Shown here: positions 1 to 64,000 of the stretch, one piece after another
How the letters are laid out: every line of letters starts with the position of its first letter
Numbering within the stretch: position 1 is the first letter of the stretch
Virus record (IMG/VR): IMGVR_UViG_3300028388_003280
Coordinates: 54,197-118,196 of that record
Strand: one strand, 5' to 3'
Source of the DNA: a virus
DNA: 64,000 bases
Made by a program: the position numbers and the translations under genes
Notes under the pieces: model-generated
Seen by the model: only the letters and a program-made list of their open reading frames with translations
What the model was told of the DNA's origin: nothing
Database searches by the model: none

Positions 1-15
1 CTTTGAGGAGCAACT

Positions 16-714
16 ATGAAAATCGCACTTGGCATTGGGACAATAAACAGGGCAGACATTCTACATCGAAGCCTCGAGGACTTGTCTGAAAATTTTGCAG
101 AGATGCTTACTGATTTTGTCATCATTGACAACGGAAATCAGAACATCGTGATACCGGATAACTTGCCACAGAATATCATCCGTCCAGCCAAGAATCAAGG
201 TTGCGGTGGGAGCTGGTCAATGATTATGGATCACTTTGTTGATAGGCCAGACATTGACCACATCATCATGCCAAGTGACGATGTCATTTTGGGCAAACGT
301 TTTGCAGACGATCTAGAGACAGCGCTTTCACAGCCATATGATGTACTGTTACCAGAGGTTAACTATCACTGGTCTGTTGTCTCAATTTCAAAGCATTGCT
401 GGAAGACTGTTGGTCGATTCGATCCAATCTTTTATCCTGCATACCATGAAGATTGGGACTACTGGTATAGGGTTGAGCTTGCTGGTATGAGTCTAACCCG
501 CACGCCCCTATTCAATCCGGGTGAATTTACAAACGGTGGCTCAATTTCAAAGGACAGATCCCTCGCAAATCATCAGACTGGCAGCTATTACCAGAGAAAG
601 TGGGGTGGCTCGAGGAACGGCAAGACTGAAAAGTACACTGAGCCATATAACGGTGACGTTGAGATGCAGAGGCAGATGCACATACTTGGTCAGCGAAATC
701 TTGGAAGGATTTGA
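16..714 (+). CDS. GT-A (family 2-like) glycosyltransferase
   Basis: Predicted nucleotide-sugar-dependent glycosyltransferase of 232 residues. The N-terminus is a Rossmann-like strand (MKIALGIGTINR) followed by IIDNG at residues 36-40, NQGCGGSW near 60-67 and an acidic SDDV at 87-90 in the place of the metal-binding DxD. A late HEDWDYW at 144-150 resembles the ED acid/base region of GT2 enzymes. GAGGAG lies 7 nt before the ATG. The next gene, another glycosyltransferase, starts 1 nt after its stop, so the two are translated together. The target is unknown: modified DNA bases or virion proteins are both plausible. It looks richer in A+T than its neighbours, which may mean separate ancestry. Confidence 0.75.
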   Translation: MKIALGIGTINRADILHRSLEDLSENFAEMLTDFVIIDNGNQNIVIPDNLPQNIIRPAKNQGCGGSWSMIMDHFVDRPDIDHIIMPSDDVILGKRFADDLETALSQPYDVLLPEVNYHWSVVSISKHCWKTVGRFDPIFYPAYHEDWDYWYRVELAGMSLTRTPLFNPGEFTNGGSISKDRSLANHQTGSYYQRKWGGSRNGKTEKYTEPYNGDVEMQRQMHILGQRNLGRI

Positions 715-715
715 C

Positions 716-1729
716 ATGCAACCACGCAAACTATTCATTGACGACAGCCAGGACCCATGGATCACTTGGGACTCAGACCTATACAAACTACAGGAAGCTT
801 CCAGGGGTACACCCAAGGATATGCCAGGTTTCTATGGCATCGAGGTCGTAGCTAACCCATGGATGGCAGACCTGTTCTTCATCAACCACAACACAATCGA
901 CATCCGTGATGAGCTGTTCAAGGGCAAGGACGTGTTTGTCTTCATGCCTGAGTTTCCACAGAACGCACAAGAGCAGCTGAAGACACTCCAGGATGTCAAG
1001 TACGCAGATGACAACAATTGGACCGTGGTCACCGAGAGCCAAGAGCTCTATGATAAGCTCCAGGGTCTAGGATTGAAGCAGGAGCCGTGGCTGTGGCGCC
1101 GACCAAGCAGAGTGTCAGCAGACGAGGTGTTCAATGAGACCCCACTCAATGAACGCAAGTGCAAGATCGTAGCTGTGTTTGATGCCGGACATCCGCTCAG
1201 CCATGCTGCTGAGCTCGTCAAGGGATATCTCAGTGCGTTCATGGTCCTCCGCGATGACTACAACACAGAGCCAATTCTTGAGATCTATAGCCACTCTGAT
1301 ATGCCGTTTGAGCCATTCAATGAGATCCACTTCCAAGGTATGACGCCCAACAAGCGCATGTTCAAGGCGCTCAGGGACGCCACACTGTTCATCTTCCCAT
1401 CAGAGACGGACAAGTATCCTAACACCATGATGGAGGCTGCACAGCTTGGCGTACCATCAATTCAATTCTGGGATGATAGCAGCCCCATCCGGCAACACCT
1501 GATGTTCCCAGACCAAGAATGGTCCAGGTTCAGGACTTCAGAAGAGCTCGCCGACAAGATCGTTGAGCACTTCAGCACATTTGATGATTTGGACCGCGTC
1601 AACGACACCATCAACCACCAGAAGTCGGTGGTCGCCGAGGAGTCCATGGAGTACGGCTGTGAGATCTTCATCACAGAGATGGCTAGAAGGCTATCCTTGG
1701 CAATGTTTGCTGACGAAGAGGCCCTGTAA
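716..1729 (+). CDS. GT-B (family 4-like) glycosyltransferase
   Basis: A 337-residue protein with the two-domain look of GT-B enzymes. The C-terminal half holds strand KIVAVFDAGH (150-159), LEIYSHSD (188-195), FQGMTPNKRMFKALRDA (206-222) and then FPSETDKYPNTMMEAAQLG (227-245), which matches the donor-binding region of GT4 enzymes (glutamates 230 and 240). The ATG at 716 was chosen over an in-frame upstream start because GGAAGG lies just before it and it follows the previous stop by 1 nt. It probably transfers a sugar together with its upstream partner; the acceptor cannot be told. Confidence 0.75.
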   Translation: MQPRKLFIDDSQDPWITWDSDLYKLQEASRGTPKDMPGFYGIEVVANPWMADLFFINHNTIDIRDELFKGKDVFVFMPEFPQNAQEQLKTLQDVKYADDNNWTVVTESQELYDKLQGLGLKQEPWLWRRPSRVSADEVFNETPLNERKCKIVAVFDAGHPLSHAAELVKGYLSAFMVLRDDYNTEPILEIYSHSDMPFEPFNEIHFQGMTPNKRMFKALRDATLFIFPSETDKYPNTMMEAAQLGVPSIQFWDDSSPIRQHLMFPDQEWSRFRTSEELADKIVEHFSTFDDLDRVNDTINHQKSVVAEESMEYGCEIFITEMARRLSLAMFADEEAL

Positions 1730-1738
1730 TATTCGGGG

Positions 1739-1767
1739 TGTACAATGGTCTGCCGGTCTGGTAGGAT
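1739..1767 (+). promoter_or_regulatory. Early-type promoter, TGTACA-N17-TAGGAT
   Basis: TGTACA (1739-1744), a 17-bp spacer ending in TGG, and TAGGAT (1762-1767). This is the same architecture as eight other sites in the window. It lies 18 nt before the TS-family gene at 1786. Confidence 0.65.
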
Positions 1768-1785
1768 CGACAGCGGAGGTATATC

Positions 1786-2520
1786 ATGAGCTCCATCAAC
1801 GAGCACAGGCTAGCGCCTGTTATTCACAAACTAGCAGATCAGGTGCGGGCCGAGAAGTTCGTCACTGATAAGTCAGGCGTCAAGCTTGTCGAGATCATTG
1901 CGGAGCCCATCACTCTTGATCCAACACAGCCAATCCTCGAGTTTGGCGAAGCCCGCAAGACGCCCATGAAGTACGTCAATGCTGAGCTTGAATGGTATCT
2001 GAGCATGGATCTCAGGGTAGACGAAATTGCCAAACATGCTGGCATCTGGGCCAAGGTTGCGGATTCAAACGGCTTTGTCAACTCCAACTATGGGTGGTGC
2101 ATCTTCTCACCACAGAACGGTGCACAGTACGAAAACTGTCTTAGTGAACTCATCGCCTTCCCCGACTCTCGCCGCGCGGTGATGATCTACAACCGGCCGG
2201 AGATGTGGCAGGATTACAACCGTGATGGCATGTCGGACTTCATGTGCACGTTTGCAACGCAGCACCTGATTCGCGACGACAAGCTGGTCTCCATCGTCAA
2301 CATGCGAAGCAACGATTTCGTATTCGGCTTCTTCAACGACTTCTACTGGCAGGCGTGGGTGCACAATCACCTTCTGCACGCACTACAACGAGCGGCGTAC
2401 CCTGATCTCGCGAGTGGCAAGATCGTGTGGGTCGCCAATTCCCTACATGTATACGAAAGACACTTCCCAATGTTGCTCAATATTGAGCGCTGGTTGGAAA
2501 CGAAAGGACACGATGGCTGA
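1786..2520 (+). CDS. Thymidylate synthase family, probably dCMP hydroxymethylase
   Basis: Transfers a one-carbon unit from methylene-tetrahydrofolate to a pyrimidine deoxynucleotide. TS-family landmarks are in order: PDSRR (126-130, phosphate binding), catalytic Cys154 in DFMCTF, MRSNDFVFGFFND (173-185) aligned to the QRS..D...G...N block, and HVY (221-223). At the position where thymidylate synthases carry Asn (E. coli N177, which selects dUMP), this protein reads Asp185, the residue T4 dCMP hydroxymethylase uses. That favours dCMP as substrate and 5-hydroxymethyl-dCMP as product. Length 244 is close to T4 gp42. GGAGG precedes the ATG, its own early-type promoter lies upstream, and glycosyltransferases lie just before it. 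A dUMP-directed activity is less likely but cannot be excluded. Confidence 0.75.
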   Translation: MSSINEHRLAPVIHKLADQVRAEKFVTDKSGVKLVEIIAEPITLDPTQPILEFGEARKTPMKYVNAELEWYLSMDLRVDEIAKHAGIWAKVADSNGFVNSNYGWCIFSPQNGAQYENCLSELIAFPDSRRAVMIYNRPEMWQDYNRDGMSDFMCTFATQHLIRDDKLVSIVNMRSNDFVFGFFNDFYWQAWVHNHLLHALQRAAYPDLASGKIVWVANSLHVYERHFPMLLNIERWLETKGHDG

Positions 2521-3124
2521 GTGCTTCGTTTACTGGATCACACCAGATCCGTCGTTGGACATATCCACATGTGGGTATGTTGGCGTGTCCAAGGATCCGG
2601 CGAAGAGGCATAAGGTTCATATCCGAGAAGGCCGTGTTCCTTCAGGTACTAAGCAGTTCATCATTTTCTCTGGCACCCGTAAGCAGTGCTTCGCCAAGGA
2701 ACGAGAGCTAAGACCTAAGAAAGGGATTGGGTGGAATCGTGCAGTTGGTGGCGCGCATGGATATCGCGAGGGGTTCGTGATGCCTCAATCTGCTATCGAT
2801 AAGTCACGAGAGAATAGAGACTATGGGGACCCCTGGAACAAAGGCCTAACCCACGCTGAAGACCCAAGGATTGCCACTGGAAACACTGACCCGTCTCGGG
2901 CAGATCGAATGAGGAAAGTGGGCAAATCAAATCTAGGTAAGACATCGCCACACAAAGGAAAGCACCACGGTCCACGACCACACACAAAAGAGCACACTGA
3001 AAAGCGGCTTGCTGCAACTAGGAAGTTTTGGGATGATCCCGAGAAATCAGAGCATCTCAGAAAACAACGATCTGAACGTATGAAGAAATATCATGAACAG
3101 AGGAGACTAAATGGTAAAGCCTAA
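2513..3124 (+). CDS. GIY-YIG homing-type endonuclease (Seg-like)
   Basis: A 203-residue free-standing endonuclease. The N-terminal GIY-YIG-type nuclease domain shows YWIT (residues 7-10), CGYVGVS as the YIG half, arginine in AKRHKVH, and a catalytic-type Glu in FAKERELRP. The C-terminal half is basic, with repeated short DNA-binding segments (SNLGKTSPHKGKHHG; HTKEHTEKRLAATRKFW) like the NUMOD motifs of phage homing enzymes. The ATG at 2513 overlaps the TS-family gene by 8 nt and has AAGGA 5 nt upstream. Position next to the TS-family gene suggests mobility into neighbouring phage genomes. Confidence 0.8.
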   Translation: MAECFVYWITPDPSLDISTCGYVGVSKDPAKRHKVHIREGRVPSGTKQFIIFSGTRKQCFAKERELRPKKGIGWNRAVGGAHGYREGFVMPQSAIDKSRENRDYGDPWNKGLTHAEDPRIATGNTDPSRADRMRKVGKSNLGKTSPHKGKHHGPRPHTKEHTEKRLAATRKFWDDPEKSEHLRKQRSERMKKYHEQRRLNGKA

Positions 3125-3788
3125 CCTAATCGCGCACGAGCTGGGACATGTCCTGTTTTCGTATCTGTATGACAAGGATTCATACCCAACCTCTATGGTT
3201 CTGAAATCTGATGGCAACACAGCGGCGTGTGTCAACTTCGACGAGTACGAGGATCTCCCCGTTGCCAATGGTCAGATTGCTCGGATCCCGTCGGCGTCGT
3301 ACCTTGGTGGCATGTTCGGCGAGTTCATCTGGAACGGTCGGTGCCGAGTCATGGGCATCCGCGCAGACATGGATGAGCTTCTGACTGAATACCGGTACAT
3401 CAAGAATGGTAAGCGTCCTGGCGGTAAGGGCGGAGTTCACGATAGTGAGCACCGATACCGTCGTTCACAGTCCAAGCTCTTCAAGGAGCTATGGGCTTGG
3501 TTCTACACAGATCGAGACCAGTGGTCATATGGCGGCATGATGAAGCGGTGGATGGACTGCCCGAATAACCGGTCGGGTACAATCATGACGACCAGCCGCT
3601 TCAAGAAGCGACTGCCTGAGACCTACAAGGTATTTGAGACGTTCTGCTCAGACATTGATCTTGACGAGTTCGTCAACTCGGTCACTGATATTCAGAGGTC
3701 GAGCTCGACCAGGCTTCAGAGTCGAACCCTACGTAAGTACGGCCGCCGTATCATCCCAGATACGGTCATGCATCCGGAGGACATCTAA
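3111..3788 (+). CDS. FtsH-protease (M41)-like zinc metallopeptidase without ATPase
   Basis: The 225-residue protein starts almost at a zinc-protease motif, IAHELGH (7-13), an HExxH. A later segment, YLGGMFGEFIWNG, resembles the LGGRAAEE helix that follows HEAGH in the M41 (FtsH) peptidase domain, and the strand between fits that fold. No Walker motifs or membrane segment are present, so it is a peptidase module alone. The start overlaps the GIY-YIG stop. A regulated protease acting on host or phage proteins is one reading; the family call rests on two motifs only. Confidence 0.5.
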   Translation: MVKPNLIAHELGHVLFSYLYDKDSYPTSMVLKSDGNTAACVNFDEYEDLPVANGQIARIPSASYLGGMFGEFIWNGRCRVMGIRADMDELLTEYRYIKNGKRPGGKGGVHDSEHRYRRSQSKLFKELWAWFYTDRDQWSYGGMMKRWMDCPNNRSGTIMTTSRFKKRLPETYKVFETFCSDIDLDEFVNSVTDIQRSSSTRLQSRTLRKYGRRIIPDTVMHPEDI

Positions 3789-4105
3789 TGGATTGGCTAC
3801 CTCTAGCTTCTTACATCACAAATGGCATCCTCGTTGTAATAGTAGCCCTGGGAATCATCGTGATTCGGGGTATGCTAGCATCAAGAGATAGTATGATTGA
3901 CAGCTACAAGCGCCGAGATTTGACTGGACGTGAACGTGAGGATATCAGGAGACGGCTGTTGGCTAGTGGAACATCTGCGATCCACCCACATGAAATCTTG
4001 GACCTGATCTACACGTTCCGCAGTGTCGAGCTCGGTCAATACGAAGATAAAGACCCATACGTGCCAGCGGACCCATATGACGACATTGAGGAGTACATTG
4101 GATGA
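3788..4105 (+). CDS. Small single-pass membrane protein
   Basis: 105 residues. One hydrophobic segment (about 11-29) is followed by a basic stretch (YKRRDLTGREREDIRRR) and an acidic tail, so the C-terminus is probably cytoplasmic. It shares the final A of the previous TAA with its ATG (TAATG) and overlaps the next gene by ATGA. No family recognised. Confidence 0.65.
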   Translation: MDWLPLASYITNGILVVIVALGIIVIRGMLASRDSMIDSYKRRDLTGREREDIRRRLLASGTSAIHPHEILDLIYTFRSVELGQYEDKDPYVPADPYDDIEEYIG

Positions 4106-4356
4106 TGAAGACTGTGCTCAAACGAATTGCACCCGGATACTACTCGGGCCTTGGGAAAACGACCGTCGACGGCAAGCCAGTAAAGCTGAAGATCAACGTT
4201 ATCAGAGCTCAAGCTGGAGCTTGGTATTGGCAAATTGACAATGAAGACGCACACGATTGGTACCCAACGAAAAGGGACGCAAAGGATGCCCTCGACCGCG
4301 TCCTTGCAACGGGGTTCAGGCTAGATCCCCGCTACGGTCGAGTCATCGATCGGTGA
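4102..4356 (+). CDS. Hypothetical protein, 84 aa
   Basis: Begins in an ATGA overlap with the membrane-protein gene. It has a beta-rich first half (KPVKLKINVIRAQAGAWYWQI) and a helix DAKDALDRVL near residues 57-66. Coding is supported by the tight coupling and a coherent composition. Function unknown. Confidence 0.6.
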   Translation: MMKTVLKRIAPGYYSGLGKTTVDGKPVKLKINVIRAQAGAWYWQIDNEDAHDWYPTKRDAKDALDRVLATGFRLDPRYGRVIDR

Positions 4357-4399
4357 TCTTCCGAGGCCTCGCGGGTAATTAGAGATACAGGAGCACACA

Positions 4400-4765
4400 G
4401 TGCCTAGGAATAGAGATTACTGGAACGCACTCGAGGCCCACATACGTACGAACCCCCACGACCTGTATGGTATGGGTTCAACACATGGCGCAAACGCACT
4501 GCGCCGGCTCGCCAAGCTCATCGCCCGTCATGCCAAGATCCACAAGAGCAGGGAAGACACTATTGCGTACGCTCATAGCAAACTCGCTGATCTTCATGCT
4601 ACTGGTTATATCCAAGCTCTCAGTCCTGGAGCCTGTAAGGGCATCTGCGAGCTCATTGCACCGATATATGACTTCAATGGATGGAAGCCGATCGAAGCAG
4701 ATGAGCTCCTCACAGCAGGAGGCGACGATGCACAGCCACAAGTTCAACTACCCCGCAAACATTAA
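4400..4765 (+). CDS. Hypothetical helical protein, GTG start
   Basis: 121 residues, read from GTG at 4400 with CAGGAG upstream. Basic helical centre (NALRRLAKLIARHAKIHKSRED). The C-terminal 12 codons are overlapped by the next gene in another frame. No recognised family. Confidence 0.55.
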   Translation: MPRNRDYWNALEAHIRTNPHDLYGMGSTHGANALRRLAKLIARHAKIHKSREDTIAYAHSKLADLHATGYIQALSPGACKGICELIAPIYDFNGWKPIEADELLTAGGDDAQPQVQLPRKH

Positions 4766-4988
4766 CCCCTGCCGCTTCTGCGGTAGTGAGGACGTAGCGC
4801 TCGACGCTGCACTTATCCGTTTGAATGACGGACACCTCACAACGCTATTCAATCTCGGATGCACAGAATGTGGCTATACCACTCGAGACTATGAATACCC
4901 TGACATTGCTGCCCACGCTTGGAACATGGCGGCCAAGCTTGAGATCAATGCGCTCCTAGACGCGGTGGCAGATCCTACAGAGCAATGA
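4728..4988 (+). CDS. Lar-like zinc-ribbon protein
   Basis: 86 residues. Two knuckles, CRFC and CTEC, are followed by a helix containing AHAWNMA. This is the arrangement of the Lar (restriction alleviation) family, whose founding member reduces type I restriction of phage DNA. The start at 4728 has GGAGG upstream and lies inside the end of the previous gene. The family is broad, so an anti-restriction role is only a hypothesis. Confidence 0.55.
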   Translation: MHSHKFNYPANINPCRFCGSEDVALDAALIRLNDGHLTTLFNLGCTECGYTTRDYEYPDIAAHAWNMAAKLEINALLDAVADPTEQ

Positions 4989-5191
4989 GGGCCTACGACA
5001 TCATGCCAATTGGTGGATCCTGGCCGTGGATCCAGGCTGAGCGCTTCGACGGAAAGTCGATGTACCGCTTAGCCCTGCCTCCAGATGTGCTTACAGAATG
5101 GCATGTACATTTACCCGATGCTATAGTAGAGTGGAACGACATGGCAGCAGTACGCTCAATGAAGGAGATCGTCGACAGTGAAGAAGATTAG
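4985..5191 (+). CDS. Hypothetical protein, 68 aa
   Basis: ATGA overlap with the zinc-ribbon gene. Rich in Trp and Met, with an acidic C-terminus (KEIVDSEED). No motif recognised; coding is inferred from the overlap chain. Confidence 0.55.
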   Translation: MRAYDIMPIGGSWPWIQAERFDGKSMYRLALPPDVLTEWHVHLPDAIVEWNDMAAVRSMKEIVDSEED

Positions 5192-5687
5192 CGCCCTTGC
5201 GGTGCTTTGCCTATTCATTGCCGTCTTTCAGACAGTATCGGATAACAGGCATGAGCCACGAATGCACAATTGGGAAATCGTCACGGATGATCCGGGAATC
5301 CCGGTTCTTCCAGCGCCGCTCCACATTCCAGTCACCGTCACAATCTATCACCCAGTTCCCGAGCAGACCGACTCAACCCCAAACATCGTCGCCTCCGGCA
5401 AGAAGATCAAGATCCACCGCGCACGCTATTACCGCTACGTCGCTGTATCACGCGATCTGCACAAGCGTTGGGGCGGACCTCTCTCGTTTGGCGACATCAT
5501 TGAGCTCAAAGATGCGGGCTATCTTTCGGGCTTCTACATCGTCGAAGACACGATGAACGCCCGTTTCAAGAATCATGTAGACGTCTTGCTTTCGCCGGGC
5601 GATCCGCTAGCAAAGTTCCCTAACGCACTACTGGTGATGACCAATGGCACAACACGGATGGAAGACCCTCCACGGGCAGCCTATTGA
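5178..5687 (+). CDS. Exported 3D-domain (RlpA/MltA-like) protein
   Basis: 169 residues from a GTG start. An N-terminal signal-like segment (MKKISALAVLCLFIAVF) is followed by a double-psi beta-barrel of the 3D type: VTIYHP near 54-59, YRYVAVSRDL (87-96, first Asp), GGPLSFGDIIEL and GFYIVEDTM...HVDV carrying the other two Asp. This fold occurs in peptidoglycan-acting or peptidoglycan-binding proteins such as the MltA catalytic domain. A role in the cell envelope during lysis or entry is plausible. No other lysis gene is recognisable nearby. Confidence 0.65.
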   Translation: MKKISALAVLCLFIAVFQTVSDNRHEPRMHNWEIVTDDPGIPVLPAPLHIPVTVTIYHPVPEQTDSTPNIVASGKKIKIHRARYYRYVAVSRDLHKRWGGPLSFGDIIELKDAGYLSGFYIVEDTMNARFKNHVDVLLSPGDPLAKFPNALLVMTNGTTRMEDPPRAAY

Positions 5688-6195
5688 AAGCATCTATGAC
5701 GAACTCGCAACCGTTTTCAAGGAGGCGTATGAGCAAGACTACGACTGCTTTGTCTACGTCGGAACAGACAGCCAGAACCTCGGCTCACGAACCTCGTTCG
5801 TACAAGTGGTTGCTGTCCACATTCTCCGTGACACTGGCCGTGGTGATGGTGGCCGTGTTTACTATATCCGCCATCTGGAGCGTAGGTATCGCTCTCGTCG
5901 CGAGCGTCTTCTCAGGGAAGCAGAGTTGAGCATCAACCTTGCCCAGAAGATTAACCCAGTTTGTGAAGAGCACGGGATTGAGTTTGAGGTCCATGCTGAC
6001 GTCCACTCGAGCCCTGGCCGCAATAACGAGAACAAGAGTCACGAGGTTCACGACGCTGTGGTTGGCTGGGTGAGCGGCATGGGATACAAGTGCGTCACCA
6101 AGCCTGGCGCCTTCGTTGCCAGCATCGTTGCAGATAGACACACCCGCGGGGTCAAGCAACCGCGAAGATTCAAGAAGCACAAGGCCAATAGCTGA
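5644..6195 (+). CDS. YkuK-type (DUF458) RNase H-like protein
   Basis: 183 residues. Landmarks of the family are visible: YVGTDSQ (38-44, Asp42), HADVHSSPG (118-126, Asp119), and the C-terminal VTKPGAFVASIVAD (151-164) with Asp164. These acidic residues fit an RNase H fold metal site. The start overlaps the 3D-domain gene by 44 nt; no better start is seen. The gene ends in TGA, which is itself part of the downstream TGAGTATTTAGA motif. The substrate is unknown. Confidence 0.7.
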   Translation: MAQHGWKTLHGQPIESIYDELATVFKEAYEQDYDCFVYVGTDSQNLGSRTSFVQVVAVHILRDTGRGDGGRVYYIRHLERRYRSRRERLLREAELSINLAQKINPVCEEHGIEFEVHADVHSSPGRNNENKSHEVHDAVVGWVSGMGYKCVTKPGAFVASIVADRHTRGVKQPRRFKKHKANS

Positions 6196-6219
6196 GTATT
6201 TAGATATTGGAGGTCCAAC
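6193..6219 (+). promoter_or_regulatory. GTATTTA motif with strong ribosome site
   Basis: TATTTA at 6197-6202 sits 23 nt before the ATG at 6220, followed by GGAGGTCC. The string TGAGTATTTAGA overlaps the previous stop codon. The same module recurs at 11806-11832. Candidate late promoter. Confidence 0.5.
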
Positions 6220-6423
6220 ATGGATTCAAGACTAGCACGAAAGATTCAGTCAGAGGCAAACGATCTCATGCGCCTCGGCAAGCAGGCCGACAAGCTACGG
6301 CTGATGGAAGAAGACGACGTCGAGGAGCTGTATGATATCTCGCAGGACCTCATCGCATCAATCCAGGCACTAGAAGAGGTCGTTACTGCGCTTCGCAAGG
6401 AGGCACGCAAGAATGAGCGATAA
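6220..6423 (+). CDS. Small helical protein, module A copy 1
   Basis: 67 residues, entirely helical and highly charged (MDSRLARKIQSEANDLMRL...). It is a paralogue of the gene at 6706: both begin MD[SA]RL and end in a Leu/Glu-rich helix. With the next gene it forms a two-gene unit that is repeated immediately downstream. A coiled-coil partner of that protein is a fair guess. Confidence 0.7.
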   Translation: MDSRLARKIQSEANDLMRLGKQADKLRLMEEDDVEELYDISQDLIASIQALEEVVTALRKEARKNER

Positions 6424-6706
6424 GCTACCCAAGTATACCCGCGTCATCGTAGAAGGCGAAGAGCAATTCATTCTACGTGAAGCACAGTTCGACCCACGAA
6501 AAGCAAAGCGGCTGCTGAGCCAATTCGGAAGTGGTCTGTTCGGCTATGCAGAAGATGTTAAGGGCGCCCTCGGAGAACAGGATCCTGCATACGCAGCAGA
6601 GTTGATCGAAGACGTTATATACGATCTTCAAGACCTCGCTGCAGACATGGAAGAGCTCCACGACGAAGCTCGTGCAGCAATGGACGACGACCCGGAGGCC
6701 TTCTAA
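6413..6706 (+). CDS. Small helical protein, module B copy 1
   Basis: 97 residues. N-terminal beta segment LPKYTRVIVEGEEQFILRE, then an acidic helical body ending DLQDLAADMEELHDEAR. Paralogous to the gene at 6894, which starts SKLPRYRKVINE and has WVLRE at the same place. Overlaps module A by 11 nt. No known family. Confidence 0.7.
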   Translation: MSDKLPKYTRVIVEGEEQFILREAQFDPRKAKRLLSQFGSGLFGYAEDVKGALGEQDPAYAAELIEDVIYDLQDLAADMEELHDEARAAMDDDPEAF

Positions 6707-6897
6707 TGGATGCACGACTAACACGAGAAATGCAAGCATTCGTCAATGATCTCAAGTCATACTCTCAGGATCTTGCTCGGATCCGCGTTGCATCAAATCC
6801 AGATGCAGAGGAAGAAGTACAAGACGTCATCGAAGGCATTGTATACATGCGCGATGAACTCGAGTCTCTAGCATACAAACTAAGGAGACAGGGATGA
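6706..6897 (+). CDS. Small helical protein, module A copy 2
   Basis: 63 residues (MDARLTREMQAFVNDL...), the second copy of module A. TAATG junction with the gene before and an ATGA junction with the gene after, repeating the arrangement of the first pair. Confidence 0.7.
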   Translation: MDARLTREMQAFVNDLKSYSQDLARIRVASNPDAEEEVQDVIEGIVYMRDELESLAYKLRRQG

Positions 6898-7166
6898 GCA
6901 AGCTACCACGGTATCGCAAGGTCATCAATGAGCATTCAGATGTTCCGGAGCGTTGGGTCCTTCGCGAAGGGGTTGAGAGCGACCTGAAGATGTACTCACG
7001 AACATTGGCTGATATGTCCAAGGACCTGAAGAAGGCTATGGGCATGGAACCAGCAAAAGCTGCTGAAGCCCTCAGCGATCTAGTAAACGATTGCAATGAG
7101 CTTCTGAACGAACTCGACGGACTTCAAGACGATCTCCGCGATGAACTCGAGGACCTAGGATACTAA
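6894..7166 (+). CDS. Small helical protein, module B copy 2
   Basis: 90 residues, second copy of module B. It keeps the LPRYRKV opening, WVLRE, and an acidic helical C-terminus (LNELDGLQDDLRDELEDL). The copies have diverged strongly, so the duplication is old. Confidence 0.7.
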   Translation: MSKLPRYRKVINEHSDVPERWVLREGVESDLKMYSRTLADMSKDLKKAMGMEPAKAAEALSDLVNDCNELLNELDGLQDDLRDELEDLGY

Positions 7167-7169
7167 TCC

Positions 7170-7391
7170 ATGGCATCTATTTCTGAAGAGCGCGCTGACC
7201 AGATGATCGCCCAAATCATGGACGAGTATCCGCCTGGCAAGAAGCGCAAGTTTCTGTTGAAGCAAGTCTTCACGGCCTTCATGAAGGGCATGCCTAAGAA
7301 GCAAGCCGTCATGCGGGCCAACAACTTCGTTCTGAAGTACAATCTTGACCAGACCGACAAGATCCCACTCTTTCGGTATGGCCGAGGGTAG
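7170..7391 (+). CDS. Hypothetical protein, 73 aa
   Basis: Begins 3 nt after module B. Helical; the middle (GKKRKFLLKQVFTAFMKGMPKKQAVMRANNF) is basic with a possible helix-turn-helix feel (KKQAVMRA). Its stop overlaps the start of the next promoter, so it probably ends the transcription unit. Confidence 0.6.
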   Translation: MASISEERADQMIAQIMDEYPPGKKRKFLLKQVFTAFMKGMPKKQAVMRANNFVLKYNLDQTDKIPLFRYGRG

Positions 7392-7420
7392 TGTGCAACG
7401 CCTACCCGTTCTGGTATAGT
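7392..7420 (+). promoter_or_regulatory. Early-type promoter, TGTGCA-N17-TATAGT
   Basis: TGTGCA 7392-7397, 17-bp spacer ending CTGG, TATAGT 7415-7420, 28 nt before the ATG at 7449. Confidence 0.7.
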
Positions 7421-7448
7421 CTACTCACCCTAGCACAGAGGTTCCAGC

Positions 7449-7790
7449 ATGGAAATGACTCTCATGGAAGTCAAGATCGGCCCACGGGCCGTTAGAATCG
7501 TAGCCGGCGATCCGAAGACCCACGTCAGTCGGATTCCCCACACGACCGTAGAAATCGTCGATCAGTACGGCGAGGTCGAATACGCCTATCTGTACGAACA
7601 CACCCACCCCATGAATGAAATGGAAGCGTGGAAGCAGTTTGGTGACATCTGTCGGCAAGAGGCAGAAGTCGCAATGGATAGGGCGGCTGTGCGGCACGGA
7701 GTTGAGGCAATTGCCGCCAACGGCTTCATCGGTGACTGCATCATCGGCGTTCGTCCGAAGGCAACTGAAAACGATTCTCAACTAGCGTAG
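7449..7790 (+). CDS. Hypothetical protein, 113 aa
   Basis: Monocistronic gene with its own early-type promoter and AGAGG before the ATG. Predicted alpha/beta: VKIGPRAVRIVAGD, VEIVDQYGEVEYAYLYEH, then a helix. No family recognised. Likely expressed early in infection. Confidence 0.6.
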   Translation: MEMTLMEVKIGPRAVRIVAGDPKTHVSRIPHTTVEIVDQYGEVEYAYLYEHTHPMNEMEAWKQFGDICRQEAEVAMDRAAVRHGVEAIAANGFIGDCIIGVRPKATENDSQLA

Positions 7791-7805
7791 AAACTGCCCT
7801 AAAAA

Positions 7806-7839
7806 GTGTGCACATTTTTTTGTCGGAAACTGTGTGCAC
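7806..7839 (+). repeat. Two copies of GTGTGCAC
   Basis: GTGTGCAC at 7806-7813 and again at 7832-7839, 26 bp apart start to start. Each contains the palindrome GTGCAC. The second supplies the -35 box of the promoter at 7833; the first, with T-rich DNA between, may be an operator or a second polymerase contact. Confidence 0.5.
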
Positions 7840-7861
7840 GCCCCTACTCGGCTGGTATGAT
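7833..7861 (+). promoter_or_regulatory. Early-type promoter, TGTGCA-N17-TATGAT
   Basis: TGTGCA 7833-7838, 17 bp ending GCTGG, TATGAT 7856-7861. This is the best match to the window's consensus, including an extended -10 TGG. The leader to the ATG at 7922 is about 55 nt. Confidence 0.75.
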
Positions 7862-7921
7862 CTATACACATCGACGCGGTGCGAAGCGCCGCCAGAACAA
7901 ACCAAGCCTACGAGGTGCACA

Positions 7922-8425
7922 ATGACCGTCAACGCCAAGCAGGCGTTCGTTGCGGTGCGCGAAGCACAGCAGCGCGTCAACGACCGGGTCCTGACCCTTT
8001 CGCAGATCTCCGAGCTCCGCAAGGAGACCCTTGGATGGGACAGCCCCGTCACGCAGTTCCGCAAGTACGCCGACGAGCAGATCAAGGTTCTGCCGCGCGG
8101 TGACAAGCAGAAGAAGATTCTGCGCTCGCAGAAGGCCGACCTCAGCAAGATGGTCAACGCCCTCCGCGATTCCATGTCCTCGTACGAGGACCTCATCCGC
8201 ATGAAGCGCGCGGAGGCTCGTGATAACAAGAGCGCCGTGCGTTTTGAGAAGGCCCGTATTCAGATCGTGGACGCAGTGCGTCGCATGATTGAAGAGGACC
8301 GCGCCAACGCCTACTCCTTCCTGCTCACGCAGTTGGAGCGTGCCGAGGCGACGCAGACGGCTGACGCCGTCGACACCGACGCAGAGAGCGTCACTGACGA
8401 AGAGCATGTCACTATCACTGACTGA
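7922..8425 (+). CDS. Hypothetical charged helical protein, probably highly expressed early
   Basis: 167 residues from ATG at 7922, chosen over an in-frame start at 7808 because it has CGAGG upstream and the earlier start lies before the promoter's -10. Mostly helix, rich in Lys, Arg and Glu, with a C-terminal acidic tail (ADAVDTDAESVTDEE). Codons are unusually biased to C- and G-ending forms compared with neighbours, which suits strong expression. It has its own promoter and a strong hairpin after it. Function unknown. Confidence 0.7.
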   Translation: MTVNAKQAFVAVREAQQRVNDRVLTLSQISELRKETLGWDSPVTQFRKYADEQIKVLPRGDKQKKILRSQKADLSKMVNALRDSMSSYEDLIRMKRAEARDNKSAVRFEKARIQIVDAVRRMIEEDRANAYSFLLTQLERAEATQTADAVDTDAESVTDEEHVTITD

Positions 8426-8449
8426 CAAGCAGACAACTGAACTGCTCGG

Positions 8450-8492
8450 CTACGCCCGTCCGTGCTCGCCCTCCTGCACGGCGCGGGCGTAG
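8450..8492 (+). terminator. Long two-part hairpin after the early gene
   Basis: CTACGCCCG (8450-8458) pairs with CGGGCGTAG (8484-8492), and inside it CCGTGC (8460-8465) pairs with GCACGG (8476-8481). There is no clean T run after it (TCTCGTTCCC). It could be a terminator or a stabilising or regulatory RNA structure ahead of the gene at 8514. Confidence 0.5.
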
Positions 8493-8513
8493 TCTCGTTC
8501 CCCCTAAGGTATC

Positions 8514-9137
8514 ATGAGAACAATAGCAATAGACATCGACGGCACACTCCGCAACCTAGACATCGCACTTGAAAAGTACTTAGAAGTCGACCACCCACAC
8601 AGAGTCAAAACCTTCACCAGCAATCCGGAGTCGTGGAATAAACTCGACCTCGCATTTGGTGGAGACCGCGACGCAGTCATGGATTGGCTCTATGGAACTC
8701 GTGCGTTCCAGACGTTTGGGCAGGCACCAAAGATGTACCGCGATGTCATTGACCACCTCAATGCATTGGACAAACGGGCTAGAGCAGTTGGGGATAGGAT
8801 AATCCTCTCCTCTGTTCAGCGTGAGCAGTCAATCACTGCGACCCTATTCTGGCTGGCAAAGAACGGATGCAAGGTGCATCACTATCGTTTCTTTGATAGC
8901 TTTGATGAAAAGATGGGGGCCGGATACGACATCGTCGTTGACGACCATCCACAGGTTCTGGAAACGGCCAAGGACTTCGGGTCCGAGGCTATCGTGGTTC
9001 CGCATCCGTACAATGAACACCTCACTACGGAGGACGGATACAAGCGCCTTGACTACGAAGGCGAGAAGCCGACAGGTCTAGCCGGTCTAGCAGATCTGGT
9101 CGGCCTCGGCACATACCAAATTGTCGAAGGAGACTAA
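8514..9137 (+). CDS. HAD-family 5'(3')-deoxyribonucleotidase-like phosphatase
   Basis: 207 residues. HAD motif I is at residues 7-11 (DIDGT, nucleophile Asp7, acid Asp9); motif II is likely ILSSV after GDR, and motif IV is VVDDHP. Such phage and bacterial enzymes dephosphorylate deoxynucleotides, which would fit the TS-family gene in this genome. TAAGG precedes the ATG by 5 nt. Followed 2 nt later by a glycosyltransferase gene, so a role in nucleotide-sugar or sugar-phosphate handling is an alternative. Confidence 0.65.
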   Translation: MRTIAIDIDGTLRNLDIALEKYLEVDHPHRVKTFTSNPESWNKLDLAFGGDRDAVMDWLYGTRAFQTFGQAPKMYRDVIDHLNALDKRARAVGDRIILSSVQREQSITATLFWLAKNGCKVHHYRFFDSFDEKMGAGYDIVVDDHPQVLETAKDFGSEAIVVPHPYNEHLTTEDGYKRLDYEGEKPTGLAGLADLVGLGTYQIVEGD

Positions 9138-9139
9138 GT

Positions 9140-10291
9140 ATGTCGATCACCAAGAAGGACATCGAGGACGTCATTGGTAAGCTTGAAGAAGGCGACTACC
9201 GTGCATTGTTCCTATGTCCCGATTTTGAAAAGCCATCCGGTGGAGTGGGCCTGATCTACGATCACGTCCGCATCCTCAACGAGCTGGGCTTCAATGCCTC
9301 GGTCGTCCACCAGAAGGATGGTTTCGTGCCTGAGTGGCTGGGAGACCGAGCCGAGGGCGTGCCTATCATCTACACGGAGAAAGGCGACCTGAACATCAAC
9401 ATGCAGGACTTTTTCTTCATCCCTGAGGGGATGACGAATGTCATGCAGCAGATGCAGCAGCAGAACGTGCCAGCCAAGAAGATCGTCTTCTGTCAGAACT
9501 GGTACTACATCCTGAACGCACTGCAGCCCGGCCAGACCTGGCAGAGCCTTGGAATCGGCGACTGCTTGTCGGTCAGTGAATTCCAGACACGCTACATCCA
9601 GAGCATTATGCCAGGCATGCGTTGCAAGAATGTCGTCGGCAGCATTGATCCTGAGGTGTTCTACCCGCCTGAGAGCGATGTTGAGAAGAAGCCAATCGTT
9701 AGCTTCTACCCATCTCGTGATCGTGGTGGCATGAAGAGCACCAACGTCATCAAGACGTTCTACCTCCTCTTCCCGCACTTCAAGTGGATCCAGTTCCGCC
9801 AGATGGGCGGTCTTGAGACCGAGGACTTCGCTGCGGCTCTTCGTGAGTCTGCCTTCTACGTTCACTTCGATGAGTACAGCTCGTGGGGCACTGCACCTAT
9901 TGAGGCATGGCGAAGCGGTTGTCACGTCGCAGGCTGGGACGGACTCGGCGGATCTGAGTACATGCGTCCCGTCAACCTCAGCGATTCCGGTGGTCACAAG
10001 ACTGGCAACATGTGGATCGCGCCGAATGGTGACATTGTGAAGCTTGCTCTGTTGATCGGTAACATGATCGAGCAGTGGATCACCGACAACATCGACAAGC
10101 AGATCGTCAAGAACGCCAAGGCTGCGTGTGAGAACTACACACCAGAAGCAGAAAAGGATTCGATCCTCCGTGCACACAACGAGTACCGGGAAGATCGCAT
10201 CAAGGAGCTCCAGGGCTTTGCTGATAAGCTTCCGGAGATCGCTGACACCGAGAACATGGAGGTAGTGAGCAATGACGCGCAAGGTAGCTGA
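9140..10291 (+). CDS. GT-B (family 4-like) glycosyltransferase
   Basis: 383 residues. The N-terminal domain has a Gly loop, PSGGVGLIYDHVRIL (32-46), as in GT4 enzymes. The C-terminal domain has PIVSFYPSRDRGG (185-197) and HFDEYSSWGTAPIEAWRSG (242-260), the region contacting the nucleotide-sugar. GGAG lies before the ATG. It overlaps the next glycosyltransferase by 20 nt. Cytosolic; acceptor unknown. Confidence 0.75.
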   Translation: MSITKKDIEDVIGKLEEGDYRALFLCPDFEKPSGGVGLIYDHVRILNELGFNASVVHQKDGFVPEWLGDRAEGVPIIYTEKGDLNINMQDFFFIPEGMTNVMQQMQQQNVPAKKIVFCQNWYYILNALQPGQTWQSLGIGDCLSVSEFQTRYIQSIMPGMRCKNVVGSIDPEVFYPPESDVEKKPIVSFYPSRDRGGMKSTNVIKTFYLLFPHFKWIQFRQMGGLETEDFAAALRESAFYVHFDEYSSWGTAPIEAWRSGCHVAGWDGLGGSEYMRPVNLSDSGGHKTGNMWIAPNGDIVKLALLIGNMIEQWITDNIDKQIVKNAKAACENYTPEAEKDSILRAHNEYREDRIKELQGFADKLPEIADTENMEVVSNDAQGS

Positions 10292-11078
10292 TCTAGCTGT
10301 CATCATCCCGTCGCACGAGAAGACTGACACGCTGTTGAAGGCGATCGATTCTGTGTTTGCGCAGACGACCCATCCCAGCATCGTCCTCGTTGCAACGAAG
10401 GATGTTCTGAGCACCATCGACGACGACCGAGCCCAGCGCATGACACTCGTTGAGGCTGGTGAGGATACTTCGTATCCGGCCTTGGTCAATCAGGGCATCG
10501 AGGCAGCCAAGGAGCTCGAGGGCGTGAACTGGTTCACCATTCTTGAGCACGACGATGAGTTGCTTCCTAAGGCAGTTGAAAACTTCGTTGCCTATAGCAG
10601 CCACGATCCCGAGACTCCAGTATGGTCTGGCCTCGGACTGCATGTAAATCGTGGCAACGGCGATGGTCCGCCAGAGCTCAAGAGCATGCTCAACGATGCC
10701 GCGTGGGCTCCGAACATCATGGAGACACCAGGAACCACGGATTTCAACGCCATGCTGCGCATGAACTTTGTGTTCCTGAACGGATGCTTCTTCAAGTTCG
10801 AGGTCGTCGATGAGGTTGGACTTCTCAAGCCGAACATGAAGATGTTCGCTGACTACGAGTTCCTGCTTCGCGTGGTCTACAACGGACACGACATCCGCAG
10901 CATCCCGAAGGCAACACACTACCACTATGCTGGTGGCAAGATGACTCAGGATCTGAACGGCACAAAGCGTGAAGAGACTGAATTCTGGGTGACTGCAGCT
11001 CGTAAGGAGTACTTCTACGAGTTCGACCGCGAGATTGCCTACGAACCCGCGGAGGAGACAGAAACCGCGGAGGCTTGA
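10272..11078 (+). CDS. GT-A (family 2) glycosyltransferase
   Basis: 268 residues. GT2 features: AVIIPSHEKTDTLLKAIDSV (9-28), the acidic EHDDELLPKA (92-101) for metal and nucleotide binding, and MFADYEFLLRVVY near 195-207 for the catalytic base region. The C-terminus is acidic. It pairs with the upstream GT-B gene, mirroring the pair at 16-1729, and precedes the sigma gene by 1 nt. Confidence 0.8.
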   Translation: MTRKVADLAVIIPSHEKTDTLLKAIDSVFAQTTHPSIVLVATKDVLSTIDDDRAQRMTLVEAGEDTSYPALVNQGIEAAKELEGVNWFTILEHDDELLPKAVENFVAYSSHDPETPVWSGLGLHVNRGNGDGPPELKSMLNDAAWAPNIMETPGTTDFNAMLRMNFVFLNGCFFKFEVVDEVGLLKPNMKMFADYEFLLRVVYNGHDIRSIPKATHYHYAGGKMTQDLNGTKREETEFWVTAARKEYFYEFDREIAYEPAEETETAEA

Positions 11079-11079
11079 C

Positions 11080-11808
11080 ATGACAGTCAAGAATTCCGCC
11101 GGTCTCACCAAGAAGCGCAAGCGTGAGTACTGGAGCGTCGAGCAGGAGGAGGCCGTTAAGGCCTACCTCCTGCTCGAGCCAGATTCTCGCGAAGCCGACA
11201 AGCTATTCGCAGGGAAGATCTATCCTTCCTTGCGGCAGCTTGTCGAGAACATTGCGTTCACCTACCACCTGACAACGTCCGAGACACCAGTTCGCGAACA
11301 GATCGATGACTGCATCGGACACGTCATCGTGAAGTTCAGGAAGTACGATCCAGACAAGGGCAGCAAGGCATTCTCATACTACGGCACCGTGGCCAAGAAC
11401 TACTTCATCCTCGCACAGAACAAGGCGTACAAGAAGAAGATCCAGACCACGGAGATTGATAGTACGGAGGGCTTGGAGATGATCCTCGACCTCGCCATCG
11501 ATCATGAGTTTGAGCGTGAGCTTGACAGTCCCGAGTTCTTCATTTCACACTTGGCGGACCATCTTGAGGGAATCCTGGAAACAGACATCAGTCTACACAC
11601 CAACACTTGGAAGTTGGGAGAGGCTATCGTCTACATTCTCAGGAACTATGCCCACATCCAGATGTCCACAAAGAACACGTTTTACCACATCGTGCGTGAG
11701 ATGACTGGGTTGACTACCAAGGAGATATCCAAGGCTCTAAAGGAGTTGAAGACAGTGTATGCAGAAGTGCGTGCTGACTTCATCGCCAACAGGACCACCA
11801 CCCTGTGA
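11080..11808 (+). CDS. gp55: Late-transcription sigma factor, T4 gp55-like
   Basis: 242 residues. Sigma region 2 features lie at residues 84-120: VKFRKYDPDKGSKAFSYY followed by a basic helix (NKAYKKK), closely resembling the KF..YDP.KG.AFSYF segment of T4 gp55 and related phage sigmas. A C-terminal helical part (150-242) may contact the -10 or a co-activator. The family replaces the host sigma to read late promoters, usually with a sliding-clamp activator not seen here. GGAGG precedes the ATG at 11080. Its TGA stop is embedded in a GTATTTA motif. Confidence 0.8.
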   Translation: MTVKNSAGLTKKRKREYWSVEQEEAVKAYLLLEPDSREADKLFAGKIYPSLRQLVENIAFTYHLTTSETPVREQIDDCIGHVIVKFRKYDPDKGSKAFSYYGTVAKNYFILAQNKAYKKKIQTTEIDSTEGLEMILDLAIDHEFERELDSPEFFISHLADHLEGILETDISLHTNTWKLGEAIVYILRNYAHIQMSTKNTFYHIVREMTGLTTKEISKALKELKTVYAEVRADFIANRTTTL

Positions 11809-11832
11809 GTATTTAGAAGCAGGAGGTCCATC
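11806..11832 (+). promoter_or_regulatory. GTATTTA motif with strong ribosome site
   Basis: TATTTA at 11810-11815, 23 nt before the ATG at 11833. The sequence TGAGTATTTAGA...GGAGGTCCA matches the site at 6194-6218 almost base for base. Candidate late promoter. Confidence 0.5.
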
Positions 11833-12219
11833 ATGAGCAAGGACATCAAACTAGAACTGAGCAACACAGCCTTGATGGCCGTACTCCAGATCGCTCTGGA
11901 CTCGGCCATTGAGCAAAAGGCCCAAGCTATGGGGCACCATGAGCAGGTGTCCCGTACGCTTGAGGTCCCTGAAGACGGACGCCTCACTGTCGAGCGGGCT
12001 ATGGCGATCAAGGAGATCACCGACCCGATCGAGAAGTACCTCAAGTCCGCAGACGCATCTCTCGACAAGATCATCAAGATTGCCCGCCTGCTCGCAGACG
12101 TTATGCTGCGCCAGCAAGACGAGGACTATACAGAGATGACCCAAGAACAGCGCGAGGCGATGCAGAACGACATCCACGAGATGTTGAACCTAGCCAAAGA
12201 AAACAAGGACGAAGACTGA
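11833..12219 (+). CDS. Hypothetical helical protein, 128 aa
   Basis: Almost entirely helical and acidic, with ATG after GGAGGTCC. Located between the sigma gene and the baseplate genes behind a candidate late promoter, so a virion or assembly role is likely. No family recognised. TGATG overlap with the next gene. Confidence 0.6.
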   Translation: MSKDIKLELSNTALMAVLQIALDSAIEQKAQAMGHHEQVSRTLEVPEDGRLTVERAMAIKEITDPIEKYLKSADASLDKIIKIARLLADVMLRQQDEDYTEMTQEQREAMQNDIHEMLNLAKENKDED

Positions 12220-12446
12220 TGCCTCTCAACTCACGTCTCATTGCAGATCGTGTCATCGCCGAGTTCGACGAGATCGGAATCAGGTCTCGCGTTGGTGGTA
12301 AGGAGAGCGAGACAGCCGCGCTCGTGCGAGTCATTTGTGACAAGGTAGTCGAAGCTATCCGCAATGAAGCCATTGTCACCACCACAGTCGTCACGGCAGG
12401 TTCACCAACCAGTCACACAGGAACAGGCACAGGGAGTATCAAATGA
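12219..12446 (+). CDS. Hypothetical protein, 75 aa
   Basis: Helical N-terminal half and a Gly/Thr/Ser-rich tail (GSPTSHTGTGTGS). Coupled by overlap on both sides (TGATG, ATGA). Probably belongs to the late unit; function unknown. Confidence 0.55.
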   Translation: MPLNSRLIADRVIAEFDEIGIRSRVGGKESETAALVRVICDKVVEAIRNEAIVTTTVVTAGSPTSHTGTGTGSIK

Positions 12447-12634
12447 CTGACCTATCGGTTCTGACTACGAAGCAACTAATGGAACGCCACGGCCAATTGG
12501 CTGATAAGGCGCTTGAGATTCGGGAGAAGATGGAGATCATGCTCGGCGAATTTGAGAAGGTCCGCAAGGAGTTTGAGCTGATCGACGGTGAACTCCGAGA
12601 AAGAACAGGACAGGACCAGACCTCTCCGGAGTGA
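12443..12634 (+). CDS. Small coiled-coil protein, 63 aa
   Basis: A continuous heptad-like helix (KALEIREKMEIMLGEFEKVRKEFELIDGEL). ATGA overlap with the gene before. Position just before gp25 suggests a tail-assembly accessory, but there is no direct evidence. Confidence 0.55.
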   Translation: MTDLSVLTTKQLMERHGQLADKALEIREKMEIMLGEFEKVRKEFELIDGELRERTGQDQTSPE

Positions 12635-12640
12635 TATTTA
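12635..12640 (+). promoter_or_regulatory. TATTTA motif before gp25-like gene
   Basis: TATTTA 24 nt upstream of the ATG at 12659, preceded by TGA. TAGAGG serves as the ribosome site. Candidate late promoter for the baseplate genes. Confidence 0.45.
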
Positions 12641-12658
12641 CCCTAGAGGTATTGTGCT

Positions 12659-13069
12659 ATGGCGTTCATCAACAAGCAAAAGCTCAACCGCACCAAGCCG
12701 TTGGGCATCCGCGCACCGATTAGGAACGCTGCACTCGACGGCGTCTTTGACGTCAACACCATAACAATAGAACAGGTGAAGAGTGAGCTGTATGTGCTCC
12801 TCTTCACGTCTAAGGGCTCGAGGGTTCAATTGCCTGAGTTCGGCTCACCTGTATACGATCTACAGTTTGAGCAGGTGAGCCAAAGAGACTTTCCAGAGAT
12901 CGGCCGATCTATCGAGGATGCAATTGCCAGGTGGGTGCCAAAGGCACTCGTGAACGATGTCGAGATCACTCAGCTGACCGAGGCACCGAACACCTTTGAG
13001 ATCGTCGTCCGGTTTTCACTTCGGGACAATCCGCGCCTCGAAGATAGTCTTGTTATCACAGCGAGGTAA
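12659..13069 (+). CDS. gp25: Baseplate wedge protein, gp25/lysozyme-like family
   Basis: 136 residues, the usual length for gp25-like (GPW) proteins. Typical sequence runs through the protein: ITIEQVKSELYVLLFTSKGSR, PEFGSPVYDLQFEQ, then a helix IEDAIARWVPKALVNDVEI and a final strand pair ending VRFSLRDNPRLEDSLVI. The conserved core joins the sheath initiation to the wedge in contractile tails. The gp6-like gene follows 3 nt later, the same order as in many myoviruses. Confidence 0.9.
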   Translation: MAFINKQKLNRTKPLGIRAPIRNAALDGVFDVNTITIEQVKSELYVLLFTSKGSRVQLPEFGSPVYDLQFEQVSQRDFPEIGRSIEDAIARWVPKALVNDVEITQLTEAPNTFEIVVRFSLRDNPRLEDSLVITAR

Positions 13070-13072
13070 CCA

Positions 13073-14914
13073 ATGGCTCCACGAGCAAACATCAAGTACA
13101 TCAATAGGGACTTCGACAGTCTAAAGCAGGATCTGCTAGAGTACGTCAAGCTCACCTATCCTGATCGCTACAACGACTTCAGCGAAGCTTCAGTTGGCAT
13201 GATGCTGCTGGAGCTTAACGCGTATGTGGGGGATGTGCTTTCCTACCACCTCGACAAGCGGTACAACGAGATGTTTGTTGAGACAGCAGAGCAGCGGGAA
13301 TCGCTGTTCCGCTTGGCTCGCAATCTCGGGTACAAGCCCCGCGGGAAGAGAGCTAGCGCTACACTCGTTGATCTCAGCATCACAGTCCCTGTTGCAGGCG
13401 ATACATTCGACGCAGACTATGCACTCACCTACCAGCGAGGCATCCAGCTTCAATCAGAGTCTGGTGCATTCTTTGAGATCCTCGAGGACGTAGACTTCAG
13501 CAGCCCCAACAGCTTCCGCGGCGTTCCAAACCGCACAGTCACTCCGGTTATCGCAGGTGGCGAGATCGTCGAGTACGTGCTCACCAAGAGCGTCGTAGCT
13601 GTTGCAGGCCGATCAATTACAGAGACCCTGGAAGTCACCTCGTCAAATGCCCGCCCATACATGACATGGACGCTATCTGATGACAGCATCCTAGAGATCC
13701 GAAACCTCATCAACTCAGATGTGTCATCTGTGCCAACCACCGAGAACGGTTGGGTTTCAAACGCAGATGATATCTGGTACGAAGTTGATTACCTCTCACA
13801 AAGCCAGGTCTTTGTCGAGACCACGATCGGTGACACAGCGGCAACCCGCACAGGATTCTGGCGCAGCGTGCCTAAGCGGTACGAAGCAAACTTCAACGAG
13901 AACGGCGAGCTCACACTCACGTTCGGCGCAGGCACCCAGAACTTTGACCTATACGCAAACTGGCTGGCTGAAGGTGCCACTGCATTGCAGAGGCAACAGC
14001 TACTGAACAACACGTCCATGGGTGTCATCCCAGCCCCAGGATCTTACCTCCAGGTGAGATATAGAACTGGTGGAGGCGTGGAGTCGAATGTCCCTCAGGG
14101 AACGATCACCACAGTGTTGCAGGCTGATGTGTCGAACGTACCAGCTGCTGCGCCAGATACCATCACCCTGGCCAATGTTCAGTCATCTCTCGAGGTCAAC
14201 AACCCCATCCCAGCAATTGGTGGTGCGGACTACGAAACCGAGGACGAGATCAGAGCAGCTGCTGCTGGTAACTTCGCCACGCAGGAGAGAGTGGTCACGA
14301 TTGATGACTACATCTCCCGCGCTGCCCAGATGCCATCTCAGTATGGCACGGTCTTCCGCGTGTACGCAAACAATGACCAGTCAAACTTCGTCACCAGACT
14401 CTATGTCTTGACCAAGGATGAGAATGGCAAGCTGAAGAACACCGGCAACGACCTAGTGAAGCGGAACCTAGCAACCTATCTCGAGCAGTACAGACTGCTC
14501 AACGATGTGGTTGAGATCTATGATGGTCGCATCATCAACATTGGTGTTGACTTCACAGTGCTCGTCGAGTCTGGCTTGAACAAGCGCCAGGTCGTTTACC
14601 AGTGCATCCAAGAGCTCAACGACTACTTTGCCATCGACAATTGGCAGATGGCACAGACACTCTACATCTCGCAGATCACAGACATCTTGCGGGAGGTTCA
14701 GGGTGTCGTCAATGTCGCAAGCCTCAGCATCGTCAACAAGTACGGTGAGGGCTATAGCGATGACGTCCTACCCGAAGCACTGCTCCAGGGCCAGGTCGTT
14801 GACAGCACGGGTTCAAATGTTATCAGGCCCGTGAACAACGCCATCAAGTGTGCTGTGACGAGCATGTTTGAAGTCAAGTACCCGAACAGGGATATTGTAG
14901 GAAGGGCATTATAA
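13073..14914 (+). CDS. gp6: Baseplate wedge protein, gp6/J-like
   Basis: 613 residues. N-terminus YINRDFDSLKQDLLEYVK and FSEASVGMMLLELNAY are hallmarks of gp6/baseplate J-like proteins. A central domain (ADYETEDEIRAAAAGNFATQERVVTIDDY) is the conserved J segment, followed by LYVLTKDENGK and a C-terminal domain with NVVEIYDGRIINIGVDF-like strands. It forms the inner wedge ring with gp25 and gp7 in T4-type baseplates. The gene closes in TAATG with a possible tiny gene. Confidence 0.88.
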   Translation: MAPRANIKYINRDFDSLKQDLLEYVKLTYPDRYNDFSEASVGMMLLELNAYVGDVLSYHLDKRYNEMFVETAEQRESLFRLARNLGYKPRGKRASATLVDLSITVPVAGDTFDADYALTYQRGIQLQSESGAFFEILEDVDFSSPNSFRGVPNRTVTPVIAGGEIVEYVLTKSVVAVAGRSITETLEVTSSNARPYMTWTLSDDSILEIRNLINSDVSSVPTTENGWVSNADDIWYEVDYLSQSQVFVETTIGDTAATRTGFWRSVPKRYEANFNENGELTLTFGAGTQNFDLYANWLAEGATALQRQQLLNNTSMGVIPAPGSYLQVRYRTGGGVESNVPQGTITTVLQADVSNVPAAAPDTITLANVQSSLEVNNPIPAIGGADYETEDEIRAAAAGNFATQERVVTIDDYISRAAQMPSQYGTVFRVYANNDQSNFVTRLYVLTKDENGKLKNTGNDLVKRNLATYLEQYRLLNDVVEIYDGRIINIGVDFTVLVESGLNKRQVVYQCIQELNDYFAIDNWQMAQTLYISQITDILREVQGVVNVASLSIVNKYGEGYSDDVLPEALLQGQVVDSTGSNVIRPVNNAIKCAVTSMFEVKYPNRDIVGRAL

Positions 14915-15048
14915 TGCGTAGGAAGAAGACACTCGATGTGCTAACAGAGCATGAAGAAGAAGCTCGAACTCGCCGCCGCGAACTACAAGGCTCTGCGTCG
15001 CCTCGGCGACAAGCCAGCATAGGAATTACGGTACACCATGGACTTTAG
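14914..15048 (+). CDS. Possible small basic protein, 44 aa
   Basis: TAATG coupling to the gp6 stop and a sensible opening (MRRKKTLDVLTEHEEEARTRRREL). A competing frame, ATG near 14951, encodes about 23 residues (MKKKLELAAANYKALRRLG). One of the two may be real, or this may be one gene with a base lost. Low confidence. Confidence 0.3.
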   Translation: MRRKKTLDVLTEHEEEARTRRRELQGSASPRRQASIGITVHHGL

Positions 15049-15229
15049 TTGGATCAGCGATCTCAAGGATCTCTTCTTCGAAGCAATCACTTACCTCGAG
15101 AGTGTCAATCCGTGGTTGGGCGTTTCCGCGGTTGTGATCCTTATACTGGCTGTCGCAGCCCGGATCGCTGATCTTGATGAAATCATCAGGGCATGGAAGG
15201 CGAAGGGGAACGACGATGAAGAAGAATAA
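15038..15229 (+). CDS. Small single-pass membrane protein
   Basis: 63 residues. One strong transmembrane segment (about 26-44, WLGVSAVVILILAVAARIA) lies between amphipathic ends, with a very acidic C-terminus. A holin-like or tail-associated role is possible but nothing decides it. Overlaps the next gene. Confidence 0.55.
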   Translation: MDFSWISDLKDLFFEAITYLESVNPWLGVSAVVILILAVAARIADLDEIIRAWKAKGNDDEEE

Positions 15230-15491
15230 ACCAGCTAGCATCAGAAGCTACCAACTCGCAGGCATCAACGAGAGTGACGATAGGAAGGCGGAGCGCGCAG
15301 CTGCAAAGGCTGTTCACGCAATGGAAAAGACGCACACTATTCTCACCAGCTTGGGTGAATTTGAAAAGGCTGTCGCTTCGTATGTCAAGCGTGAACTCGG
15401 CAAGGGCGGCAAAGTGCCAAGCCCACAAGCAATCAAGAAGTGGGCTTTGAACTACTTCGACGATGAAGAGATCAGACCAAAGAGGAAGTAG
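15216..15491 (+). CDS. Hypothetical protein, 91 aa
   Basis: Start at ATG 15216 inside the end of the membrane-protein gene. Helical, Lys/Ala-rich, with PQAIKKWALNYFDDEEIRPKRK at the C-terminus. No known family. Confidence 0.6.
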   Translation: MKKNKPASIRSYQLAGINESDDRKAERAAAKAVHAMEKTHTILTSLGEFEKAVASYVKRELGKGGKVPSPQAIKKWALNYFDDEEIRPKRK

Positions 15492-15495
15492 ACTG

Positions 15496-16032
15496 ATGAA
15501 GAGTTACGATAAAGAAATGTACGTCCAAAATATGCATCTTAACCCGGCCACTCGGGTTCAGAATGAGAGAAAGCACTCAAACATTGCTGCATGTAAGACG
15601 TATGAAGAGAATGTTGTTGGTAATGTTTTGGATGTTGGGTCAGATAATGGTACCCATACAATTTTGGTTGCTGAGTTTGATGGTGTTAATCAGATCACTG
15701 GCCTTACCCTGTCGGCCGAGGGTGTGCAGGCTTCTTTTGATACGTTGGAATTCATCCATCCAAAGTATCGCCAAAAGCTTAACTTTATTGAGGGCAACGC
15801 GTGTGATATGAACATGATCGAGGCTGCCTTTATTGGTGAGCTATATCGTGTATTGAAGCCTGGCCGGTCTTTGATCTTGTCGATTCCATATGAGCGTGCT
15901 CATGACTGCGAAAATCACGTAACATATTGGAATGAGAAATCTCTATCTGAATTGATGACGAAGCATGGCTTCACTGTCGAAGACGTTCATCAGGGCATCG
16001 GGCAATCTTTGAATGGAAGGTTCACAAAGTAA
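15496..16032 (+). CDS. SAM-dependent methyltransferase-like, shortened
   Basis: 178 residues. SAM-binding motif I reads NVLDVGSDNGT near 44-54; RVLKPGRSLILSIPYE near 119-134 is the post-core strand of class I methyltransferases. Between them the usual D.V....VLEH block is missing: the sequence jumps from GNACDMNMIEAAF to IGELYRVLKPG, so about 15-20 residues appear deleted and activity is doubtful. Codons are much more T-rich (GTTTTGGATGTTGGG) than in the flanking baseplate genes, a sign of recent transfer. It sits between virion genes. Confidence 0.6.
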   Translation: MKSYDKEMYVQNMHLNPATRVQNERKHSNIAACKTYEENVVGNVLDVGSDNGTHTILVAEFDGVNQITGLTLSAEGVQASFDTLEFIHPKYRQKLNFIEGNACDMNMIEAAFIGELYRVLKPGRSLILSIPYERAHDCENHVTYWNEKSLSELMTKHGFTVEDVHQGIGQSLNGRFTK

Positions 16033-17408
16033 TGGCACGCTATCGCATCTACCCCAGCAAGAACAGCGTCATCTTTGAGGATGACCAAGACCGCAACGTC
16101 GGCCTAAACCCGGTGTTTGAGCTGTGGTATGGTGTAAGCGGGGTCACGCGCGCAGTATTCAAATGGGACTGGTCGGACTACTATGCTGACTTTCTAGCGG
16201 GAAAGGTCCCAGCTCTGACTGATGCGTCACTGACTAACTTCCATGCAGAGTTTACAGCGGTTGCTCCAATCCAACAAGCTGACAATGCTGTTGGGTTTGC
16301 TGAATACGAACTAGAGTGTCCGGACCTCGACAACGCACACCAAATCATTGACTTTGAAGAGGGCATCGGTTGGTGGCACGAGGGTCCAGACATTGTGACT
16401 GGGTTCACAAACTGGGTCAATGCAACCGCTGCTCAAGCTTGGCCTGAGATCGGTGCAGCGCCCAACGGCACATTGAAGGCAACTGCTACTGCTGACCGGG
16501 ATCCGGGTCAGCTCGTCTTCACATGTGCCAATGTAGATGGGGCGGCAGACAAGGTCTGGAATCAGCACGTGGTTCCGGATCAGTATCTTGTCACGGTTTT
16601 GAAATACACCGATGCATACGAATCACTGACAGGCACGACACCTGGCCAGAAGAGGCTGATCTTCTCCAGACACACAAACACGCTCTTCACGCCATATCAG
16701 CAGGTCGATTGGGATGACCAGGTATTGTCTGATCGCAGCTCTGCCATTGAAACGACAGAACACGACCTGTATCTCTTCCTATACAAGAACGGCGTGCTGA
16801 CAGATCCGACATCAGTCGACTCCGTTGAGATCAACTCGGTGACGATCACCACGGGCATCAGTAAAGTCTCTACCGGTATTTACAAGTACACGTACCTAGT
16901 ACCGGCAGGGCTCGATCCATCCAACACCGGAACCACTCTCACCGATACGTGGACCATCACACAGTCTAATGGCTTGCAGGTGACAGTGGCTAACGAGTTC
17001 ACTGTCCGCAATGCAGCATATGCTGGAGACTGGTCTGGAGACACGGCATTGGCGGCACAGCCGTATCAGGTTTCACTGCCCAATCTGCAAGACGAGTATA
17101 CGAAGGGCGATGAGGCATGCATCCGTGTGCTGTTCCGTCCCGAGTTCAGTTCGAACTACAGTGTGCTTCGCAACGCTGAATTCAGAATCCACATCCCAGA
17201 CAAGACAACCAGCGAACCAGCACTCGTCATGTACGACTGGTCGCCGATCAGTTATCGGGTCGAGAGTGATGGTACGGGGGACAACTTCTTCCTGCTTCAG
17301 ACTGGTTGGTTCCTGACTGGCCAGACATACGAAGTCAACATCCGGTATAGCGACGGTGCGTCAACAACAACTGATGTCATCAAGCGAACCTTCAAGGTGG
17401 TAACATGA
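16032..17408 (+). CDS. Putative tail/baseplate structural protein
   Basis: 458 residues, beta-rich, Thr/Ser/Asp-rich, no signal peptide. Starts in a TAATG overlap. It shows repeating immunoglobulin-like strand patterns (e.g. STGIYKYTYLVPAG; TLTDTWTITQSNGLQVTV). Position after gp6 in the baseplate region supports a virion role, perhaps the equivalent of a wedge periphery protein. No specific homologue recognised. Confidence 0.55.
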   Translation: MARYRIYPSKNSVIFEDDQDRNVGLNPVFELWYGVSGVTRAVFKWDWSDYYADFLAGKVPALTDASLTNFHAEFTAVAPIQQADNAVGFAEYELECPDLDNAHQIIDFEEGIGWWHEGPDIVTGFTNWVNATAAQAWPEIGAAPNGTLKATATADRDPGQLVFTCANVDGAADKVWNQHVVPDQYLVTVLKYTDAYESLTGTTPGQKRLIFSRHTNTLFTPYQQVDWDDQVLSDRSSAIETTEHDLYLFLYKNGVLTDPTSVDSVEINSVTITTGISKVSTGIYKYTYLVPAGLDPSNTGTTLTDTWTITQSNGLQVTVANEFTVRNAAYAGDWSGDTALAAQPYQVSLPNLQDEYTKGDEACIRVLFRPEFSSNYSVLRNAEFRIHIPDKTTSEPALVMYDWSPISYRVESDGTGDNFFLLQTGWFLTGQTYEVNIRYSDGASTTTDVIKRTFKVVT

Positions 17409-17986
17409 GGGATAAGCGACTACTAGGCCTCGCTGGCGTTAGGCGAGTACCAGCGATCCACGAGCGTCGTGGATCTGACTCAACGTTTGAGTTCTGGAAA
17501 GATGCAGATGCTGTAAAGGGCATGTATGATCGTGACATGAAGGAGTACGGCATTCGCTTTAACCAGCCAGTCACAGTCAAGCTCCTCGATAATCCATATC
17601 CAACATGGGGTGGTGGCGACACAAAGAAGCTTGCCACGACCCTAAAGAAGGGTGACACCTTCACCTTCAAGGTCAACAAGGATTATAGCATCGACATCAT
17701 CAAGCCATTCAAGGACAGATGGTCTGCCGGCTGGTATTCGATTGCCCTGCAGCTTGGCCGCAATGGAATCATCAGTAAGGTCAACGAACTCGTTGAAGCT
17801 GGTGACGGCGGCCCGAGTCCGGCAGAGATCAAGAAGCACCTCAATACGGCTGCATCCAACATGGAGTTTGCCAAGGAAGTCATGAAGGCTGACCCAGAGC
17901 TTGGCAAGCAGATGTACGATCACGCAAAGAATCTATGGGATGCAATGCAGAACCTCAAGAAGTCGAGACGCCGAGGCGCAGTATGA
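17405..17986 (+). CDS. Hypothetical protein in baseplate region, 193 aa
   Basis: ATGA-coupled to the upstream structural gene. An alpha/beta N-terminal part (TFTFKVNKDYSIDIIKPF) and a helical C-terminal part with basic end (KKSRRRGAV). Unknown function. Confidence 0.55.
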   Translation: MRDKRLLGLAGVRRVPAIHERRGSDSTFEFWKDADAVKGMYDRDMKEYGIRFNQPVTVKLLDNPYPTWGGGDTKKLATTLKKGDTFTFKVNKDYSIDIIKPFKDRWSAGWYSIALQLGRNGIISKVNELVEAGDGGPSPAEIKKHLNTAASNMEFAKEVMKADPELGKQMYDHAKNLWDAMQNLKKSRRRGAV

Positions 17987-18759
17987 GCACCTGGCATGAC
18001 GTCTTCCGTGAATACCGCAGGCGGCTCAACGAGTCGCCTGATCGTATTGAGCATGAGAAGTATGGAGTGCTCGGGAACTGGGCTGATGATGACGCCCATG
18101 CATTCGGTTACTACAAGGGCATCATGGCTGTCTCTGAACCAAGGAGATCACACGACTCAATCTTCTGGGACGATGTTAACAGAAAGCCGACCACACAGAG
18201 CGGCATCCGCATTGACAACCGAGGCGGCAACAAGAGACTTGACCGATCCAGCTTCACGTTCCCAGGTCGCGTTTGGGTAGACAAGGAGATCATCTCGTTT
18301 TGGGTGTATCCTCCGCGTGGTAGGCTGCGCAAGATCATCAAAGACCTCGAGGATGCACTCCATGACTACTACGGTTACAGATACAACATCACACCCAATT
18401 GGAAGGTTGACATCCCACTCGCCACTCGGTCGAATCGCATCAAGGATGATGGTAGGGTAGCAGACTATGACAACTATGAATCTGATTGGATCTATGACAC
18501 AGACCGCGATTATTCAATGCTCTACACACTAGACCACATCCTCAAGAACAAGCCGATGGAAGGTATCGGCAAGCTCTGGAAGCAGATGGGCATCGACATG
18601 GATACGGGTGAGGCACACGTGGCTTCGCCTATTGCCAAGAAGGTCGACAAGCTCAGCACCAGACAGAAGCGGGATCTGTGGAACTACTTCAAGCGTCTCG
18701 GCGACTGGAGCCCAGCCGACAAGGCACTCTACAACTACATGGCGAGCAAGAACCGATGA
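17983..18759 (+). CDS. Hypothetical protein, 258 aa
   Basis: Starts inside the previous stop (ATGAGCACC). Rich in Tyr, Trp, Asp and Arg; contains FPGRVWVDKEIISFWVYPPRG near 93-113 and a helical C-terminal third ending SPADKALYNYMASKNR. Linked by overlaps on both sides. No family recognised. Confidence 0.6.
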   Translation: MSTWHDVFREYRRRLNESPDRIEHEKYGVLGNWADDDAHAFGYYKGIMAVSEPRRSHDSIFWDDVNRKPTTQSGIRIDNRGGNKRLDRSSFTFPGRVWVDKEIISFWVYPPRGRLRKIIKDLEDALHDYYGYRYNITPNWKVDIPLATRSNRIKDDGRVADYDNYESDWIYDTDRDYSMLYTLDHILKNKPMEGIGKLWKQMGIDMDTGEAHVASPIAKKVDKLSTRQKRDLWNYFKRLGDWSPADKALYNYMASKNR

Positions 18760-19394
18760 CCGACTATCACCAGATGCACAGGAACTGGCGAGCACACCTC
18801 GTCGAAGCCTCGAGCTGCCCCATCAAGACCAAGCTATACGGCGGTCTTCCAGGTGGCGGTGGATACGGCTCGGGCACAGAGTATGAAGTTGGTGCACAGC
18901 AGATGGCCGAAGCGGTTCACTGCATCCTCGGTTCAATTGGTAAGGCCGAAGGCGGTAATGACTACCGCATCGAACGCGGACACATCGAAGAAGAGCTCGG
19001 AATTGTGATGCATGTCCTGAATGAGTATAGCAAGGATCTGTACACAGACAGGATCTGGACAAGCGAAGAACAGCTCCGCGCTGCCAAATATAAGGAAGAA
19101 TGGATTGATAGACTGCTGGGCTATGCACAGAAGTCCGTTAACAGCATCCGCGCCAACTCGCCTGTCCTCGAGCGGACAGCTCGCGCCATGAAGTCGGCTG
19201 TTTCAAAAGACTACGATCCAGTCGTTCAACAGTTGATCGAAGACTGTTATGATGTAGTCATCGTGTTGGCTCAGGAAATGGGCAAGTCCGTAAGTGGTTG
19301 GCCAGATCGCCCAGTTGACAATGCATTCAAGAAGTCCACGCTCCGCAGAGCAGTGGCGAACCTACAACGATCAGTGAAGGAGCTGTACCGATGA
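18756..19394 (+). CDS. Hypothetical helical protein, 212 aa
   Basis: Overlaps the gene before by 4 nt and the next by ATGA. Long charged helices (HIEEELGIVMHVLNEYSKDL; LERTARAMKSAVSKD) follow a Gly-rich loop (GGLPGGGGYGSG). Function unknown. Confidence 0.6.
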   Translation: MTDYHQMHRNWRAHLVEASSCPIKTKLYGGLPGGGGYGSGTEYEVGAQQMAEAVHCILGSIGKAEGGNDYRIERGHIEEELGIVMHVLNEYSKDLYTDRIWTSEEQLRAAKYKEEWIDRLLGYAQKSVNSIRANSPVLERTARAMKSAVSKDYDPVVQQLIEDCYDVVIVLAQEMGKSVSGWPDRPVDNAFKKSTLRRAVANLQRSVKELYR

Positions 19395-19645
19395 GCCAGC
19401 GTGATGATATTCGCAGGGCATTGCAAGAAGCAGGAGACACACAGAAGATGGTAACTGAGGGAGCAAAGGTCAGCCTCCAATTTTGGATTGTGTATCACAC
19501 GGGGAAGTATGAAGCAGGGCAGCCTCTCGTCAAGCCTTTCGTTGTTGACGTATACACAGACGAGAGCAGAGCACGAGCAGCAGCCAACAAGCAACGCGAG
19601 CTCGGATATCAAAAAGTGGACCTGTGGGTGCCTAAAATCTATTGA
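19391..19645 (+). CDS. Hypothetical protein, 84 aa
   Basis: Last gene of the late unit that starts near 12.6 kb. ATGA start. It opens MSQRDDIRRALQEAGDTQKMVTEG and has a beta-strand VSLQFWIVYHTG. A strong terminator follows 60 nt later. Confidence 0.55.
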   Translation: MSQRDDIRRALQEAGDTQKMVTEGAKVSLQFWIVYHTGKYEAGQPLVKPFVVDVYTDESRARAAANKQRELGYQKVDLWVPKIY

Positions 19646-19704
19646 TAATGCTCGTCAATTGAATAGCGATTCATTTCAGGATCCATGCCAAAAACACTAA
19701 ATCA

Positions 19705-19741
19705 GGGCCCCCAAAATAAAAAAAGTTTGGGGGCTCTTTTT
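19705..19741 (+). terminator. Strong rho-independent terminator
   Basis: GCCCCCAAA pairs with TTTGGGGGC across an A-rich loop, followed by TCTTTTT. Because of the A run in the loop it may act on both strands. It ends the 12.6-19.6 kb gene run. Confidence 0.85.
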
Positions 19742-19743
19742 CG

Positions 19744-19772
19744 TATGCAAGACGAGCAGGGGCTGGTATAGT
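19744..19772 (+). promoter_or_regulatory. Early-type promoter, TATGCA-N17-TATAGT
   Basis: TATGCA 19744-19749, 17-bp spacer ending GCTGG, TATAGT 19767-19772. Directly after the terminator and 26 nt before the ATG at 19799. It drives the 19.8-24.5 kb cluster. Confidence 0.7.
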
Positions 19773-19798
19773 TAGTCTGTACTTGAGAGGAGGCTGAC

Positions 19799-19960
19799 AT
19801 GACCACGACCCTGACGAGCCGCGATTACACAATCCGCGCGGTGTGCGGCAGCTCGCCGACCATCTACATCGTGTGCTGGAAAGAAGAGCCGATCGCTCGC
19901 ACAGACGACATCACCGACGCCTACATGGCGATGCGTGACCATCAACGAGCGAACTCGTGA
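19799..19960 (+). CDS. Hypothetical small protein, 53 aa
   Basis: First gene after the promoter, with GAGGAGG before the ATG. Reads MTTTLTSRDYTIRAVCG and ends MRDHQRANS. G+C-ending codons dominate, as in other first genes behind early promoters, suggesting strong expression. Function unknown. Confidence 0.65.
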   Translation: MTTTLTSRDYTIRAVCGSSPTIYIVCWKEEPIARTDDITDAYMAMRDHQRANS

Positions 19961-19965
19961 CGTAC

Positions 19966-19984
19966 AGGGGGCCTTGTGCCCCCT
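19966..19984 (+). terminator. Perfect short hairpin AGGGGGC-CTTGT-GCCCCCT
   Basis: A 7-bp GC-rich stem with a 5-nt loop just after the stop at 19960, without a T run. Possibly an attenuator or RNA-end stabiliser between the first and second genes of the cluster. Confidence 0.4.
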
Positions 19985-20034
19985 CCGATGAGGGCCGATC
20001 GGAATAGTGTACAACCTTAGACCAGAGGTGTATT

Positions 20035-20289
20035 ATGACGCAGGAATTCATCACGACGACGACTCGTGACACTGTGCTGCTGCACATCAACGACGTGGCT
20101 GACGCTGATATCTCGTCCCTCGCGAAGACTAAGGCCTACGAGTGGGTCAAGAGCAAGGCGTGGGACATGGACATCGCAGAGTGGATGGACGAGGGTCACG
20201 AGTTCAACGTCATCGCGCAGTGCATCTGTGAGATCATCCACGACGGTATCGTGGACGGCACCTACAACGCGGAGGACCTCGCGCAGTGA
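20035..20289 (+). CDS. Hypothetical protein, 84 aa
   Basis: ATG after AGAGG. An acidic helical protein (KAYEWVKSKAWDMDIAEWMDEGH) with strong codon bias. No family recognised. The next gene begins at a GTG overlapping its stop. Confidence 0.6.
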   Translation: MTQEFITTTTRDTVLLHINDVADADISSLAKTKAYEWVKSKAWDMDIAEWMDEGHEFNVIAQCICEIIHDGIVDGTYNAEDLAQ

Positions 20290-20501
20290 GACCTAAGGGA
20301 ACAACCTACGCCGCGCTGCATGCACGGCTTGAAGATCTTGACCAATCTCGGATTCTGTTGTCTGACAGAATCAAGCACAACGAGTATCGTGATGCTGAAG
20401 AGCTCCTGTACAATCTGGAGACTCTTGCACGGATCAACGATTCAATCCATGCCGTGTCGCAGATGTTGCGATACTTCATCCGGGGAGAAGGAAATGAGTA
20501 A
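20286..20501 (+). CDS. Hypothetical coiled-coil protein, 71 aa
   Basis: GTG start overlapping the previous TGA. Helical throughout (LHARLEDLDQSRILLSDRIKH; ELLYNLETLARINDSIHAV). Unknown. Confidence 0.5.
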   Translation: MRPKGTTYAALHARLEDLDQSRILLSDRIKHNEYRDAEELLYNLETLARINDSIHAVSQMLRYFIRGEGNE

Positions 20502-20682
20502 GCCCACTGTGAAGCTGGTTGGACGCGACGGAAACGCCTTCGTGATTCTTGGCGCGTGCCAGCGTGCTGCGCGAAAGGCTGGATGGGGCGAGGACCAGAT
20601 CAAGTCTGTGATGAACGAGATGACGAGTGGCGACTACAACAACCTGCTCGCCACCGCAATGAAGCATTTTGACGTGAGGTGA
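20494..20682 (+). CDS. Hypothetical protein, 62 aa
   Basis: ATG at 20494 preceded by GAAGGAA. Contains GNAFVILGACQRAARKAGW and DQIKSVMNEMTSGDYNNLL, a pattern seen in small phage proteins of unknown role. Overlaps the previous gene by 8 nt. Confidence 0.6.
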   Translation: MSKPTVKLVGRDGNAFVILGACQRAARKAGWGEDQIKSVMNEMTSGDYNNLLATAMKHFDVR

Positions 20683-20685
20683 GAC

Positions 20686-20907
20686 ATGAGTACCAGCGTG
20701 TGGGTCGTCTTTGCACGACATGAGGGGCTCTACTACGATCTGGAGCCGATCCGGATGTTCACGAATCAGAAGGCTGCGCAAGACTGGATCAACATCCAGC
20801 GTGTGAAGCGGCAAATGGATCCGGACTACGGCTATCCCGTGTACGAGCTTGAAGAGTGGGCAGTTTATGACCGCGCAGTGGAAGAGGTGAACCATGAGAG
20901 CCAGTGA
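20686..20907 (+). CDS. Hypothetical protein, 73 aa
   Basis: Short alpha/beta protein (VWVVFARHEGLYYDLEPIRMF, then AAQDWINIQRVK). Similar in outline to the small proteins at 34936 and 35103: a strand, a turn, then an A-x-A-x-x-W-type helix. Function unknown. Confidence 0.55.
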   Translation: MSTSVWVVFARHEGLYYDLEPIRMFTNQKAAQDWINIQRVKRQMDPDYGYPVYELEEWAVYDRAVEEVNHESQ

Positions 20908-21100
20908 GTGCTGTGGCGGCCCTGTGCGCTACAACAAGTATCTTGACGCCATGATGTGTGGTGTCTGCGGTGACGAGGACCCCATCGCGAGCGATCGCAT
21001 GTTCCGTGACCGTGAGAGCCGCAGAGCTCGTGACCGCATGCGGAACGCAGACATGCCGGGCTATGACAGCTACGGCTACCCCCTTGCAGATAGGGACTAA
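20894..21100 (+). CDS. Small zinc-ribbon-like protein, 68 aa
   Basis: ECCGGPVRYNKYLDAMMCGVCGD contains two Cys pairs that can bind zinc; an Arg-rich helix (DRESRRARDRMRNADM) follows. Overlaps the previous gene by 14 nt. One of about a dozen tiny Cys-knuckle proteins in the window. Confidence 0.55.
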   Translation: MRASECCGGPVRYNKYLDAMMCGVCGDEDPIASDRMFRDRESRRARDRMRNADMPGYDSYGYPLADRD

Positions 21101-21101
21101 T

Positions 21102-21350
21102 ATGAGCACGATTCGCAAGAACGCCTATCTCGGATTGGCTACGACCGATCACGCCCTGCTTCAGATTGATGAGGCGTACAAGAAGGGCAACGACGTCTTC
21201 ATTCTCAGGGAAGGCCAGTGGTTGACCTACGAGGACCGCGACTGGGACGACGGAGTTCTGCGGTTCTGGCTGACCGACAGAAGCGGCACGGAGTATTTCC
21301 TGCGGCCGCAGGAGCTGGAGTGTGCAGAGTGGTACGAGGAGGTGGACTGA
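21102..21350 (+). CDS. Hypothetical protein, 82 aa
   Basis: ATG just after the previous stop. A predicted beta-barrel-like fold (DVFILREGQWLTYEDRDWDDGVLRFWLTD). Shares its final A with the next ATG. Confidence 0.55.
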   Translation: MSTIRKNAYLGLATTDHALLQIDEAYKKGNDVFILREGQWLTYEDRDWDDGVLRFWLTDRSGTEYFLRPQELECAEWYEEVD

Positions 21351-21457
21351 TGCAAGTCAAATGCTACGAATGTGATACCGAATTCCAGTTGACCAGCATG
21401 TTCCCCAGCTGCCCCGAGTGTGGCAGTGAAGACATCGACCTGCCTGAGGAGGACTGA
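21350..21457 (+). CDS. Minimal zinc ribbon, 35 aa
   Basis: MQVKCYECDTEFQ...CPECGSEDIDL: two CxxC knuckles and almost nothing else. TGATG coupling at both ends and GAGGAGG upstream support real translation. Similar to rubredoxin-like or zinc-ribbon mini-proteins in other phages. Confidence 0.6.
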   Translation: MQVKCYECDTEFQLTSMFPSCPECGSEDIDLPEED

Positions 21458-21834
21458 TGTTTCACTACGGATCCCGCGTCAAGTACGCAGCAGACTACGA
21501 AGATCCACAGGCGCCAGTCGGGCGCGTGTTCGCCATGCTTGAAGGTGTGGTGCATGTAGATTTCCCACCCGTGGGCGACATGTACGAAGCACACTTTGGA
21601 TGGGAGCACGATCAAGGCGAGCCCGAGATGTTCGTGCACGCCTACACAGGCGAGCCACTCGGAGAGTTCCAGCTTCTTAGTGAACACCTCATTGAGAGCT
21701 TCAGAGCCAACCTGCTCGATGGTGATAGTGAAGTAGACGCAGGCGCCAGCATGATCCGCGCAGATGCAGTGATTGAATGGCTCCGTGAGGAAGTCAACCA
21801 TCTCGAGGTTCCACAGGGAGAAGACGATGAGTAG
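21457..21834 (+). CDS. Hypothetical protein, 125 aa
   Basis: TGATG overlap. N-terminal beta part (FHYGSRVKYAADYED..GRVFAMLEGVVHVDF) and a C-terminal helix carrying ADAVIEWLREEVNHL. Unknown. Confidence 0.55.
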   Translation: MFHYGSRVKYAADYEDPQAPVGRVFAMLEGVVHVDFPPVGDMYEAHFGWEHDQGEPEMFVHAYTGEPLGEFQLLSEHLIESFRANLLDGDSEVDAGASMIRADAVIEWLREEVNHLEVPQGEDDE

Positions 21835-22024
21835 AGGATACCTTGAAGGATATTCGACGTACGAGTACCGCCAGGCTCGTAGTGCAGAGAATCACTGGTG
21901 GAAGCAGGCAAACAGTTACGAGAAGAAGTGGAAGCATCTGCGCAAGCACTTCCGTGACATGGTAAAGAACGGCGCGATCGAGGTTGACGATGAGACCGCC
22001 AAGCTGATTGGACTACGAAGATGA
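21827..22024 (+). CDS. Hypothetical protein, 65 aa
   Basis: ATG at 21827 after GGGAG. Aromatic and basic helix (ENHWWKQANSYEKKWKHLRKHF). Overlaps both neighbours by a few bases. Unknown. Confidence 0.55.
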   Translation: MSRGYLEGYSTYEYRQARSAENHWWKQANSYEKKWKHLRKHFRDMVKNGAIEVDDETAKLIGLRR

Positions 22025-22512
22025 ACATCAAGAAGATTGCCTGGATCACAGCTGTGCTTGTATTTTCAGCGATTGCCACCTCAGCATATGCAGGTGGCAG
22101 CTACAAGGGGAAAGCTGATGAGCTTTACGCGATCGCACGCTCGACGCCTGAGGCCTTTCAACAGCGGCCTGGTGCGAGTGTGGATCAACTCAGTGGCGGG
22201 TTCATTGGCAGATTTACACGTGAGCATTTCCTGTATGTGCTGTTCTGGGACACGCCCAGCGCCTCGATCGCACAAGAGCTCCGTGAGTACGTCTTGCCCC
22301 TTGATGGCAACGCAGCACGCAATCTGATCGCCGACTGTAGATCTGAGTTGGGCAGTCCAGACCAGGTTTTTGAATTGAAGCGCGGTGAGACTGTCAATAC
22401 GCATGTGTGGAAGATTGACAATAGATACTTTGCCATCGGCGCGTATCAAGATGTCCTGTTCTTCGCCAGCTTCGACATGCTCGGTTTGAGCATTTACTCC
22501 AAACTCAAGTGA
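22021..22512 (+). CDS. Secreted/periplasmic hypothetical protein
   Basis: 163 residues with a clear signal peptide: basic MNIKK, a hydrophobic core, and a cleavage site after AYA (residue 24). The mature part has one Cys and a C-terminal beta-rich region (WKIDNRYFAIGAYQDVLFFASF). Likely periplasmic. Could act on the envelope or block superinfection; no motif decides. Confidence 0.65.
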   Translation: MNIKKIAWITAVLVFSAIATSAYAGGSYKGKADELYAIARSTPEAFQQRPGASVDQLSGGFIGRFTREHFLYVLFWDTPSASIAQELREYVLPLDGNAARNLIADCRSELGSPDQVFELKRGETVNTHVWKIDNRYFAIGAYQDVLFFASFDMLGLSIYSKLK

Positions 22513-22521
22513 GGGATGACC

Positions 22522-22779
22522 ATGATTCAGGTAAAGTTTGAAGTCGTCAAGGAGGACCTGCTGTTTGAGGATGTCCGCGATGCCCTCAAGGCAGGTAAGC
22601 GAGTCACCGTGCTTTCGTCTGATTGGCAGACGGGCCTCTTGCAAGAGGAGGATGTCTTGGATGTGGATGAAGAGTACGGAACGATCTGGGTGTGGGATGG
22701 TGACAGCGAAGCGTCTGCTGTCGAGCTCAGCCCACATGCTGAAATGCTGGTCGAGATCCACGAGGAGGTCCCTGCATGA
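22522..22779 (+). CDS. Hypothetical protein, 85 aa
   Basis: ATG at 22522 preferred over 22516 because GAGGG then has normal spacing. Acidic, with repeated strands (RVTVLSSDWQTGLLQEEDVLDV; TIWVWDGDSEASAVEL). Unknown. Confidence 0.55.
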   Translation: MIQVKFEVVKEDLLFEDVRDALKAGKRVTVLSSDWQTGLLQEEDVLDVDEEYGTIWVWDGDSEASAVELSPHAEMLVEIHEEVPA

Positions 22780-22991
22780 CTGGAGGACCTAAAGTACGTT
22801 GCAACGTGTGCGGCGTCGTGATACAATCCCTACATCGTCATGACTTCCAGGTCTGCGACTGCGATCCTACGCCTGACGGCACCGGCTCACAGATCTTCGT
22901 GGATGGTGGAGATGACTACTTCCGTATGGGCTTCTGCAAAGACGCAGACTACACCGTGCTAGACGAGGAGAACGAAGATGCACGTGACTAA
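22776..22991 (+). CDS. Small zinc-finger-like protein, 71 aa
   Basis: CNVCGVVIQSLHRHDFQVCDC gives a Cys/His cluster able to bind zinc; the C-terminus is acidic. ATGA overlap with the gene before. Confidence 0.55.
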   Translation: MTGGPKVRCNVCGVVIQSLHRHDFQVCDCDPTPDGTGSQIFVDGGDDYFRMGFCKDADYTVLDEENEDARD

Positions 22992-23223
22992 GGGACCCGG
23001 ATCTCGCAACTCTGATGAGATCAAGCTGTACGACGACGCCGATCGTTTCTTCAGGGCTCGAGCTCGCCAGTATCGGCGACACATCGAGCATCGTGAGAAG
23101 CTGATCCGCGGTGGAGAAATTACAGCGTGGGAAGCAAAGAGGATGCGTAACGAGAACGAAGCGGACGAGGCTAGTGCCAAGTACTGGGATGCGAAAGCTG
23201 AGTCCTACGAGCCGAGGTTTTAA
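22978..23223 (+). CDS. Hypothetical charged helical protein, 81 aa
   Basis: Basic helix RARARQYRRHIEHREKLIRGG followed by an acidic one. Overlaps the previous gene by 14 nt. Possibly nucleic-acid binding by charge only; no family recognised. Confidence 0.55.
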   Translation: MHVTKGPGSRNSDEIKLYDDADRFFRARARQYRRHIEHREKLIRGGEITAWEAKRMRNENEADEASAKYWDAKAESYEPRF

Positions 23224-23225
23224 CC

Positions 23226-23402
23226 ATGGATGCAATCCACGGCGTTCTCATACTGGCTACGCTTGCCACAACCCTTAATTGGATGTTCGCCCTCATCAGA
23301 CTAGACAAACATGAACCCATCAAGGACTGGGAAAAGACAGCACCAGTTGGGATCCTGATTCTCATTGCTGTCATCGCATTCTATGGAGTGTTGAACCCAT
23401 GA
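23226..23402 (+). CDS. Small two-pass membrane protein, 58 aa
   Basis: Opens MDAIHGVLILATLATTLNWM; the two hydrophobic segments, about 4-24 and 41-55, are separated by a charged loop (RLDKHEPIKDWEK). Starts 2 nt after the previous stop and overlaps the next ATG. Topology would suit a small inner-membrane effector or holin-like protein. Confidence 0.55.
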   Translation: MDAIHGVLILATLATTLNWMFALIRLDKHEPIKDWEKTAPVGILILIAVIAFYGVLNP

Positions 23403-23614
23403 AGTTCACGTTTGCGCACGACCAGGCTCTTGTTGAAAGAGCTTGGCACGACTACCTAGACACGCTACAGGAAGACGAGTTCACGACGCCAGAGGTCATC
23501 CGTCGCGATCGCGAAAGTGCCCTGTACACGATCCGCAAGGTCGTCAACCACCAGAAGTGGCTCGACGGCAAGATCACCACAGCCACATACACGAGGGGTT
23601 CACGCAATGTTTGA
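23399..23614 (+). CDS. Hypothetical protein, 71 aa
   Basis: ATGA-type overlap. Helical with a basic C-terminus (RDRESALYTIRKVVNHQKWLDG). Unknown. Confidence 0.55.
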   Translation: MKFTFAHDQALVERAWHDYLDTLQEDEFTTPEVIRRDRESALYTIRKVVNHQKWLDGKITTATYTRGSRNV

Positions 23615-23837
23615 GACCTACCCAGATTGGAAGTGGTGGTTCAAGACCACCGATTTCATCCGCAACACGACGTGGTACACGTGCAGGTTCTGCATGACCA
23701 CGGGTGCAAACAGCACCGCCAACATTCGGCATCATGAACACTGCAATCGTCCTGACATGGGCAACCCGTGTGAGGACATTGCTATGAAGCCGTACGTGCA
23801 CATTGGCCCGTATGGTGAGAACATCATCGACTGCTGA
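23607..23837 (+). CDS. Small zinc-finger-like protein, 76 aa
   Basis: A C-x2-C...H-H-x2-C arrangement (CRFCMTTGANSTANIRHHEHC) after an aromatic N-terminus (WKWWFKTTDF). Overlaps the previous gene by 8 nt. Confidence 0.55.
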   Translation: MFETYPDWKWWFKTTDFIRNTTWYTCRFCMTTGANSTANIRHHEHCNRPDMGNPCEDIAMKPYVHIGPYGENIIDC

Positions 23838-23861
23838 TAACTTCAACGAAGGAATGAACAT

Positions 23862-24098
23862 ATGAAGGTTTTGGGTGATGTACTACTGGGCATGCTTGCT
23901 GCTCTTTTCTTGACTGCAGGGGCTGCCTTCGTGCTATTTATCTTCGTCCTTGGTCCACTTGCTGGGCTGTGGGCTCTGAATACGCTGTTCGGCCTAGGCA
24001 TCGCGTACACGTGGAAGACATGGCTGGCTGCGTTCGTTTTGATCGTGCTCGTCAAGAGCCGCACCAAGGTTACTACAGAGAAAGCAGAGAAGTCTTGA
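23862..24098 (+). CDS. Small two-pass membrane protein, 78 aa
   Basis: Two long hydrophobic segments (about 4-34 and 37-62) and a short basic tail (KSRTKVTTEKAEKS). AAGGAA precedes the ATG. Size and topology are holin-like, but proof is lacking. Confidence 0.6.
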   Translation: MKVLGDVLLGMLAALFLTAGAAFVLFIFVLGPLAGLWALNTLFGLGIAYTWKTWLAAFVLIVLVKSRTKVTTEKAEKS

Positions 24099-24349
24099 CC
24101 AACGCAGAAGCACACGTTGACCGTCTCCTCCGCGAGTTCTACACTCGCATGAATCCCCAGGTCCAGTCGGACCAGGTGCCTCAGGCATGGATCGATGCCA
24201 ACCGTGAATGGGCAGCCGATCACCTGAATGAAGCTCACGAAGCAGGCGTGAACATTGGACTCTGCTATGCCTGCAAAAAGAACAGAGTCCCAGGGTCGTA
24301 CTCGCCGTATGACCTCGCCGCGCATGGTAGGTACCGTTCGGGGCGATGA
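24095..24349 (+). CDS. Hypothetical protein, 84 aa, TTG start
   Basis: Read from TTG at 24095, which overlaps the previous TGA. Reads TNAEAHVDRLLREFYTRMNP and ends in a Cys pair segment (CYACKKNRVPGSYS). The frame is open further upstream, but that part lies inside the membrane-protein gene. Confidence 0.5.
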   Translation: MTNAEAHVDRLLREFYTRMNPQVQSDQVPQAWIDANREWAADHLNEAHEAGVNIGLCYACKKNRVPGSYSPYDLAAHGRYRSGR

Positions 24350-24477
24350 ACCAAAAACCAAACTGCAGTCGGTGCTCTACATACATCAAAGCCAAGCTTA
24401 CATGCAAGGACTGCCTAGCTGGTAAGGGACTCCACATCTGGAATCCCTATGTGTATAAGACTAAGGAGAAATCATGA
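24346..24477 (+). CDS. Minimal zinc-ribbon-like protein, 43 aa
   Basis: CSRC and CKDC knuckles ten residues apart; ATGA coupling with the gene before and with the lipoprotein gene after. CTAAGGAG near its end serves as the ribosome site for the lipoprotein. Confidence 0.55.
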   Translation: MNQKPNCSRCSTYIKAKLTCKDCLAGKGLHIWNPYVYKTKEKS

Positions 24478-25907
24478 AGCACCTGTATCTAGTTCTACTA
24501 CTGTTCGTGATCGCATGTGGCGATCGCGATGTGGCACCACTAGGAGTAGCCAACGACCAACCGCTCGCAAGAGCGGTTGTCCAGTATCCGGTGATTGACT
24601 CGGCCGTCGTAAACAAAGACGGAACAATCACCGTCGTAGGCAGCAGTTTCGGCCACAAAGACCAGGCAGCTCCATTGTTGTGGGCCAACTTCGAGGAAGC
24701 CACACCGATGGAGTCGTTCCATCCCCAGCTGTATTGGTTCATCTTCAATACGCCAGAGCCAACACTGGTTCCAGACTCTCGACACGCCAATTCGCAATTT
24801 GCATATAGAGCTGACCTGTCCAGTGGATATGATATGACCGCGGCAATCAATGCCGAAGACTCGGCGGACTGGTTCGTATCATATTGGCTCAAGGTCGATA
24901 GCGATGTGCAGTTTGGCAACGGATACGCATCGACCCGTGAGAACCTATCCAACATCAAGATGGTTAGGTGGCATGGACACACCAGTTCAGCCTATGATCC
25001 AAACGAGCCTTTCCTGGTTCATTCATACTACAGCTTTGACGAAGATCCTGGATCAAGGGTAAGCACAATGTCGACGGCGGCTAGTGGTACCATTTGGAAC
25101 AGATTCAACGTTGACGATTGGGTCAGAGACAGTTGGTCAAACCACTCGTACGAGTTCTCTGCAAACGACATCGGACAAGACAACGGGATCCTCAATCACT
25201 GGTACAGGGATCAGCATGTATTCAACGAGATGAACTACGTCTCGCGGGACACCGCTGTTACTAGACTGATGCACCTTTGGGCTATTGGACCGATGAACTC
25301 ATTTGGATACGATGAGCCATCTGCCACGCCCAACTATTTCTGGATGGACGAGATCTATGTCGACAACACGCTAGCCCGTGTCGAGGTGGCGGCCAGTCCA
25401 GACTATGACACATCGCAGAAGGAGGTTCAGATCCCATTTGCCTGGTCTGATTCTGAGATCCGCGCAACTGTCAATGGTGATTTCGACCTCAAGACCGTCG
25501 ATCTTGACGAAGGCTTGTATGTCCATGTCACATCGCCGTCTGGACATAGAGACACCTATATGCTAGACCGAGCAGGACCTAGTGCTTTGTCAATGCTTGG
25601 GGAGCTATCAACCTTCATTCAGCAAGGCTCAGACGCAACGGGCACAGCACCAGGTGCAGTCGCCTATAGGTTCTACAATACACGCGGCCCAGACAGCACA
25701 TACGTGGATATCATCTTCCATGATGGACTGTTCGTGCCAGACACTTTCAAGTGGTCAGGTCCGACGAGTGGACTCGTGTTGGTTGGAAGCTATACAATCG
25801 TTCACAACAATCTGATTGATTCAGACTGGTTGAGCGAAACTGACTACGTTGCCAGCTACAGAGATGGAGGCGTGGTCAAATACATGACTGTCCGTGAGGT
25901 CCGATAG
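24474..25907 (+). CDS. Phage-encoded lipoprotein with lectin-like domain
   Basis: 477 residues. Signal peptide with lipobox VIAC (12-15), so Cys15 would be lipidated. Then an IPT/TIG-like strand pattern (DGTITVVGSSFGHK, about 49-62), a concanavalin-like beta-sandwich (WFVSYWLKVDSD near 133-144; IKMVRWHGH) and a later domain with QIPFAWSDSEIRATVNG, a pattern seen in secreted sugar-binding proteins. It would sit in the cell envelope. Its partner, also a 477-residue lipoprotein, starts in the stop codon. Likely roles are superinfection exclusion or surface alteration; a virion role is possible. Confidence 0.65.
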   Translation: MKHLYLVLLLFVIACGDRDVAPLGVANDQPLARAVVQYPVIDSAVVNKDGTITVVGSSFGHKDQAAPLLWANFEEATPMESFHPQLYWFIFNTPEPTLVPDSRHANSQFAYRADLSSGYDMTAAINAEDSADWFVSYWLKVDSDVQFGNGYASTRENLSNIKMVRWHGHTSSAYDPNEPFLVHSYYSFDEDPGSRVSTMSTAASGTIWNRFNVDDWVRDSWSNHSYEFSANDIGQDNGILNHWYRDQHVFNEMNYVSRDTAVTRLMHLWAIGPMNSFGYDEPSATPNYFWMDEIYVDNTLARVEVAASPDYDTSQKEVQIPFAWSDSEIRATVNGDFDLKTVDLDEGLYVHVTSPSGHRDTYMLDRAGPSALSMLGELSTFIQQGSDATGTAPGAVAYRFYNTRGPDSTYVDIIFHDGLFVPDTFKWSGPTSGLVLVGSYTIVHNNLIDSDWLSETDYVASYRDGGVVKYMTVREVR

Positions 25908-27340
25908 TGTCAAGATCCAAGAAGAACACAGCACTCGTATGGTTCGCCATGGCGCTAGGTGTTGCAATGTTCTTGACGATTGGTGGGTGTGAGCGGGACT
26001 TTGACCCGCTTGCACCTATCGTCTCTGAACAGAAACCGGCTGAGCCATATGACGAAGAGTCAGAGTTCCTCGAGCCGCCCGAAGGTTACATGGAATCACT
26101 CATGCCGCAGCGGTCGATCGGTTCAGTACCGGGCGCACCTACTACGGCACGAGAGATGGTGGAGCAGGCTAGAGATCTAGTCATGTCCGCATGGGATCAA
26201 GAGAATGGATACTTCATCTGCAGCTCAACAGAGCTGACCTCGAGCTTTGGAGACATATGCTGGAACTTCACATATGTCTACTCGTTTGATACGTCTGTGA
26301 ATGCAGGGTTTGTGGCTAGCATTGGTCTCACAAACAATGTCAGGTGGTTTGACGAGCAAACACCGTGTCGACAGGAAAACGGCGCATCCCACGTATCGTG
26401 TGGTAGCATGAACCCACCTGCCCATGACTTCGTTGACGCATACAACCCAGACTGTCCATACGGGCGTGAGTATTGGGAGAACCTGTTCAATATGCTGCTC
26501 AACGAGGTCACCCTGCAAGAGTACTGGAACAGCCAGTCAATGGGATGGAACCAGCTCCGCGTTGGATATGGTGGCTTGACGGCGGATGGGGAATACGTGT
26601 ATGAGTTCGCGTATGATTACCCAATCGACACAGTGCCGTCATTCTATTGTGGCGCACCAGGTCCTCCTCCACCTCCACCACCTCCTCCGAGGCCAGGCAA
26701 GGGTGACCTGTTGCCAGACATCCGTGAAGAGCTCGATCAAGAGACTATTGATCGTGATCGGCTCGACAACCCTCAGGGTGGAAGAGGCGGAGTGTATCCG
26801 CCAGATCTTGGTGGTGTAGAGCCGCCGCCTCCGCCCAGCATCATCATCGTTAGTGATGACTTTGAGACAGGAGACTTCAGTAGCAACTGGGGCGATACGA
26901 GTGCTGGATCCTCGCGAGTATACGTGAGCTCAGAATTCGGAGCCAACACAGGGAGCTTCGCTGCAGTCTTCGATAGGGACACGGCTGGTACGACCATCCT
27001 TTCCTACAAAGACCTCAACGCTGATCTGAGCACACACGACGATGTCTACATTAGCTTCTGGGCCCGTACGAACTCAAGCAATGGAAACCAAGCCATCTAT
27101 TTCAAGGATGGTGACGGTGACTTCTCCTACGCGTATGAGCTCAGTACTGCGACCCTAGGAACCAATACGTGGACATTCGTGAGCCTAGACGTGGATGCTA
27201 TCGTGGCTACTATGCCTAGCATCCAAATGGATGCAGGGTTTGAATTTGGCTTCCATGGACAGCCGAATGACCAGTTCCCTGCGAGCGGCCTGATGATCGA
27301 TGATGTTACTGTTGGCACAGGTCCTCCACCAACCCAGTAA
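25907..27340 (+). CDS. Phage-encoded lipoprotein with Pro-rich linker and beta-sandwich domain
   Basis: 477 residues from a GTG that shares G25907 with the previous TAG. Basic N-terminus, hydrophobic segment and lipobox IGGC (25-28). A Cys-rich middle domain, a run of nine prolines near residues 252-262, a second Pro-rich segment near 306-312, and a C-terminal beta-sandwich starting DDFETGDFSSNW and ending MIDDVTVGTG, like lectin/MAM-type domains. Architecture suits a protein that projects from the membrane. Role unknown; it is co-translated with the preceding lipoprotein. Confidence 0.65.
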   Translation: MSRSKKNTALVWFAMALGVAMFLTIGGCERDFDPLAPIVSEQKPAEPYDEESEFLEPPEGYMESLMPQRSIGSVPGAPTTAREMVEQARDLVMSAWDQENGYFICSSTELTSSFGDICWNFTYVYSFDTSVNAGFVASIGLTNNVRWFDEQTPCRQENGASHVSCGSMNPPAHDFVDAYNPDCPYGREYWENLFNMLLNEVTLQEYWNSQSMGWNQLRVGYGGLTADGEYVYEFAYDYPIDTVPSFYCGAPGPPPPPPPPPRPGKGDLLPDIREELDQETIDRDRLDNPQGGRGGVYPPDLGGVEPPPPPSIIIVSDDFETGDFSSNWGDTSAGSSRVYVSSEFGANTGSFAAVFDRDTAGTTILSYKDLNADLSTHDDVYISFWARTNSSNGNQAIYFKDGDGDFSYAYELSTATLGTNTWTFVSLDVDAIVATMPSIQMDAGFEFGFHGQPNDQFPASGLMIDDVTVGTGPPPTQ

Positions 27341-27351
27341 CTCATGTATGG

Positions 27352-27380
27352 TGTGCATGGCGGCCTGATGCTGGTATGAT
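27352..27380 (+). promoter_or_regulatory. Early-type promoter, TGTGCA-N17-TATGAT
   Basis: TGTGCA 27352-27357, 17 bp ending GCTGG, TATGAT 27375-27380, 26 nt before the ATG at 27407. It starts the 27.4-30.5 kb unit. Confidence 0.75.
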
Positions 27381-27406
27381 CTAATCACCCTAGCAGAAAG
27401 GCTGCC

Positions 27407-27835
27407 ATGCAGACCTTCCTTCCCTACCCTGACTTCCGCGAGTCCGCACAGGTCCTTGACTACCGACGTCTTGGAAAGCAACGTGTCGAAGCCATGCAGA
27501 TCCTGAAGGCTCTGCGCGGTGAGACCAAAGGTTGGGTCAACCATCCAGCTACCAAGATGTGGTGCGGATATGAGGACGCCCTTGGCCTCTACATGAATGT
27601 GATGATCCGTGAATGGATCTCTCGCGGATACAACAACACCATGGAGCTCTATGACTTCGGAGATCGCCTCGGTGAGCTTATCGACCTGCCACCTTGGTTC
27701 GGAGATCCAGAAGTTCATGCATCCCACAGAGCCAACCTCCTACGCAAGGATCCTGAATACTATGGAGCGTTCAACTGGACTGAAGACCCCAGCCTACCTT
27801 ATGTTTGGCCCAGCGGAGTGGGTTCCGCCGCGTGA
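27407..27835 (+). CDS. Pyrimidine-dimer DNA glycosylase-like (DenV/Pyr_excise family)
   Basis: 142 residues with the family's continuous signature: MQTFLPYPDFRESAQVLDYR, RLGKQRVEAMQILKAL and WVNHPATKMWCGYEDALGLY. T4 DenV excises UV-induced pyrimidine dimers and nicks the DNA; this longer bacterial and phage branch keeps the fold and is annotated by similarity only. AAAGG precedes the ATG and an early promoter lies upstream. The C-terminal part overlaps the next gene. Confidence 0.75.
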   Translation: MQTFLPYPDFRESAQVLDYRRLGKQRVEAMQILKALRGETKGWVNHPATKMWCGYEDALGLYMNVMIREWISRGYNNTMELYDFGDRLGELIDLPPWFGDPEVHASHRANLLRKDPEYYGAFNWTEDPSLPYVWPSGVGSAA

Positions 27836-28271
27836 TCCTAGTCTGCCTCCGATCATCGGCTGGCGCGCTAAGTGGCACAGGGCATTGGACTTGATTGAGG
27901 CGGCACAGCGTATCTATGCCGAGCATCCATATCACCTCAACGAGCTCGCATTCCTGATCCGCAACGTCCTCTATGACATCACAAACACCAATGATTTCAG
28001 TCAGGGTGTGAGCTACTCCGCACAAGAGCTCAAGGCTTCTGAGCGAGTCCGCGACCACGTTCTCGGTCGTACCTACGCTGCACGACGCATCCTCATGGGA
28101 CCATTTAGTGCTGCTGAGCTCGACGGCCGGAGCATGCGCGGATGGATCGAAGACGCGATCTACGACTATTGCTACACACGAGACGTGACCAAAGAAGAGC
28201 ACGCGAGCATCACTGCTCGAGGCAACTCGGCTGATGCATACTACGACGTACCGGGACCATGGAATGCCTAA
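27801..28271 (+). CDS. Hypothetical protein, about 156 aa
   Basis: Helical protein containing GWRAKWHRALDLIEAAQRIY and RVRDHVLGRTYAARRIL. The start is uncertain: ATG 27801 has a poor ribosome site, ATG 27762 has AAGGA at a longer spacing; both lie inside the glycosylase gene. No family recognised. Confidence 0.55.
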   Translation: MFGPAEWVPPRDPSLPPIIGWRAKWHRALDLIEAAQRIYAEHPYHLNELAFLIRNVLYDITNTNDFSQGVSYSAQELKASERVRDHVLGRTYAARRILMGPFSAAELDGRSMRGWIEDAIYDYCYTRDVTKEEHASITARGNSADAYYDVPGPWNA

Positions 28272-28425
28272 TCTGCTCCCATCATCGTGTCCTGAGTGTG
28301 GGCATGCACCTACACCATGGCGCATACAGTCATCAAAGACCGTGCACTCAACCGTTTTCAAACCAGTAATGGCAACATGCAACAAGTGTGGTCACACAAT
28401 ACCCCTCGATGGAGGCATAAGATGA
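28264..28425 (+). CDS. Small zinc ribbon, 53 aa
   Basis: CPECGH and CNKCGH knuckles separated by 28 residues, typical zinc-ribbon geometry. Overlaps both neighbours by a few bases. Confidence 0.6.
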   Translation: MPNLLPSSCPECGHAPTPWRIQSSKTVHSTVFKPVMATCNKCGHTIPLDGGIR

Positions 28426-28754
28426 AAGACTCAATGTACGAACGTCTCAAGGACATCATCAACTACAACCAGAGCGAGCAGGAGAATATTTCATTCTTCT
28501 TTTGGGCTGATAATCGTGCCGCAGACGAGCCAAAGCCTGCTCCGCTCTGTATGTTCCACTGGATGTCCGACAGTGCACTCGCTTCCATCAAGGACCACAT
28601 CCTCGAGATTGAACGAGCTCGTGCCATGCATCGTGATGGATACGAACCAATCAAGACGCCTAAGTTCAAGTCTGTCTGCCGCTCTGGTGATCTGATGGAC
28701 GGTAGTGTTGAGCTAGTACCTACGATCGATAAGACTCGGAGTTGGAGGATCTGA
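28422..28754 (+). CDS. Hypothetical protein, 110 aa
   Basis: ATGA start after TGGAGG. Helical N-terminal part with aromatic ISFFFWADN and a helix LASIKDHILEIERARAMH. Unknown. Confidence 0.6.
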   Translation: MKDSMYERLKDIINYNQSEQENISFFFWADNRAADEPKPAPLCMFHWMSDSALASIKDHILEIERARAMHRDGYEPIKTPKFKSVCRSGDLMDGSVELVPTIDKTRSWRI

Positions 28755-28756
28755 CC

Positions 28757-29077
28757 ATGACCGTTCTATTCTGGCTTTTCACCGGACTCGTTCTAGTGTG
28801 GATTGTAGCCACTATCGTTGACACCCATCAGAACAGGCCAGCTGCTCTCATCAAGAAGGAGAAACAGCTCAAGGACGCTGAGAAAAGACGGATGGTAGCG
28901 GAGCTCGAGCATTCAGCCGAGCGACAGTCCGCACTCAATTATATCAGCTATTTGTGCCAGATGTTCAACAACCCTCATGTGGATCAAGAGACTATGTTGG
29001 TCCAATGGACGCCCGAAGGTTGTAAGCAAATTGGTGCAGAGCTCTATGAAGCATACAAGAAACTAGGGGGCAAGTGA
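28757..29077 (+). CDS. Membrane-anchored coiled-coil protein, 106 aa
   Basis: One N-terminal transmembrane segment (about 2-23) followed by a charged helix (LIKKEKQLKDAEKRRMVAELE). The layout resembles inner-membrane spanins, but no lipoprotein partner is nested within it, so this is only a similarity of layout. The ATG at 28757 is chosen because TTGGAGG precedes it. Confidence 0.6.
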   Translation: MTVLFWLFTGLVLVWIVATIVDTHQNRPAALIKKEKQLKDAEKRRMVAELEHSAERQSALNYISYLCQMFNNPHVDQETMLVQWTPEGCKQIGAELYEAYKKLGGK

Positions 29078-29289
29078 TGAGCGAAAACTTCATCAACGTC
29101 CACATGGGATACTACAACCAGAATGGCGACAAGATCGAGTTCCAATACTCGACAGATCGCGGCTTCTTCATCGTCATCGACGACGTAGAGCATGAGCTAG
29201 GCACACTAGACGATGTATCCGATTGTGCACTCATCCTACACCAGTTCAGAGATTCAGTCCGTCTCCTCGAAAGCGGGGCGAGGTCATGA
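29077..29289 (+). CDS. Hypothetical protein, 70 aa
   Basis: TGATG coupling and AGGGGG 6 nt upstream. Beta-rich start (INVHMGYYNQNGDKIEFQY), acidic centre. Unknown. Confidence 0.55.
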   Translation: MSENFINVHMGYYNQNGDKIEFQYSTDRGFFIVIDDVEHELGTLDDVSDCALILHQFRDSVRLLESGARS

Positions 29290-29564
29290 ACAGATTCATC
29301 GTCCTCACACCAGACGAAGACTTCCACTTCAACCTATCGGCTGAAGAAAGACTACACTCTGACCTCATAGTACAGAACATGGGCAACGGCACCTTCCAGG
29401 TGCTCAAGAGCAGACGTAGACCTCCAGGTCAAATCATCGTTGAACTCGAGCTAGAAGACGAGATCTGGTGGCTGCTGACTAACGAGCCTCGCACACCTGC
29501 TTCCAAATCAGAGTACAAGAGACTCAAGGCGCAGGGATACAAGAACCTACGAGAACCGGAGTAG
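29286..29564 (+). CDS. Hypothetical protein, 92 aa
   Basis: Starts 4 nt inside the previous gene. Alpha/beta, with IIVELELEDEIWWLLTNEPR in the middle. Unknown. Confidence 0.55.
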   Translation: MNRFIVLTPDEDFHFNLSAEERLHSDLIVQNMGNGTFQVLKSRRRPPGQIIVELELEDEIWWLLTNEPRTPASKSEYKRLKAQGYKNLREPE

Positions 29565-29566
29565 CC

Positions 29567-29851
29567 ATGTTTTCCAAAGACCAAGACTTCCAGAAACTAG
29601 CATCAGAGATCCAGGACTGCAGCCTAAAGGATGCCAACACAGGCCGCCTACACAATCTTATCATGATGACACTCCAGAAGGCCTATCAGATGGGTATGCA
29701 CGATGAGAGAGAAAGACTCCGCCGTTGCCTAGACCCCAAAGCTACGATCCTAGACGAGGGACAGACATACAGATCTGGATACGAAGCAGGCAAGCTAGCC
29801 GAACAGAACCGTTTCAGAGACCTAGGCAAGAAGGACCCGTATAGACCATGA
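29567..29851 (+). CDS. Hypothetical protein, 94 aa
   Basis: Helical; LIMMTLQKAYQMGMHDERERL resembles the gene after it, which has IIGTLLYAYSRGQLDP at a similar place, so the two may be distant paralogues. Unknown function. Confidence 0.55.
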   Translation: MFSKDQDFQKLASEIQDCSLKDANTGRLHNLIMMTLQKAYQMGMHDERERLRRCLDPKATILDEGQTYRSGYEAGKLAEQNRFRDLGKKDPYRP

Positions 29852-30063
29852 ATGCGCAATCGAACCGGTGGACATGGAACAGCCAGTACGTCCGTGACCT
29901 CGCAGAAGAGCTTCGCTACTCAGCAGTCCATGACGGCTTCGAAGAGAGCCTAGACAAGATCATTGGAACATTGCTATATGCATATTCACGCGGACAGCTC
30001 GATCCGATTCGAACCGTCGACCGGAGCCATGAAATCAGTTTCAATGACGAGCCCGAGGTCTAG
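29848..30063 (+). CDS. Hypothetical protein, 71 aa
   Basis: ATGA overlap. See the preceding gene for the shared helical pattern. Ends with an acidic tail (SFNDEPEV). Confidence 0.5.
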   Translation: MNAQSNRWTWNSQYVRDLAEELRYSAVHDGFEESLDKIIGTLLYAYSRGQLDPIRTVDRSHEISFNDEPEV

Positions 30064-30066
30064 ACC

Positions 30067-30243
30067 ATGAGTGCACACCAGTACGAATACAAGGTCATCC
30101 AGGTAGACAAGCTCAGTCGTTTATCAGACATGGATAGGCTCGAGAACCTGCTCAACCAATACTGGACCATAGACCGAACCGATTCAGCAAACGACACCGT
30201 CGTCTTCGTTCTCAAACGACGCATACCAACCTCACTAGAGTAG
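30067..30243 (+). CDS. Hypothetical protein, 58 aa
   Basis: Reads MSAHQYEYKVIQVDKLSRLS and ends LKRRIPTSLE. The pattern (Y-E-Y-K-V-I, then a helix with LENLLNQYW, then a strand VVFVLKR) matches small phage and bacterial DUF4177-like proteins. Too short to be sure. CGAGG lies before the start. Confidence 0.5.
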   Translation: MSAHQYEYKVIQVDKLSRLSDMDRLENLLNQYWTIDRTDSANDTVVFVLKRRIPTSLE

Positions 30244-30258
30244 GAGACTAGATAGATC

Positions 30259-30471
30259 ATGACGAGCTCTATCCCATCCAACTGTCCATCCTGCAATCAA
30301 CCATACACTCTCCATTTCCAAACCACCAGAGAACCATCATGGATACTAGATAGCAGAGGTAGCAGAGTAGGTAAGATCCTCCATTCCCAATACAGATGCA
30401 CAGAGTGCGGACACTACACAGTCACATCTCAACGCATCTCCAATTCACCACAGAATAGACATACGAGCTAG
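30259..30471 (+). CDS. Small zinc ribbon, 70 aa
   Basis: CPSCNQ near the N-terminus and CTECGH near residue 48 form a zinc ribbon. Last gene before a hairpin terminator. Confidence 0.6.
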   Translation: MTSSIPSNCPSCNQPYTLHFQTTREPSWILDSRGSRVGKILHSQYRCTECGHYTVTSQRISNSPQNRHTS

Positions 30472-30497
30472 GGTACACTGTCTAGGGGATAAGGTAT

Positions 30498-30530
30498 AGG
30501 GGAGTCTGCAGTACGTAGGCTCCCCTCTCT
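30498..30530 (+). terminator. Hairpin ending the 27.4-30.5 kb unit
   Basis: AGGGGAG (30498-30504) pairs with CTCCCCT (30520-30526), followed by the pyrimidine-rich CTCTTATG. The T run is weak. Confidence 0.55.
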
Positions 30531-30670
30531 TATGCTAAGTTATTGAAAACGCAGGCCGGTTAGGTGTGATTGCACGGCCATATCAAAGTGATATCACATT
30601 GGTATCTGTGCGTGAGGTGGAATAGGATGGGTCTGGTGTGGATGAATCTGAGTCTTAGGGGGTGAGTCAT

Positions 30671-30704
30671 AAAAGGCGCCCCCAGACTCATCCAGAGGCG
30701 CCCT
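30671..30704 (-). terminator. Reverse-strand rho-independent terminator
   Basis: On the reverse strand GGCGCCTC pairs with GGGGCGCC across an 11-nt loop, followed by TTTTATGAC. It ends the reverse-strand operon and faces the terminator at 30498. Confidence 0.7.
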
Positions 30705-30729
30705 AGTGGCATTTCAGTGTGTGGGTGGC

Positions 30730-30948
30730 TCAGCTCATCGGCACGCTCGTGACGGCGTCGAGGACGTACTGGTGATACACCACATGCTCGCAGGCGTCAC
30801 ACGTGTACACGAGCGTGAGCGTCTTCGCACCGATCCACTCCGTGTCGTCGTAGTCGAGCATGCGCTCACACATGGGACACTCCACAGGAGCAGGACCGGG
30901 CTTGTTCGTGCTGTTACGCTGGACCGGATGGTCGTGGATGACGCTCAT
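30730..30948 (-). CDS. Small zinc-ribbon protein, 72 aa
   Basis: CPMCERML and CDACEHV knuckles. The ATG at 30948 is preceded by GGAGGTGATC, a perfect complement to the 16S 3' end, and overlaps the upstream gene. Last gene of the reverse operon. Confidence 0.65.
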   Translation of the reverse strand: MSVIHDHPVQRNSTNKPGPAPVECPMCERMLDYDDTEWIGAKTLTLVYTCDACEHVVYHQYVLDAVTSVPMS

Positions 30949-31145
30949 CGGATCACCTCCAGATACTTGCCTTCGACCCACTGGTCGTACGAGAGCACAC
31001 CGTCACCACTATCACACGGCTCGTCGAGCTCTACCAGATAGCCGAGGCTGGTGTCTTTGGAAATGTGAGTGATCTCGCCACGGTCAACACCGTAGCCAGG
31101 CACTCGGATCTCGACACGATCGCCGACCTTGAACTGCTTGCTCAT
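30945..31145 (-). CDS. Small SH3-like/KOW-like protein, 66 aa
   Basis: MSKQFKVGDRVEIRVPGYG...GEITHISKDTSLGYLVEL is a compact beta-barrel of the kind found in small phage proteins. The start at 31145 has GAGGAGG upstream. Middle gene of the operon; function unknown. Confidence 0.6.
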   Translation of the reverse strand: MSKQFKVGDRVEIRVPGYGVDRGEITHISKDTSLGYLVELDEPCDSGDGVLSYDQWVEGKYLEVIR

Positions 31146-31411
31146 GATCCACTGACCTCCTCGCCCGTTTGGGCGTAGTGCTGAATGGACTCCCACTCTT
31201 CGTTGAAAACAGCGAGAGCACGGTTGTAGTCGGTGCCGTAGAACAGCTCCGGATGCAGCTTAGCACGCGGAACGCCATGCGGACGGAACACGACACGGTA
31301 GTGACCGTTGCTGTATTCCTTCAGCACGAGACGGCCGTAGCCCTCTGCATCACCGATCACCAGCAAGAAGCCGGACGAGCCGGTCGTGCTGTGCGTCAGC
31401 GTAGTCTTCAT
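31142..31411 (-). CDS. Hypothetical protein, 89 aa
   Basis: First gene of the reverse operon, with AGGAGG before its ATG. Beta-rich N-terminus (SGFLLVIGDAEGYGRLVLKE) and a helical C-terminus. Unknown. Confidence 0.6.
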   Translation of the reverse strand: MKTTLTHSTTGSSGFLLVIGDAEGYGRLVLKEYSNGHYRVVFRPHGVPRAKLHPELFYGTDYNRALAVFNEEWESIQHYAQTGEEVSGS

Positions 31412-31437
31412 AATCTAGCCTCCTATCAACTACTCTG

Positions 31438-31466
31438 ATTCTACCATACGGGCCGCGCCCTGTACA
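31438..31466 (-). promoter_or_regulatory. Reverse-strand early-type promoter, TGTACA-N17-TAGAAT
   Basis: TGTACA (31466-31461), 17 bp ending ATGG, TAGAAT (31443-31438), reading leftward 27 nt before the start at 31411. Same architecture as the forward promoters. Confidence 0.7.
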
Positions 31467-32020
31467 CAACTTCCAGAGTGGGGAAACCAAACTGCCAATC
31501 GTCCTAAACTGAATAACCACAACGGCTTAGATCCTATGCTGGATCCAAGTCCCAGAGCTACGAAACCAGTTTGAAGGCACCACATGCAGTGCCTCTAAAC
31601 TGCCATAGAATGCAACCTAGAGCGGCTTGACCCGGACCACTCGAGCTCCGGAGCACCTGCTCGAGAGGCGCCGGAGGGTAAGCCATTGGAACCAAACAGC
31701 TTAAGTGCTGTAGGGGGGCTTACGGACTTTGGTCCCTGACCATCCCCGGTCGAGCTCAAGAGTTTCATACCATATGCAGTAGAGCAGCACGAGCTCGAGG
31801 CACCACCCACTGTATCACTCGACTGGTCCCGGCCGGGCTCGATCGAGGGACCCGGCAAGGACGCTGCAAACCGTTTATTCCCAACACCTTACACTCAGAC
31901 CAGAACCAGCCAGTACGGTACCATCCACCAGGGGATCCCAGGTCCCAGACCGGTAGATGCAAACTTTAGTGCTCAGCTCGAGAGCTCGCATACAACCTGC
32001 TGCGCTATAGGGGGGACCGT

Positions 32021-32060
32021 GCACGGCGGGCTGTATGTGATCGAAGCTCGGCACGGCGGG
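32021..32060. repeat. Direct repeat GCACGGCGGG, two copies
   Basis: Copies at 32021-32030 and 32051-32060, start points 30 bp apart. Confidence 0.6.
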
Positions 32061-32129
32061 GGCTCGAAACAACAATGAAAATTGGCATGAATCCTGAAAG
32101 CCGCTTAGCCCGTAAAAAATTCGGAGGGG

Positions 32130-32182
32130 CCCCCGAACATGGTGGAGCGCTTCATCTACACACCGATTCCCCCGAACATGGT
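32130..32182. repeat. Direct repeat CCCCCGAACATGGT, two copies
   Basis: Copies at 32130-32143 and 32169-32182, 39 bp apart. The first forms part of a hairpin with the upstream TTCGGAGGGG. Confidence 0.65.
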
Positions 32183-32284
32183 TGGGAGTATATGCCCGAA
32201 ACGGAATATAACCTTTTTTGGCTATAATCGCTCATTATAGGCTCTAAAGGCTATATCACACGATTGTGCAAGAGATCCACCACG

Positions 32285-32349
32285 AATCACGCCGTTTGGC
32301 ACGGAACCTGATATTGCACGAGTTCACACAATCACGCCGTTTTTGGCAC
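32285..32349. repeat. Direct repeat AATCACGCCGTTT(TT)GGCAC
   Basis: Copies at 32285-32302 and 32330-32349, differing by two extra T. Iteron-like placement beside the AT-rich patch. Confidence 0.65.
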
Positions 32350-32356
32350 ACTACTT

Positions 32357-32392
32357 GCAGGAGGGGGTCCCCTCGCTGCACGAAATTTTTTT
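32357..32392 (+). terminator. Hairpin plus T7 run before the next promoter
   Basis: GCAG-GAGGG pairs with CCCTC-CTGC around GGTC (one bulged G), then ACGAAATTTTTTT. It would stop any transcript crossing the non-coding region before the promoter at 32414. Confidence 0.6.
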
Positions 32393-32413
32393 CGGCTATT
32401 TCTTCAGTTTCGG

Positions 32414-32442
32414 TGTACTCGTCCCGCGTAGGCTGGTATGAT
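32414..32442 (+). promoter_or_regulatory. Early-type promoter, TGTACT-N17-TATGAT
   Basis: TGTACT 32414-32419, 17 bp ending GCTGG, TATGAT 32437-32442, 28 nt before the ATG at 32471. Confidence 0.7.
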
Positions 32443-32470
32443 CTATACAGTTCAGACAGGGAGGTGAGAC

Positions 32471-32749
32471 ATGACGAGCAAGATGAGCCCCAGCCAGCGC
32501 GGGATCGCCAACACGATTCAGAAGACGCTGGACAAGTATGTGGGCTACGAGACCACGGTGCACAGCGCCGACGGTTCCGATTTCCGCACGGGCGAGCTGC
32601 GCGAGTTGCTGCACGAGCGTGAGAACGGCTTGAAGCTCTTCTATGTCCGCGACGAAAGCAATCCGAATCAGGCGGCCGTGTTCACGGCGCACAACGTGTC
32701 ACATGTCGGCGCGCACGGTGAGAACATCTATCTCTGCGAGGTGGAGTGA
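32471..32749 (+). CDS. Hypothetical protein, 92 aa
   Basis: First gene of the 32.5-36.1 kb unit, with GGGAGGTGAG upstream. Helical N-terminus (SQRGIANTIQKTLDKYV) then strands. Codons are strongly G+C-ending, as expected of a highly expressed early gene. Unknown function. Confidence 0.65.
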   Translation: MTSKMSPSQRGIANTIQKTLDKYVGYETTVHSADGSDFRTGELRELLHERENGLKLFYVRDESNPNQAAVFTAHNVSHVGAHGENIYLCEVE

Positions 32750-32750
32750 T

Positions 32751-33029
32751 ATGAAGACGACCCAGTTTCCGCGCGACGAGAAGCGCGTGCACATGACGGA
32801 TCTGCGCGATGGTCGCGAGTTCACCATCGTTCTCGCGATGGAGCAGCAGCCGACGATGCAGTGGGTTGAGTACATCGCGCTCACGGAGCACGATTGCCCT
32901 CGCGGTTCATGGCGCGCCACGACGCGTCACTATCGCGACGGTGTGGAGCAGCACCCGTACGAGCTCATCGCCTTCAACGACGAGTGTGCGAAGCGCGGCG
33001 TGAAGCCGTGGCCGGTTCCGACCGTGTGA
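32751..33029 (+). CDS. Hypothetical protein, 92 aa
   Basis: Starts 1 nt after the previous stop, with GAGGTGGAG upstream. Beta-rich centre (GREFTIVLAMEQQPTMQWVEY) and a His/Arg-rich second half. A stable hairpin follows its stop. Unknown. Confidence 0.6.
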   Translation: MKTTQFPRDEKRVHMTDLRDGREFTIVLAMEQQPTMQWVEYIALTEHDCPRGSWRATTRHYRDGVEQHPYELIAFNDECAKRGVKPWPVPTV

Positions 33030-33037
33030 CAGAGCTG

Positions 33038-33057
33038 CCCCTCGCGTATGCGAGGGG
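33038..33057 (+). other. Perfect intercistronic hairpin CCCCTCGC-GTAT-GCGAGGGG
   Basis: An 8-bp perfect stem with a 4-nt loop between two genes; flanking GAGCT and AGCTC could extend it. No T run, so more likely RNA processing or partial attenuation than full termination. Confidence 0.5.
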
Positions 33058-33087
33058 TGAGGCCCAGCTCTAACGAAAGGCAGATCA

Positions 33088-33402
33088 ATGGATCTGAAGG
33101 TGCGCAACAACGGCTACAAGGTTGACTTGTATGTTCCGTACGAAGAGTACTATCCCTACTGCAGTATGGTCGATGACGGCGATGCTACGGCTGCAGAGAT
33201 GCAGACGGCCGCGGATCACATCACGGCCACCATCATCAAGGCTGCCGCGAGTGGCGATCGCTTCCGCGACAGCTACGACCGCATCACGAAAGTTCTGTAC
33301 AGCTACGGTCGGCTCGGTTTTGCCGACAGTGAGGGCTGTGCTGTGGTGGACGACATCTGCCGCATGATTTGGGGCAACGAAGCGAAGGAGTGGATCGGAT
33401 GA
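33088..33402 (+). CDS. Hypothetical protein, 104 aa
   Basis: ATG after GAAAGG. N-terminal NNGYKVDLYVPYEEYYPYCSM, then a helical body rich in Ala. Unknown. Confidence 0.6.
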   Translation: MDLKVRNNGYKVDLYVPYEEYYPYCSMVDDGDATAAEMQTAADHITATIIKAAASGDRFRDSYDRITKVLYSYGRLGFADSEGCAVVDDICRMIWGNEAKEWIG

Positions 33403-33614
33403 GGTACGTCGGTGGAACGACGCGGTATGTGAACGAGCATGCCCGCACGAGAGTCATCACGAACTTTCTGTTGGAGTCGATGGACGATGGCCTACTTGCG
33501 CCTCGCGACTTGGCGGAGATGGCGTTGCAGTACATGAGCGAAGACGAGGTTGCGGACATGGCCCGTAGCAACGATCTTCTCGTGGATCTGGAGGAATACG
33601 ATGAGGGACTTTGA
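33399..33614 (+). CDS. Hypothetical protein, 71 aa
   Basis: ATGA overlap. Helical with an acidic C-terminus (MSEDEVADMARSNDLLVDLEE). Resembles small proteins with a domain found at phage protein C-termini; no function assigned. Confidence 0.55.
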   Translation: MRYVGGTTRYVNEHARTRVITNFLLESMDDGLLAPRDLAEMALQYMSEDEVADMARSNDLLVDLEEYDEGL

Positions 33615-33897
33615 TACGCGTTTCGGTGGCAGCCCGTCTGCCGCACTCAACAAGCACGCGGACGATTGCGCTCGTGAGGCGTTCGGCCGCACGAAGGGCG
33701 ATGCCCACCGTGGTGGCACGTGCATCAAGTGCAACGAGAGCGTGCGTGCGGACTTCAATCTGATCGGTGGATCCGGCCAGCTGCGTCCGGGCGACATCTA
33801 CTCGCCCGAGGGGCTGAAGGAATACGGTATCAGCGGGCTCTGCGAGTACTGCTGGGACAATCTGTTCGCAGACGACGAGGAGGACGACAATGAGTGA
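33601..33897 (+). CDS. Small zinc-binding protein, 98 aa
   Basis: CIKCNES and CEYCWDN knuckles about 40 residues apart (near residues 41 and 81), acidic C-terminus. ATG is inside the end of the previous gene, preceded by GGAGG. Confidence 0.6.
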   Translation: MRDFDTRFGGSPSAALNKHADDCAREAFGRTKGDAHRGGTCIKCNESVRADFNLIGGSGQLRPGDIYSPEGLKEYGISGLCEYCWDNLFADDEEDDNE

Positions 33898-34453
33898 TCG
33901 CCTGTATTGGACGCCCACGCGGTGCCGCAAGGTCACGGAAGCGTGGCAGAAAGAAGTGAATGGCATTCAGCCGGAGGTGGTCATCCAGTGGATCTGCCGC
34001 GAGACCGGCATGAAGCATGTCTCGTCGCCTCGCCAGTTGACGAACGCCACGCTGATGTTCTACGACGAGGAGTTCGGCGAGTTCTACGCGCTCTACCTGC
34101 ACAGCGGCTACGTCCGCCGCGCGATTGGCGCATGGTACGGTTCGCATCGCATCGATGTGGATTGGAGCGTCGACAAGTTCAAGGTTCAGTGGTACCAGCT
34201 GAACAAGAAGAAGACGGACCTGAAGTGTCACGAGTGGACCACTCCTAGTGGCGAGAAGCGTGAGAGCTGGTGGCGCAGCGTGAAGCGCATCCGCATGCCC
34301 TACAACGCTCACGACATGGCTCAGACCATCGTTCGTGCACACAAGATTCGCCACCATCGCAACTACGTGAACGAGCGGGGCTTCGTCTGGCCGCTTTCTC
34401 GCGACCAGTGGGGCACCGATCCGGCTAAGGAACGCAGGGAGTTGAGCATCTGA
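33890..34453 (+). CDS. Hypothetical protein, 187 aa
   Basis: Largest protein of this cluster. Basic and aromatic, with strands EFGEFYALYLHSGYVRRAIG and VDWSVDKFKVQWYQLNKKK and a His-rich helix (AHKIRHHRNYVNERG). Overlaps both neighbours. No family recognised. Confidence 0.6.
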   Translation: MSDRLYWTPTRCRKVTEAWQKEVNGIQPEVVIQWICRETGMKHVSSPRQLTNATLMFYDEEFGEFYALYLHSGYVRRAIGAWYGSHRIDVDWSVDKFKVQWYQLNKKKTDLKCHEWTTPSGEKRESWWRSVKRIRMPYNAHDMAQTIVRAHKIRHHRNYVNERGFVWPLSRDQWGTDPAKERRELSI

Positions 34454-34722
34454 TGGCTAAGGACTATACGATCACGACCGAACACATCACTCGCATCTGG
34501 CTTGAGGAGTCCGGCGAATGCTGGGAAGTGAAGCCGGATGACGACCATGGCGATCTCGTGCAGATCAACTATTTCAGTCAGGGCACCGCGGTACAGTCGC
34601 CAGACTCGACGTTCGTGCTGATGCCCGAAGTTGCAGAGCATTTGTGGTGTGTCCTGCGCGATGCTGCCATCCAGGCGCGGGCCGTGCAGCGACAGATGGA
34701 AGGGGAGAGCAAGAATGGCTAA
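34453..34722 (+). CDS. Hypothetical protein, 89 aa
   Basis: TGATG coupling. Beta-rich (ITRIWLEESGECWEVKPDDD) with a C-terminal helix (VLRDAAIQARAVQRQMEGE). Unknown. Confidence 0.55.
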   Translation: MAKDYTITTEHITRIWLEESGECWEVKPDDDHGDLVQINYFSQGTAVQSPDSTFVLMPEVAEHLWCVLRDAAIQARAVQRQMEGESKNG

Positions 34723-34939
34723 GAAGGTCAAGACTCGCGCCAAGAAGGCGCCTGCAACCCGTCGCCTCGCAATCCACGCCATGTGCAAGGAGTGCCTGTA
34801 TGATCCGGAGCAGCCCGGTGGGTGGCGAGGGCAGATTGAGGCATGCACTGCAACCCAGTGCCCCCTCTACAACTTCCGTCCGATGAGAATCGCGAGCGAG
34901 AAGGCTCGTGCAGCCTCCAACAAGAAGGCGAAGAAGTGA
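34715..34939 (+). CDS. Small zinc-binding protein with CPLYNFRP motif
   Basis: 74 residues. A conserved pattern recurrent in phages: MCKECLYDPEQPGGWRGQI, then CTATQCPLYNFRP, giving four Cys for one zinc site. Lys/Ala-rich ends suggest nucleic-acid binding. AGGGGAGAG precedes the start. Function of the family is not established. Confidence 0.65.
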   Translation: MAKKVKTRAKKAPATRRLAIHAMCKECLYDPEQPGGWRGQIEACTATQCPLYNFRPMRIASEKARAASNKKAKK

Positions 34940-35106
34940 GCAAGGTTTGGATCCTGTACGGCGTCACGTATGATAGAGTTGAGCGCACGCTTGGCGTCTA
35001 CGCATCACACGATGCCGTGATGAAAGCTATGGCCGAGTGTGAAGAAGAGCTCGGCGGCGACACCTTTGTCGAGTTCTACTGGGTCGATGAGGAGGTTTTG
35101 ACATGA
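34936..35106 (+). CDS. Hypothetical protein, 56 aa, paralogue of next gene
   Basis: GTG start overlapping the previous TGA. Pattern: VWILYGVTYD, LGVYASHDAVMKAMAECEE, VEFYWVDEEV. The next gene repeats this strand-strand-helix-strand plan, so they are probably tandem paralogues. Confidence 0.5.
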   Translation: MSKVWILYGVTYDRVERTLGVYASHDAVMKAMAECEEELGGDTFVEFYWVDEEVLT

Positions 35107-35267
35107 CCGTCTACGCGCTGATCGGAACTTGGTTCTACGAGGGCGACACTGTGATCGCCCTCTACGCAACAAGGGATGCAGCTGAGGCTGCTAAGAAACG
35201 TGAGGTTGAGGGTGCGATCCACCCGTACGACCAGTATCGCATCGATGCCATGGAGGTCCAGTCATGA
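35103..35267 (+). CDS. Hypothetical protein, 54 aa, paralogue of previous gene
   Basis: Reads VYALIGTWFYEGDTVIALYA followed by TRDAAEAAKKREVEG, the same plan as the gene at 34936. ATGA overlap and GAGGAGG upstream support translation. Confidence 0.6.
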   Translation: MTVYALIGTWFYEGDTVIALYATRDAAEAAKKREVEGAIHPYDQYRIDAMEVQS

Positions 35268-35530
35268 TGATTATCGCTCACGAGGTCCGCGCCTGTGGTC
35301 GTGATACGGCGAACCAGACGTTCGTCTACACATTCTGGGCTGACGACGGCACCATCCTCCAGGAGATTGAGGGGGACATCCTCTTGATCGGCGACATCAA
35401 CAAGGGCATGTGTGGCGTTGGTACGATCACCACACCGCCCAACACCAACATGTATTGCGACGCCATCGACGACTATTGGGCTGACATCGACGGCGAAGTC
35501 AACCGTGCACGGGAGGATTACAGGGTATGA
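35264..35530 (+). CDS. Hypothetical protein, 88 aa
   Basis: ATGA overlap. Beta-rich and acidic (DDGTILQEIEGDILLIGD). The start could be the second Met. Unknown. Confidence 0.55.
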   Translation: MMIIAHEVRACGRDTANQTFVYTFWADDGTILQEIEGDILLIGDINKGMCGVGTITTPPNTNMYCDAIDDYWADIDGEVNRAREDYRV

Positions 35531-35751
35531 ACACCCCGAGCTTCAACTTGACCTTCCTCGAGCTCGCTGCAATCCTTGAAGAAGAGCGGATCGAGGAAGG
35601 CCAGCGCATCTACAAGGCGATCAAAGAAAAGGCAAACTTCCGTGGGTGGCACACATGGGACATTCCGTCGCGTGAGCCGTACATCGACATCAACGAGTCT
35701 GTGCTCAAAGAAATCTGTGGCATCGAGGAGGATGAAGACACCGATGAGTAA
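35527..35751 (+). CDS. Hypothetical protein, 74 aa
   Basis: Helical N-terminus (LTFLELAAILEEERIEEGQR) and an acidic C-terminus (EEDEDTDE). ATGA overlap. Confidence 0.55.
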   Translation: MNTPSFNLTFLELAAILEEERIEEGQRIYKAIKEKANFRGWHTWDIPSREPYIDINESVLKEICGIEEDEDTDE

Positions 35752-36061
35752 GCGGATCACCAAGAAGCAGCTCGAGACGATGGAGAAGTTCTTACGCAGG
35801 CGGCCCCGCAACGCAACGGACCTTATCAAGGAGACAGGCGGAGAGTATCTGCCAATCCTGCGGAAGCTGAACGAGACTACGCCCGTGCTCGCAACACAGA
35901 TCTTTGACAACGGCACGAGATTCATGTATTGGGTGGCGCCCAAGCGTATGGGTAAGAATTGGCGTCGCACTTACGGCCGCCTGCAGGTGCCGCATGACTA
36001 CGACCTAACCATCGCAGACTTCAGCCCAACGGGCCGCACAAACACTTCGCCTTTCGCGTAA
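35744..36061 (+). CDS. Possible winged-helix DNA-binding protein, 105 aa
   Basis: TKKQLETMEKFLRRRP, ATDLIKETGGEYLPILRKL and then strand pair TPVLATQIFDNGTRFMYWV follow the order helix, helix-turn-helix, wing. Basic C-terminal segment (MGKNWRRTYGR). A regulator of early genes is possible. Its TAA touches the next promoter. Confidence 0.5.
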   Translation: MSKRITKKQLETMEKFLRRRPRNATDLIKETGGEYLPILRKLNETTPVLATQIFDNGTRFMYWVAPKRMGKNWRRTYGRLQVPHDYDLTIADFSPTGRTNTSPFA

Positions 36062-36063
36062 GG

Positions 36064-36092
36064 TGTGCAACCGCAACGGTTTAGGGTAGGAT
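36064..36092 (+). promoter_or_regulatory. Early-type promoter, TGTGCA-N17-TAGGAT
   Basis: TGTGCA 36064-36069, 17 bp, TAGGAT 36087-36092. The -10 ends only 6 nt before the ATG at 36099, so the transcript would begin at or next to the start codon. Confidence 0.6.
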
Positions 36093-36098
36093 TGATCC

Positions 36099-36299
36099 AT
36101 GACGTTGAGCAACAAGAACCCCGTTCCGAAATCTTGGTTGGCTATAGAGCCCACCAATGAATCGTATTCAGTCGTGCGCTGCTACCCGGATTCCGTCCGT
36201 GTTGAGCCAGTCCGCGACAAGTTCAGAACGATGGAGGCCGCTGCGGCTTTCATTTCCAAGCAGACTACGGCCTTCGGCCACAACGCAGAGGTTGATTGA
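36099..36299 (+). CDS. Hypothetical protein, 66 aa, possibly leaderless
   Basis: First gene of a unit. No ribosome site fits between the -10 box and the ATG. Alpha/beta plan (SWLAIEPTNESYSVVRCYPD, then a helix MEAAAAFISKQT). Unknown function. Confidence 0.55.
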   Translation: MTLSNKNPVPKSWLAIEPTNESYSVVRCYPDSVRVEPVRDKFRTMEAAAAFISKQTTAFGHNAEVD

Positions 36300-36559
36300 T
36301 GAACAAGCCCCAGTGGAAGCACGGAACCTACGAGGACGCCAACGGCACCAGCCTGCAGGGCTACCTCAACATCTCGTACGATGAGCTCAAGGCTGCGTTC
36401 GGCGAGCCTGAGTCGGGCGATGGTTACAAAGTGGATGCCGAATGGATCTTCTTGGTTGCAGATGGTATCACTGACACGCCGTCCGGTTTGGAGCCGGTGA
36501 CGATCTACAACTGGAAGAATGGTCCAAGGTTCTCGGACTTGAGAACGCAGAAAGTGTAG
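36299..36559 (+). CDS. Hypothetical protein, 86 aa
   Basis: ATG at 36299 shares A with the previous TGA; GAGG lies 7 nt upstream. Contains ISYDELKAAFGEPESGDGYKV and WIFLVADGI, the outline of a small protein family of phages and hosts related to immunity/DUF-type folds, but not certain. Confidence 0.55.
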   Translation: MNKPQWKHGTYEDANGTSLQGYLNISYDELKAAFGEPESGDGYKVDAEWIFLVADGITDTPSGLEPVTIYNWKNGPRFSDLRTQKV

Positions 36560-36569
36560 GGTGGCCGAC

Positions 36570-36767
36570 ATGATTGAAGGTGGCTACATCAGCGTTTCGT
36601 GTGACGAGTGTGGACACGAAGAAGAGCTCCCACTCGACGATTTCATGCTCGCAACGGGCTACGACTACAGTTTCGGTCTCGACAACGGTGATGTCAACGG
36701 TGACATTGAGTGGGTCGAACATGAGGGGCGGCACCTCTGTCTTTCCTGCCGCGAAGGAGAAGAATGA
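36570..36767 (+). CDS. Small zinc-ribbon protein, 65 aa
   Basis: CDECGHE and CLSCREG knuckles about 43 residues apart with an acidic middle. ATG 36570 is preferred to GTG 36561 because GGTGG has the right spacing. Confidence 0.55.
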   Translation: MIEGGYISVSCDECGHEEELPLDDFMLATGYDYSFGLDNGDVNGDIEWVEHEGRHLCLSCREGEE

Positions 36768-37036
36768 TGAATCGTTTGAAGCGGGTTGCCGCTCTGTCCG
36801 TCCTTGTTCTGTTCGCAGGCTGTGCCTCTCAACAGGCTGGCTGCAAGAGCATGCAGTCCAGTGTTTCTGGACTGGATCGTGTCGTGACCCTGTATGACTG
36901 CAATGGTGGAGTCATCAAGACGTACGAAGGCCGCATGCTGGTTGGTGATACCAACAACGGCGGCGGCATTTACATTGACATCGTCGGGAAGCAGCGCATC
37001 TTCATCGACGGCACTTACACTGTGGAGGAGAAGTGA
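36767..37036 (+). CDS. Small lipoprotein, 89 aa
   Basis: Signal peptide MNRLKRVAALSVLVLFAGC with lipobox LFAGC (Cys19). The mature part is a beta-rich domain (DRVVTLYDCNGGVIKTYEGR; GGGIYIDIVGKQRIFIDGTY). Two ATGs are possible; 36767 has GGAG at good spacing. Would be anchored in the envelope; role unknown. Confidence 0.65.
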   Translation: MNRLKRVAALSVLVLFAGCASQQAGCKSMQSSVSGLDRVVTLYDCNGGVIKTYEGRMLVGDTNNGGGIYIDIVGKQRIFIDGTYTVEEK

Positions 37037-37401
37037 TGCATCTGGACCTCAATCCCCAACTTGACAACCTCATGCACATCCGGCAGCAGCTGGAAGGAAT
37101 TGCCGAAAAGCTCGGCGAAGTCAGCGAGTGGGATTCTCTCACTGACCTTGAATACAAGCTGGAAGCACTCGACGGTTTTGCGCACGAGCTTGAAGAGCAT
37201 GCTAATGCGCTCGAGGACACTGTCGGCGAGATTGGTGACGAGCTGGACGAATTCAACAATGACGAAGATGTGGATGAAGAGCTCGAAGAAGTAGCTTTGA
37301 ATATCAACCCTTCAATCTGGGCTGAGCACCAGACTCCACATGGTTGCATTGCCAATAGACTCCTCAGGATTGAGAAGTATCTTGGACTGCATGATGAGTA
37401 G
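37036..37401 (+). CDS. Acidic coiled-coil protein, 121 aa
   Basis: Long heptad helices (LDNLMHIRQQLEGIAEKLGE; LEEHANALEDTVGEIGDELDE), very acidic. GGAGGAG precedes ATG 37036. Last gene of the early region before a terminator. Confidence 0.6.
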   Translation: MHLDLNPQLDNLMHIRQQLEGIAEKLGEVSEWDSLTDLEYKLEALDGFAHELEEHANALEDTVGEIGDELDEFNNDEDVDEELEEVALNINPSIWAEHQTPHGCIANRLLRIEKYLGLHDE

Positions 37402-37431
37402 TCCGCTCATTTAGAGTGAGTGGCATGAAGT

Positions 37432-37470
37432 GAGGGAGCAAGCTGTACGGCCTGCTCCCTCTCTCTTACT
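37432..37470 (+). terminator. Rho-independent terminator
   Basis: GAGGGAGCA (37432-37440) pairs perfectly with TGCTCCCTC (37453-37461), followed by TCTCTTACTT. It ends the 36.1-37.4 kb unit. Confidence 0.75.
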
Positions 37471-37576
37471 TATACACCCACAACGAGTCTGTTCGATAGA
37501 ACATATCTTGCTCGACAGTGCTGAATCTCGCTCATGCGAAAAAAGTCCGTATGCTCTTCTTACCAAACCCTATAGG

Positions 37577-37582
37577 TATTTA
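37577..37582 (+). promoter_or_regulatory. GTATTTA motif before virion genes
   Basis: TAGGTATTTAGAAG, 37 nt before the ATG at 37614. First such motif after the early-region terminator. Candidate late promoter for the 37.6-49.9 kb unit. Confidence 0.45.
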
Positions 37583-37613
37583 GAAGAGACCATAGGCGGT
37601 TACGGAACTAGCA

Positions 37614-37913
37614 ATGAGACATATCAGAATACCACCAGGCCCGCGTAGATCGCGGATTCGCAAATCGGAGATAGTCAAGGTTGTCGACAACACGCCGGCG
37701 CCACTGGATCCACAAGAGGCGATTGCATATCACCTCGAGCAGGTCAAGCAGATCATCGCCGACGCAGAGTCGGTATTTACTGCAAAGGACCTCACCGCGA
37801 TCAAGCGGTCAATCGCTTCCATTGAAAAGAAGGTAAGCCCAGATGAAGAAGACAGATCCAGCGTACCGCGATCGCGTACGCAAGATGAACAAGATGCTGC
37901 TGGGGGAGACTAG
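37614..37913 (+). CDS. Hypothetical protein in structural region, 99 aa
   Basis: Basic Pro/Arg-rich N-terminus (RHIRIPPGPRRSRIRKSEIV), then a helix (DPQEAIAYHLEQVKQIIADA) and a disordered acidic tail. Overlaps the next gene by about 70 nt. Unknown role, probably late. Confidence 0.6.
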   Translation: MRHIRIPPGPRRSRIRKSEIVKVVDNTPAPLDPQEAIAYHLEQVKQIIADAESVFTAKDLTAIKRSIASIEKKVSPDEEDRSSVPRSRTQDEQDAAGGD

Positions 37914-38766
37914 CCGCTACATCGCTGAGGAGGACACCGAGTATCAGCAGTTTTTTCGCGGCGCATTGGATAAGTACGGAGTTTCTTCCCCTGATGAGCT
38001 CGATGACGACAAGCGAGACGAGTTTTACAACCACGTCGACAAAAATTGGGACGCTGGCGAGAATGAAACGGATGTCGATGAATCTAGCCAGCTTGGTGGA
38101 CCGAAGTCTGGTAGCAGATCAGCCCCAAAGAAGATGGGAAGTCGACCAAAGTCTTGGCCTAAGAAGTCCAAGACCGAATCCGACGACATGGACGGCGACG
38201 ACGAAGCGCTTCGTGAAGCAATTCGCGCACTTATTCAGCAGGAGATGCAAGGCGATGATGAGGAGCTAGAAGAAGCCAGTTCCGAGTCGATGGGCTATCG
38301 CGTTTATTGGAAGTCTGCTACGGGCAAAGAAGGGGCCTTGACCGTAAAGGCCTCCAGCGAATCCGCCGCCCGCAAGAAAGCATATGCAGCGGTCAATAAG
38401 AAGCGTGGAGCTCAGCTCATGCGTATTTCGGACATGTCTGCGAACAAAGACGTCCCCCTCAAGGAAGCTAAGGCAACCCAACGTGATAAGGACATTGGAG
38501 GCGCCCCAGGGCGCGGTATCAACGAGTCGATCGCTGACGAGGACTTCGCTAAGTCTGAAGAGCTAGCATCCGAGCTCGCCTATCTCTTTGAAAAGCTCGA
38601 AAAGTTCAGCAAGGAAGTGGATTCTCAGATGTCATCCTTCAACGCTCCAGGCTTCCATGCAATGATGAAGAATGCGTTTTTGGTTGGATTCAAGCGTCAG
38701 TCATCTGCATTCAATCGGATGGCTGCCATCAAAATTCTTGAGTCCTACATGCAACGCCGCGGGTGA
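37843..38766 (+). CDS. Putative late/assembly protein, 307 aa
   Basis: The first 60 residues are helical (VRKMNKMLLGETSRYIAEE). A disordered Lys/Ser/Asp-rich middle (about 80-135) contains a helix LREAIRALIQQEM, a short motif common in phage virion and core proteins. Then a beta domain GYRVYWKSATGKEGALTV with ASSESAARKKAYAA, and a helical C-terminus. GAAGG lies 9 nt before ATG. A core or connector role is possible but unproven. Confidence 0.5.
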   Translation: MKKTDPAYRDRVRKMNKMLLGETSRYIAEEDTEYQQFFRGALDKYGVSSPDELDDDKRDEFYNHVDKNWDAGENETDVDESSQLGGPKSGSRSAPKKMGSRPKSWPKKSKTESDDMDGDDEALREAIRALIQQEMQGDDEELEEASSESMGYRVYWKSATGKEGALTVKASSESAARKKAYAAVNKKRGAQLMRISDMSANKDVPLKEAKATQRDKDIGGAPGRGINESIADEDFAKSEELASELAYLFEKLEKFSKEVDSQMSSFNAPGFHAMMKNAFLVGFKRQSSAFNRMAAIKILESYMQRRG

Positions 38767-38792
38767 TAAACATACTCACGTCAAAACATCAG

Positions 38793-38823
38793 CCGGGTCG
38801 GTATTTACTACCGGCCCGGTTTG
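38793..38823 (+). terminator. Terminator whose loop contains TATTTA
   Basis: CCGGGTCGGTA pairs with TACCGGCCCGG (one T-G pair) around TTTAC, then TTTGTTG. TATTTA at 38802-38807, 39 nt before the next ATG, lies in the loop and closing base pairs, so terminator and candidate late promoter overlap. Confidence 0.7.
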
Positions 38824-38840
38824 TTGCATAGAGGAGTATC

Positions 38841-41255
38841 ATGAACCAGTTGAACAAAGCCTTCCGCGCAGACCTCGAGCGCAAGATCATTCCGTTCCAG
38901 CTTATCAAGACTAATTACGGATTCTCATCCGCATCTGGCGATGATCTTCTCGCTGTCAACTCTGATCTGCAGCTCCGCGACAAGGGCTTCAGATTGACAT
39001 CTCTGGATCAATCTGCAAGCTTTATTGCCATCGCATACCGTCAGCCTGACCCATCGGCCGTTGACCAGTCACTGATCGTTTCCAGTGTTGCAACTTCGCC
39101 AATAGGTGAAACGGAGCTCCGCCTCTATTTGCAGCCCGGCGAAGATCATGTCATTTACGTTATCAGCAACAAGTACAAGGATGGGTTCATTTCGGAGGTC
39201 ACAGCCAATGGTCGTCCTGGTCTAGTTGATGAGACAGTCAATCAGGAGGGCGCGCAATCTGAAATTGGCACTCCTGCTGAGCGTCGTCAGGTTTTCAATC
39301 TTGGAAGCAGCACAGATCGTATCGTTGTAGATGGTTTGAACCTGTTTGAGACGACACCTGAGGACGACTGGTATCCGTATGAGGGCAAGTACGAAGCCGA
39401 GGGACTGCTTTGGGCAGATCCAACGCCACTATTCACAGTCGCCGAGGGCGTCCAACGTCAGAGCTCGTATTCGTATCTCACATACGAGCGAGCCTACCTC
39501 GAGTCGATTGTTACCGACATTGCAAAAGCCTATGGAGTCGACGGTCCAGATGCTCGGCAGTACTTGGGAGACCTCGTCCGTCGTGATCCCCTAGACCTTT
39601 CACAGACTGATCTCACAAACTACTACAATGCTGACAGTCTTCGTGGCTTCCGTGCTCGTCGGGACACAACGCTGACACACCGCAAGTGGCGCGACAATCC
39701 GCAGCTTACTGGCGCAGACCCATCGGCTCAGACCTTGCGTCGTTTGGAGTCACGCAACGGAGCATACGACGAACGATACTTTCAACTGATTGGTAAGGCG
39801 CCGTCAGATCGTAATGAGAATGATCCACATCCAGAGTGGAATTTGAGGGAATCGCTTGAGCAGCATCTCGCCGGCCTGGTTGTTATTTTTGAGTACGTCG
39901 TCAGGCCATACAACACTGGTCCAAGGTCATTTGACCGAGACTTTAACCGCCAGTCGAGCCCTGGTGGACCCTTTTCCAATAGACAATTTGATGAACTTGC
40001 CCGCCGAGTCCGCGCAAGCCAGCGAGTAATCTTTGAGACTCAGGGTCAGAAGGATGCACCGGTGTTGTTTGAGGAAGGCAACACAGTATTTCAGACGATC
40101 TCCCGTATCATATCTGGTCCCAATGATACCAATAATGGCGGTGACCTTATTGAGTACATTTCTGAGCGTGTAAACTACTATGAGACTATGCTTACCGAGC
40201 GCTCCGATTACGGTGGATTGTTCTACGATCCGTTCACTGATAATCCCGATGACTTTAAGGAAGCTCTGCGAATTCAATCACAGGGTGCACTAGGAGCCGC
40301 ATTTGCATATGCTGATCGTCGCCTGACGGAAATTGACAACAACATCATTCAGCTCGGCGACTTCGCGTTCATCCCAACACCACAAGGTGCTGACGACGGC
40401 GTACCTCCACTTGCACATGAAGCAACGTTACAGAATATCCGCTTCCTACGTAACCTGATTGAGGAATCGCATGAGGACCTTTGGCAGCAGACGTCTAACC
40501 TGAACACGTTTTTGTTGGAGACGATGCTTAATCTGCGTAACAATCTGACGATCGACGTGGCGAGGTCAAACTCAATCACAAACATCACCAACGCTAATCA
40601 GGTTGATCCGTCCCGCGAGATTCAGGTCGTCATCCGAAAGATTGACGAGACAGATTCCGAGTGGCAGCCGCTGATCGGCGAGGTCATCTACCAGGGAAAT
40701 GGTGTGTATTCAATGGACATCGGATACCTCCAGGATCCAGGCAAGTATGCTGTGATGATCCGACCAAAGCCAATCGAGATTGCCATCAACAGGATCACGG
40801 GTGAGGGTATCGTAGCTACACCGAGCCTTGCAGATTACCAGGCTGACAACTACTTCTACGGGTGGAATATTGAGTTCTCCCAAGCTGGCGCACAAGGTTT
40901 GCCACTGGGCGATCAGCGTGTTATCGTTGGATCCAAGTTCTCATCTCAGGCGACCGAGCTACTAATCAGTCCGGTCATTGAGGCATCGCCAGATTTCATT
41001 GAGCAGTCTGTTGCTCGTATCTGGTCCAACAAGTTCACGCCTGTCATGATCGACCTGGACCTCACCGAGTATGATCTTGAGACATTGGCATATGCAAACT
41101 ATGCAAAGCGCGAGTTCAACCGCGAGAACGGTGTCTTGACGCTGTATCGCTTTGACGGATCGGTCTACAAGACCTGGGCCCTGGGCGAGCGTGCAAACCC
41201 TGACGACAGGTTCAGGCCTATTGAGTTCAGGCTACCACTAAACGGCGGTGAATGA
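38841..41255 (+). CDS. Large virion structural protein, 804 aa
   Basis: GAGGAG precedes the ATG. Central region is helical and polar (around 230-600: e.g. REWNLRESLEQHL-type helices); the N- and C-terminal parts are beta-rich (ATELLISPVIEASPDF; FTPVMIDLDLTEYDLETLAY). The C-terminus overlaps the tail-protein gene. Size, late position and neighbours support a tail or baseplate component. No specific homologue recognised. Confidence 0.55.
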   Translation: MNQLNKAFRADLERKIIPFQLIKTNYGFSSASGDDLLAVNSDLQLRDKGFRLTSLDQSASFIAIAYRQPDPSAVDQSLIVSSVATSPIGETELRLYLQPGEDHVIYVISNKYKDGFISEVTANGRPGLVDETVNQEGAQSEIGTPAERRQVFNLGSSTDRIVVDGLNLFETTPEDDWYPYEGKYEAEGLLWADPTPLFTVAEGVQRQSSYSYLTYERAYLESIVTDIAKAYGVDGPDARQYLGDLVRRDPLDLSQTDLTNYYNADSLRGFRARRDTTLTHRKWRDNPQLTGADPSAQTLRRLESRNGAYDERYFQLIGKAPSDRNENDPHPEWNLRESLEQHLAGLVVIFEYVVRPYNTGPRSFDRDFNRQSSPGGPFSNRQFDELARRVRASQRVIFETQGQKDAPVLFEEGNTVFQTISRIISGPNDTNNGGDLIEYISERVNYYETMLTERSDYGGLFYDPFTDNPDDFKEALRIQSQGALGAAFAYADRRLTEIDNNIIQLGDFAFIPTPQGADDGVPPLAHEATLQNIRFLRNLIEESHEDLWQQTSNLNTFLLETMLNLRNNLTIDVARSNSITNITNANQVDPSREIQVVIRKIDETDSEWQPLIGEVIYQGNGVYSMDIGYLQDPGKYAVMIRPKPIEIAINRITGEGIVATPSLADYQADNYFYGWNIEFSQAGAQGLPLGDQRVIVGSKFSSQATELLISPVIEASPDFIEQSVARIWSNKFTPVMIDLDLTEYDLETLAYANYAKREFNRENGVLTLYRFDGSVYKTWALGERANPDDRFRPIEFRLPLNGGE

Positions 41256-44200
41256 TGGCTGAGCGAATCGACAACCTCGGTTCAGCAGATGAGTTTGGAT
41301 TCCAGCTCAACAAGCCTCAGCCTCCGAGCACGACGAAGAAGGTTGATCTTTCGGAGCTTCAGGATGAGCCTACGTCTTCCCGTGCGTGGACGCTTGAAGA
41401 TCTCACATCAGGCACAACATACACGGCTGCAACGGAAGCTTTGCCACAGGTCAAAGACCCGGTTGAGCTGGATCTAAACTACAACGATACGCAGTCTTTG
41501 GCACTTTTCGGGTCAGTTTACACCCGTGTGGCAATTGCTATTCAGCGCGTCAAGGATGAGTACCCAAACGGATTTCTAGTCACATCGTTTGACGCGGGTC
41601 CACCACTCACAATTCCAACGTCAGGCCTAACAGATCCTGACGGTGGTGCTATCGCAAACTTTGATCCGACCAATGTCCGCGATTGGGAGCCGTATGAGTT
41701 TGTTGTGTTTTCTGCAGATCAGGTCTTGACAGCACATAAGATCTTGAGCATCACGGCAACTGCTACGGAGACATCGTTTACGCTGGTTGGTGACCCAGAT
41801 CTGGTCACTGCTGGCCTGTCGTATGCTATCTCGCCCACACGCTCAGCCAAGGACACGTTCTTTGTCCAGTATCCATATGAGCGCGACATCATTGAAGGCA
41901 CACCCGGCCGCACAAACATTTGGCCATCAACGGCCGGCGTAACAGACCTACTTTTGTTTGCTGGGTCAGAATACGACGAGTTCGTCAATGCAGAGCTCGC
42001 CCTCGCACTGTCTGCTGATACTGTTGGAACACCAATTCCAAGTAATGTTCTGTGGCGGTCACTGACTCCACAGGGCATGAAGTACCTTGACAATGATGAC
42101 CAGATCTTGGAGAAGCTGGTCCTCACTATGGGTATGAGCTTCGACGCCATTGCCAGGTATCAGAACCAGATGGCATATGCCCACACAATGGGCTATCAAG
42201 ATTACGACCATGTGCCACGTGAGCTTGTATATGAGCTCGCCAACATGTGGGGCTGGACGCTATCACATGACTCTAAGGGACAGGATCTTACAGAGTATAG
42301 GCTGTCGATCTTTGACAGCTATGCAACTGGTGTGACTGATTCTCTCCCGCCAATTTCCCCCGCTGACATCAACTTCGAGCGTTGGCGTCGGATCGTGTCA
42401 AGCCTGGTTCGCATCTGGAAGTCTAAGGGAACCCGCCGCGCACTGCAGACCGTCTTCGACATCTATGGCGTGCCTGCAGATTTGCTTGTGCTCAAGGAGT
42501 ATGTCTACTTCTCAGATGTCGCCTTTGTTGAGCCACTGTATCTGCGTGAAATCCCAACCGGAATCTTCCTAAACACTGGCAACACAAAGACTCGTGTCTG
42601 GATTGACCCAGAGGATGCATCCGTTGAGACGATCACCAACAGGCCACTATACAATGCCAGGTACCTCGACGTTGGTATTTCTGAGGCTGAGGCAGTGTTC
42701 AGGGATGTGTACGATTGGGCATCAACAACGGATTTGACATTCACAGATGTTAACGGAGTCGCAATCGAGCTGTCTGCACGCACGGACTCGATCTATGACT
42801 TTGAATACGAGCTCGTCAATGCGTTCGTGCCATCTGATGGTTCACATAGAACAGCACATGGATATCCGCTTCTCGAGGCCGTCTACACAAGCTACCTGGC
42901 AAATAGTGGTAACGCGTACAAGATTGGCGACTTCACGCCTTTCGTTGAGTTCATCGAAGAGAACTACCTCGAGATCGTCCGCCAGCTCATTCCGGCTTCT
43001 TCACGCCTGCTCGCTCAGGGAACGATCATTGAGAATTTGCCGTTCCACCGTGAGAAGCACGTTTGGGAGCCTGAGGGCGACGTCGACCAGCCTTTCAACG
43101 AAGAGCTGGAAATCAAGGTACTTCCGCCGGTCGGAGTCAAGCAACCTAACCCAGCTGCGTTCGTCGACACGACGTCAACTTCTGCGAATAAGCAGCTCAG
43201 ACCTGTTGCCGAGATCGACTCAATGCCTGTCCGGCAAACAACAGTCACTCGTCCAGAGGCAACTGTTGAAACTGTCTCGCCAGCTTCGTTCAAGTCAACT
43301 TCCGCCAGTGTCAATATTCCAACTCAAGCAACGACTGCAGACTACGTTGAACAGCCTCAAGACACATATGATCTCGTTGACGTTCCAGGTGGTGCAGTTT
43401 ATGAAGTCGACACGCCGGTTATCGTTTCATATTCTGCAACGAGTGGCACTGCTGCATTCACTGCGTTTTCAGAATCGGCATTGATTGTAACCAACGACAA
43501 CAAGTTCGATCTGTATCTTTCAGCGTCAAACATGTCGTCCTCTGGTGCGAATCGCATCTCTGTTGAACTGTTTAGGAGGCTATCAGAAGAAGACCGTTCG
43601 CGAATCAGCTCTTCTGCATTCACTGTTATGCAGACATCATATGAGGGATCTGACTTCACACCACAGTCAAATCGCACCGGTGCATACCGTCTAAACACGG
43701 TTCGTGGGCTGGCAGTGGGAGATCAGCTTTCCGCGATTACTCCGCTGGCGCAATACGTCAACACGCTCGTCACCATCCGTGCGATCTATACTGATACGAA
43801 CACAATTGTTACAGCTCCAGCAATCGGCTTGGATGATCTTCCTGTTGGCCGGAATGCCGTTAAGGTTGGTATGCGTACACTGTTCAACAGTCCGGTTCGT
43901 GTGTACCTGATTCAGGCGTTGGAAGATTATCGCGTTGACCCCAATGCAGTGCTCGAAGCCCTGGCGTACCTGTATTCAGAGCTTCGTCCGCCAGCGGAGC
44001 GTAACCTTGGTGACATTGCTGATTACGGAATATTCTTGACCGAGCTTTCTCGCAAGTATGGTATTTCCGATGTGAACACACGTGCGGCATTCACACCGTT
44101 CTATGATTTCACAACTTCAGAGTTGGCCGGCGCACTGATTGTCGTTCCGTACATCCGCGACAATCCTGAGAAGTTCACATTGTCGAACGACGGCCTATTC

Positions 44201-45121
44201 ATTGGTAACAGAATCATCACCGAGTTGGCCAGCGTAACACTGTCTAAGGTGAATGAACTATTTGACTGGGCATCACCCGTTCAGTCTGAGGTGTTCACAC
44301 AGGCTAATCAGGGAAACTTCGTTGGATGGCCAGCAGACGATTCATTGGTGGGCATTGAAGATTTGAATGATGCAGTCATTTCAGGCAGCGTAGAAATTGG
44401 CGGCCTAGACTCCCTCAATGCAGATATTCTACAGGACAAGGAAGAATACTTTATCCGATGGGAAGCCCAAGCTGAGGTAACATCTGGCTTCACGGGGGAA
44501 ACGTACTTCGAAACGATCTACTCTGGTCGTAATGCTGTTGGCTCTAACTATCCGCTCAAGATTATCAACGACATCTATTACTATGGTGACTATTTCGTAT
44601 ACATGCGCACCTCTAAGGAAGCCATTGTTACGACGCAGCCGCTAGAGTCAGGTGCAACTGATACCGCTTCTGTTGAACTAGCATGGCGAGGAGTCGGCGA
44701 TGCAGACCTGCTTGAAGTGCAGTTCTACAACGATGGTCCTGCAACCGGTGACCCGCCGACTCAACAACTCAACGCATCATACGATACAATTTCGGCCGCA
44801 CAGTGGTTTACATCAACAACGATCAACACACCAGTTAAGGAGGGCGCTGACGATCGCACAATCTATACGATCCAGACAACTCTTGAGCCAGAGACGTGGT
44901 ACTGGTGGAGAATTAGAAACACCAAGCAGAAGCTGACTATGTTCGGCTATGTGCTTGAAAGCGTAACGCATACAGAGCCCAAGCTCTTCTATACTGGACC
45001 ATTCCTCGATCGCGACAGCGAGGAGGGTGTCAACCCTGACATTCCCGAGCCCCCAATTAAGCCACCAATTACTGGCGGCGGCGGAACGGGTGATGGCGAC
45101 AATCCGATCTTCCAGGGATAG
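41252..45121 (+). CDS. Giant tail/baseplate protein with tail-protein-I-like domain and FN3-like end
   Basis: 1289 residues. Around 280-420 it has NQMAYAHTMGYQDYDHVP, ELANMWGWTL and RIWKSKGTRRALQTVFDIYG, the signature of contractile-tail proteins related to P2 gpI and the gp7-like wedge proteins. The middle is beta-rich; near the end a fibronectin-III-like domain (SVELAWRGVGDADLLEVQFY; LEPETWYWWRIRN) is followed by a Pro/Gly tail. It should link the baseplate wedge to fibres. Two start codons are possible (41252 or 41255). Confidence 0.65.
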   Translation: MMAERIDNLGSADEFGFQLNKPQPPSTTKKVDLSELQDEPTSSRAWTLEDLTSGTTYTAATEALPQVKDPVELDLNYNDTQSLALFGSVYTRVAIAIQRVKDEYPNGFLVTSFDAGPPLTIPTSGLTDPDGGAIANFDPTNVRDWEPYEFVVFSADQVLTAHKILSITATATETSFTLVGDPDLVTAGLSYAISPTRSAKDTFFVQYPYERDIIEGTPGRTNIWPSTAGVTDLLLFAGSEYDEFVNAELALALSADTVGTPIPSNVLWRSLTPQGMKYLDNDDQILEKLVLTMGMSFDAIARYQNQMAYAHTMGYQDYDHVPRELVYELANMWGWTLSHDSKGQDLTEYRLSIFDSYATGVTDSLPPISPADINFERWRRIVSSLVRIWKSKGTRRALQTVFDIYGVPADLLVLKEYVYFSDVAFVEPLYLREIPTGIFLNTGNTKTRVWIDPEDASVETITNRPLYNARYLDVGISEAEAVFRDVYDWASTTDLTFTDVNGVAIELSARTDSIYDFEYELVNAFVPSDGSHRTAHGYPLLEAVYTSYLANSGNAYKIGDFTPFVEFIEENYLEIVRQLIPASSRLLAQGTIIENLPFHREKHVWEPEGDVDQPFNEELEIKVLPPVGVKQPNPAAFVDTTSTSANKQLRPVAEIDSMPVRQTTVTRPEATVETVSPASFKSTSASVNIPTQATTADYVEQPQDTYDLVDVPGGAVYEVDTPVIVSYSATSGTAAFTAFSESALIVTNDNKFDLYLSASNMSSSGANRISVELFRRLSEEDRSRISSSAFTVMQTSYEGSDFTPQSNRTGAYRLNTVRGLAVGDQLSAITPLAQYVNTLVTIRAIYTDTNTIVTAPAIGLDDLPVGRNAVKVGMRTLFNSPVRVYLIQALEDYRVDPNAVLEALAYLYSELRPPAERNLGDIADYGIFLTELSRKYGISDVNTRAAFTPFYDFTTSELAGALIVVPYIRDNPEKFTLSNDGLFIGNRIITELASVTLSKVNELFDWASPVQSEVFTQANQGNFVGWPADDSLVGIEDLNDAVISGSVEIGGLDSLNADILQDKEEYFIRWEAQAEVTSGFTGETYFETIYSGRNAVGSNYPLKIINDIYYYGDYFVYMRTSKEAIVTTQPLESGATDTASVELAWRGVGDADLLEVQFYNDGPATGDPPTQQLNASYDTISAAQWFTSTTINTPVKEGADDRTIYTIQTTLEPETWYWWRIRNTKQKLTMFGYVLESVTHTEPKLFYTGPFLDRDSEEGVNPDIPEPPIKPPITGGGGTGDGDNPIFQG

Positions 45122-45150
45122 AGCTTGACACCAAAAGCAATTGGCTACGC

Positions 45151-45156
45151 TATTTA
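45151..45156 (+). promoter_or_regulatory. TATTTA motif, candidate late promoter
   Basis: CTATTTATAC, 23 nt before the ATG at 45174, the same distance as at 6197 and 11810. GTGAGG is the ribosome site. Confidence 0.5.
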
Positions 45157-45173
45157 TACACGTGAGGTAACGC

Positions 45174-45713
45174 ATGAGCGGTTCATTCCTACCCCAAACA
45201 GCAACCACATCCATTGTCAACGTCAAGCTGACTGACAAGGGTCGCGAGCTGCTTACCAAGGGGTTCTTCGAGCAGGATACGTTCGACATTGTGAAGTTCG
45301 CCTTCGGCGATTCGGAAATCGACTATTCGCTAGATGATGAAGACGTCACAGGTAGCACTGTTTCCAGGCCCGATAACTACCAGGTCGATTTTAAGAGCAA
45401 GCTTTACGCCAGTGGAACGATTCCCAGTGGCACGCCGTTTGTAACGCTGACAACGGCAGCAATTGAGCTATCCGTCGACCAGTCTAAGTCGGTACAGGTC
45501 ACAACCTCTTGGCCGCCCGTGCAGGGACAGTACTTTGAGACATATAAGTGGGTAAATCTGGGACCGCTTGAAGATTACGACTTTGCGATCATCCCGGCTT
45601 CTAATACTCGCTCCGCTTCCATTGTTGCTTACGATGTCACGGGGACCACACAGGTCAAGGTCATTGGCCAAACAACGGGTCGGTTTGCGATCCTAGATGT
45701 AAGCGTTGGGTGA
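45174..45713 (+). CDS. Virion structural protein, 179 aa
   Basis: N-terminal module VNVKLTDKGRELLTKGFF...VKFAFGDSEIDY (about 15-51) is shared with the protein at 47770 and with many myovirus tail proteins. The rest is beta-sheet. Likely a tail-tip or fibre-associated protein. Confidence 0.65.
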   Translation: MSGSFLPQTATTSIVNVKLTDKGRELLTKGFFEQDTFDIVKFAFGDSEIDYSLDDEDVTGSTVSRPDNYQVDFKSKLYASGTIPSGTPFVTLTTAAIELSVDQSKSVQVTTSWPPVQGQYFETYKWVNLGPLEDYDFAIIPASNTRSASIVAYDVTGTTQVKVIGQTTGRFAILDVSVG

Positions 45714-45720
45714 TTGACTC

Positions 45721-47760
45721 ATGGAAATTCTAGCCAGCTTCGTACCTAGTTCGACAATTGGCAATGCGCCCTTCGAGGTGTCGTTTACCAATACTTCCTC
45801 TGGCCCATATGTCCGCGTTGAATGGGACTTCGGCGACGGCTCGTCTTCGACTGAGATCAACCCTGTTAAGGTGTTCACGGAGGACGGCAACTATGTTGTC
45901 ACTCTGCGCATCTATAAGGCTGACGGATCAGTTGCTACTTCATCCGCGCCAATCACGGTCTTGGCCGAGACTGCAGACACAACCGAGGATAGTGAATCTC
46001 AGCAAGCGTTGTTCGTTACAAAGCGATTCCTACCTGGTCAGGTTGCCATCAAGCGTGTAACCACCTCAAGCTCATCATTCGAGTCGGATGCATCTCACGT
46101 ACCAGATGATGCGCCAAACGATAACCTGTCTCCAGATGCACAGCCAGTTTTACTCAATGGTAATACGATCACCGGTGGAAGAACGTTTGAGTATGCTACG
46201 TCTGCAGCTGTAGATTCATTGCTCACTAATGCAACGGACCTCACTTTGGCTGTTATCATGTGTGAGACGGGCCGCACGCCCGGCTCAGTAATTGGGTGGG
46301 ACCAGGCCTTCCCAGGAGACGGAACATCGGTACCAGTTTTGTTCTACAAGGTTGTGTCGAGTGACACGGTAAATGAAACGATCACTGTCGACCGTGAAAT
46401 ATTCAATACTTCGAATCAAGCTGGCTCCAACGTGGGCGCATATCTGCTTGGCGTCTGTGGAGACACACGGAGCTATTCAACAGAAACAACCACGATTTCA
46501 GATGATAAGTTTGGCCTAATTGGTACCTCTGGTGTTGATTCTGCGGAGCGCCTATTCTTTGACGGCTATGACTACAACACCTTGACGGCATCTCGCAAGA
46601 CTCGTGGTTTCGCGTCGTATGTCGGATTCACTGGTGGGTCCGGTGCCACGTACGCGATCATCCACCCCGATTTCTCCGGAGCCGGTGTCGTTAATCGCTG
46701 GTATCCGGGCAACACGCTGCTACGCCTGCCGTGGGTGCTGTGGCATGAGAATACATCGCCCGGCCTAGACCTATATGATTCTGCAGATACAACACAGCGT
46801 GACCCGGAAACGGGCTTGCGCTATCGTTATCTCCGAGACGGTGTGACAACAAATGACACAATCGTCGGTCAGGTTTTCTACGATAAGCAGATCGCACTTA
46901 TCACAGATCCAGAACTTGCTGCGGCACTCATGATGATTAACGACCGTTCATGGACGCTGCCTCCTTCTTCTGTGAAGTTTGTTCCGGCAAGCGGTGGTTG
47001 GGTGTCTGGTGCATCTGATGTTTCGTGGTACATCACCTACCGTGTGGTCGAACGTGATCCGTCGGATGGCTCATGGCCAACTACTGAGCTCGGCGGTTCT
47101 TATCTTGGATACGGCGAAGCTCTTGCCGGTCTCCCTTGCCAATACATTCAGCGTGTTGATGTCCCAGCCGACAGCGTTGGAAACTTCAGCGTATCGATTC
47201 CTAAGCTGCTTCAGGCAACTGGTGGAACAAACTGTGTCGCGAATGACGTTGACGGATTCGTTGCATCGTGGGTTGAGCTCTATATGGCAACCGGTGCGAC
47301 AAACGCGTCAGGTCCAGATGTAACCAGTTGGCGTGTGATGACCGGTGTGCCAGCCGAAGCGGCTTGGACTGGAAACTTCTTGAACACATCAACAATCATC
47401 GTTGATGACTCAAGCTCGTTTAGGTATGATCTAAGTGGTGAGACCTATTCGTGGGCTGGAACAAACCTGTCTGGATCTTCTGATCTACAAATTGGTAGCG
47501 AGCCACTCTTGTTTGGATATATGAGCGGCAACTACGCAACTGACATTTACAAGACATCGGCTGTCTGTGTCGCCAAGAACAACGAATTCAACAACACCCA
47601 GAACATCACGTTTGATGAGGGCAGCAACGAGTATGTATACATAACAGAGGTTGGTCTGTACAATGAGTCCAACGAACTGTTGATGGTGGGTAAGCTATCC
47701 CGCCCAATCAAGAAGAACAGCACGAAGTTCGTGACTGTCAAGCTCGAACTAGACCTGTAA
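45721..47760 (+). CDS. Virion protein with N-terminal PKD domain, 679 aa
   Basis: Residues about 5-80 form a PKD/Ig-like domain: FEVSFTNTSSGPYVRVEWDF with WDFGDGSSS and YVVTLRIYKADG. The C-terminus (FNNTQNITFDEGSN, YITEVGLYNESNELLMVGKL) is shared with the protein at 48457. Such adhesive domains occur on tail fibres and baseplate-attached proteins and may bind host surface sugars. Starts 8 nt after the previous gene. Confidence 0.65.
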   Translation: MEILASFVPSSTIGNAPFEVSFTNTSSGPYVRVEWDFGDGSSSTEINPVKVFTEDGNYVVTLRIYKADGSVATSSAPITVLAETADTTEDSESQQALFVTKRFLPGQVAIKRVTTSSSSFESDASHVPDDAPNDNLSPDAQPVLLNGNTITGGRTFEYATSAAVDSLLTNATDLTLAVIMCETGRTPGSVIGWDQAFPGDGTSVPVLFYKVVSSDTVNETITVDREIFNTSNQAGSNVGAYLLGVCGDTRSYSTETTTISDDKFGLIGTSGVDSAERLFFDGYDYNTLTASRKTRGFASYVGFTGGSGATYAIIHPDFSGAGVVNRWYPGNTLLRLPWVLWHENTSPGLDLYDSADTTQRDPETGLRYRYLRDGVTTNDTIVGQVFYDKQIALITDPELAAALMMINDRSWTLPPSSVKFVPASGGWVSGASDVSWYITYRVVERDPSDGSWPTTELGGSYLGYGEALAGLPCQYIQRVDVPADSVGNFSVSIPKLLQATGGTNCVANDVDGFVASWVELYMATGATNASGPDVTSWRVMTGVPAEAAWTGNFLNTSTIIVDDSSSFRYDLSGETYSWAGTNLSGSSDLQIGSEPLLFGYMSGNYATDIYKTSAVCVAKNNEFNNTQNITFDEGSNEYVYITEVGLYNESNELLMVGKLSRPIKKNSTKFVTVKLELDL

Positions 47761-47769
47761 GGAGAACAC

Positions 47770-48447
47770 ATGTCGTTCGTAGATAGTGCAAGCACCGTAA
47801 CCGTTCAGGCGTTCCTCACGACCAATGGTCGTGCGAAGCTCCTTGCTGGTATTCAAGGTGACATTGATTCGTTCATCACCAAGTTCGCGCTGGGCGATTC
47901 GGACTGCAACTACGCAGCTATTGATGCAGGATACGGTGCCCTGCCTAGTGGCTTCGTTCCGTCGCCAGGCGAGAAGCTTTCACGCATTCGATCATACGTC
48001 TTGGCTGCTGGCCAATTCCGTCCGGGCAACCCCGGGATTCTTGTTGATGGTAAGCATGCGTCGACTGAAGGCCACTATGTACAATTCCAGGCAAGTGAAT
48101 CTGCCGGCCGTGAACAGCGTTGGAAGGTCGAAACACAATGGCCTCGAGGTGCTGGTTACGATGAAGGATATGATGCGGAGTCATCACTGGTCGACACCCT
48201 TGGCCCAAATGTGCCTGGGTTCCAAGCTGGATTTTATCGTAGCGTTTTTCTGTCCAACTTCGACTGGTCGTTTGATGAAGCAACTTCTGAGCTTGTCTTT
48301 TCACAGACTGGAGACCTCGCCTCGTCGTGGCTTGATCGCTTCGTAGGCCCAGGTACTGGTGCCAACACTGGCTGGTCAGTAGAGTTCAGGCTTGAAGGCT
48401 CAGATACGGGTGCAGTCACCCGAGTCGTGATCGATTTGGTCCGATAG
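47770..48447 (+). CDS. Virion structural protein, 225 aa
   Basis: The module VQAFLTTNGRAKLLAGIQGD...TKFALGDSDCNY (about 11-48) is paralogous to that at 45174. A beta-rich remainder follows. GGAG precedes the ATG. Probable tail-fibre-associated protein. Confidence 0.6.
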   Translation: MSFVDSASTVTVQAFLTTNGRAKLLAGIQGDIDSFITKFALGDSDCNYAAIDAGYGALPSGFVPSPGEKLSRIRSYVLAAGQFRPGNPGILVDGKHASTEGHYVQFQASESAGREQRWKVETQWPRGAGYDEGYDAESSLVDTLGPNVPGFQAGFYRSVFLSNFDWSFDEATSELVFSQTGDLASSWLDRFVGPGTGANTGWSVEFRLEGSDTGAVTRVVIDLVR

Positions 48448-48456
48448 GAGTAGACA

Positions 48457-49650
48457 ATGAGTGACATTAGAAAGTTCAAGGTGCTAGCAACCGAGGATCG
48501 CTTCGTCGGACTGGATACAGATTACAGCTCAGCACTGTATGCGTATGGAGACGGGTCTGGCACTGAAGATCAGGGTCTCACCTGGTACATGGTCGATCGT
48601 GATGTGTCGCGGTGGAATACGGATGACCTGAAGCACCTCTTCATGTCATTTGGTCTCTCGCGCGAACGTGATCTTGACGAGAATGAGATCAACGACCTCT
48701 TCGGCGCAATCGACTGGTATGATGCTGACATCATGCTCATCGCAACGATTCCGCAGTCTGGCTGTGGAACATACATTGATGGCAACACGGTCCGCCTTCG
48801 TGTCCCAACTGGAACTACCTCTGGCGACTACGTGGAGTTCTTCGGCACATCGTTTGCTGGTGAGTATGACGAGCGCACCACATATGAAGTTGCCCGGCCC
48901 TATGACTATAGCGTCTACGGCGGCGTTTCTTCATATCTCATGCCGGACAGCACTGGTCCAAACAGTATTGGCAAGGGCTCACGCCCAACTGAAATGCCAT
49001 ACACTGGCACGATCAATGAGGTCGTTCATCCAAATGCTGGTCTAAGCAGTTGGACTGGTGCAAACGTTGATGGCAAGGTGTTCTTCCCACACCTCAGGGC
49101 AACACACTTCACACGCAATCCTGATGAGGGCAACGGTGATGTTGTTTACGGTATCTGCTTCTTGGAAAAGGGCATCTTCGTGCTCTTCGATGACAGGTAT
49201 GCAGTGCGAGACAGCCGCGGCTTCTTGACCAACAACGTCGTCTCAAGCGGCATTTGGGCTGCTTCGTCGGCTAGCTTTGCCGCACGCACAGTTTCTGGTG
49301 GCACCAATGAGCAGAGCAACACCGACAATCGTCGAGCAGTGATCTTCACCGGTTCAGCAGCTGAAGAGAATGCACGCCTGTTCTATCGCACCGTGACGGA
49401 GTCGTACAAGTTCGTCTACTTCTGCCACGCCGGCCAGAATGAGTTTAACACGACTGCGAACCACACGTACGACCAGCGCAAGGCACTTTTCCGTCCAGAT
49501 GAAGCTGATGATATTTACATCACAGAGGTCGCACTAGTTGACGACAACAACGTGGTCATGGCGTATGGTAAGCTTAGCGAGCCAGTTGTCAAGAACACAC
49601 TCGAGACACTGACCCTTAAGGTCGAAATCAACATTGGAGCTGAACAATGA
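48457..49650 (+). CDS. Virion structural protein, 397 aa
   Basis: Begins with an LDTDYSSALYAYGDGSG variant of the same GDS module. The C-terminal 70 residues (EFNTTANHTY, DDIYITEVALVDDNNVVMAY, GKLSEPVVKNTLETLTLK) match the C-terminus at 45721-47760 and a common myovirus tail-protein ending. Overlaps the next ATG. Confidence 0.6.
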   Translation: MSDIRKFKVLATEDRFVGLDTDYSSALYAYGDGSGTEDQGLTWYMVDRDVSRWNTDDLKHLFMSFGLSRERDLDENEINDLFGAIDWYDADIMLIATIPQSGCGTYIDGNTVRLRVPTGTTSGDYVEFFGTSFAGEYDERTTYEVARPYDYSVYGGVSSYLMPDSTGPNSIGKGSRPTEMPYTGTINEVVHPNAGLSSWTGANVDGKVFFPHLRATHFTRNPDEGNGDVVYGICFLEKGIFVLFDDRYAVRDSRGFLTNNVVSSGIWAASSASFAARTVSGGTNEQSNTDNRRAVIFTGSAAEENARLFYRTVTESYKFVYFCHAGQNEFNTTANHTYDQRKALFRPDEADDIYITEVALVDDNNVVMAYGKLSEPVVKNTLETLTLKVEINIGAEQ

Positions 49651-49940
49651 GAAAGTCCGAACTGCGCCAGATGATCCGTGAAGAGGTCCAGCGAGTCCTT
49701 ACGGAAGCTGGCCCCTCTGTGGAGACAGCTCAGTATGTTGCATCGCATGGTAGGGAACCCAGAGGCACCGGCAACTGGGCATTCCAGTTCCGTAAGACAA
49801 GAAATGACAGAGACGGTCAGATGTATTGGCCAACCCGAGAAGGAAGTGGTGGTCCACTACCACTTAAGAAGGCTTTGGCCATGGCAAAAAAGGAAGCCAA
49901 GGCCCTCGGCGACATCGCATTCATTTACATCATGCCGTAA
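49647..49940 (+). CDS. Small late protein with MRKSELRQMIREE motif
   Basis: 97 residues. The opening helix MRKSELRQMIREEVQRVLTE is a recurrent peptide at the ends of T4-like virion and prohead-core proteins. Then a short beta part (NWAFQFRKTRNDRDGQMYW) and a Lys/Ala helix. Probably virion-associated. Confidence 0.55.
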   Translation: MRKSELRQMIREEVQRVLTEAGPSVETAQYVASHGREPRGTGNWAFQFRKTRNDRDGQMYWPTREGSGGPLPLKKALAMAKKEAKALGDIAFIYIMP

Positions 49941-49943
49941 CGG

Positions 49944-49972
49944 TTTGCAACCGGTTCTGTACACAGTACGAT
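49944..49972 (+). promoter_or_regulatory. Early-type promoter variant, TTTGCA-N17-TACGAT
   Basis: TTTGCA 49944-49949, 17 bp (no TGG), TACGAT 49967-49972, 23 nt before the resolvase ATG. Weaker match than the others but same spacing. Confidence 0.5.
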
Positions 49973-49995
49973 GACTTCACCAATGAAGGGTTGTT

Positions 49996-50538
49996 ATGAT
50001 TCTAGCACTAGACGTTTCTACAAGTGTCATAGGCATCTGCCTGCTTGACCCAACCTCAGGAGAGCGATTGAAGTCGCTCGAGTTCCTAAATCTGAAGCGC
50101 GAGAAGAACCTTTTCGCCAAGGCTCTGGACTTCAAGGACCACATCAGCAAGTACAAGAACCTGGGTGTCACCGAGATTGCTATCGAGGAGCCCCTAGTCA
50201 TGTATAAGCCTGGTGCCTCACGCGCACAGATCCTATCCAAGCTGTCCATGTTCAACGGCATGATCGCCGTGATCTGTTTCATGGTGTTTGGTGTGGAGCC
50301 CGTGTACTACAACGTCAACCATGCCCGCAAGCTTGCGTTCCCCGACCTCAAATTCCAGAAGGGTGAGGATCGTAAGATGACTGTGTGGGCTCAGGTTGCC
50401 GAAGCCTTCCCGGGAGTTGAATGGCTATATGGCCCCAGAAGTGGCAAATTAGTCAAGACCAACTTCGACATGGCAGATGCCGCCGTCATAGCGCTAGCTC
50501 ACGAAGCCCATACACTTGCTAACCCCAACATTGCGTGA
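49996..50538 (+). CDS. RuvC-like Holliday-junction resolvase
   Basis: 180 residues with an RNase H-like fold and RuvC-type acidic set: Asp6 in LALDVSTS, Glu64-Glu65 in IAIEEP, and Asp158/Asp161 in FDMADAAVIA. It would cut four-way junctions during recombination or packaging. First gene of the replication/recombination unit; the primase follows 12 nt later. Confidence 0.7.
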   Translation: MILALDVSTSVIGICLLDPTSGERLKSLEFLNLKREKNLFAKALDFKDHISKYKNLGVTEIAIEEPLVMYKPGASRAQILSKLSMFNGMIAVICFMVFGVEPVYYNVNHARKLAFPDLKFQKGEDRKMTVWAQVAEAFPGVEWLYGPRSGKLVKTNFDMADAAVIALAHEAHTLANPNIA

Positions 50539-50550
50539 CGGTGAAGCGTG

Positions 50551-51516
50551 ATGACATACATTCAGAAGACAGTCGTTGATCTCCTTAGCGAGATGTTCGG
50601 CTTTCCCCGTCGTTTCTCACATGGCCAAGCGGACGTACCGTTCAACTGTCCAAAGTGTGATGCTGGCGGCAACAAGTACAACCTAGAGGTCAACACAGCC
50701 AAGGGCGTGTTCAACTGTTGGGCCTGCGGCTATCGTGGCAAGCTACTTCGGTTGTTTAAGGACTACGCATCCGAACGCCAGTGGGCTATTCTGCGCACCC
50801 TGCCGATCTACAGTGAGGCAGCTGGCGTCATTGAGACAGCCCCCGCCCGTGGCCCCAAGGTTGACGTCACACCAAAGGAGTCACTAGGCTCCTTCAGGTC
50901 GCTCACTGTGCGGTGGGACGACTCAATTCACTACCTGGCGGCTTTGAACTATCTCAAGGACCGCGGCATCAACGAACGACTAATCAAGAAGTGGGACATT
51001 GCCTATGCCGACGAAGGGCCGAACAAGCATCGTGTCATCATTCCGAGCCGCAATGAACAGGGCGAGCTCGAGTATTACGTGGCCCGTGGGTTCTACGACA
51101 GCGTCTTTCCAAAGTACCGCAACCCAAGCATCAGCAAGCAGAGCATCATCTTCGGTGAGAAGTTCATCGACTGGCGAAGCCCTGTCGTCCTCGTTGAAGG
51201 CGTCTTCGACGCCCTCATCGCACTCAATGCTGTACCGATTCTTGGTACTGAGATCCGCAGTCACAAGAAGCTTCTGGCTAAGATTAGAGCTAACCGTACT
51301 CCGGTCACTGTTTGCCTTGACGCAGAAGCTTGGGACAAGAGCAAGGCGGCGTATAAGGTCCTTGATGATCTTGGAGTTGATGTGCGCATCACAAGAGTCC
51401 CAGACCAATACGGAGACCTGAGCTCCGCATACGAGAAGGGTGGAAAGAGCGCGGTTCTTGGCATCCTAGACTCGGCACATAGAATGACATTTGAGGAGTC
51501 ACTGTGGTCCGCATAG
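50551..51516 (+). CDS. DNA primase (zinc-binding plus toprim)
   Basis: 321 residues. Zinc knuckles C33/C36 and C56/C59 (FNCPKC, FNCWAC) form a DnaG-type zinc-binding domain. The toprim domain has VVLVEGVFDAL (Glu216) and VCLDAEAW (Asp257). It makes RNA primers for lagging-strand synthesis together with a helicase not seen in this window. ATG 50551 is preferred over GTG 50548; the ribosome site is weak. It overlaps the nuclease gene by 13 nt. Confidence 0.8.
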   Translation: MTYIQKTVVDLLSEMFGFPRRFSHGQADVPFNCPKCDAGGNKYNLEVNTAKGVFNCWACGYRGKLLRLFKDYASERQWAILRTLPIYSEAAGVIETAPARGPKVDVTPKESLGSFRSLTVRWDDSIHYLAALNYLKDRGINERLIKKWDIAYADEGPNKHRVIIPSRNEQGELEYYVARGFYDSVFPKYRNPSISKQSIIFGEKFIDWRSPVVLVEGVFDALIALNAVPILGTEIRSHKKLLAKIRANRTPVTVCLDAEAWDKSKAAYKVLDDLGVDVRITRVPDQYGDLSSAYEKGGKSAVLGILDSAHRMTFEESLWSA

Positions 51517-52241
51517 CACATGTCGCAGATGTACATCTAAGACTAAACCAACGACATGACGAATACCGTCAGGTGTTCCGTCGAATGTTCAAGAAGCTGA
51601 AGGAGCAGAAGCCTGATCGAATCGTTATCGCAGGCGATCTGGTCCACTCCAAAATCACCATGTCTCCAGAGCTGATTTCGCTCATGGAGTTCTTTCTTAA
51701 CGGTCTACGCCGGGTCGCACCAGTGGACGTGTTACCTGGTAATCACGACCTCAACATGTCCAACAAGGGGCGTATGGACGCCCTCTCACCGGTAATCAAC
51801 GCAATCAAGAAGCAGAAGGGCAACCTACATGAGATCCACTACTACACCAAGACTGGTCTCTATGAGGTGCCTGGAACCAACATCGTATACGCAGCGTGGT
51901 CTATGATGGACGGCAAAGAGCTGTCTTTTGAGAAGGACCCTGACAAGACATACATCGGCCTATTCCACGGGGCGGTTCGTGGAAGTCGCATGGACAATGA
52001 TTACTACCTCACCGAAGCAGATGCTTCAGAGGACCAGTTCGATCAGTGCGACATCGTGATGTTGGGCGACATTCATGGTCGCCAAGGTTTCGGCGAAGAG
52101 CGTGAGGTTGAGCTCGAGGAGACACTCACCGAAGAGGAGCTGAAGCGATTGAAGGACCAAGACAACGTCGAGATCATCGAGGTTGCAGATTTGGACAATG
52201 AGCAAGACCTACAAGGTGAGGTATCGCAAGACGCTTCCTAA
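51504..52241 (+). CDS. gp47: gp47/Mre11-like nuclease, catalytic part only
   Basis: 245 residues from GTG, with GAGGAG upstream. All phosphoesterase motifs are present: Asp9/His11 (DVH), Asp45 (GDLVHSK), GNHD (79-82), His155 (LFHG) and GDIH (188-191). T4 gp47 is about 340 residues; here the chain stops after an acidic helical linker (EETLTEEELKRLKDQD), and the part that normally follows GDIH (YPGS..QQNFGE) is found at the start of the next gene in the +1 frame. The nuclease is therefore split or needs a frame change. Confidence 0.8.
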   Translation: MVRIAHVADVHLRLNQRHDEYRQVFRRMFKKLKEQKPDRIVIAGDLVHSKITMSPELISLMEFFLNGLRRVAPVDVLPGNHDLNMSNKGRMDALSPVINAIKKQKGNLHEIHYYTKTGLYEVPGTNIVYAAWSMMDGKELSFEKDPDKTYIGLFHGAVRGSRMDNDYYLTEADASEDQFDQCDIVMLGDIHGRQGFGEEREVELEETLTEEELKRLKDQDNVEIIEVADLDNEQDLQGEVSQDAS

Positions 52242-54819
52242 GCGCATGCAGTACGCTGGATCAACCATCCAGCAGAACTTTGGGGAGACCCTGGACAAGG
52301 GATATCTCCTGTGGGACATCAAGGACCGCGACAACTACGACAGTGAGTTTGTCAAGCTAGAGAATGACTATGGCTTCTACACAATCCAGGCAGATGGTGG
52401 CGAACTACCAGATATTGAGCTACCTCCTAAGTGCCGCGTCAGAGTCATATGGCCGATCGCCGAGCGAGACATCAGCCGTTCCCTGGTCAATGAGCTCACA
52501 CAGATGGTGCACGACAAGTACAAGCCCCTCTCCGTTCGGATTGATTTCAAGCCGGGCAAGTCACGCGGCACCGACCTAGACATCGACACAGTGCTCGACG
52601 TCCGCGAGCTCAATGTGCAGCAAGATCTACTCAGGAAGTGGCTTGTCGCACACGAGCTCCCGGAAGACATGCAGGCCGAGATCGTAGACATCGACAAGGT
52701 GATCTTCGACAAGGCATCTGATCTTGATATGGAGGACTTCCACCAGAGTGTGTGGAAGATCAATAGCATCGAGATCAAGGACTTCATGTCTTACAAAGGA
52801 CCCGAGATTATCGACTTCCGCAAGCTGCGTGGAGTCGTAGGTTTGTTTGGTGACAACCGGTCTGGCAAGAGTGTCATGATCGATGCCATCCTTTATGCCC
52901 TCTTCAACAAGACCACACGCGATGTCAAGAATCACGAGCTCATCAATAAGGTCACCAAGGCTAAGAAGTGTAGCGTTCGACTCAACATCACGATCCGCGG
53001 TGTAGAGTATCAGATCACTCGCGTGACCAAGATGCAGTTCAAGAAGCGCACAGGTGAGTACACGTGGACACGAACCGACCTCGAGCTCAAGCGGGTTCAC
53101 GAGGATGGCACTGTTGAGGACCTCACAGAGACTCAACGCAACGAGACCGAGAAGATCATCCGTAACGCCATTGGCTCGTATGATGATTTCCTCACAACGA
53201 CGCTAACCACACAGTCCAGCCAGCACGAGTTCATCTTCCAGAATCCGTCAGTTCGTGCAGCAAATATGGCTCGCTTCCTTGGCCTCGAGATCTTCAACAA
53301 GAAGCACGATCTCGCGAAGGAAGTTCTTCGTGAGGTTGATAGCGCCCGTAAGGTGCAGGACCTCGACGCGAAGACTCGACTGCTTACAAAGACTCGCGAA
53401 AAGGCTGAGCAGGCTAAAAAAATGGTAAGTGAGAAGCGCAAGCTATCTCGCGACCTGGGTACGCAACTGCGCAAACGCAACGATTTGCTCGAGACCCTCC
53501 GCAGTTCAATCAATTCCGCAATCACGATCGACAAGACCCGCGAGGAGCTTGAGGATCAGATGGCCGATGTGTCAAACGATCTAGATCAGCTCGCTGAGAT
53601 GAAGCATCAGGAGACTGCGTCACAACTCGACTATCTTGCCCGCGCCAAGAAGGCCGAGGCAATGCTGAAGGACGAGACTGAGGAAATGGTCAAGCTTGCC
53701 GATCAGTTGCCAGAGCTGATGGATGCCGACATGCGCGTCGCTAACCGCATGACGACCTTGCGTGCCCTCAAGAAGAGCTTGAACGAGGAGCTGTCCAGTA
53801 ATCCGTCATGTCCAGTCGGTGAGAACGATGTAACAGCCGGCTGCGTGTTCCTGAAGCAGGCCCAGACCAAGCGCCAGCATCTTGCTGAATACACTGAAGA
53901 GTTGGACGAGCTAGCTGAGAAGGGGGCAAAGCTCTCTCGCAAGATCGAACGCGCACAGAAGGCTGCTCAGCGTCTTGCCGACAATTCTCAGGTTCGCAGC
54001 GCAGTTCAGAAGCTTACACATCAGGCCGAAGAGTGCCGAACCCAGGCCGTTGCGATCGACAGCAAGATTGAGCTAAAGGAAATGGCTCTAGCCATGCTGG
54101 AGGACAAGGTTGAGATCATCGCCAAGAACGAGGAGATCGTCAAGTCCAACAGAGCGCTGACTGAGCAAATTGACGAGACCAAGAGTCAGATCAGGAAGCT
54201 GCAGGATCAGCGCGATCGTGTCAACGACGAGGTTACAGAGGCATCTTCGGACCTTGCGGTGGCTACGGCTCGGATTGAAGAGCTTGAGGCTCTAGTAGCT
54301 GAGATTGCAACCAATGATCGAAAGTACGAGCTCTACAATTGGTATGTCAAGGCGATGCATCGGAACGGCATTCCCATTACGGTTCTCCGCAAGTACGTGC
54401 CTGTCATCAACTATGAGCTAAACAAGATTCTGTCGCCCATCGTCGGCTTCGGCGTCTACTTCAAGATCGAAGATGGGAATGACAACATCGAGATTGTCAT
54501 GCGATATGATGACAAAGTTGACGACACCCGCTCTATCACCATGGCGTCTGGCATGGAGAAGTTCATCGCCAACATGGCTATCCGTCACGTGCTGCTCAAG
54601 ATCAGCACGCTGAACAAGCCTACACTGCGCATCATCGATGAGGGTTTCGATGTACTGGACAACGACAATGTCTATCTAGTTCAGAAGTTCTTCGACAATG
54701 TTAAGGGCGAGTTCGACAACATCGTGCTCATCACGCACATCGACGCCCTGAAGGACTGTGCCGACCACGTTGTCACGGTTTCACAGGTGAATGGTGTGTC
54801 TAAGCTGCGGCTGAATTGA
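52198..54819 (+). CDS. gp46: gp46/Rad50-like ATPase with gp47 C-terminal domain at its N-terminus
   Basis: 873 residues. Residues 11-40 (KTLPKRMQYA, GSTIQQNFGE, GYLLWD) and the following 140 match the capping part of Mre11/gp47. Then comes the Rad50-type ATPase: Walker A GDNRSGKS (218-225), Q-loop area TTQSSQHEFIF, coiled coil about 380-720 with a hook-like C-x10-C (CPVGENDVTAGC), and C-terminal signature TMASGMEKFIANMA with Walker B TLRIIDEGFD. Processes DNA ends for recombination. ATG 52198 lies 44 nt inside the nuclease gene. Confidence 0.8.
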   Translation: MSKTYKVRYRKTLPKRMQYAGSTIQQNFGETLDKGYLLWDIKDRDNYDSEFVKLENDYGFYTIQADGGELPDIELPPKCRVRVIWPIAERDISRSLVNELTQMVHDKYKPLSVRIDFKPGKSRGTDLDIDTVLDVRELNVQQDLLRKWLVAHELPEDMQAEIVDIDKVIFDKASDLDMEDFHQSVWKINSIEIKDFMSYKGPEIIDFRKLRGVVGLFGDNRSGKSVMIDAILYALFNKTTRDVKNHELINKVTKAKKCSVRLNITIRGVEYQITRVTKMQFKKRTGEYTWTRTDLELKRVHEDGTVEDLTETQRNETEKIIRNAIGSYDDFLTTTLTTQSSQHEFIFQNPSVRAANMARFLGLEIFNKKHDLAKEVLREVDSARKVQDLDAKTRLLTKTREKAEQAKKMVSEKRKLSRDLGTQLRKRNDLLETLRSSINSAITIDKTREELEDQMADVSNDLDQLAEMKHQETASQLDYLARAKKAEAMLKDETEEMVKLADQLPELMDADMRVANRMTTLRALKKSLNEELSSNPSCPVGENDVTAGCVFLKQAQTKRQHLAEYTEELDELAEKGAKLSRKIERAQKAAQRLADNSQVRSAVQKLTHQAEECRTQAVAIDSKIELKEMALAMLEDKVEIIAKNEEIVKSNRALTEQIDETKSQIRKLQDQRDRVNDEVTEASSDLAVATARIEELEALVAEIATNDRKYELYNWYVKAMHRNGIPITVLRKYVPVINYELNKILSPIVGFGVYFKIEDGNDNIEIVMRYDDKVDDTRSITMASGMEKFIANMAIRHVLLKISTLNKPTLRIIDEGFDVLDNDNVYLVQKFFDNVKGEFDNIVLITHIDALKDCADHVVTVSQVNGVSKLRLN

Positions 54820-54831
54820 TGGCTGCCCCGG

Positions 54832-54837
54832 TATTTA
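54832..54837 (+). promoter_or_regulatory. GTATTTATAC motif, candidate late promoter
   Basis: 32 nt before the ATG at 54864, just after the gp46-like stop. It would switch back to late structural genes (tail fibres). Confidence 0.45.
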
Positions 54838-54863
54838 TACCCGAAGCCTAGCGGGATGGTGAC

Positions 54864-55499
54864 ATGGTTTACAAGACCAAGCCGTTGGACCTCAGGCCGT
54901 TTGGCGTTTTTGACGTCACCAGGGCGGTTCTGACAGCCGATGCAGATGATGGATGCAAGTATAGGGTAAGCTTTGACGCCGGCCGAACATGGCGTGTCGT
55001 CGAGCTCAATGTTCCGTTCGATGCTGCGGCAACGGATTCACGCATCGTTGTCGAGATTAAGTTCCCGACCAAAGAGTCCGATGGTATTTATACATTGAAC
55101 GCCACCGGCATCTTCCCACTAAACGTTGGCACGACGGTGTATTTCACCGATGGAACCGAGACATTCTCGACAGTTGTTGGCCCACAAGGCCGCTACAACA
55201 TCACCCTGCCAGCCGGTATCTACCAGGTCTACTATAATCAAGCCGGTTCGCGAACTGTCCTCCTTGATGACTACAATCCCGAGGCGTTCGTTTACCGCCA
55301 GCCAGATGACCTCGACAAGGAGAACACCATCCAAATGTTTCTATCGCACATGGATTGGGCAGACTATTCAGTGTATGATACATTCAAGGATGGCTCCAAG
55401 ATCGACCCTGGCTCAACTGCACACATTGACATCATGCAGAATCTAACTGCAACTGGTTCAGATGCTGTGGTTCGCTACTGGGCCCTAGCCTTCAAGTAA
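54864..55499 (+). CDS. Virion/tail-fibre-associated protein, 211 aa
   Basis: Beta-rich protein (CKYRVSFDAGRTWRVVELNV; RYNITLPAGIYQVYYN). Its stop overlaps the start of the giant tail-fibre gene. Likely a fibre attachment or collar piece; no homologue recognised. Confidence 0.6.
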   Translation: MVYKTKPLDLRPFGVFDVTRAVLTADADDGCKYRVSFDAGRTWRVVELNVPFDAAATDSRIVVEIKFPTKESDGIYTLNATGIFPLNVGTTVYFTDGTETFSTVVGPQGRYNITLPAGIYQVYYNQAGSRTVLLDDYNPEAFVYRQPDDLDKENTIQMFLSHMDWADYSVYDTFKDGSKIDPGSTAHIDIMQNLTATGSDAVVRYWALAFK

Positions 55500-58400
55500 T
55501 GAGATCAACATACTATATTCGCAAGCTTCGCAGGGTGGTCAATGGGGTTCCGCTGACCATCATGGAGAAGGTGTTTCTCGATCAGGAGACAGATCTCCAA
55601 GAGGCTGAATCGATTCGCCACTCTGAACTCCTGGGCTTAGATCAGAACGACCATCCACAATATGCACTCTCCGGTAGTGTCCGTGAACTTGCCGATGCCA
55701 CCGAAGCAACTTTCGCACAACTCAGGGAACAGCTTAGAACAGGCGAGATTGATATTGAATCGCTGTCCGTTCTCGACCAGCTTGAGCAGCAGACGCCAGA
55801 CGACGTTACTGTCGAATTCAGTCTGGCCAATATTCCGATCACTGAGTCTTCTCCTCCGCCAAATTCTGTGTTGGCATTTGAGCCGTTCTCACAGACACTG
55901 GTCTGGAGAAATCCTGGCGACCTTCTAGCAGATATCTTTGATGTCGAGTTCAACGACATCCGCGAGTCCGTCACTAATGTTAGTGATTCGCTCGGCGGTC
56001 TAGCTGCACAAGTTAATCAGAACACCGCTGACATTTCGACGCTCGACACCACCATTTCGGAATATCCAAATCGGTTTGACTCTGACTATATCCGCAGCAA
56101 GCTTCTTCATCTGACATTTTTCAACGATGACAGAGGCGTGCTCGATAGCGGCCCAAATGATCTGACTACGAGTCACGGCCTTCAGTGGAACGACCACTCC
56201 ACCAGTGCAGACATGACCGGGTTCTATGCCATCGACGTTGGTAGCGGCGGATCTAGTGCTGAAGCGATCGCCAATGACTACTATGGCTTCAGGTGGACCG
56301 TTGGTGAAAACCACCCGGATGAAGACGAAATAAACTTCTCCATGCGGTTTACGATGTCCTCGAACGCTGATCGTGGCTGGGTCTTTACACGAGTAGGTCC
56401 AGGGTATATCCCAGTTGCAGCTATTGATACGACGGGCAACTTCTATCTTCGCGGAAACCAGATTGGATGGGATAACGCCGAGCCCAAGTTCCTGACATAT
56501 GACAACGTGCCAGACTCAAAGGACGGATACGTTTTCACGTATGATTCTGGTACGTCTGCTGTCACGCTTCAGTTCAACGCCGGTTCTGGCGGCGGAGGCG
56601 TCACCGAACACGGCGATCTAACAGGACTCCTCGACAACGATCATCCACAATACGCACTGACTGGATCGGCTGTTGAGTTTACTGTTGTTACTGCTACGAC
56701 AGGAACGCTCGTCCTCGGCGAAGGACTTGGCAATCCGCTTGGAATGACGTTAAAGCCTGATGTGCCTGGAACATGGTTCATTGGCTGGGACGATACGGTG
56801 GGTGAGCTCTACGCATCAAATAACATGACAGTTGATGGTGACCTGACAATCTCAGGTGATATCATCAACTCTGCGTTTACTGAGCTCAAGAATCACCGTG
56901 AGCGGATTGTTACGCCGTATGACTTTGGCGCCGTTGGCGATGGTCTGACCGATGACACAGCTGCCATCAACGCAGCGTTTCAGTATTGCTTTGAGCTCAA
57001 CACGGCTGCAACACCAACGTATATCACTGGATCGGCTAATGCAGTCAACGCGGCTCGGCTTCGAGCCGCTGAAGAATCATGGCAGGTACAGATGTATGGC
57101 ACGTTCCTCGTGTCAGATACCATCATGGCAAAGGCTCCAGTCAGGGGTCGTACCGCAACACTCGTCACACCAGAATCTGGGTTCACGGGAACAGTTCTTC
57201 AGATTGATAAGGGTGCGCCACGAGATACAACTGATTACGCAGGCTTGAATGGTGAAGGTTTCTGGTCGCAGTTCAAGGACTGCACCATGGAGCTCCCGTC
57301 CATCCTCATTCGACGCACGCCAGAATATCCAAGCAATGGCGATATCTTCCCACCGATCACTGGCGTTGAGATCTACAACATGACCTGGAGCACAGTGTAT
57401 TTTGGCGCTGTGCATGATTGTGATACCGGCGTTCTACTCACGGCGCCAATCAACGAGCCACGTGGTACAGAGCACAACCACTTCTTCCTCAGCGCCATCA
57501 AGGGCTGCAAGATCGGCTTGCTCCTCGATACTTCATACTCAAATTCTGGCTGGGTCAACGAGAACACGTTCTACGGCGGTGACATCAATGCTGGCGTATC
57601 TACGGGCGGCACCAGAGTACCCGGTATCAAGCACATTTGGATTCGGTCGAAGTACATGCCAGACGGCAGGCTTCTCGGTCCAGGCAAGAATACGTTCGTG
57701 CGCCCATGTCTCGAGGGATCTCGTGAGGAGTACACAATTCTATGTGAGGGTGCGAACAATGAATTCTGGCATCCACGGATCGAGACGTTTGGGTTCACCG
57801 GCGCGCAAATCTGTTTCTCTGGAAGCAATGTGGACTCTGCAGACTTCCGCGGCGGACACCAGAATGTGATCCGCGGTGGACTTGCTATTGACTGGATGCT
57901 CGACCCGGAAAATGACTACGGCTTCATTTCGTGGTCAGGCATCACGCCCCAGCAGAATACAAACCAGTTTTGGACCTCGAAGCACGCGGTCCAGTTCAGT
58001 ACTCGTATCCTTGATAAGGATGAGACTGATGGAAGCAACACAGCCGATATAATCTTTGGCAACTTTGATAGCTCGCATCCGTTTGGTCGACGCATGCAGC
58101 GTATCATGACATCACGCTCAGCATTCTTCCAGGATCCCGAGGGAATCTTCTCTGCAGATACAGGCAGCTTGTTCCTTGGTGGTAGTAGTGCCGCCGGCGG
58201 CAACATGTATCTGAAGACCAAGAGTACTGACTGGTCCGAGACTGGTTGGACAAAGGTTCATTCAGATCAAGATGGCGTTCGCAACATCACGGGTAGTCTC
58301 TACGTCAACTACGATGGTGAGAACGCCGCGTCGACTATCTATTTCTATGACGAGAACGGCTTCATTAACCCACAGGGTGCGCTCAGTCATTTTCTGCAAC

Positions 58401-58603
58401 CAATGAGGTCATTGCAGACGAAACACTGCGCGTCGGCGCGTCATATGCAGCTGTTGGAGTCAATGACAGCATCATCCAATTCGCAGATGGCTCAAAGAAT
58501 CTCCGGTGGGAAGCATCGCTTCAGCAATTCTCATTCAACGATGCGCTTGAAGTCCCTGGCATTACTACTGATCCCTACTTCAAGGCTGATGCCGACGGCG
58601 TAG
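55499..58603 (+). CDS. Tail fibre/tailspike, N-terminal part ending at a frame change
   Basis: As read, 1034 residues. NDHPQY trimer-type motifs near 51-56 and about 380, Gly-rich hinge (SGGGGVTEHGDLTG), then YDFGAVGDGLTDDTAAINAA (about 474-493), the start of a pectate-lyase-type beta-helix typical of tailspikes. The frame stays sensible to about 58390 (FINPQGALSHF); after that the protein is nonsense, while the -1 frame continues the fibre. CAT TTT CTG contains a T run at 58390-58393. Either a base is missing or ribosomes slip there. Confidence 0.8.
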   Translation: MRSTYYIRKLRRVVNGVPLTIMEKVFLDQETDLQEAESIRHSELLGLDQNDHPQYALSGSVRELADATEATFAQLREQLRTGEIDIESLSVLDQLEQQTPDDVTVEFSLANIPITESSPPPNSVLAFEPFSQTLVWRNPGDLLADIFDVEFNDIRESVTNVSDSLGGLAAQVNQNTADISTLDTTISEYPNRFDSDYIRSKLLHLTFFNDDRGVLDSGPNDLTTSHGLQWNDHSTSADMTGFYAIDVGSGGSSAEAIANDYYGFRWTVGENHPDEDEINFSMRFTMSSNADRGWVFTRVGPGYIPVAAIDTTGNFYLRGNQIGWDNAEPKFLTYDNVPDSKDGYVFTYDSGTSAVTLQFNAGSGGGGVTEHGDLTGLLDNDHPQYALTGSAVEFTVVTATTGTLVLGEGLGNPLGMTLKPDVPGTWFIGWDDTVGELYASNNMTVDGDLTISGDIINSAFTELKNHRERIVTPYDFGAVGDGLTDDTAAINAAFQYCFELNTAATPTYITGSANAVNAARLRAAEESWQVQMYGTFLVSDTIMAKAPVRGRTATLVTPESGFTGTVLQIDKGAPRDTTDYAGLNGEGFWSQFKDCTMELPSILIRRTPEYPSNGDIFPPITGVEIYNMTWSTVYFGAVHDCDTGVLLTAPINEPRGTEHNHFFLSAIKGCKIGLLLDTSYSNSGWVNENTFYGGDINAGVSTGGTRVPGIKHIWIRSKYMPDGRLLGPGKNTFVRPCLEGSREEYTILCEGANNEFWHPRIETFGFTGAQICFSGSNVDSADFRGGHQNVIRGGLAIDWMLDPENDYGFISWSGITPQQNTNQFWTSKHAVQFSTRILDKDETDGSNTADIIFGNFDSSHPFGRRMQRIMTSRSAFFQDPEGIFSADTGSLFLGGSSAAGGNMYLKTKSTDWSETGWTKVHSDQDGVRNITGSLYVNYDGENAASTIYFYDENGFINPQGALSHFLQPMRSLQTKHCASARHMQLLESMTASSNSQMAQRISGGKHRFSNSHSTMRLKSLALLLIPTSRLMPTA

Positions 58604-61600
58604 CCCTTGGTTGGCAGACCACAGACGGTTTCTACAACGTCTCGATGACTGGTGTGGTCGGTTTGCTGTCTGGTGCGTTGCAAACGAACCGCATTCAACT
58701 GTACAACACCCCGACTGTTCTCGGCGCCGCCACGCGAGAAGCGTCGATCGACTTTGCGAACGACGTCGGTACATCCAAGTTCTGGCTCCACCTCGATTCG
58801 GGCAACTCGTACAATACGCTTGTCCTGAAGGATGCCAACGTTTCAAGCGCGCCGATCATGACATGGGATCGCGAGTCTGGTGCGACCTACGCTGGCGGCT
58901 CCATCATTGTCAATTCAGAGGATCTCGGCGTCAGTGACGGTGGAGCATCCGGCTCAAAGATCTTCTTCGAGAACGGCACCGATCTGTTCACACATCGCAT
59001 CCGCGTCAACACAGGCCAGTTTTTCATTGAAGGCGGTGACACCAACGTCCAGAATAACCTTGGCGTTGGCGAAGATGCGTATATCCGCTCTGCAAACCTC
59101 TCTGACTCAGATGCATACGTTTATTTCTACGACGGTGGATCTGTCACCGGCCAATATCTCCGTTGGGACGACAGCGCACAAGAATTCCAATTCTCGACTA
59201 TACTTAGCGCTACGACCCTCCGCACCGATAACCTGAACTTGAACGGCACGTCTGTTCTGTTTAACGCTGATGGACCAAACAGTAATATCAATCTTTACTT
59301 CTATGATGACACACCAGTTGGCCAGTATATTAGATGGCTTTCAACCCAATCTAGGTTTGAGTTCAGCACTGACATTCAGGTAAATGGTGGCATCACAGCC
59401 CACACAGATTCTTACTTTGGCCAAGAGCTCTACCTTACAGCTGGTTCTGTTGTTTACCTCACAGACGCAGTCTCTGCTACAACTCCGTGGGCAAATGGTA
59501 CGCACTTCGCGTTCGGTGATTCGCTCACTGGTACGATGGCTATCTGGGGTGCATATGGTTTGGAGCCCGAGAGCGTTGAATACATGTTCGCTGGCTCGTC
59601 GTGGGACAATGCGCCCCTCAAGGTTGTACCAAGCAGCGGATACGTTGGCATCAATGTCCCAAGCACCAATCTCCCAGTCTATGAGCTCGACGTCTATGGA
59701 TCCGGCCGATTCAACAATGATCTGATCGTCAGTGGTAACATCCTTGCAGATGCTGTATCGTTGGCATCACTCGAGGCTCCACCATATTTCAAGGCAGACT
59801 CTGATGGTGTCGCCCTTGGTTGGCAGACAACCGATGGTTTCTACAATGTCTCGATGACCGGAACCGTCGGCCTTCTGTCTGGCTCACTACACACAGGTCG
59901 TATCCAGGTTTACAATTCACCAACGGTGTTTGGTGATACTACCGCAGGCCGCGAAGCTTCTATTGACTTTGCCAACAGTCTTGGTACACCTATATTTTGG
60001 CTATATGCCGATTCCGGAACTGGTTACAACACTCTAGTTCTAAATGAGGGCTCAATCGGATCCAACGCCCTCATGACGTGGGATAGGCTAAACGATCGCG
60101 TCGGTATCAATCAGGCCACACCGGGCCGAAGCCTTGATGTCTGCGGCGACACGCGCCTTGCTGGTGCTGTATTCGCCGGCGGCTCACTGACAATCAATTC
60201 AGAAGATCTAGGCAATGGCGACGCAGGCGTAAATGGGTCCAAGATCTTCTTTGAAGATGCCGGTGACCTTACGACGCACCGCATCCGGGTTCAGAACAGT
60301 GCATTCAATGTCGAAGGCGGCGACCTAAACTCCGATAGTAACATCACTGCTTATCTCGACATGGCGTTGGGTACACAGCCCGGCGCCCGCGATCCAGCAA
60401 CAACTGACACGGTGCTGTATTTTGGTGCCGATATTGATCGCGAGCTCAGGTGGGATGCATCTGACCAGCGCTTCGCGTTCAATTATCCACTATTCGTCGA
60501 TGGCACATTCAGTGCAGATTCTTCTTGGTTCAGTGGTGCCGTAACTGTTGGTGCACAGAATAACACTGTTACCACTGACTCTGTTCTGTTCTTCACTAAC
60601 GATTCTTCAAAGAACTTACGCTGGGATGCAAGCGCACAAGCGTTTAGGTTTACAGATTCCCTAAGTGCATCGTCGTTTGAGACTGGCCGCTACTTCAAGG
60701 CTGATGCTGATGGTGTAGCCCTTGGGTGGACCACCACAGACGGTTTCTACAACGTCTCGATGACTGGTGTGGTCGGTTTGCTGTCTGGCGCACTCCATAC
60801 GAACCGCATTCAACTGTACAACACACCAACTGTCCTCGGTGATGGCTCCCGCGAGGCCTCGATCGACTTCGCAAATGACATTGGTACATCCAAGTTCTGG
60901 CTTCATCTTGATTCAGGCAATTCGTACAACACGCTTGTTCTGAAAGACGCTAGCGTTTCAAGCGCGCCGATCATGACATGGGATCGCGAGTCTGGCATGA
61001 CGTATGTTGGTGGCTCTCTTGTCATCAACTCGGAGGACTTGGGCAACGGTGATGGTGGTGCAATTCAGGGCTCAAAGATCTTCTTTGAGAATGCTGGTGA
61101 TCTAACGACATACCGTATCCGCGTCCAGGGCGGCCAATTCCTTGCAGAAGGCGGCGATTGGAACACGGACTCAAACTTCGTCGCAGCCGAAGAAGCCGCA
61201 TTCGGTACCGAGCGCGATCCAGCAACAACTGATACTAACATCTACATTGGTTCTGCACTTGACCGCACTTTGAAGTGGGATGCTTCAGAACAGCAATTCG
61301 TTTTTAGTCATGAGCTTTATGCACCGACTATCACGGCTGATACGATTGATGTGGGAACCTTCAGTACGGCTACAGTGTGTGGTACGACAGCTGTTGTTTC
61401 TGATGGAGCACTGTACACGAACTATAATGAGACTGCTGCCGATAGCGTTGTTTATTTCTCAGGAACAGAGCACGACCTAAGATTCTCCGATAGCACTAAG
61501 CGCTTCGTGTTCAGTGAGGGCCTTTCGATACCAACTGGTGGCATCCAGGTGACCGCAAATGTCTCCGCATCGAACTTCAATGCGACGGTTGGTGTCAATT

Positions 61601-64000
61601 CTGACGGTTATGTGCGCGCAGATACTGATGTCTACATTGATTACGATGAAACTGGCGGAGACAGCTTCCTGTACTTCTGCGGCACTGAACGCCAGTTGCG
61701 CTGGGACAGCTCGAATGATTCATTCGTCGTTAACACCGCGCTTTCTGCAACTGGCGGGATAACCACAGATTCTACACTTAGAGTGGGTGCCGCAAACGGG
61801 GCTACCGGTGTAATTGACAGCGTCATCCAATTTGCAGATGGGTCGAAGAATCTCCGGTGGGAAGCGTCTAATGCAACCTTCTCGTTTAACGATGCTCTGG
61901 ACGTTCCAACTATTACTGCTGATCCCTACTTCAAGGCCGATGCTGATGGCGTAGCTCTTGGTTGGCAAACTACCGACGGTTTCTACAACGTCTCGATGAC
62001 TGGCACTGTGGGTTTGTTGTCTGGTGCACTTCACACTGGCCGTATTCAGCTGTACAACTCTCCAACTGTGTATGGTGAGGAGGGTTCCCCCCGAGAAGCA
62101 TCAATTGACTTTGCAGACGACGCCGGTGCATCTAGGTTCTGGCTGTATGCTTCATCTGGTAACTCCTACGACACACTAATACTCAACGAGGCCTCAGTCG
62201 GCTCAAATGCGCTCATGTCTTGGAGCCGCACAAGCAATCGTGTTGGTATCAATACGGACAGCCCGACGTATTCCCTCGATGTTGTTGGAGAAATTGCTTC
62301 GACGTCTAACATCTACGTTGATTATGATGGGACTGGCGGCAACAGCTACGTATTCTTCTGTGGTACTGGTCGATACCTTACATGGGACACCGCATCTGAC
62401 CGCTTCGAATTCAACAAAAATGTCTACACAACTGGGTTCTTTGAGTCTGTAAATGGTGGCACGTTCGGAGTCCGCGTCAACACGCCAGAACTTCGCGTGT
62501 CCGGGGAGGACATCTTCCTTGGGCATGATTCTGGTGTAAACCAAGATCTGACCATCTATTTCCACCACGACGCAAGCAATACAGGTCGTTGGCTTCGTTG
62601 GGACACGAGTGAGGACCGCTTCGCGTTCAACGACGATCTGTACACGGAGGGTCAGGTTCGTGCGAACTCTTCGATTTGGGCGCAGGCGGGAAGCCTTCTG
62701 ACGAGTGCTAATCTCTATCTTGGCTACAACCAGTCCGACGGTGACCGCTTCATCTATTTCGCTGAAGGTACGAACACAGGTCGCCACCTGAAATGGGACG
62801 ACGGCTCCAGCCGATTTGAATTCAACGATACAGTTTATGCCGACGCATTCTGGTCAACAGGCAATCTGATTTCCAACAACGACCTGTACCTGAACTACGT
62901 TGGTCCCGACGGCGATGCGAGCATCTACTTCTACGAAGGTGGCTCTGCAACCGGTCGCTACCTGTCGTGGGATGATAGTTCGAACAGGTTCGCGTTCAAT
63001 GACACACTGTATGCTCCCCAGTTGACCACACCCGATGTGCTTATCACCCAGAATTCAGGGGATGCACTTCGCCACAATTCATCACTGACCGTCACCATGT
63101 CCGGCACATCCGCTGGCTGGTACCGTCTCGCAACGTGCGGAAGCGGATCAGGTGAGCGTGGTGGTTTCCGTGTTATTCTCTCAACGCTCGGTGGCAACTG
63201 GGCTCCAGCAACATTCATCATTGATGTCTTCACAACCTGGGCAGCAACGTCAGGTGATTCAACTGTCCACATCACAAAGCATGGGACACCAAACTACATC
63301 CTTGACGCCCGCATTGCTTACCGAGGAACTGACAAGTCCCTTGAAGTCTATGTGCCCGCTGATCCTGACGGTCATCAGTTCACTGTTTACACTCAGACCA
63401 TCAATGGCTACAACCGAGACTGGCAGGTTGAGACTGGAACCCTACTCGAGACTACAGCTCTCGGAGTCCCTGACGCCACTATTGCTCAGGCATCCTCGAT
63501 CACATCTGCCGCCGGACAGACATACGAGAACCTTGGTGTCACCGACAACATCTACATCGGTGTTGGTGGTGGATACGAAGGTGACAAGGACCGCTTTATC
63601 TACTTCTACGACGGTGCCAGCGACACGGGCGAGCATCTCAGGTGGGATGACAGCGAAAATAGCTTCTACTTCACGAACAATCTCAACGTTAGCGGTGGTG
63701 TCCGAGGCGATACACTTTCGTCCGAGGGCGGCGTATTTGTCAACATCGATGGTCCAAACTCCGATTCGTACGTGTACTTCTATCAAGACACACTCGTCGG
63801 TGCGTATATGCAATGGGACACCAGCGACGAGAGGTTCACATGGAGTCATGGTGCGTATGTTGGATCTGGTGGTCTTTCTGCAGCTACTCTTTATTCAGAC
63901 TCGTCACTGAGGCTAGACAACAATGATTCTGGAACCGCGCAGATTTTCTTTGACGACGCAGGTCAGAATCTAACGTACAATGCATCTAACCAGTATTTCT
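58369..64000 (+). CDS. Tail fibre continuation, repetitive, runs off the window
   Basis: A single open frame without a stop from 58369 to the window end; sensible protein begins at SATNEVIADETLRVG (about 58394). It needs the upstream gene's start. The chain consists of beta repeats of roughly 40 residues ending L-[RK]-W-D-x-S...F-x-F (YLRWDDSAQEFQF, LRWDASDQRFAF, YLSWDDSSNRFAF), with four longer repeats inserted. It would form a long trimeric shaft; the receptor-binding tip lies beyond the window. Confidence 0.75.
58390..58393 (+). other. TTTT run at the tail-fibre frame change
   Basis: Reading CAT TTT then stepping back one base to TCT GCA ACC joins GALSHF to SATNEV with no lost sense. One more T here would fuse both frames directly. 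Confidence 0.6.
58570..62235 (+). repeat. Four copies of a ~310-bp tail-fibre module
   Basis: Copies at about 58570-58881, 59782-60090, 60688-60996 and 61921-62235. Each encodes YFKAD.DGVALGW.TTDGFYN, VSMTG.VGLLSG, REASIDFA and a closing TW-type segment. Copies 1 and 3 are the most alike (both have TVLG, TSKFWLHLDSGNSYNTLVLK). They alternate with the shorter beta repeats. Confidence 0.8.

Follow-up and report, generated by a model that had tools for sequence, protein, structure and literature searches.

The Mre11-Rad50 gene in the 64,000-nt stretch of viral DNA analysed in this study (the window, part of a 118,196-bp IMG/VR virus record) is probably a genuine gene-in-pieces, in which an ancestral gene for one fused chain was split into two cistrons whose products, chain A and chain B, would reassemble. 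Mre11-Rad50 is a universal machine for processing DNA ends and occurs, as far as is known, either as two proteins or, in rare cases, as one fused chain. The break in the window lies within the Mre11 part, at a hairpin that is also broken in five lineages besides the window (LR756508, a clade of 33 contigs, L295, L312 and L307/L310). A search of the literature found no report of a split inside Mre11.

Organization of the split locus

Both halves are single-copy in the 118,196-bp record (Table 1). The Mre11 nuclease motifs were confirmed in chain A, the N-terminal part of the split gene, which holds all of the phosphoesterase motifs and the entire Mre11/SbcD nuclease core through GDIHGRQ; residues 3-192 match Metallophos, and the GTG start is preceded by a strong Shine-Dalgarno match. 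The initial annotation had described this ORF as stopping after GDIHGRQ and an acidic linker, and its coordinates, frames and sequences all held. It had also placed the next gene in the +1 frame, overlapping by 44 bp and running into a gp46-like ATPase, and this was confirmed, the overlap counted from the ATG being 52198-52241. However, the opening of that gene had been read as KRMQYAGS, and it is MSKTYKVRYRKTLP instead. The chain B ORF is open from 52153 and has a TTG at 52183 in addition to the ATG at 52198. Its N-terminus reads MSKTYKVRYRKTLPKR, followed by YAGSTIQQNFGE, where the capping domain starts.

Table 1. Features of the split locus in the window, and of the inserts between the halves in two other lineages
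Feature	Position	Strand	Remarks
Upstream primase-like gene	50548..51516	+	Neighbour conserved whether the gene is fused or split
Chain A, Mre11/SbcD-type nuclease domain and acidic C-terminal tail	51504..52241	+	GTG start; 245 aa
GDIHGRQ, last metal-binding motif	52065..52085	+	G188-D189-I190-H191 invariant; break in hairpin 3' of motif
Acidic tail of chain A	52086..52238	+	51 aa, net charge -15; not in any unbroken relative; coding in frame 0
GAGG, possible ribosome-binding site for chain B	52179..52182	+	15 nt 5' of ATG (long spacing); -7.1 kcal/mol, mid-range for this phage
Chain B, head, Mre11 capping domain, Rad50-binding helices and Rad50/SbcC-type ATPase	52198..54819	+	873 aa from ATG
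Basic head of chain B, MSKTYKVRYRKTLPKR	52198..52245	+	16 residues, net charge +7; overlaps chain A end
TCC-TAA at chain A end	52236..52241	+	Sole obvious candidate +1 slip site; use judged unlikely
Mre11 capping domain	52252..52554	+	Starts YAGSTIQQNFGE; limits approximate
Helices at the place of the Mre11 Rad50-binding helix-loop-helix	52597..52734	+	3tho_B to residue 372; limits approximate
Walker A GDNRSGKS, Rad50 part	52849..52872	+	Within chain B
LR756508.1 (L003) insert	5665-6582		305-aa ORF; zinc-finger-like repeats, TnsA-like endonuclease domain
L065 insert, glycosyltransferase-like	4049-4981		Ends overlap both halves

In chain B the capping domain and helix-loop-helix (HLH) are followed directly by the Rad50 ATPase, with an AAA_23/SMC_N match from residue 193 and a PHROG SbcC-like match from residue 158. 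In a profile built from the joined region and 72 relatives, the matches to solved structures follow the same order: Mre11, including its capping domain and HLH, comes first and Rad50 after it. The AlphaFold2 model of the joined A/B region matches SbcD/Mre11 structures, the nuclease core and capping domain being confident and the link between them poorly ordered. A nuclease core on one chain with the capping domain and ATPase on the other, as first suggested, is the best-supported reading.

The gene in the window is not one uninterrupted chain, since it has a stop at 52239-52241 plus a frame change. Both halves are open, and start and stop signals are present at the cut. When a codon model trained on the other genes of the window was used to score the frames, the chain A frame scored 0.78 bits per codon over 52153-52197 and the chain B frame was negative there; both frames were near zero (ambiguous) in the overlap, and the chain B frame scored 0.56 from 52242 onwards. 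Because the codon scores favour the chain A frame as far as 52197, the acidic tail is real coding sequence whatever happened downstream. Ordinary same-strand gene overlaps are many in the window, and the one between the ATG at 5644 and the stop at 5687 is likewise 44 bp.

The fused chain in relatives

Single-protein searches of IMG/VR with either window ORF and a distant blastn against phages gave no matches, and alignment queries were therefore needed to reach relatives. About 300 loci were recovered from IMG/VR and GTDB by alignment, some contigs being represented twice; scanning for a Walker A pattern did not reveal any close relative of the window. Among the first 250 classified loci, 210 were fused (172 distinct proteins) and 40 were split, all 40 at the hairpin between GDIH and YxGS. 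These 40 come from LR756508, the window and a single clade of 33 distinct contigs, some of which are represented twice. A final search contributed another 52 fused loci and two further splits at the hairpin (L295 and L312), along with two loci in which the break lies elsewhere (L263 and L306), and brings the unbroken fused loci to 262. A single ORF encodes both parts in Microcystis phage Mel-JY01, in a 735-kb phage and in Tenacibaculum phage pT24. A single fused Mre11-Rad50 chain, as carried by these relatives, is the usual state in the family of the window gene. The comparison of the junction in related phages that had been recommended therefore found it mostly fused. The fusion of the Mre11 C-terminal domain to Rad50 stands, but it did not arise by transfer of a capping domain to gp46: with 262 fused loci, the arrangement is a fused gene that was split.

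The spacing from GDIH to YxGS is 10-18 residues in the 206 of 210 fused loci in which the motif was found, and an insertion in the hairpin was seen in none of the 210. The fused genes L263 (6839-6843), L306 (4584-6080) and L298 have frames broken at places other than the hairpin; in contrast to the hairpin splits, these breaks look like indels or decay.

Recurrent breakage at the hairpin

The five other lineages differ in what lies between the halves. In LR756508, a 484-kb phage, a homing-endonuclease-like gene sits at the cut. This insert is similar to phage HNH endonucleases and probably encodes a homing endonuclease of the free-standing kind; there is also a resemblance between its endonuclease domain and a PHROG labelled head closure. 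Such a gene was found at the cut in LR756508 only, and none is present in the window. The 33-contig clade, to which L065 belongs, has as its insert a gene for a protein of about 300-320 aa that is weakly similar to heptosyltransferases. This glycosyltransferase-like gene is a stable insert in the clade and an unusual cargo for such a site; in L108, L110 and L120 the intervening ORF was missed by the filter, and the gap is of the same size. The halves in L312 are separated by a 128-nt spacer with no clear gene. The stretch 5675-5800 of this spacer is readable as ...NAQLALKECRKRPEFVENVFVDKLKQYEVL*, which may be the terminal part of a gene since lost; a search of the spacer for a remnant of such a gene found no match. 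The halves of L295 share a TTGA start/stop and overlap directly, as those of the window do. L307 (5001-5726) and L310 (4980-5720) have the nuclease half only, with the ORF ending at the same place. These two contigs, which are close to the fused L072, end about 30 nt past the conserved tail, as if the assembly had broken off at the insertion site.

A quick LG+G4 tree, with tails and inserts removed, included the five split lineages that have both halves, the window among them. These need five state changes, of which at least four are forced by well-supported branches; a smaller set of loci was likewise placed on a tree for counting splits. The window is on a long branch, which leaves its exact place unsure and its apartness from the other split lineages supported. 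With a fused ancestor, parsimony implies that the gene was split several times or that a cassette arrived more than once. Strong purifying selection acts on both halves in the 33-contig clade (dN/dS about 0.02-0.10), and the split forms of this clade are therefore evidently functional. Its tail, 25 codons long, is mostly conserved as well, with noisier dN/dS values.

Because unrelated branches are broken at exactly the same loop, the break appears to be a real, recurrent split rather than a sequencing slip. The initial annotation had regarded an indel as the simplest alternative. Such an explanation, in which a sequencing or assembly indel or a recent inactivating mutation fell in a fused Mre11-Rad50 gene with a long hairpin insertion, is unlikely, because five other lineages are split at the hairpin and no unbroken relative has the insertion. 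It demands an insertion of about 50 residues that none of the 210 fused loci has, the indel must land by chance in about 90 of 3300 bp at the site of five other splits, and a start codon with a mid-range Shine-Dalgarno match stands at the frame change. The explanation nevertheless keeps some weight because the window's junction is known from a single contig, no second contig carrying it having been found, because the contig has a second apparent frame break, and because the window tail has no conserved tail motif. An indel within 52153-52241 would join the frames, and breaks outside the hairpin do exist in L263, L298 and L306.

The second break was the one frame change without any start codon found in a scan of the window, at 58379, and on account of it indels are possible in this contig. 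It lies in a tail-fibre-like gene (55499-63999) in which coding signal is lost at about 58380 and resumes in another frame, open from 58369, reading on into 58645-63999; this is an apparent frameshift or indel.

Extensions at the cut ends

All eight tails are acidic (net charge -4 to -15) and all six heads are basic (+1 to +7). When profiles were made leaving one lineage out, the tails of L003, the L065 clade, L295, L312 and L307/L310 matched each other, with only 0-9 of 2000 shuffles scoring as well, and by this comparison the tails of the five other split lineages are homologous. The window tail does not match their profile, I-x-E-x-E-L-x-x-Y-x-x-x-G-W (1.8 bits; 2379 of 5000 shuffles as good), and in pairwise comparison it matches L312 alone, weakly (uncorrected p about 0.01). 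The window head resembles the other heads in its pattern and alone is not significant against them (881 of 5000 shuffles as good). The profile and shuffle tests therefore give no support to the idea that the window shares its tail and head with the other split lineages. The window tail was also compared with the start of the capping domain, and the idea that it is a degenerate copy of this was unsupported. Searches of other phage and plasmid proteins did not turn up the tail motif.

Joining of the two halves

The initial annotation had also considered that a frame change makes one gp47-gp46 chain. Programmed +1 frameshifting at TCC-TAA, giving this chain perhaps alongside free nuclease, is very improbable. 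The chain B frame is open through the chain A stop, and a TCC followed by a stop resembles an antizyme-type shift site. In known bacterial stimulation (prfB), a Shine-Dalgarno-like element acts close to the shift site, whereas the upstream Shine-Dalgarno-like GGTGAGG in the window is too far from TCC-TAA and there is no well-spaced stimulatory element. The product would also skip MSKTYKVRYRKTLP and lose the MSKTYKVRYRK head. Furthermore, the halves in LR756508 and the 33-contig lineages are separated by an independent gene of about 300 codons, across which a frameshift cannot join them, and no relative was found to share the TCC-TAA slip site.

Some fractured phage genes are known to carry split inteins and homing endonucleases, which raises the idea of a split intein, or of an intron spliced between the halves. 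Either is exceedingly improbable. No intein family matches either ORF, and chain A goes on as GFGEE after the motif rather than with an intein-type Cys/Ser start. No Rfam intron was found in the window, L003, L065, L295 or L312, and the halves overlap in the window and L295, so that both candidates are contradicted. A tRNA search was negative as well.

Proposed mechanism and relation to known systems

In the preferred reading, that of a split fused gene, the ancestor would have had one gene for a fused Mre11-Rad50 chain, and an interruption would have fallen in the surface-hairpin codons between GDIHxxQ, the last metal-binding motif, and YxGS, the start of the capping domain. The interruption may have been the insertion of an endonuclease gene that was lost later. 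No intervening gene is left in the window, and the overlapping cistrons are probably translated in turn by coupling. If both are expressed, chain A would supply the nuclease core with the metal site and chain B the capping domain and ATPase, and the two would come together again, with no peptide bond between them, as the usual Mre11-Rad50 machine. A likely contact would be the pairing of the acidic tail of chain A with the basic head of chain B, as these are extensions of the two severed strands. A broader proposal, which is more doubtful and is offered tentatively, is that the codons of the Mre11 hairpin are invaded repeatedly by a mobile cassette that does not splice and that supplies its own remedy at the level of protein, an acidic tail and a basic head by which the cut protein is kept together, while the homing endonuclease between them can be lost or give way to other cargo. 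The window would then be a late stage, with its cargo gone and its tails diverged.

Single-chain Mre11/Rad50 (SbcD/SbcC) fusions, including those of Mimivirus R555 and Bacillus phage 0305phi8-36, have been known since 2011 (PMC3175470). They occur in phages and metagenomes and share with the window the order of nuclease, capping domain, HLH and Rad50, but in the window a cut in the nuclease-capping hairpin leaves two overlapping cistrons in place of one gene. T4 gp47/gp46 are likewise Mre11- and Rad50-type proteins from separate genes. However, T4 is cut between the proteins, whereas the window is cut inside Mre11 and has the Mre11 C-terminal half fused to Rad50. In phage genes-in-pieces, too, two cistrons together encode a single protein, and a homing endonuclease gene may or may not separate them. 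Examples are Aeh1 nrdA-a/mobE/nrdA-b, Aeromonas phage 25 gene 43A/B and T4 39/60, and the split NrdA of Aeh1 and split gp43 (the phage 25 polymerase) are active in T4-type phages (PMC2988022); the pieces of the split nrdD of phiAS4 overlap by 40 nt (PMC3653736). The family of the window differs from these in the gene concerned, in having the same site hit in at least five lineages, in the glycosyltransferase-like insert of one clade and in the homologous acidic tails of the other lineages, and the window has no remaining insert. Split-intein fractured genes are similarly interrupted at a conserved position, and an endonuclease gene separates their halves, but no intein was found in the window and its halves would remain unjoined.

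A nuclease cut at one surface loop in several lineages offers a natural series (fused, with an endonuclease, with other cargo and with nothing) that could be used to test how genes-in-pieces arise and persist, and whether homologous tails are assembly clamps. If the proposed split is true, it would show that the ATPase chain can provide the capping domain in trans.

Current annotation appears to hide the Mre11-Rad50 fusion in phage records. Fused proteins in PHROG families 77, 100 and 35725 and in the Mel-JY01 and pT24 records are labelled as one half, under names such as SbcC-like, SbcD-like, metallo-phosphoesterase or AAA domain.
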